Assembly (NCBI RefSeq): GCF_020217025.1
Contig: NZ_JAIWOF010000169.1
Span: forward strand, 1-10,000
DNA length: 10,000 bases
Direction: 5' to 3'
Source: Flavobacterium sp.
Lineage (GTDB): Bacteria; Bacteroidota; Bacteroidia; Flavobacteriales; Flavobacteriaceae
The notes under the pieces were generated by a model, which saw only the letters and a list, made by a program, of their open reading frames with translations, made no database searches and had not been told where the DNA came from. The translations under genes and the position numbers were made by a program. This document shows, piece after piece, positions 1 to 10,000 of the stretch. The stretch's first letter is position 1, and every line of letters begins with the position of its first letter.

Positions 1-2333
1 CTAGCCGAAGCACCACCGTTAGAAGCTAACCAAGCGTTTAAAGCAGTTGTGTTTCCATTACCATCACATTGTACTTCTAAGTTAGAAGCTTGAGTTGTGA
101 TTGTTGGATTCGTGTTATCAACAATGGTAAAAGTTTGTGTAATTGTTTGAGTACTACATGAAGTAATTATTGTATATGTTCTTGTTACTATAAGAGGACA
201 ACTACCATTTGAAGAATCAACATAAGATATAGTATAATTTAATTGATTGTTTGATACACTTCCGCCAGCATTAATAAAATCCTGAAGATTAATATTAACT
301 GGTGTTTCACTAAATACTAAAGGAGAAATTACAGAAGAATTACAGCCATTTATATTTACAGATTGAGGAGATGTAATTATTGGATTTCCAACTATATTAA
401 TTTGTAAAGTATAGTAACAACCATTTGCATTTGGTGGTACAGCATAGTAATTGAAACTACCTAAAGTATTTGGAAATGGATTTGAATTGGTATATTCAAT
501 TGTACTTCCATTAACCGGATAACTGTTATAAAATTGTGTACCAATTGGATAGTTTGACGCAATCGAATTGAAAGGAATTTGAGCTATAGGACTACAATAA
601 TTAAAAACTAATTCGGTAATAGTATTTTGACAGTTTTGATTAATGAAGTTTGTAGCATCAATCATTGTCGTTATAGGATTTAAAATAGGATCTCCAATAC
701 ATAAACCACTTGTAACATATCCTTGAATAAAAGGTTTATTTATAATTTGTATTCCTGTAATTGCACCAATTCCATTTATGTAACCAAATAATGATGCAGA
801 AGGAGCACAGTTTGGATTTTTCAATAAAAAGCAATCCTCAGTTATTTTTATTTTATATTTTAATTCTCCTAAGATTGTTGTTGGAGTTGCTGGAACAGGT
901 AATGTTCCAATATCCCAAATAAGAGTACCAGATGGACCATCATTTGGATTAAAATAAACACTATTTGGAGTTGGTAGCGGACTAAAATTAATAATTCCGC
1001 TTTGACTTCCATTTACAAATGTTGCTGTATATGGTAATTGAATTTTTATTTGAGCATTATTTATATTTTCGGTTCCTTCATTAAGAATTTTGATTGAGTA
1101 TTCAATTTCTTGGCCAGGAGTAACAGTTGTCGTAGAAGTCGCTGGTACACCATTAATGGTTACTAAAGACATGACTCCTTCAGGGTCTGGAATATAAGCG
1201 TCTACAGCCATTGCAGCCATAAAAATTACATAGGTATCTTGAGTTGAGCCATATCTAAGTGTTGTGGATGTTTGATTGTTTGCAATTACAGAGTTACTTG
1301 GATTAGGAATATTAAACATTGAAATATCTAGTCCCGTATTGTTAACTAAATTTGGATTTCTTGTATTTCCTCCAGTTTGAATGGAAGAATTAAAGAAATT
1401 ATTAGTTGAATTACCAGTGTGGTTTAAAGCTTGCCAATTGTTATCACTAGATCTTTGTATATTGAAATAGTCACCACTAATACTTCTATCACCTTCACCT
1501 GCCATTAAACCAAGTTTAACATTAACTTGACCTGTTTGAACCGCATTAAATCCTGAAATAGGAATTTGGTGGCTTAAAGTTGAGTTTCCTTGTACATAGG
1601 CGTGACCATCAAAAACAGTGATATCTCTCCATTTCATTTTTGAATTTTCATAGACAACAATAATTCCCCAACCTCCATAATAACCAGTTGAACCACCATT
1701 TCCTTCAACTAGCGCTATATCAGCCACAGTATATTTACCTATTCCATTTGCTTTTACGTATTCAGTAATTTCAGCAAAAGCTGAATACATAAAACCATCA
1801 GAGTTTTGAGGATAATATATATCGTTTGTATTTGCAGTTATTTCAGTATATGATGAAGAAGTAGGACCTTTAAGTTTAACTTTTCTTTTATTAAATGTTT
1901 TAGTTACTGAATTTTTAGTCACATTAAAAATATCGGGACTATTTGAGCCATCCGATGATCTTCCCGTCCAGTATAAACCAGCAAAAACAACTTTAGAACA
2001 TTCTGGAACAGCACCATTTTCAGTTGAAAATGTTAAATTAGCGCTTGAAGAATTAAATGTATTTGAGTCACCATCTATATCAACATAAATCATGTTATTA
2101 TTACTATTGGGCTCATTAACATCGTAATTATTCAATGTTAAATTTGTATTTCCTATCAAAGTAAAATCACCTTTAATATTATAAATACTTGTAGAAGGGG
2201 AAGCAATAGGTTTGCGTGGAGTAAAATTGACTCTTACCTGAGAATGCATTACAATACTTATCAATAAAAAGAATATTATGATAATATTTTTTCCACTAAA
2301 ACTTACATCTTTAGAGTAATTTTTTGTTTTCAT
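1..2333 (-). CDS. Giant secreted/surface protein with DUF11-like and HYR-like modules (N-terminal 777 codons, 3' end outside window)
   Basis: The reading frame is open from the ATG at 2333 to the left edge, ending inside an AGN codon. Residues 1-31 form a signal peptide: a basic start, a hydrophobic stretch at about 17-29, then HSQ. Residues about 60-330 form a large extracellular module with landmarks VVFAGLYWTGR (about 116), GGWGIIVVYE (about 219) and ITVFDGHAYV (about 237). A DUF11-like beta-sandwich with TPGQEIEYSIKILNEG lies at about 390-475, followed by Cys-containing Asn/Thr-rich beta modules. A HYR-like repeat begins at VDNTNPTITT (about 736) and runs into SNLEVQCDGNGNTTALNAW, a unit that recurs in tandem in giant flavobacterial adhesins. 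Such proteins normally end in a type IX secretion sorting domain, which would lie off the left edge. The start lies 10 nt after the preceding stop, so the two genes are probably co-transcribed. Adhesion or gliding function is inferred from the architecture only. Confidence 0.85.
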   Translation of the reverse strand, partial: MKTKNYSKDVSFSGKNIIIIFFLLISIVMHSQVRVNFTPRKPIASPSTSIYNIKGDFTLIGNTNLTLNNYDVNEPNSNNNMIYVDIDGDSNTFNSSSANLTFSTENGAVPECSKVVFAGLYWTGRSSDGSNSPDIFNVTKNSVTKTFNKRKVKLKGPTSSSYTEITANTNDIYYPQNSDGFMYSAFAEITEYVKANGIGKYTVADIALVEGNGGSTGYYGGWGIIVVYENSKMKWRDITVFDGHAYVQGNSTLSHQIPISGFNAVQTGQVNVKLGLMAGEGDRSISGDYFNIQRSSDNNWQALNHTGNSTNNFFNSSIQTGGNTRNPNLVNNTGLDISMFNIPNPSNSVIANNQTSTTLRYGSTQDTYVIFMAAMAVDAYIPDPEGVMSLVTINGVPATSTTTVTPGQEIEYSIKILNEGTENINNAQIKIQLPYTATFVNGSQSGIINFSPLPTPNSVYFNPNDGPSGTLIWDIGTLPVPATPTTILGELKYKIKITEDCFLLKNPNCAPSASLFGYINGIGAITGIQIINKPFIQGYVTSGLCIGDPILNPITTMIDATNFINQNCQNTITELVFNYCSPIAQIPFNSIASNYPIGTQFYNSYPVNGSTIEYTNSNPFPNTLGSFNYYAVPPNANGCYYTLQINIVGNPIITSPQSVNINGCNSSVISPLVFSETPVNINLQDFINAGGSVSNNQLNYTISYVDSSNGSCPLIVTRTYTIITSCSTQTITQTFTIVDNTNPTITTQASNLEVQCDGNGNTTALNAWLASNGGASA

Positions 2334-2343
2334 TTTTTTAAAT

Positions 2344-2826
2344 TTATTGTGGAACACTTATCTGATAGGTGATAAATAAATTAGGATTATTTACATTCAG
2401 TACTGAAAATACACTTTGGTAATCAGTTTCAATAATTACATGAAGTAATTCTAAATTTACTAAAGAATTCAAAGAAACTAAATCAATTGGGCTAATATTG
2501 TTTCTAATTCTTAGTATACAATATTTTAAATTTGACAGTTCTACTGCACTTAATTGATTTATTTTATATAAATTTTCGTAACGAATGTCTAAAATAGTTC
2601 CTCCATTAGAATTATTAGAATTTCTTGAAAATTGATTGGATTCTAGTTGAACTAAATCTGTTGAATTTAAAACTACAGAAAGTGTATTCTTAAGTTCTTG
2701 ATTTGATTCAAAATTAATATCGTTACAATTATAAATTTGTTGGGCTCTAATACTTATTGTAGAACACATTAAGAAAAGAGAACAAAATAATAATGTTCTA
2801 GTTTCAATTTTTAATGGACTTTCCAT
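2344..2826 (-). CDS. Small exported protein of unknown function, upstream partner of the giant secreted protein
   Basis: This 160-residue protein begins with a clear signal peptide: a charged start up to R10, a hydrophobic core LLFCSLFLMCSTISI, and a probable cleavage site after RAQ near residue 29. The mature part of about 130 residues is rich in Asn, Ser and Leu, with a stretch at about 90-130 (LSAVELSNLKYCILRI, then LVSLNSLVNLELLHVII) that weakly recalls leucine-rich repeat spacing. No catalytic motif is visible and I do not recognise the family. There is no lipobox, because the Cys residues in the hydrophobic core are not followed by a typical lipoprotein context. It precedes the giant secreted protein by 10 nt in the same direction, so a role in its export, folding or anchoring is a reasonable guess and nothing more. 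The start is the only ATG before the signal peptide. Confidence 0.7.
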   Translation of the reverse strand: MESPLKIETRTLLFCSLFLMCSTISIRAQQIYNCNDINFESNQELKNTLSVVLNSTDLVQLESNQFSRNSNNSNGGTILDIRYENLYKINQLSAVELSNLKYCILRIRNNISPIDLVSLNSLVNLELLHVIIETDYQSVFSVLNVNNPNLFITYQISVPQ

Positions 2827-2969
2827 AATAATAATTTTAAAAAATTAATAATTACAGTAAGCTGATTTTAAGGTTTGGTTTAGGGGATGAAAATGAAGTT
2901 AAGTTTAAAAGAGAAAAATGGGGAATTGAATATTTAACACTGCTAAATTACTCAAAAACCAACACTTAG

Positions 2970-3004
2970 TTAGCTTTAGGTGGGGGTTTTCGATAAAGTG
3001 CTAA
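2970..3004. other. Imperfect hairpin in the divergent intergenic region between the secreted-protein operon and sixA
   Basis: TTAGC-TTTA (2970-2978) can pair with TAAA-GT-GCTAA (2994-3004), giving nine base pairs with a two-base bulge and a 15-base loop that contains a G5T4 run. No T-run follows the stem on either strand, so it is not a standard terminator. The 267 bp region 2827-3093 must hold promoters for both directions, yet I find no exact TAnnTTTG element on either strand. The nearest to sixA is TAGTAATTTG at about 3064, which has the wrong spacing. A second imperfect dyad, TTTAACACTGCTAAA (2933-2947), lies nearby. Function is unknown. Confidence 0.3.
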
Positions 3005-3093
3005 AAATAATCTATTAACTAACTTAAAATTAATAAAAGCTTTAACTTCTAATTCAAAAAAAAGTAGTAATTTGAATCTCTAAACTAATAACT

Positions 3094-3597
3094 ATGAAAA
3101 ATTTAATACTTATTAGACATTCAAAGTCGAGTTGGGATGCACCAGTTCAAGATATTGACAGATCTATTTCCCAAAGAGGTGTTCGTGATGCCCATTTAAT
3201 AGCTTCAAAAACTCCTCAAATTTTGCCTTCATCTTATATTGTTTGGAGCAGTAAAGCAAAACGAACGCAAGAAACAGCATTCATTTTTTCTCAATACCTT
3301 TCTATTCCGCTTGAAACTATCCATTTTTCAGACGATTTATACACGTTTGATTCTAAAAAGTTGGAAAAAAGTATAAAAAAATGTGAAAATTCATATGATA
3401 GTTTAATTCTTTTTGGACATAATGAAGCTATTACAAAATTTGTTAATAAATTTGGAGACCTTTATATAGATAATGTCCCAACATCTGGTGTTGTTGCTTT
3501 GCAATTTGATACGGATGATTGGAATACGATTTCAAAAGGACAAACTAAAGCAACATTATTTCCAAGCCAGTTTAAAAATGAACAATCCCACAAATAA
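3094..3597 (+). CDS. sixA: SixA-type histidine phosphatase, first gene of the polyphosphate operon
   Basis: This 167-residue cytoplasmic protein belongs to the histidine phosphatase (phosphoglycerate mutase-like) superfamily. The N-terminal catalytic motif LIRHSKSSWD contains the phosphorylated H9 and R8, with Ser where many relatives have Gly or Ala. SSKAKRTQETA (52-62) carries the second phosphate-binding Arg (R57), and LFGHNEA (106-112) carries the second catalytic His (H109). This motif set and length fit the SixA group, described as phosphohistidine phosphatases acting on phosphorelay or PTS proteins. The real substrate here is not evident from sequence. The gene overlaps ppk1 by 20 nt and precedes ppx, so it is probably co-expressed with polyphosphate metabolism. 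The start codon is the first ATG and directly precedes the catalytic strand, so little else is possible. Confidence 0.88.
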   Translation: MKNLILIRHSKSSWDAPVQDIDRSISQRGVRDAHLIASKTPQILPSSYIVWSSKAKRTQETAFIFSQYLSIPLETIHFSDDLYTFDSKKLEKSIKKCENSYDSLILFGHNEAITKFVNKFGDLYIDNVPTSGVVALQFDTDDWNTISKGQTKATLFPSQFKNEQSHK

Positions 3598-5662
3598 TTA
3601 TATAGATAGAGAAAAAAGTTGGTTAACATTTAATGCAAGAGTGCTTCAAGAAGCCAATGATGAAAATGTACCTTTATTAGATCGATTTCGTTTCCTTGGG
3701 ATTTTCTCGAATAACTTAGATGAGTTTTTTAGAGTTCGTTACGCAGCCATTCGTCGAATGAGTCTTGAAACTACTGAAACCGAAAAAATTCTTGGAGTTC
3801 CCGCTGAACAATTACTTAAAGAAATTACCGATATTGTTATCGAACAACAATCGGAAAGTTTACGAATTTTAAGCGAAATCGAAAAAAAACTCGAAAATGA
3901 GAACATCTATATTATTAACGAAAAACAAGTTAATACAGAACAAGAAGTTTTTATTCACGATTATTTCATCCAAAAAGTTAGTCCAGCAGTTGTAACGATT
4001 ATGTTAAACGATTTAGAAGAATTTCCTCTTTTAAAAGATACTTCTGGATATTTAGCGATTAAATTAGTTATGAAATCAGAATCTCAAAACGAAGAGATTA
4101 AATATGCGGTGATCGAAATTCCAAATACAATAAACCGATTTGTTGTTCTTCCTTCAAATTCTGATAAACAGTATATCATTCTTCTTGATGATGTTATACG
4201 TCTTAACTTAAATAGTATTTTTAATATTTTTGATTACAAGACGATTTCAGCCCACATGATTAAAATTACTCGCGACGCTCAGTTGGAATTTGATAGTGAT
4301 TTGAGTAAAAGTTTAATGGAAAAGATTTCCAATTCCGTTAAAGAAAGAAGAGTAGGTGAGCCGGTTCGTTTTGTTTATGATCAAGCTATCGGTAAAGATA
4401 CTTTGGAGTTTTTCCTTAAAGGAATGAATATTCTAAGTTCTGATAGTATTATTCCGGGTGGAAGATATCACAATCGTAGAGATTACATGAACTTCCCAAA
4501 TTTAGGAAGATACGATTTATTATATAGAGAAAACTTACCATTACCCGTTCCAGGATTATCACTAGAAGGAAGTATTTTAGAGCGAATCAAAAAGAAAGAT
4601 TATTTGCTTTATGCACCCTATCAATCTTTTTCTTATATCATAAAATTTTTGCGTGAAGCGGCTTTAGATCCAAAAGTAGCTTCTATTAAAATTACATTGT
4701 ATCGTTTGGCTAAGAATTCACAAATTGTGAGTTCATTAATTAACGCTGCAAAAAACGGAAAAAAAGTAACGGTTCAAATCGAATTGCAAGCGCGTTTTGA
4801 TGAAGAAAGTAATATTTCCTATTCCGAACAAATGCAAACCGAAGGAATTGAATTAATTTTTGGAGTGAAAGGTTTAAAAGTTCACAGTAAAATTTGTGTT
4901 ATTGAACGAATTGAGGAAGGAAGAGTAAAACGCTATGGATTTATTTCGACCGGAAATTTCAATGAAAATTCTGCAAAAGTTTATACCGATGTGACTTTAT
5001 TTACAAGCAATGTTGAAATTCTTAAAGACGCTGCTAAGATTTTTGATTTCTTCGATGTGAATTATCGCGTACATCGTTACAAACATTTAATTGTTTCGCC
5101 ACATTATACCAGAAGTCGTTTTAATAAACTAATTGATAGAGAAATTTTAAATGCGCTTTCAGGAAAAGAAGCCTATATTAAATTGAAAATGAACAGTATA
5201 TCCGATTTTAAAATGACGGATAAATTGTATGAAGCAAGTCAAGCCGGAGTAAAAATTCAATTGATAATTAGAGGAATTTGTTGTTTGATTCCTGGAGTTA
5301 AAGGTTTAAGCGAAAATATTGAAGCCATCAGTATTGTAGATAATTATTTAGAACATTCCCGAATTTATATTTTTGGAAATGAAGGGGATTCTGAAGTTTT
5401 TATTTCATCGGCGGATTTTATGACTCGTAATTTGGATGCAAGGGTAGAAGTAACCTGTCCTATTTATGATCCTGAAATTAAAAAAGAACTAATTGAAACT
5501 TTTGAAATAGGTTGGAAAGCTAACGTAAAAGCTCGTATTCATTCGGCAGATTTATTAAATCGTTACAGAAAACGTGGTGATGAAAAACCATTTAGAGCCC
5601 AACAAGAAATGTACAATTATTACCAAAACAAATTAGATGTGATTGCCGAGAACGTGCAATAA
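3578..5662 (+). CDS. ppk1: Polyphosphate kinase (PPK1)
   Basis: PPK1 reversibly transfers the ATP gamma-phosphate onto growing polyphosphate chains. The protein is 694 residues, the usual PPK1 size, and begins with the family opening (N)YIDREKSWLTFNARVLQEA. LDRFRFLGIFSNNLDEFFRVR follows in the N-terminal domain. The two phospholipase-D-like catalytic domains are in the second half. H436 in GLKVHSK aligns with the autophosphorylated H435 of E. coli, and H593 in YLEHSRIYIF aligns with E. coli H592. The position matching E. coli H454 is Phe (F455 in RYGFISTGNFNE). The motifs ISTGNFNE, RGICCLIPG and FISSADFMTRNLD are all intact. An in-frame ATG at 3473 would add 35 residues unlike the family and overlap sixA by 125 nt, so 3578 is chosen, leaving a 20 nt overlap. 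No Shine-Dalgarno is seen, as is normal in Bacteroidota. Confidence 0.96.
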   Translation: MNNPTNNYIDREKSWLTFNARVLQEANDENVPLLDRFRFLGIFSNNLDEFFRVRYAAIRRMSLETTETEKILGVPAEQLLKEITDIVIEQQSESLRILSEIEKKLENENIYIINEKQVNTEQEVFIHDYFIQKVSPAVVTIMLNDLEEFPLLKDTSGYLAIKLVMKSESQNEEIKYAVIEIPNTINRFVVLPSNSDKQYIILLDDVIRLNLNSIFNIFDYKTISAHMIKITRDAQLEFDSDLSKSLMEKISNSVKERRVGEPVRFVYDQAIGKDTLEFFLKGMNILSSDSIIPGGRYHNRRDYMNFPNLGRYDLLYRENLPLPVPGLSLEGSILERIKKKDYLLYAPYQSFSYIIKFLREAALDPKVASIKITLYRLAKNSQIVSSLINAAKNGKKVTVQIELQARFDEESNISYSEQMQTEGIELIFGVKGLKVHSKICVIERIEEGRVKRYGFISTGNFNENSAKVYTDVTLFTSNVEILKDAAKIFDFFDVNYRVHRYKHLIVSPHYTRSRFNKLIDREILNALSGKEAYIKLKMNSISDFKMTDKLYEASQAGVKIQLIIRGICCLIPGVKGLSENIEAISIVDNYLEHSRIYIFGNEGDSEVFISSADFMTRNLDARVEVTCPIYDPEIKKELIETFEIGWKANVKARIHSADLLNRYRKRGDEKPFRAQQEMYNYYQNKLDVIAENVQ

Positions 5663-5670
5663 AAATATAG

Positions 5671-6561
5671 ATGATTACAATAAAAAAATATGCAGCTATT
5701 GATATCGGTTCCAATGCCATGAGGTTATTGGTAACCAATATTGTAGAGCAAGAAGGCTGCGCACCACAATTCAATAAGAGTTCCTTAGTACGAGTTCCTA
5801 TTCGTTTAGGACAAGACGCTTTTACCGTAGGCGAAATTACCGAGGAAAATATCGAAAGGATGATTGACGCCATGAAAGCTTTCAAATTATTAATGAAAGT
5901 ACATAAGGTAGAAAAATATCAAGCCTGCGCTACTTCAGCTATGCGCGAAGCTTATAATGGTAAAGAAGTAGTCGAAATCATCAAAAAGAAAGCCGATATA
6001 AAAATTGATATCATCGATGGTAAAAAAGAAGCCGCCATTATTGCGGCATCCGATTTAAAACAATTCATTAGTACTGATAAAGCTTATTTATATGTGGATG
6101 TTGGTGGTGGAAGCACCGAATTTTCTTTGTTCTACGAAGGAAAAATCATCGCATCTAAATCGTTCAAAAACGGAACCGTTCGCTTGTTAAATAACATGGT
6201 AAACGAAGTAGTTTGGCAAGAAATTGAAAAATGGATTAAAACCAATACCGAACCTTTTGAAGATATCACCTTAATTGGTTCTGGAGGAAATATTAATAAA
6301 TTATTCAAATTATCTGAAAAACAACAAGACAAACCGCTTTCGTATGTCTATGTAAGTTCACAATATCAAAAATTGAACAGCATGACCTACGAACAAAGAA
6401 TCGCTGAAATAGGTTTAAATCCAGATCGCGCCGATGTAATTATTCCAGCTACAAGAATCTATCTTAACGCTATGAAATGGAGTGGTGCCCGACATATTTA
6501 TGTACCAAAAATTGGATTATCCGATGGTATCGTGAAAGCGATGTATTATGGAAAGATATAA
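5671..6561 (+). CDS. ppx: Ppx/GppA-family phosphatase, probable exopolyphosphatase (single-module short form)
   Basis: This 296-residue protein of the ASKHA (actin/hexokinase-like) fold is predicted to release terminal phosphate from polyphosphate, or to act on pppGpp. Visible motifs are phosphate-1 AAIDIGSNAMRLL (8-20), ATSAMREA (88-95), a Glu in DGKKEAAII (E120) at the expected catalytic position, phosphate-2 YVDVGGGSTEF (141-151) and the nucleotide-site-like LIGSGGNINK (201-210). NPDRADVIIPA (250-260) is the conserved late motif. It lacks the C-terminal HD-type and extra domains of the 500-residue E. coli Ppx and GppA, so it is the short form with only the two ASKHA subdomains. It starts 8 nt after ppk1 and clearly belongs to that operon, which favours the polyphosphate role over pppGpp, although sequence alone cannot separate the two. 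REP palindromes begin 6 nt after its stop codon. Confidence 0.92.
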   Translation: MITIKKYAAIDIGSNAMRLLVTNIVEQEGCAPQFNKSSLVRVPIRLGQDAFTVGEITEENIERMIDAMKAFKLLMKVHKVEKYQACATSAMREAYNGKEVVEIIKKKADIKIDIIDGKKEAAIIAASDLKQFISTDKAYLYVDVGGGSTEFSLFYEGKIIASKSFKNGTVRLLNNMVNEVVWQEIEKWIKTNTEPFEDITLIGSGGNINKLFKLSEKQQDKPLSYVYVSSQYQKLNSMTYEQRIAEIGLNPDRADVIIPATRIYLNAMKWSGARHIYVPKIGLSDGIVKAMYYGKI

Positions 6562-6567
6562 TAATTA

Positions 6568-6594
6568 GTCCCGTAGGGACGACACATCGGTAGA
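6568..6594 (+). repeat. REP-like palindrome copy 1, full unit
   Basis: The hairpin GTCCC-GTA-GGGAC (6568-6580) has five perfect base pairs and a three-base loop, followed by the tail GACACATCGGTAGA. It differs from copy 2 at three of 27 positions. It begins 6 nt after the ppx stop codon, so it will be transcribed at the 3' end of the polyphosphate operon and could protect or end that mRNA. Confidence 0.8.
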
Positions 6595-6614
6595 TAAAAA
6601 AATCAGAAATATAA

Positions 6615-6641
6615 GTCCCGTAGGGATGACATATTGGTAGA
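6615..6641 (+). repeat. REP-like palindrome copy 2, full unit
   Basis: The hairpin is GTCCC-GTA-GGGAT (the outer pair is G-T), followed by the tail GACATATTGGTAGA. Same orientation as copy 1, with starts 47 nt apart. Both copies run into an A-rich stretch after GGTAGA. The differences from copy 1 are all C-to-T transitions, as expected for old copies of one sequence. Confidence 0.8.
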
Positions 6642-6667
6642 AAAATTTAATTATAATAATTAATTTA

Positions 6668-6694
6668 ATCCCGTAGGGATGGTATAGCGGTAAT
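6668..6694 (+). repeat. REP-like palindrome copy 3, overlapping the transposase start codon
   Basis: ATCCC-GTA-GGGAT (6668-6680) forms a five-pair hairpin. The tail GGTATAGCGGTAAT is more diverged than those of copies 1 and 2 but keeps GGTA. The final bases of the unit are the first bases of the transposase ATG at 6693, so the hairpin lies about 12 nt upstream of that start, where a structure or a bound protein could affect translation. Confidence 0.75.
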
Positions 6695-7154
6695 GGCAAA
6701 CACATATACACAAATTCACATCCAATTTGTTTTTGCGGTAAAATATCGAAACGGATTAATTCATTCGTCATTCAAAGAGGAATTGTACCAATATATTTCA
6801 GGAATAATTAAGGCCAATAATCATAAATTATTAGCGATTAATGGAATGTCAGACCACATTCATATTTTAATCGGAATGCGTCCAACACAATCCATTTCTG
6901 AATTAATGCAAATCATTAAAGCCAATTCCTCCAAATGGATTAACGAGAAAAAGTTTTTAAATGTAAAATTTGAGTGGCAAGAAGGTTACGGAGCATTTTC
7001 GTATTCCAAATCCCATGTTCAAAATGTAATTAAGTACATTCAGAATCAAGAAGAACGTCATAAAACGAAATCATTTCAAGAGGAATATTTAGAATTTTTA
7101 GAAGCTTTTGAAGTGGAGTATGATGAACGTTACATTTTTAAAGAGCCTATTTAA
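6693..7154 (+). CDS. REP-associated tyrosine transposase (RAYT; IS200/Y1 transposase family)
   Basis: This 153-residue HUH-superfamily single-strand DNA nuclease has the complete Y1 transposase fold. It opens with YTQIHIQFVFAVKYRN, has the metal-binding HUH motif at 54-58 (DHIHI, H55 and H57), and has the likely catalytic Tyr at Y115 in VIKYIQNQEER. The WQEGYGAFSYSKS segment (95-107) is typical of this clade. Length is normal (about 150), with no frameshift and no missing catalytic residue, so it may be active. No tnpB gene or guide-RNA-like element is nearby. The flanking palindromes are the expected DNA targets of such enzymes, which cut next to hairpins and, in enterobacteria, are thought to spread REP/REPIN sequences. 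NCBI-style annotation would probably read IS200/IS605 family transposase. The start at 6693 is the first ATG and lies at the end of palindrome copy 3. Confidence 0.93.
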   Translation: MANTYTQIHIQFVFAVKYRNGLIHSSFKEELYQYISGIIKANNHKLLAINGMSDHIHILIGMRPTQSISELMQIIKANSSKWINEKKFLNVKFEWQEGYGAFSYSKSHVQNVIKYIQNQEERHKTKSFQEEYLEFLEAFEVEYDERYIFKEPI

Positions 7155-7171
7155 TGTCATCCCTACGGGAT
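7155..7171 (-). repeat. REP-like palindrome copy 4, inverted, abutting the transposase stop codon
   Basis: Read on the minus strand this is ATCCC-GTA-GGGAT followed by GACA. It thus matches the hairpin and the first four tail bases of copies 1 and 2, and the match then ends exactly at the transposase TAA (7152-7154). With copy 3 it forms an inverted pair enclosing the gene. As RNA it is a hairpin followed by TTTTT on the plus strand (7171-7175), so it could serve as an intrinsic terminator for the transposase. Confidence 0.75.
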
Positions 7172-7207
7172 TTTTAGAAACTGTTAGTTAATCGTTACCA
7201 AGATTTC

Positions 7208-7221
7208 ATCCCTAACGGGAT
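7208..7221 (-). repeat. REP-like palindrome copy 5, inverted, loop enlarged by one base
   Basis: ATCCC-TAAC-GGGAT on the plus strand keeps the five-pair stem of the other copies but has a four-base loop in place of three. Nothing beyond the stem matches the tail of the upstream copies. It lies between the transposase and mrr, and is the least conserved copy. Confidence 0.6.
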
Positions 7222-7278
7222 TTATAAAATTTGTTTTGTATTATTGTATTTATAAACCAAGAATGATTTTTTAAAACC

Positions 7279-8175
7279 ATGAAGAAAATTGAAATACCAA
7301 AATTCCATGAAACATTTAATCCAATTTTACAGATATTGAGTAATGGAGAGATGATTCATACTAGAGAATTACAAGATTTGGTTATTAAGAAATATTATTC
7401 TGATTTACCTGAAGAAATGCTTAATGAGAAAACAAAATCAGGTGAAGTATTGATCAATAATAGAATTGCGTGGGGAAAATCATATCTAAAAAAAGGTGGA
7501 TATATTTTTTATCCAGAACGAGGACATGTTAAAATTACAGAGAAAGGTTTAAGTCAAAAGTCTAGTTTAACATTAAAAGATGTTGAACAAGGAACAAATA
7601 TGCTTGATTTTTATACCGAAGAAAATTTAAAGTTAAATAAATCTAAAACAGATATAAAAGTTATTGATAATGCATCTCCACAAGATTTAATTGATGAAGG
7701 TTTTTCAAAAATTGAAACAGAGGTAAAAAATGATTTATTAGATAAACTAAAAGTTATCAATCCATATTATTTTGAAAAAGTAATTCTTATTTTATTGAAG
7801 AAAATGGGTTATGGAGATTTTATAGAAACTTCTAAATCTTCAGATGGAGGAATTGATGGAATTATTAATGAAGACAAATTAGGTTTAGACAAAATTTATA
7901 TTCAGGCTAAAAGATTCAATGAGAATAAGGTAAGAGAAAAAGATATCAGAAATTTTATTGGAGCTATGAGTGGTGATACAAATAAAGGTGTTTTTGTAAC
8001 TACCTCATTATTTGATAAAGGTGCTGTTGAAAAAGCCAAAAATGCTCATCACAAAATAATTCTAATAGATGGAATTAAATTGGTTGATTTAATGCATGAG
8101 TTTAATGTTGGTGTTCAGACTAAATCTGTTTATGAAGTCAAGCAATTAGATGAAGATTTCTTTGAAGAACAATAA
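7279..8175 (+). CDS. mrr: Mrr-family restriction endonuclease (type IV)
   Basis: This 298-residue protein has two parts. An N-terminal winged-helix module (about 1-95) of the Mrr_N type shows ILSNGEMIHTRELQDLVI, a segment RIAWGKSYLKKGGYI and KITEKG. The C-terminal PD-(D/E)xK nuclease domain (about 155-275) shows NPYYFEKVILILLKKMGYGD, the catalytic D193 in SSDGGIDG, and Q209/K211 in IYIQAKRF, followed by IRNFIGAMSGDTNKGVFVTT. A charged linker joins them. Mrr enzymes cut DNA carrying foreign methylation and so defend against phage and plasmids. All nuclease residues are present. The gene is visibly more AT-rich than dnaX and ppk1, and sits beside a RAYT cluster, which suggests horizontal arrival. 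It has no partner methylase here, as expected for type IV. Its stop is one base from the convergent dnaX stop. No clear promoter is seen in 7222-7278. Confidence 0.9.
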   Translation: MKKIEIPKFHETFNPILQILSNGEMIHTRELQDLVIKKYYSDLPEEMLNEKTKSGEVLINNRIAWGKSYLKKGGYIFYPERGHVKITEKGLSQKSSLTLKDVEQGTNMLDFYTEENLKLNKSKTDIKVIDNASPQDLIDEGFSKIETEVKNDLLDKLKVINPYYFEKVILILLKKMGYGDFIETSKSSDGGIDGIINEDKLGLDKIYIQAKRFNENKVREKDIRNFIGAMSGDTNKGVFVTTSLFDKGAVEKAKNAHHKIILIDGIKLVDLMHEFNVGVQTKSVYEVKQLDEDFFEEQ

Positions 8176-8176
8176 T

Positions 8177-8872
8177 TTAAACATCCAAATCAAACGTCTT
8201 TCTCAACAAATCTAAAGCTGGATTAATTTGTTTTAAACGTTCAAATTTTTCTTGTGGAGTAAATGCGTATTTGTTTTCGGTAGTTTCATTTACTACAACT
8301 TCAATGGTAATATCGTGGTTGTGTAATTTTCCTCTTAAATAACCCATTAATTCATGGCAACCCGATAAAAATTCCTCTTTCGTACTTTGATTTGGAAGTT
8401 CTAAAGTAATGGTGGTTCCGTTTAACGTTGGATCGTTCATTTGCATGTAAGTTGCTAACAAACGCTTTCCGCTATCGGTCATTTTTTGAGCAAATTTATT
8501 CCACTGCAACAACATATCGGTTTCGTTAAACGTTTCTGAAGGTAATTCCTCTCTGTGTTTTTGAAAGGTTTGTTGTTGGGCTTCTAACTCTTTTTTCGCT
8601 TTAATACTTGCTAATGAAAGTGCCGAAACTTTAGTTCCTGTCGGATTTAAATTGGTTAAAACGGGTTTCGGAATTTCAGGAACTATTGGAGCAACTACTT
8701 CATTTTGAACTTGAGGAATTTCAGCAACTATTGGTTCGTTTATAACTGTTTCAGATACTATAACAGGTTTTGTTTCCTCAGTTGAAACCTGAGTTTTAAC
8801 CGTTGGAACTTCAGTAATAGAGTAGGAGTTGTTCTTGTAATGAGTAGCCGGAATGATAAATTTAGCTACTTT
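8177..8872 (-). CDS. dnaX: DnaX tau-specific C-terminal part, encoded in the -1 frame relative to the N-terminal part
   Basis: Reading on from the A10 run in the -1 frame gives VAKFIIPATHYKNN, a Val/Pro/Glu-rich linker of about 60 residues, a helical stretch (SALSLASIKAKKELEAQQQ), then a conserved block LLQWNKFAQKM to LDLLRKTFDLDV. This is the C-terminal end expected for flavobacterial DnaX tau, the part that links the clamp loader to polymerase and helicase. The frame is open from 8884, since an in-frame TGA lies at 8887-8885, and holds no ATG until 8515. The first 118 codons can therefore only be read by shifting from the upstream gene. Shifted product: 587 residues in total (357 plus 230). 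The 112-codon piece starting at 8515 should not be taken as an independent gene. The stop codon is one base from the mrr stop. Confidence 0.85.
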   Translation of the reverse strand, partial: KVAKFIIPATHYKNNSYSITEVPTVKTQVSTEETKPVIVSETVINEPIVAEIPQVQNEVVAPIVPEIPKPVLTNLNPTGTKVSALSLASIKAKKELEAQQQTFQKHREELPSETFNETDMLLQWNKFAQKMTDSGKRLLATYMQMNDPTLNGTTITLELPNQSTKEEFLSGCHELMGYLRGKLHNHDITIEVVVNETTENKYAFTPQEKFERLKQINPALDLLRKTFDLDV

Positions 8873-8880
8873 TTTTTTTC
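8866..8880 (-). other. dnaX slippery run (A10) with immediate zero-frame stop: frameshift or slippage site
   Basis: On the minus strand the zero frame reads GAA AAA AAA AAG TAG. It contains the heptamer A AAA AAG in the same phase as the E. coli dnaX frameshift site. The zero-frame stop directly follows the run, and the -1 frame stop lies just before it, so the two frames overlap for only about 19 nt around the run. A six-pair stem (AGTAGC 8870-8865 with GCTACT 8848-8843) starts at the run itself, with none of the spacing usual for a ribosomal stimulator. Transcriptional slippage or a homopolymer count error fits at least as well as a ribosomal shift. Confidence 0.7.
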
Positions 8881-9939
8881 TCCATCAAAAGTGATAGAGG
8901 CTAATTGCATCAAACAAAGCTCGACTAAAAGGCGTTGATTTTGACTGACTTTATATTTCAAATCACATTCATTAGCTAACTCAATTCCTTTTAATAAGAA
9001 ATCGTGCATTACTTTGTGTGATTGCGCTGCATATAAACTTTGTGCATGTTCCCCAGCTTCCAATAAAGGTAAAGTAGCCGGATTTTTACACACTAATAAA
9101 TCTCTAAAATGCGAAGCCAAACCTGCAATAAAATGATGTCCATCAAAACCTTTTGCTAAAATATCATTGTAAGCTAAAAGTAAATCCGGAATTTTATTTT
9201 CTAAAATTAAATCGGTGATTTTGATGTAATATTCAAAATCTAATACGTTTAAATTTTCAGTAACCGCTTGTCTAGTAAGGTTTTTTCCACAATAAGATAC
9301 TACTCGGTCAAAAATAGACAAAGCATCACGCATAGCACCATCTGCTTTTTGAGCAATGATGTGAAGAGCGTCGTCTTCAAAGGTAATTCCTTGTTCTTTA
9401 GCAATTTCAGCTAAGTGTTCTTTTGCATCTTTAACCGTAATTCTCTTAAAATCAAAAATTTGACAACGCGATAAAATCGTTGGAATAATTTTATGTTTTT
9501 CAGTAGTTGCTAAAATGAAAATAGCATGCTTAGGTGGTTCTTCTAATGTTTTTAGGAAAGCATTAAAAGCAGCTTGCGAAAGCATGTGCACCTCGTCAAT
9601 GATATATACTTTGTATTTTCCAGTTTGTGGAGGTATTCTAACTTGATCGATAATACTTCTAATATCATCAACACCATTATTAGAAGCCGCATCTAATTCA
9701 AAAACGTTAAAAGAGAAATCCTCATACGGATCATCATACCCTTCTTGATTGATTTTTCGAGCTAGAATTCGTGCACAAGTTGTTTTTCCTACACCACGTG
9801 GTCCAGTAAATAATAAGGCTTGTGCCAAGTGATTCGTTTCAATAGCATTCAACAAAGTATTGGTAATAGCTTGTTGCCCCACAACATCTTTAAATGTTTG
9901 CGGACGATACTTACGAGCCGATACGATAAATTGTTCCAT
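8866..9939 (-). CDS. dnaX: DNA polymerase III subunit gamma/tau, zero-frame product (gamma-like, clamp-loader core)
   Basis: This is the 357-residue ATPase subunit of the clamp loader. It shows Walker A GPRGVGKTT (46-54), Walker B VYIIDEVHML (111-120), sensor-1 FILATTEKHK (141-150) and the SRC motif LSRCQIF (157-162). MRDALSIFDRV marks domain II, and the collar domain III ends at about 350. The frame stops right after GEKKK at the A10 run, so the product has domains I-III and no tau tail, close to the content of E. coli gamma. The four-Cys zinc module normally found after Walker A is absent: the stretch 62-80 (KINQEGYDDPYEDFSFNVF) has no Cys. The upstream ATG at 9993 is rejected because it adds 18 unrelated residues and lies ahead of the predicted promoter. 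Full-length tau needs a -1 shift into the segment ending at 8177. Confidence 0.93.
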   Translation of the reverse strand: MEQFIVSARKYRPQTFKDVVGQQAITNTLLNAIETNHLAQALLFTGPRGVGKTTCARILARKINQEGYDDPYEDFSFNVFELDAASNNGVDDIRSIIDQVRIPPQTGKYKVYIIDEVHMLSQAAFNAFLKTLEEPPKHAIFILATTEKHKIIPTILSRCQIFDFKRITVKDAKEHLAEIAKEQGITFEDDALHIIAQKADGAMRDALSIFDRVVSYCGKNLTRQAVTENLNVLDFEYYIKITDLILENKIPDLLLAYNDILAKGFDGHHFIAGLASHFRDLLVCKNPATLPLLEAGEHAQSLYAAQSHKVMHDFLLKGIELANECDLKYKVSQNQRLLVELCLMQLASITFDGEKKK

Positions 9940-9955
9940 AAATTCTATTGAAACA

Positions 9956-9987
9956 CAAATATAGGTTGGGAAATTCCAAAAAGCAAA
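9956..9987 (-). promoter_or_regulatory. Bacteroidota-type promoter of dnaX
   Basis: On the minus strand a TTTG (9987-9984) is followed after 20 nt by TATATTTG (9963-9956). This is an exact fit to the flavobacterial -33 TTG and -7 TAnnTTTG consensus with allowed spacing. The -7 box ends 16 nt before the dnaX ATG at 9939, predicting a very short leader and supporting that start codon over the ATG at 9993. Confidence 0.7.
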
Positions 9988-10000
9988 TTCCAAAAACCAA

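Follow-up and report, generated by a model that had tools for sequence, protein, structure and literature searches.

A conserved run of ten A's at the split in a flavobacterial dnaX gene as a candidate site of transcriptional slippage

The dnaX gene in the window (the whole 10,000-nucleotide stretch of DNA that was analysed) is divided at a run of ten A's (A10), and very probably it is one gene that yields a short and a long protein by way of this run. The A10 run is quite probably a programmed transcriptional slippage site; we infer that slippage occurs at the run, that it occurs during transcription and that it balances the supply of tau and gamma. What lies beyond chance is the conservation of A10 at the exact junction in relatives of the window, together with the scarcity of A10 in the remainder of the genome.

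The dnaX locus of the window

The source genome is a 2.5 Mb draft in 238 contigs that is 92.75% complete, and its nearest named relatives belong to Flavobacterium. The parts of the locus, in the order of the gene, are as follows.

8866..9939, minus strand: dnaX clamp-loader core in the zero frame, a gamma-like product of 357 aa plus stop, from the ORF list
8880..8883, minus strand: GGAG, Shine-Dalgarno-like, directly upstream of the run and 4 nt before the heptamer; it is also part of Gly-Glu codons and its role is doubtful
8870..8879, minus strand: the A10 run, a putative slippage run kept in relatives (T10 on the plus strand)
8866..8868, minus strand: zero-frame stop TAG, read from the sequence, which ends gamma
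8862..8864, minus strand: TAA stop of the +1 (third) frame, read from the sequence, which with the TAG closes both non-tau frames at once
8177..8869, minus strand: C-terminal tail of tau, 230 residues in the -1 frame, with the stop at 8177-8179

The core ORF begins with an ATG at 9939 on the minus strand and contains 357 codons up to the TAG. It has both the AAA+ clamp-loader core and the lid domain of DnaX, as Pfam matches to DNA_pol3_delta2 (4.4e-35) and DNAX_ATPase_lid (7.5e-14) and an NCBIfam match to dnaX_nterm (2.9e-115, above the model cut-off) demonstrate. The codons at the junction in the core frame are GAA AAA AAA AAG TAG, and the A_AAA_AAG heptamer is in phase within the run. On the tau side of the junction the lysines run into VAKFIIPATHYK. 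The tail is homologous to the tau-specific C-terminal part of full-length relatives and matches positions 404-613 of 614 in NF011531 (PRK14971, a Pol III gamma/tau model) at 2.6e-26; its score falls below the 685-bit whole-protein cut-off of that model, as expected for a part. A Pfam search of the tau tail gave no match. The first ATG, GTG or TTG used by the ORF caller in the tail frame is at 8515, which is 118 codons in. Differences between the tail in the window and those of seven close relatives lie mostly at third codon positions of the -1 frame, and the tail is under protein-coding constraint.

The initial annotation, which was made from this DNA alone, had described most of this arrangement correctly. 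Its identification of dnaX is borne out by the Pfam and NCBIfam matches on the core and by NF011531 on the tail. The zero-frame stop does lie directly after GAA AAA AAA AAG, at 8866-8868, with the tail in a -1 frame that is open to 8177, and the 118 codons without a start codon and the heptamer in the same phase as in E. coli are as it had stated. Its reversed order of products also stands, in that at the DNA level tau needs the shift and the zero frame encodes the gamma-like protein.

Downstream of dnaX and convergent with it is a gene for a Mrr-type restriction endonuclease with Mrr_N and Mrr_cat domains (7279-8175, plus strand), whose stop lies next to position 8177, where the tau tail ends. 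An IS200-like Y1 transposase is encoded at 6693-7154 on the plus strand. A histidine phosphatase-family gene, a polyphosphate kinase and a Ppx/GppA phosphatase follow one another at 3094-6561 on the same strand, the first two apparently overlapping. A large protein whose match to DUF11 is weak and falls under the Pfam cut-off is encoded at 3-2357 on the minus strand and extends past the edge of the window.

Conservation of the run and changes in the frame of tau

A total of 210 dnaX loci were gathered, and removal of 7 duplicates left 203 unique loci. The sampling was not random: it included the best 80 named matches listed and 100 stretches picked by hand for family spread, and six sampled loci beyond the class were chosen for a short open frame. 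The loci are related by descent, and the counts given below are not counts of independent events. The order and class of the surveyed genomes were assigned by kinship codes. The genus-level groups differ by one locus between tests (107 versus 106), and a few of their records carry the titles of other genera.

The junction carries a run of at least nine A's in 199 of the 203 unique loci, the window counted, and the run is exactly ten in 175 of the 203. It is shorter than nine in the other four (L191, L165, L185 and L166). One of these, L191, comes from a reduced genome of 0.3 Mb in the same order (G051), and its dnaX has neither a long run nor a long tail frame in the stretch read; perhaps this organism makes gamma only. 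The junction sequence GGAGAAAAAAAAAAG recurs in most of the loci in which a simple motif located the junction. A dnaX match was found in 35 of 36 genomes of the same genus, and the remaining one (G030) gave weak matches only. The open frame among these 35 genomes is 361-401 codons long in 33, 609 codons long in G034 and a fragment in G003; in a second same-genus set it is 362-378 codons long in 18 of 18 rows, including the window.

The occurrence of an A10 within the window is by itself not improbable, since the sequence is AT-rich and 2.11 matches are expected in shuffles. The whole 2.5 Mb genome has 26 overlapping A10 matches, which correspond to 18 distinct runs, and within about 1000 nt of the upstream core the longest A run is only 3-7 in 103 of 103 loci. 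Among the 18 runs, the sole other one with more than 100 codons open upstream on the A strand is L231 (G000:C166:6292-6301), with 149 codons open before it and 39 after it; it is a possible slippage site. The A-run system is not phylum-wide, because 7 of 14 further loci beyond the class, selected for a long open frame, are without a run of at least nine. Six of the seven that do have a run close both other frames within 9 codons.

The position of the run relative to the codons is not what has been kept. In loci outside the genus the end of the run falls in each of the three codon phases (37, 31 and 25 of 93 loci), and the base that follows it is G, T or C in 47, 31 and 15 loci, respectively. 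The conserved thing is therefore neither a codon phase nor a heptamer. The frame of tau varies as well. Two of the 199 run-bearing loci (L153 and L189) are cut by contig ends so that the tau frame is unreadable, and the 197 readable loci divide into 144 with tau in -1, 49 with tau in zero and 4 with tau in +1. The initial annotation had proposed that dnaX of relatives be compared, and with tau in -1 in most loci and a long run in nearly all of them the relatives are not uniformly in frame. One clade within the genus (L013, L054 and L064) retains an intact A10 and encodes tau in the zero frame; the -1 frame there runs into a stop.

The minimum number of changes in frame order was counted on a tree of 114 core proteins, 111 of them with a state; it is a quick tree with long branches. 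The minimum is 19 changes with no branches collapsed, 11 when branches below 95 are collapsed and 7 when those below 99 are collapsed. At least 16 rows were flagged for long branches, and removal of 12 of them gave 13 changes, or 10 with branches below 95 collapsed. The cases with tau in +1 are few (4), and single-base differences in run length could be assembly errors. In one such case, L080 from Flavobacterium sp. YO12, the run is A9 with A10 in its sisters, which places tau in +1; this is either a real change or an assembly error.

We lean towards the view that, across much of the order and class to which the window belongs, neither product of dnaX is a fixed default. With a conserved A10 and slippage by RNA polymerase the downstream frame would become nearly irrelevant: insertions and deletions of one base around the run would repeatedly flip the product that appears to be encoded, while the run itself and the stops in both other frames would be maintained by selection.

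Closure of the other frames

In 191 of 197 loci each of the two non-tau frames meets a stop no more than 9 codons past the run; of 3940 random control sites in these tails, 32% show the same. The other six loci (L012, L128, L151, L174, L179 and L203) are not promptly closed in both frames. When tau is in the -1 frame, the third frame stops within 9 codons in 99% of loci versus 64% of controls (n=144), and when tau is in the zero frame, the +1 frame does so in 92% versus 52% (n=50).

Codon choice at the start of the tail is of the same kind. The first isoleucine of an I-I-P motif in the tail, when encoded by ATA, gives rise to a TAA in another frame; ATA is used in 94 of 94 genus-level loci where that frame has not already stopped. 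In the same 94 loci the next isoleucine is encoded by ATT in 79, ATC in 10 and ATA in 5, and the background share of ATA among isoleucine codons of the tail is 284 of 1359. Where an earlier stop exists, the first isoleucine is ATA in 3 of 8 loci and ATC in 5 of 8; these eight are apparently the window and its seven nearest relatives, hence one lineage. In this lineage, the window included, the stop codon TAG comes straight after the run. Four of 106 genus loci without I-I-P (L040, L113, L114 and L115) were dropped from this test. Termination of the short product thus seems to have been kept by selection, a sign that gamma matters as well as tau.

Slippage, its alternatives and the known systems

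It is proposed that RNA polymerase would gain or lose A's as it copies the run, giving dnaX mRNAs of several run lengths. Those with the tail in frame, for example with 11 A's, would give tau by normal translation, and unslipped mRNAs and those of other run lengths would run into a stop no more than a few codons on and yield gamma. Neither product would be the default, as a mixed pool of mRNAs would supply both. A9 runs are reported to slip efficiently in bacterial RNA polymerase and to make the tau and gamma of Thermus (PMC5009743, PMC1088944).

The alternative that merits most discussion is that ribosomes slip by -1 at A_AAA_AAG and continue into tau, as in E. coli dnaX with the products reversed. 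Several observations agree with it. Among the split arrangements tau in -1 predominates by a wide margin, 100 of 106 genus loci have the heptamer in phase, and a Shine-Dalgarno-like 4-mer lies upstream of the run in 101 of 107 genus-level loci (raw count). Among the 43 tRNA matches in the genome, which is 92.75% complete, tRNA-Lys is represented by two, both UUU; since only tRNA-Lys(UUU) was found, ribosomal slippage is possible, but the tRNA-Lys content does not separate the mechanisms. However, the heptamer is in phase in only 18 of 93 loci outside the genus, the other 75 having an A-only heptamer in phase, and the Shine-Dalgarno-like 4-mer is mostly not kept there (33 of 92, raw count). In the discussion of a research paper (PMC12421855, mBio 2025), F. 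johnsoniae is described as rarely using Shine-Dalgarno sequences in initiation and as having low-efficiency frameshifting at prfB. By absolute energy the 60 nt downstream of the run are weakly folded, at -1.4 kcal/mol in the window and a mean of -4.7 in 53 of the 106 genus loci at offset 2, versus -19.4 for E. coli. Mean fold z-scores in the 53 genus loci are near 0, but this proves nothing because the z-score test failed to flag the known stem-loop of E. coli, the positive control (0.28, -0.41 and -0.58 at offsets 2, 5 and 8). In loci outside the genus, folding of the RNA just past the run is slightly stronger than at control offsets, with a mean z of -0.38 to -0.59 (2-8 nt) versus -0.05 to -0.30 (60-300 nt) by the same test that missed the E. 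coli stem-loop. A -1 shift explains neither the closure of the third frame nor a run of at least nine. A kept run, with variable phase, next base and tau frame and with both other frames closed, fits polymerase slippage better than ribosomal -1 frameshifting, and the ribosomal reading is considered rather unlikely. The weight that the initial annotation had placed on the E. coli ribosomal heptamer is accordingly less supported, and its suggestion that gamma is made by default gives way to a comparative pattern that favours polymerase slippage with neither product as default.

Three further explanations were considered and set aside. The length of the genomic run could switch between cells by replicative phase variation, as homopolymers do mutate via slippage and L080 has A9 among A10 sisters. 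This is very unlikely, given that the run is exactly A10 in 175 of the 203 unique loci and that phase variation would be unexpected at an essential replication gene. It is extremely unlikely that two proteins are made by reinitiation, or that the gene has decayed and yields gamma only. A zero-frame stop followed by an open frame would suit either case, but the tail is constrained as protein and has no start codon for 118 codons. In the 149 loci scored with tau out of frame, among them L189, which is cut by its contig end, the first ATG, GTG or TTG lies at a median of 69 codons past the run; 15 of the loci have one within 20 codons and 2 have one within 10. The run could also be a true A11 in a single frame that was misread or misassembled, as homopolymers in a draft genome of 238 contigs may be. 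This is almost certainly not so, as the identical split occurs at the identical place in assemblies of many named species and in single-contig genomes, and the codon pattern of the tail fits the -1 frame. An isolated mutation is ruled out by the run of at least nine in 199 of 203 unique loci. The initial annotation had offered a miscounted base as the plain alternative to an unusual recoding; the conserved split favours real recoding. This organisation of dnaX is not unprecedented, having been reported in 2013.

That report (Antonov et al. 2013, PMC3711429) describes 17 two-ORF dnaX genes, nine with A10, for which transcriptional realignment was inferred by its authors, and the reversed organisation was repeated in the dnaX part of a 2016 review (PMC5009743). 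As outlined there, the type has the core and tail in two ORFs, a -1 relation at the DNA level, a tau that needs recoding and a poly-A junction. All of these are found in the window, where the -1 tail follows a poly-A run that is conserved in relatives, and the window itself shows no difference from the type so outlined. Its dnaX is by its layout a new member of this published kind, and its genus may be among the nine A10 species of Antonov et al. The wider survey, the frame flips, the closure of both other frames and the selected stop-making codon are added here. A search of the open-access literature returned no survey of the dnaX A-run across the window's class, most subscription papers being outside its scope.

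In Thermus thermophilus, transcriptional slippage at an A9 run of dnaX has been measured, according to the dnaX accounts in PMC5009743 and PMC1088944. A run of 9-10 A's, nearby stops in both non-tau frames and tau and gamma products are common to both systems. However, the DNA of Thermus encodes tau in the zero frame and that of the window in -1 (tau is in zero in 49 of 197 loci), and slippage was measured in the former and is inferred in the latter. E. coli dnaX (L369) shares with the window an in-phase A_AAA_AAG and two products from one gene. Its run has six A's, in contrast to the A10 of the window, and its shifted product is gamma, whereas in the window the zero frame encodes the gamma-like protein. 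The E. coli site is stimulated by a Shine-Dalgarno sequence ahead of it and a stem-loop after it, as stated in the passages on dnaX in PMC3711429 and PMC5009743.

Although split dnaX genes of this kind can look broken or truncated in genomes, it is probable that they are intact and use recoding. The run stays constant while the frame flips repeatedly, and this offers a natural comparison for distinguishing slippage by RNA polymerase from frameshifting by the ribosome; run lengths in the mRNA would be a direct readout of how tau and gamma are supplied in a large bacterial group. If the view of dnaX favoured above is true, the apparent reading frame of an essential gene would be evolutionarily near-neutral.
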